Notes under the pieces: model-generated | What the model was told of the DNA's origin: nothing | Databases searched by the model: none | What the model saw: the letters and a program-made list of their open reading frames with translations, nothing else | Translations under genes and position numbers: made by a program | Shown: one piece after another, positions 1 to 5,875 of the stretch | How positions within the stretch are numbered: position 1 is the stretch's first letter | Layout of the letters: each line of letters begins with the position of its first letter | From: a bacterium | GTDB lineage: Bacteria; Coprothermobacterota; Coprothermobacteria; Coprothermobacterales; JAADFF01 | Direction: 5' to 3' | Assembly: GCA_027063755.1 (NCBI GenBank) | Contig: JAMORD010000124.1 | Span: 1 to 5,875, forward strand | Length of the DNA: 5,875 bases

Positions 1-270
1 CATTGGTATGGTAAGATTTACTCTGACAAAGTGCGGCTTGCTTTCCACAATGTTCCCGTTCCACCAGCGGGGTTAACAGAATGTATCCCTAAGGGAGAGT
101 TTTTTCCCATATATGCCTCTTATAGAGATGTGGGGGTAGGAGAGGAAAGGGTATATATGTCTGGAGTTGTATGGTTGCATATTCCCTTGAAGCTATTAAG
201 AGGAGGATATATGTATATTTCTATTCCCACACGGGTTGAACTGGAATATAAGGTGGTGCATGTTCCGTGA
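1..270 (+). CDS. C-terminal part of an unrecognised protein (5' end outside the window)
   Basis: The frame is open from the first base of the window to a TGA at 268-270, giving 89 codons, so the true start lies upstream. The GTG at position 31 is probably internal. I do not recognise the family. The visible part alternates short hydrophobic stretches with charged and glycine/proline turns (for example the FHNVPVPPAG segment), which suggests a mostly beta-strand soluble or exported domain. I see no membrane helix, metal-binding cluster or catalytic motif; there is one cysteine. Its stop codon overlaps the start of the downstream membrane protein gene (GTGA/TGATG arrangement), so the two are probably translationally coupled and may work together. 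That it is coding rests on the uninterrupted frame and the tight coupling to the next gene. The function is unknown. Confidence 0.6.
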   Translation, partial: HWYGKIYSDKVRLAFHNVPVPPAGLTECIPKGEFFPIYASYRDVGVGEERVYMSGVVWLHIPLKLLRGGYMYISIPTRVELEYKVVHVP

Positions 271-677
271 TGGCCTTTCCCCTGTTTGGTAAACTGTGTC
301 TGCTAATATTGGGTATGATAGTTGCCCTTATATTTAAAAGGAGAAATACAAAGTTTGTTATCTATCTCTCTGTAATTTTATGGGGGCTAGATATTATTTT
401 GACTGAGGTACTTCTACACTATCATAATCCTATGCACTTTCAGATTTTACTTCACCCTATTGTTTCTCAGATTTTGACACTAATATTTTATGGTAGCAGT
501 TTGCTCCTTATGCTCTATGTGCCTTTCTGGGGGAGCTTCTTATTTGCAGGTTTAATATTGCTATCCGGTGTTTCTATGAATAGTCTTGGCATATGGGTTG
601 TATTAGCTATTACTTCATATTATGTCAGGTTATATGACGATAAGGGTAAATGGAAAACCGTTGAAGATGGCGGTTAA
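267..677 (+). CDS. Small integral membrane protein, about four transmembrane helices, function unknown
   Basis: This encodes a 136-residue, very hydrophobic protein. Likely membrane segments lie at about residues 4-22, 30-50, 62-86 and 88-117. A basic loop (KRRNTK) follows the first helix, and the charged C-terminal tail (about 118-136) is probably cytoplasmic; by the positive-inside rule the KRRNTK loop should also be inside. No family motif is recognisable. The start is either GTG at 267 or the adjacent ATG at 270. Both overlap the TGA of the preceding gene, and a purine-rich AAGGTGG at about 250-256 fits the GTG slightly better by spacing. Overlap with the upstream frame suggests co-translation. 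The TAA stop at 675-677 is directly followed by the stop of the convergent DUF402 gene with no gap, and I see no terminator between them. It could be a membrane partner of the upstream protein, but nothing in the sequence shows this. Confidence 0.7.
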   Translation: MMAFPLFGKLCLLILGMIVALIFKRRNTKFVIYLSVILWGLDIILTEVLLHYHNPMHFQILLHPIVSQILTLIFYGSSLLLMLYVPFWGSFLFAGLILLSGVSMNSLGIWVVLAITSYYVRLYDDKGKWKTVEDGG

Positions 678-1220
678 TTATCTCGCTATCGGTGGCGTAA
701 AGAGTGCTTTGGTTTTGGTGTCTATGTATCTTTTTACAAACTCCTCTACAGCTATGTCTTTAACTTCTTCCCATATGTTCTGACACACGACCTTGGCATG
801 GTTGTATTCATCTTTTGTTATCCAGCCCTTTTTTAGTGCTTCTTCAAGCTCGTCTTTGTCTTCAATGATTTTTCTACCGTCTGTAAACTCTATGATGTCA
901 AGAAACAGGTCTTTGAATAGTATGTAGCCATCGTGCTTTTCTACTTTGCCTATGTCTATATAGAAGTTGTAGCCTCTATAGGGACGAAAACCCTCTGTAT
1001 ACAGTTTGCTAATTCTGACAGACAAGGATGGTATAACAAGAGCCTGTTTGTAGATAATAGGGGTTTTTTTAAAGGCCTTTACGAAGGGGCGTTCGTAGTA
1101 TACGAAGTCGTGTCCTGTGATAAGTTTCTTTATGGGGGCAGAGATCTTCTTTATGCCTTCTCTGTATACTTCTTCTCTTGCGTATTTATCTGTGTATATT
1201 CTAAAGATTTTTTCAACCAC
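678..1220 (-). CDS. DUF402 family protein
   Basis: This 180-residue protein carries a DUF402-like domain over about residues 80-150. A glycine/tyrosine-rich strand (YNFYIDIG, 84-91) leads into the family-typical acidic strand pair (KDLFLDII, 103-110), a TDG turn (113-115), an acidic EDKDELEEAL helix start (120-129), and a helix ending near residue 150. Asp104, Asp108, Asp114, Asp121 and Asp123 are the candidate metal-binding acids. Stand-alone DUF402 proteins of about 175-180 residues include the Gram-positive nucleoside tri-/diphosphate phosphatases (YgaC/Ntdp type), and the domain also occurs fused to RNase E/G-like proteins. Phosphatase activity is therefore possible but not shown. The start is GTG at 1220 with AAAGGA ten bases upstream; no other in-frame start fits. 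It lies downstream of AOR on the same strand but is separated from it by a strong hairpin terminator, so expression must come from readthrough or a promoter I cannot identify. Confidence 0.72.
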   Translation of the reverse strand: MVEKIFRIYTDKYAREEVYREGIKKISAPIKKLITGHDFVYYERPFVKAFKKTPIIYKQALVIPSLSVRISKLYTEGFRPYRGYNFYIDIGKVEKHDGYILFKDLFLDIIEFTDGRKIIEDKDELEEALKKGWITKDEYNHAKVVCQNIWEEVKDIAVEEFVKRYIDTKTKALFTPPIAR

Positions 1221-1247
1221 CGTCTCACAATCCTTTCGTGGAATACA

Positions 1248-1272
1248 AAAGGGGGCCTCAAAGGCCCCCTTT
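1248..1272 (-). terminator. Rho-independent terminator of the AOR transcript
   Basis: A perfect 10-bp inverted repeat (AAAGGGGGCC / GGCCCCCTTT) surrounds a five-base loop. On the minus strand it starts eight bases after the AOR stop codon and runs into TTTTGTATT, a U-rich tail typical of intrinsic termination. On the plus strand the tail is only TTTATG, so it is mainly a minus-strand terminator. It separates AOR from the downstream DUF402 gene. Confidence 0.85.
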
Positions 1273-1280
1273 ATGCAGGT

Positions 1281-3086
1281 TTATATAATACCCAGACGCT
1301 GTAGTGTTTCAAATGTAGGACGACCTTCTTCGTCCCATCCTCTGACCTTATAGTACTCTGGTAGAAGTTCTGGTACCTTGGCAACCCAACCCTTAGATGG
1401 TCCTTCGGGCATGGGCTCTTCAAGGAGTCTCTTAGGTAGAGTATCGTCTTCTTTGGTGAATCCTACATCAAGGTTATATAGTCTTTCAAGGTTCCATATT
1501 CTTTCACCGGCTTCAAGGGCTGTATCTGCTGTGTACTCAACACCGGTAATAGCACTGACAAGTGCTGCGTAGTCTTCAGCACCCAATGCAAAGGATGTAA
1601 ACAGACATAAGCCAGCAGAATCAATGAAGCCTGTAAGATCTTGGAATATCTTTACCCACTGGGCTTTGCCTTCAAGGGCAAATCTGTCTATTGCCTCAGG
1701 TGTGGCCAACACCTCAGGGGATATGAGGTAAGCTCTAACATGGCAACCACCACGGTTGTTGGTGGCATAGGCCAGTGCGTGGCCCTGAACACCTCTTGGG
1801 TCATATGCAGGCAGTTCCTGTTTCTTAACACTCATAGAAAATTCGGGATGACCATACATCTCGCCCAGTCTATAGGAGCCTTCTGCCAGCTTGTCACCAA
1901 AGCCCTCTCTCTTGGCCAGTTTCTCAAGCCAGTAGAGGAGTGCCTCTGCATTACCGAATTTTAGTTCGGGTCCTTCACCAATATCTTCTTTAGGAATAAT
2001 GCCTCTTTCATACATCTCCATGGCTGCTGCTATGGTGCTACCGGCAGAAATAGTGTCAAGACCCATATCATCGCATATATAGTTTGCCTTGATGATGGCC
2101 TTAAGGTCGGAAATACCACAGTCGGCACCGAGAGCCCAGATAGATTCATACTCAGGACCTTCGCCTTCTTCACCGTCAATCTTCGTTACACGACCGCAAG
2201 CAATAGGACATGCAAAACAACCTTTGTTGGTAACAAGGTATTTCTCGGCCAATGTTTCACCAGATATCTCTTCGGCTGCTTCGTATACACCTGTCTGGAA
2301 GTTCTTTACTGGGAATATACCTGCTTTGTTGATGATGTTAACGAGAACAGCAGTACCATAATTGGGCAGTCCCTGGCCAGTAATACCATTTTCTTTGATC
2401 TTCTGCATAGATTTGACAAGGGCATCTCTGAACTTTTCTGGGTCTGCTACTTTTACCTCACCATGTCCTCTGACGACAACGGCTTTGAGGTTTTTGGAAC
2501 CCATTACTGCACCAACACCAGTACGACCAGCGGCACGGTGCTCATCGTTTACAACTGCAGCAAATTTTACGAGGTTTTCACCAGCAGGACCTATGGCGGC
2601 AACCTCTATCTTGTCGTCGCCAATCTCCTCTTTCAGGGTGCGCGTTGTTGCAGATACGCCTTTGCCCCACAGGTGAGATGCATCTCTCAGTTCAACTTTG
2701 TCATCGTTGATGTAGAGATACACGGGTTTCTCTGCCTTACCCTCAAAGATAATCATGTCCCAACCGGCTTTCTTCAGCTCTGCACCGAAGAAGCCACCAG
2801 AGTTGGAAGAGGCAATGGTGCCTGTTAGTGGACCTCTGGTAACGACCATGTAACGGCCACCGGTTGGTGCGTTTGTACCTGTAGCGGGACCAGTTGCGAA
2901 TATTAGTTTGTTCTCTGGAGATAGTGGGTCAACATTGTGAGGTACTTCTTCAAAGAAGTACTTGGTGGCAAGTCCTCTACCACCAACATAGTCCTTGGCC
3001 CACTTCATGTTCAGTGGTTCTGCAGTAATCTCTCCTGTAGTGAGATTGACACGAAGAATTTTTCCGGCCCATCCGCCGTAGTTCAT
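1281..3086 (-). CDS. aor: Tungsten-type aldehyde:ferredoxin oxidoreductase
   Basis: This 601-residue cytoplasmic enzyme oxidises aldehydes to carboxylic acids and passes electrons to ferredoxin, using a bis-pterin tungsten (or molybdenum) cofactor and one [4Fe-4S] cluster. The length equals that of Pyrococcus furiosus AOR (605), and the two are near-collinear. Visible landmarks: N-terminal cofactor domain with NAPTGGRY (72-79), [11 protein letters not shown] (94-104) and [20 protein letters not shown] (183-202); cluster ligands Cys290, Cys293, Cys297 and Cys494; pterin motifs DDMGLD (339-344) and DSAGLC (489-494); and probable active-site residues Glu314 and His449, matching Glu313 and His448 of P. 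furiosus. Both ExxH motifs that hold the inter-subunit iron in P. furiosus are altered (Lys333 and Leu384). The start is ATG 3086, preceded by GGGAGGGTGAT, and it matches the family N-terminus; a GTG nine bases upstream lies inside that ribosome binding site. The gene is monocistronic or nearly so, with its own promoter, structured leader and terminator. Confidence 0.96.
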
Positions 3087-3090
3087 AAAT

Positions 3091-3101
3091 ATCACCCTCC
3101 C
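3091..3101 (-). promoter_or_regulatory. AOR ribosome binding site, sequestered in the leader stem
   Basis: The minus-strand sequence GGGAGGGTGAT ends four bases before ATG 3086 and closely resembles the complement of the 16S rRNA 3' end. It decides the start: the in-frame GTG (3095-3093) falls inside this site and so is unlikely to be used. Nine of its eleven bases lie in the closing stem of the leader. Confidence 0.8.
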
Positions 3102-3203
3102 TTTATTCCTCCCCTTTGCAACAGCAGGTACGTCCGTTGCCGGGCGTGCCCTATCGGTCTATGTGGCCCAGAGGGTCACATAGACTCGGAGAGGGTGATT
3201 TTC
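3091..3203 (-). ncRNA. Structured leader of AOR, candidate Moco/Tuco-type riboswitch
   Basis: Read as minus-strand RNA, the leader begins at the predicted transcription start and ends just before the AOR start codon. A perfect 9-bp closing stem pairs AUCACCCUC (3199-3191) with GAGGGUGAU (3099-3091); a further AA/UU pair lies beyond an A-A mismatch. This stem buries the AOR Shine-Dalgarno sequence. Inside the junction are: a long hairpin at 3185-3157 (9 bp plus an inner CCC/GGG, loop UCU); a short GGG/CCC hairpin at about 3151-3142; and a GCAAC/GUUGC stem (3140-3136 with 3122-3118). The segment CUCUCC (3193-3188) can also pair with GGGGAG (3114-3109), which offers a competing or extending helix. 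Moco/Tuco riboswitches are known to regulate cofactor-biosynthesis and cofactor-using genes, AOR included, and occlusion of the ribosome site fits a translational OFF switch. The pairing is seen directly; the family assignment is inferred, as no covariance search was possible. Confidence 0.62.
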
Positions 3204-3211
3204 TATTTAAT

Positions 3212-3217
3212 ATTATA
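3212..3217 (-). promoter_or_regulatory. -10 box of the AOR promoter
   Basis: The minus strand reads TATAAT here, within TGCTATATAAT, so an upstream TG is also present. The expected transcription start, near 3204-3206, is only a few bases before the first paired base of the structured leader (3202 or 3199), which supports both calls. No good -35 box lies 16-18 bp upstream, so an activator or TG contacts may help. Confidence 0.6.
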
Positions 3218-3229
3218 TAGCAACTACAT

Positions 3230-3252
3230 GCAAATAGGGTATATAAATTTGC
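3230..3252. repeat. Inverted repeat GCAAAT-N11-ATTTGC, possible operator
   Basis: Perfect 6-bp arms at 3230-3235 and 3247-3252 cover the expected -35 region of the AOR promoter. Position and symmetry suit a dimeric regulator. The region is AT-rich, so a chance match is possible. Confidence 0.25.
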
Positions 3253-3305
3253 GATATACGATGAATGGAGTTGGTGTTCACGACATATGTAGGCTAGCGG
3301 TGAAG

Positions 3306-3314
3306 TGTTATAAT
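3306..3314 (+). promoter_or_regulatory. Extended -10 promoter element for the MFS transporter operon
   Basis: TGTTATAAT is a perfect extended -10 (TGnTATAAT). It would start transcription near 3321, leaving a short leader of about 35 nt before ATG 3356. There is no convincing -35 at 17 bp, as is usual for extended -10 promoters. The promoter is divergent from the AOR promoter; the two -10 boxes are about 90 bp apart. Confidence 0.6.
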
Positions 3315-3355
3315 TTCTTAACTATTGTCAATAAGAGTGGGAGGTGCGGGGAATC

Positions 3356-4636
3356 ATGAATGAGACATCTACCGGTTATAAAAAGTGGCTTGTGTGGGGT
3401 GTAATGGTAATAGCCTACATGCTTGTGTTCTTCCATCGCTATTCAATGGGTAGCATGGGCGACTTTATTATGAAAGACTTTGGTACTACTGCGGCTGTGA
3501 TAGGCATGATTGGTGCTATGTATTCGTGGGCTTATATGCTTATGCAGCTGCCTGCTGGTATGCTTGCCGATTCTATTGGACCAAGATATACGGCTGCCAC
3601 CGGTATGCTTGTGACTTTCATTGGTTCACTAATCTTTGCCTATGCTCCAAATGTCCATATGGTTATGATAGGTCGTTTTATCATTGGTATAGGTGTTAGC
3701 GTTATATTCATATCTACTCTGAGAATACAGGCATCGTGGTTTTCTCCTACAGAGTTCACCCGTATGTCAGGTCTTACGGTATTTATGGGCAAAATTGGTG
3801 CCCTTATTGCAGAGACACCATTGGTTGTGATGATAGAAAAGTATGGATGGAGAAATACCAGTGTTATTATTGGTGTGGCATCTCTGCTACTTTCTATTTT
3901 GATATTCCTATTTGTTAGAAATACACCACATGGTGATAAGTACGAGCACAGTGATGTTAGTATTTGGGAGGGACTTATATCTGCTCTGAAGAATAAGTAT
4001 ACATGGTTTCCCATGCTTGTGTTCTTTGGTATATATGCCTCATTTATGGCTTTTTCAGCCCAGTGGGGCAACAAGTTCCTTCAAGATGTCTATCACATAT
4101 CCAAAACTGCCGCAGCCAACTATGTGATGGCATCTATTATTGGACATATGCTTGGTGCCGTTACCCATGGTAGCATGTCCGATATGCTCCGCAGTAGAAA
4201 ATGGTATATGGCCGCCGTTGTAGGTATATATGCTTCTTTATATCCCATTATGATATGGGGTATGAAGGCTGGTTGGCTGACAGTAGGAATAGCACTGTAT
4301 GTTATGTTCTTCCTTGTGGGTTTTACATCTGCCGGTCTTATCATTTCCTATACGGCCTCTAAAGAGGTTAATATGCCAAGGTTTTCTGGTATTGCTACAT
4401 CTATTGTCAATATGGGGGGGTTCCTTGGTTCTGCTATAGCCCGCCCTTGGTTTGGAAAGATTCTTGATGGCTATGTGCTGAAGGTTGTTGATGGAGTAAA
4501 GGTGTATAGTATAGATGGATATATAAAGGGGTTCTGGTTCTTGTTCTTCCTTGCCCTTATTGCATTTGTCGGAGCACTCTTGACATACGAAACAGGGGCA
4601 CAGAATAGATACGAGGAGATTATAGCCCGCAAATAG
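3356..4636 (+). CDS. Major facilitator superfamily transporter, 12 transmembrane helices
   Basis: This 426-residue inner-membrane carrier would move a small solute using an ion or solute gradient. The hydrophobic pattern gives two six-helix halves, with a hydrophilic central loop at about residues 188-215. The MFS signature motif A is clear between helices 2 and 3 (GMLADSIGPRY, 68-78), and a weaker copy sits at the matching place in the second half (HGSMSDMLRSRK, 271-282). Helix 1 ends with FFHRYS (25-30), which puts Arg28 near the membrane centre, often seen in carriers of anionic organic compounds. An extended loop (about 368-390) precedes the last helix. The start is ATG 3356 with GGAGGTG nine bases upstream; the in-frame GTG at 3344 lies inside that site. 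It is the first gene of an operon with the next two genes and is divergent from AOR. The substrate cannot be read from the sequence; an organic or amino-acid-derived acid is a guess from context. Confidence 0.9.
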   Translation: MNETSTGYKKWLVWGVMVIAYMLVFFHRYSMGSMGDFIMKDFGTTAAVIGMIGAMYSWAYMLMQLPAGMLADSIGPRYTAATGMLVTFIGSLIFAYAPNVHMVMIGRFIIGIGVSVIFISTLRIQASWFSPTEFTRMSGLTVFMGKIGALIAETPLVVMIEKYGWRNTSVIIGVASLLLSILIFLFVRNTPHGDKYEHSDVSIWEGLISALKNKYTWFPMLVFFGIYASFMAFSAQWGNKFLQDVYHISKTAAANYVMASIIGHMLGAVTHGSMSDMLRSRKWYMAAVVGIYASLYPIMIWGMKAGWLTVGIALYVMFFLVGFTSAGLIISYTASKEVNMPRFSGIATSIVNMGGFLGSAIARPWFGKILDGYVLKVVDGVKVYSIDGYIKGFWFLFFLALIAFVGALLTYETGAQNRYEEIIARK

Positions 4637-4651
4637 AAAGGAAGTATCTAT

Positions 4652-5503
4652 ATGTTGAAAATAAGTACAGCCGGTATCCCCCTATCGGCTCCAGATAGGA
4701 GTGTGATAGGGGGACTTGAGTATTTGGCATCGTTGGGACTTGATGGTATGGAGCTTGAATTTGTCAGAGGGGTGTACCTCAAGCCTGCTATGGCAGAACA
4801 GGTGAGGTATACAGCCGAACGTTTGGGACTGACACTGACTGTTCATGCTCCATACTGGATAAACTTTGCCTCACTTGATGAAGAAAAACGTATTCGTAGT
4901 AGAAAGTATCTCTTTGATTCAGCATATATTGGCTATCTTGCCGGTGCCACATCGGTTGTGTTCCACCCTGCATGGTATCAAGGGAGGCCTTCTGATGAGG
5001 TGCTTAATATTGTGTGGCACGAGCTGGAGATTGTCCTTGAAGATTTAGACAGAGAAGGCATTTATATAGATATAAGGCCCGAGCTTATGGGTAAACTATC
5101 ACAGTTTGGCTCACTTGATGAGCTCATAAAGTTGTATAAGTTGTCTGATGGTAGACTGAAACCGTGTATTGATTTTGCCCACCTTCAGGCCCGTACCATA
5201 GGCAAGGTCAACGGCTATAACGATTGGGATTATATTCTTACGAAACTTGAAAAGGCCATGGGCCCAGAAATTCTAAAAGATATGCATATACACTTTTCCG
5301 GCATAGAATTTGGACCCAAGGGAGAAATTAGGCATCTGCCATTTGCCGAGGCCACCATTGATGTTGACGGTTGGCTATCCCTTATGGTAGATAGAGAGAT
5401 AGCAGGTGTCGTTGTGGTTGAAAGCCCTATCCTTGAAGATGATGCAATGATGCTAAAAAATCGCTATGTTGTCCTTGAAAGGGGGATCAGCACTTGGAGA
5501 TAA
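4652..5503 (+). CDS. Endonuclease IV-like TIM-barrel protein (AP endonuclease family 2)
   Basis: This 283-residue cytoplasmic protein has the length and ligand spacing of endonuclease IV, a three-zinc enzyme that cuts DNA at abasic sites. Metal-ligand candidates occur in the family order: His65 (VHAPYWINFAS), His105 (FHPAWY), Glu144 (RPELMGK), Asp174 and His177 (CIDFAHLQA), His214 (HIHFSGIEFG), His228 (IRHLPF) and Glu257 (VVVESPI). These line up with E. coli Nfo His69, His109, Glu145, Asp179, His182, His216, His231 and Glu261. The ligand matching Asp229 is Ile226, with Glu225 beside it. The HFSGIE...RH form resembles what I recall of archaeal-type members of the superfamily, so a repair nuclease is likely but a sugar-isomerase-like or other role is possible. 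The start ATG 4652 has AAAGGAAG ending seven bases upstream. It follows the transporter by 15 bp and overlaps the next gene by 10 bp, so all three are probably co-transcribed. Confidence 0.82.
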   Translation: MLKISTAGIPLSAPDRSVIGGLEYLASLGLDGMELEFVRGVYLKPAMAEQVRYTAERLGLTLTVHAPYWINFASLDEEKRIRSRKYLFDSAYIGYLAGATSVVFHPAWYQGRPSDEVLNIVWHELEIVLEDLDREGIYIDIRPELMGKLSQFGSLDELIKLYKLSDGRLKPCIDFAHLQARTIGKVNGYNDWDYILTKLEKAMGPEILKDMHIHFSGIEFGPKGEIRHLPFAEATIDVDGWLSLMVDREIAGVVVVESPILEDDAMMLKNRYVVLERGISTWR

Positions 5504-5875
5504 AGGTGATGTTCCGCCTTGGTGGTGAAATTGGTATCAAGGCTCAGGGTACCCGTGAACGTATGATAGAGGTCTTGATGAAAAACATTGTAAAGAGAAG
5601 TAAGCGTTGGGGTATACCTATAAAACCTTATCAGAAGATGGGTAAATGGTGGATAGATGCTCCGATGGAACAGATGGACGATATTATACTCATGCTTCGC
5701 ACAACTCCAGGTGTGGCCCGCGTGTCAAAGGCCCTTGTGGGCGGCGAAGAAGAGTGGAAAGATATGCTTGATTATTTCATTCCCGAAAGCGGGCCCATAG
5801 CACCGTATTTCTTCATATATAAAACAGATGATGTTGACAAGGCAAGACAGTATAAAAAGGAGATACTCTCTTATC
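5494..5875 (+). CDS. thiI: ThiI-like tRNA 4-thiouridine sulfurtransferase, N-terminal part (3' end outside the window)
   Basis: About 127 codons are visible; the frame is open to the window edge. With a TTG start at 5494 the protein begins MEIKVMFRLGGEIGIK, which parallels the E. coli ThiI start (MKFIIKLFPEITIK), followed by a basic helix and the TTPGVARVSKAL segment (about 72-83), matching the IPGIHHI region of the ferredoxin-like domain. The start of a THUMP domain follows near the window end. ThiI transfers sulfur to U8 of tRNA to make 4-thiouridine, and in many bacteria also serves thiamine thiazole synthesis; the catalytic PP-loop domain would be downstream. Other starts are GTG 5506 and ATG 5509, but they would remove the first beta-strand. 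GAAAGGGGG ends eight bases before the TTG, and an in-frame TGA at 5476-5478 blocks any longer version. The overlap with the previous gene implies translational coupling. Confidence 0.75.
   Translation, partial: MEIKVMFRLGGEIGIKAQGTRERMIEVLMKNIVKRSKRWGIPIKPYQKMGKWWIDAPMEQMDDIILMLRTTPGVARVSKALVGGEEEWKDMLDYFIPESGPIAPYFFIYKTDDVDKARQYKKEILSY

Follow-up and report, generated by a model that had tools for sequence, protein, structure and literature searches.

Some translational ON riboswitches, such as the add adenine riboswitch, adopt a ligand-free fold in which a strand of the aptamer pairs with the Shine–Dalgarno (SD) sequence. Within the Moco/Tuco riboswitch family (Rfam RF01055), the platforms described are a ribosome-binding site (RBS) inside helix P1 and a terminator, with repression predicted from the RBS-in-P1 layout (PMC2408646). 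The Moco RNA of Escherichia coli moaA, with its RBS in P1, is an OFF switch that represses when Moco is made (PMC2408646). The family also includes Moco RNAs that carry a GCAA loop without the tetraloop receptor (PMC2408646), as well as a form lacking P3, which was proposed in 2008 to sense the tungsten cofactor (Regulski et al. 2008, PMC2408646). Direct ligand binding has not been shown for any Moco RNA (PMC2408646). The present analysis concerns an RNA that directly adjoins the gene for a tungsten-type enzyme, aldehyde:ferredoxin oxidoreductase (AOR), and its layout, which recurs at similar genes across several bacterial phyla, points to activation of AOR by the cofactor, not repression. If the leader of a tungsten enzyme works as an ON platform, it yields a sharp and easily scored prediction, namely that expression rises only when the tungsten cofactor is made, and this prediction is usable to test ligand identity and metal discrimination.

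The window, i.e. the whole 5875-nt stretch of DNA that was analysed, is a contig in a 1.5-Mb draft genome (G000:C124), and its coordinates are used throughout. The AOR gene occupies positions 1281–3086 of the minus strand, including its stop codon (PF02730, 1.6e-90; PF01314, 4.8e-160), and its ATG start (3084–3086) lies 8 nt beyond the SD and coincides with the starts of homologues. Immediately upstream, the minus strand from 3203 to 3095 matches RF01055 over the full length of the model (1–135) with 37.1 bits (E 1.5e-7; Infernal), a marginal score given the gathering threshold of 36, and the leader of a genus mate falls just below at 35.9. An earlier note on this DNA had proposed the Moco/Tuco class and named this covariance model as a check; the score above gathering and the abundant compensatory change in related leaders bear the proposal out. 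The AOR leader is a member of the Moco/Tuco family, a membership that is itself of a kind already known. A scan of the whole window against Rfam, with gathering thresholds and fast filters, gave no match, and RF01055 was found only when the scan was repeated with 281 bases; hence, the whole-window negative alone is misleading. Other weak RF01055 members may be under-annotated, as the match vanishes in the whole-window fast-filter scan. The snoR53 and RAGATH-27 matches in the 281-base scan were far under their own thresholds and were rejected.

Based on the Rfam alignment and on pair counts across 19 AOR-operon leaders, the conserved junction of the RNA is surrounded by P1, P2, P4 and P5, and the core residues and the P5 pair are intact. 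P1 joins CUCUCC (3188–3193), the strand shared by both states of the proposed switch, to GGGGAG (3109–3114), its predicted ligand-bound partner, which directly follows the conserved AAA; its pairing covaries in AOR leaders. P2 is formed by GUCUAUGUG (3177–3185) and CACAUAGAC (3157–3165), as seen in the fold, the Rfam alignment and the comparison with the genus mate, where a G-C pair has become A-U. P3 is absent, and the joiner from P2 to P4 is just 5 nt (CGAUA). P4 (3126–3151) is a hairpin with two C.A mismatches and a GCAA tetraloop (3140–3137), and P5, with its GC/GC pairs and loop (3118–3125), shows C-G to G-C covariation. The set of helices, the conserved UCCGA and AAAGG junction, the missing P3, the GNRA loop on P4 and the position upstream of a tungsten-enzyme gene are all shared with P3-less, Tuco-type members of RF01055, as is the coupling of a GCAA loop to the lack of a receptor in P2, a correlation reported for the family (PMC2408646). 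Unlike in described members, however, the P5 pair is flipped (GC/GC), P4 carries its two mismatches, and the SD lies several bases past P1, hidden by the P1 5' strand, a layout that predicts ON control. The element shares its aptamer family and a proposed translational control with the Moco RNA of E. coli moaA, but the latter has P3 and an RBS inside P1, whereas here P3 is absent and the SD (3100–3095) falls outside the P1 3' strand (3114–3109). In the free fold, P4 and P5 (3118–3140) give way to a hairpin, GCAACGG/CUGUUGC, that may serve as a further switching element.

Copies of RF01055 stand directly upstream of AOR orthologues in the same genus (where the AOR is 97% identical), in two genomes of the same order, in Hydrothermota, TA06 and Mesoaciditoga, and in the phylum of G057, as well as, in the class of G021, ahead of ferredoxin-AOR operons. 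Across the 19 AOR-operon leaders, 93% of the cells in P1, P2, P4 and P5 are paired, a percentage biased upward because the alignment blocks were trimmed manually to fit the structure, with P1 placed by maximizing pairing, one bulged base dropped from L007 and P2 of L104 set by eye. Far less dependent on this trimming are the double changes found in 15 of the 21 pairs, among them the C-G to G-C flip of P5 in seven sequences. The computed covariation score is 0.598 compared to 0.228 for shuffled alignments (0/500), and the signal is lost when the structure is shifted by a single column. The flip of P5, from CCUCCC..GGAAA to CCUGCC..GCAAA, defines a subgroup (L002, L136, L017, L107, L190, L108 and L109) that covers the copies seen with a GCAA or GUAA loop and no receptor; it also takes in some copies with GAAA and a receptor (L001, L097, L101 and L104).

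The leader as a whole, i.e. the 123 nt from 3206 to 3084 of the minus strand, folds with −50.9 kcal/mol, as against −34.05 ± 3.77 for shuffled sequences (z −4.5; 0/200 equally stable). At its 5' end, AUCACCCUC (3199–3191) is the perfect complement of GAGGGUGAU (3099–3091), and these 9 bp lengthen to 11 through a U.G and a C-G pair, so that in the minimum free energy fold AUCACCCUCUC (3189–3199) is paired with GGGAGGGUGAU (3091–3101), the region holding the SD GGAGGG (3100–3095). The folding and the 9-bp pairing had been read from the sequence in the earlier note, which described a folded leader whose very start pairs with the SD region and which encloses a hairpin with a 9-bp arm; all three are present, the hairpin being P2 of the aptamer. 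The note had also placed a TATAAT box where transcription would have to begin; the hexamer is there, at 3212–3217, as a candidate −10 box that would set the start near 3205, and it is kept in the same-genus genome G001, but no −35 element passed the promoter scan, and the start is thus known by inference only. In G001, the leader is nearly identical while the DNA upstream has diverged, and all of the differences fall in P2, where there is the one compensatory G-C to A-U change along with one U-A to U.G. The covariation check that the note had called for is likewise positive, in that the stem between the 5' strand and the SD region covaries in ten leaders placed in a hand-anchored, equal-length alignment, A3 (0.412 vs 0.260; 0/500).

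The 9-bp closing stem is distinct from the P1 of the aptamer. The 5' strand of the leader has two mutually exclusive partners, either GGGGAG at 3114–3109, which makes P1 of the known family and had escaped the first reading, or the SD region, with which it makes 11 bp. When the RNA is left free, the SD core (GGGAG) is computed to be unpaired with a probability of ≤0.03, compared to 0.99 when P1, P2, P4 and P5 are imposed. Opening the six SD bases costs 9.7 kcal/mol in the free RNA and 2.8 kcal/mol with P1, and at 60 °C the same opening falls from 7.2 to 0.9 kcal/mol. Among 100 sequences in which the SD core was preserved and its flanks were shuffled, none matched the observed SD cost and one matched the cost with P1. 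The energy needed to impose the full aptamer, 8.5 kcal/mol at 37 °C rising to 9.3 kcal/mol at 60 °C, has to be repaid by ligand and tertiary contacts, both omitted from the energy models. Since P1 and the SD-hiding stem exclude each other, cofactor binding should free the SD, and, as the SD core is hidden in the free RNA and open with the aptamer, the closing stem most plausibly represents the repressed fold that the RNA takes without ligand. The earlier proposal that the cofactor stabilizes this stem and lowers AOR translation, therefore, is probably reversed; while it had the riboswitch class right, its mechanism probably ran in the wrong direction.

On these folding models, the AOR leader is probably a P3-less, Tuco-type riboswitch of the Moco family whose platform acts as a translational ON switch. 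In the absence of cofactor, AUCACCCUCUC would pair with the SD region GGGAGGGUGAU and block translation; with a tungsten-pterin cofactor bound, P1 (CUCUCC/GGGGAG) would be held together, taking up the same 5' strand and releasing the SD core, such that AOR would be made when its own cofactor is available. Computation shows the family membership, the covarying aptamer, the exclusivity of the two pairings, the direction in which SD accessibility shifts and the return of that shift in other AOR leaders; the identity of the ligand, its binding to the RNA and this direction of regulation in cells are what we infer. The likeness to the add adenine riboswitch, in which aptamer strand and SD also compete and the ligand frees the SD, as is predicted here, is one of working principle only, the aptamer and ligand being different. 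The AOR-specific ON platform appears, provisionally, to be undescribed, as no description of an ON form before AOR was found in the main texts of the openly available papers searched.

The arrangement recurs in other AOR leaders. Imposing P1 lowered the SD opening cost in 24/24 AOR-operon leaders computed, although members of one clade do not count as independent, so that the pattern stands for a handful of lineages, not 24 separate events, and the shuffle control was weak or unremarkable for L104, L154, L018, L022, L179 and L190. In most of these leaders, it is the P1 5' strand that masks the SD in the free minimum; in others, e.g. L104, L007, L172, L179 and L193, the P5 segment does so. L107 and L190 each have a terminator-like hairpin of 7 bp that uses the P1 3' strand as its 5' arm; consequently, P1 would prevent termination. 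From P1 to the start codon there are 24–32 nt in most AOR-operon leaders and 28 nt in the window, whereas none of the 69 non-AOR copies of RF01055 has a spacing of 24–36 nt, and 32 of the 69 have ≤13 nt with the SD inside P1, which is the known OFF layout. Caloramator L017/L202, as well as L199, have longer leaders.

An OFF switch, as first envisaged, would require the cofactor to stabilize an extended P1, in which CUCUCC/GGGGAG is continued, across a 12-nt bulge, by an outer helix, AUCACC/GGUGAU, leaving the SD region occupied and AOR translation reduced. That outer helix can indeed persist when P1 is formed and can then mask the SD region at its 3' end; with P1 forced at 37 °C, the minimum contains the 6 bp of this helix alongside the inner P1, and the E. 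coli moaA element sets a precedent for repression (PMC2408646). Yet, even in the extended-P1 state the SD core remains unpaired at 0.99, as against ≤0.03 without the aptamer, part of the outer helix is lost at 60 °C, and the scheme is unworkable for those AOR leaders in which the P5 segment or a terminator does the work, making it unlikely. More doubtful still is a decayed or constitutive relative of Moco RNAs, one whose fold hides the SD but has lost the cofactor response; the low score, the P4 mismatches and the alternative P4/P5 hairpin of the free fold are in keeping with such decay, but the genus mate has almost the same leader despite the diverged DNA upstream, P2 has kept its pairing by a compensatory change, and core residues and P5 pair are intact. 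An ordinary structured 5' UTR or protein-binding leader unrelated to cofactor sensing, to which the lack of shown ligand binding for any Moco RNA (PMC2408646) lends some room, is very improbable in light of the covariance-model match, the repeated linkage to AOR across phyla and the covariation.

Apart from the ON switch proposed for the AOR leader, the source genome holds a second RF01055 copy (L001; 64.3 bits), which, unlike the window RNA with its GCAA loop and no receptor, has a GAAA loop and the receptor. It precedes genes whose best matches are WtpB, a tungstate permease, and WtpC, its ATPase, with scores under the curated cut-offs, and the genome also encodes AOR paralogues and members of the MoaA and MoeA families, i.e. 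the makings of tungsten-cofactor metabolism. Imposing P1 takes the SD opening cost of L001 from 4.4 to 3.9 kcal/mol, and that of its orthologue in the genus mate (L101) from 3.6 to 9.7 kcal/mol, the latter clearly OFF in sign. It is slightly favoured, on this evidence, that Tuco RNAs linked to AOR are, as a group, ON switches activated by the cofactor and working through at least three platforms (P1 strand on the SD, P5 strand on the SD, and a terminator that overlaps P1), and that before synthesis and uptake genes the same aptamer acts as an OFF switch, so that one cofactor signal would have opposite outputs in one cell. If true, the same aptamer would ration uptake and enable enzyme synthesis within a single cell.

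Several further features were seen along the way. In L001, positions 1585–1665 hold a perfect anti-aptamer hairpin, GCCAGUGUG/CACACUGGC, plus another hairpin, rich in C/G, with TTTT directly after it. Two other candidate copies in the source genome were rejected as sub-threshold, L003 (18.9 bits), inside an apparent coding stretch, and L004 (11.1 bits). On contig 244 of the same genome, a moaA-family gene lies together with two MoeA-family genes, one of 624 aa. At L140, L141, L142 and L147, from genomes of the G057 phylum, a Moco-type RNA, a terminator and an ABC binding-protein gene come after the end of an AOR-like gene, and L204 and L200 (G297 contig 88) are tandem Moco-type RNAs ~170 nt apart, resembling the tandems reported for Syntrophomonas wolfei. 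In the window itself, a DUF402 protein is encoded at 678–1220 on the minus strand, and the divergent neighbours at 3356–5874 on the plus strand are an MFS transporter, a TIM-barrel protein of the AP-endonuclease-2 family and the start of a ThiI-like gene.
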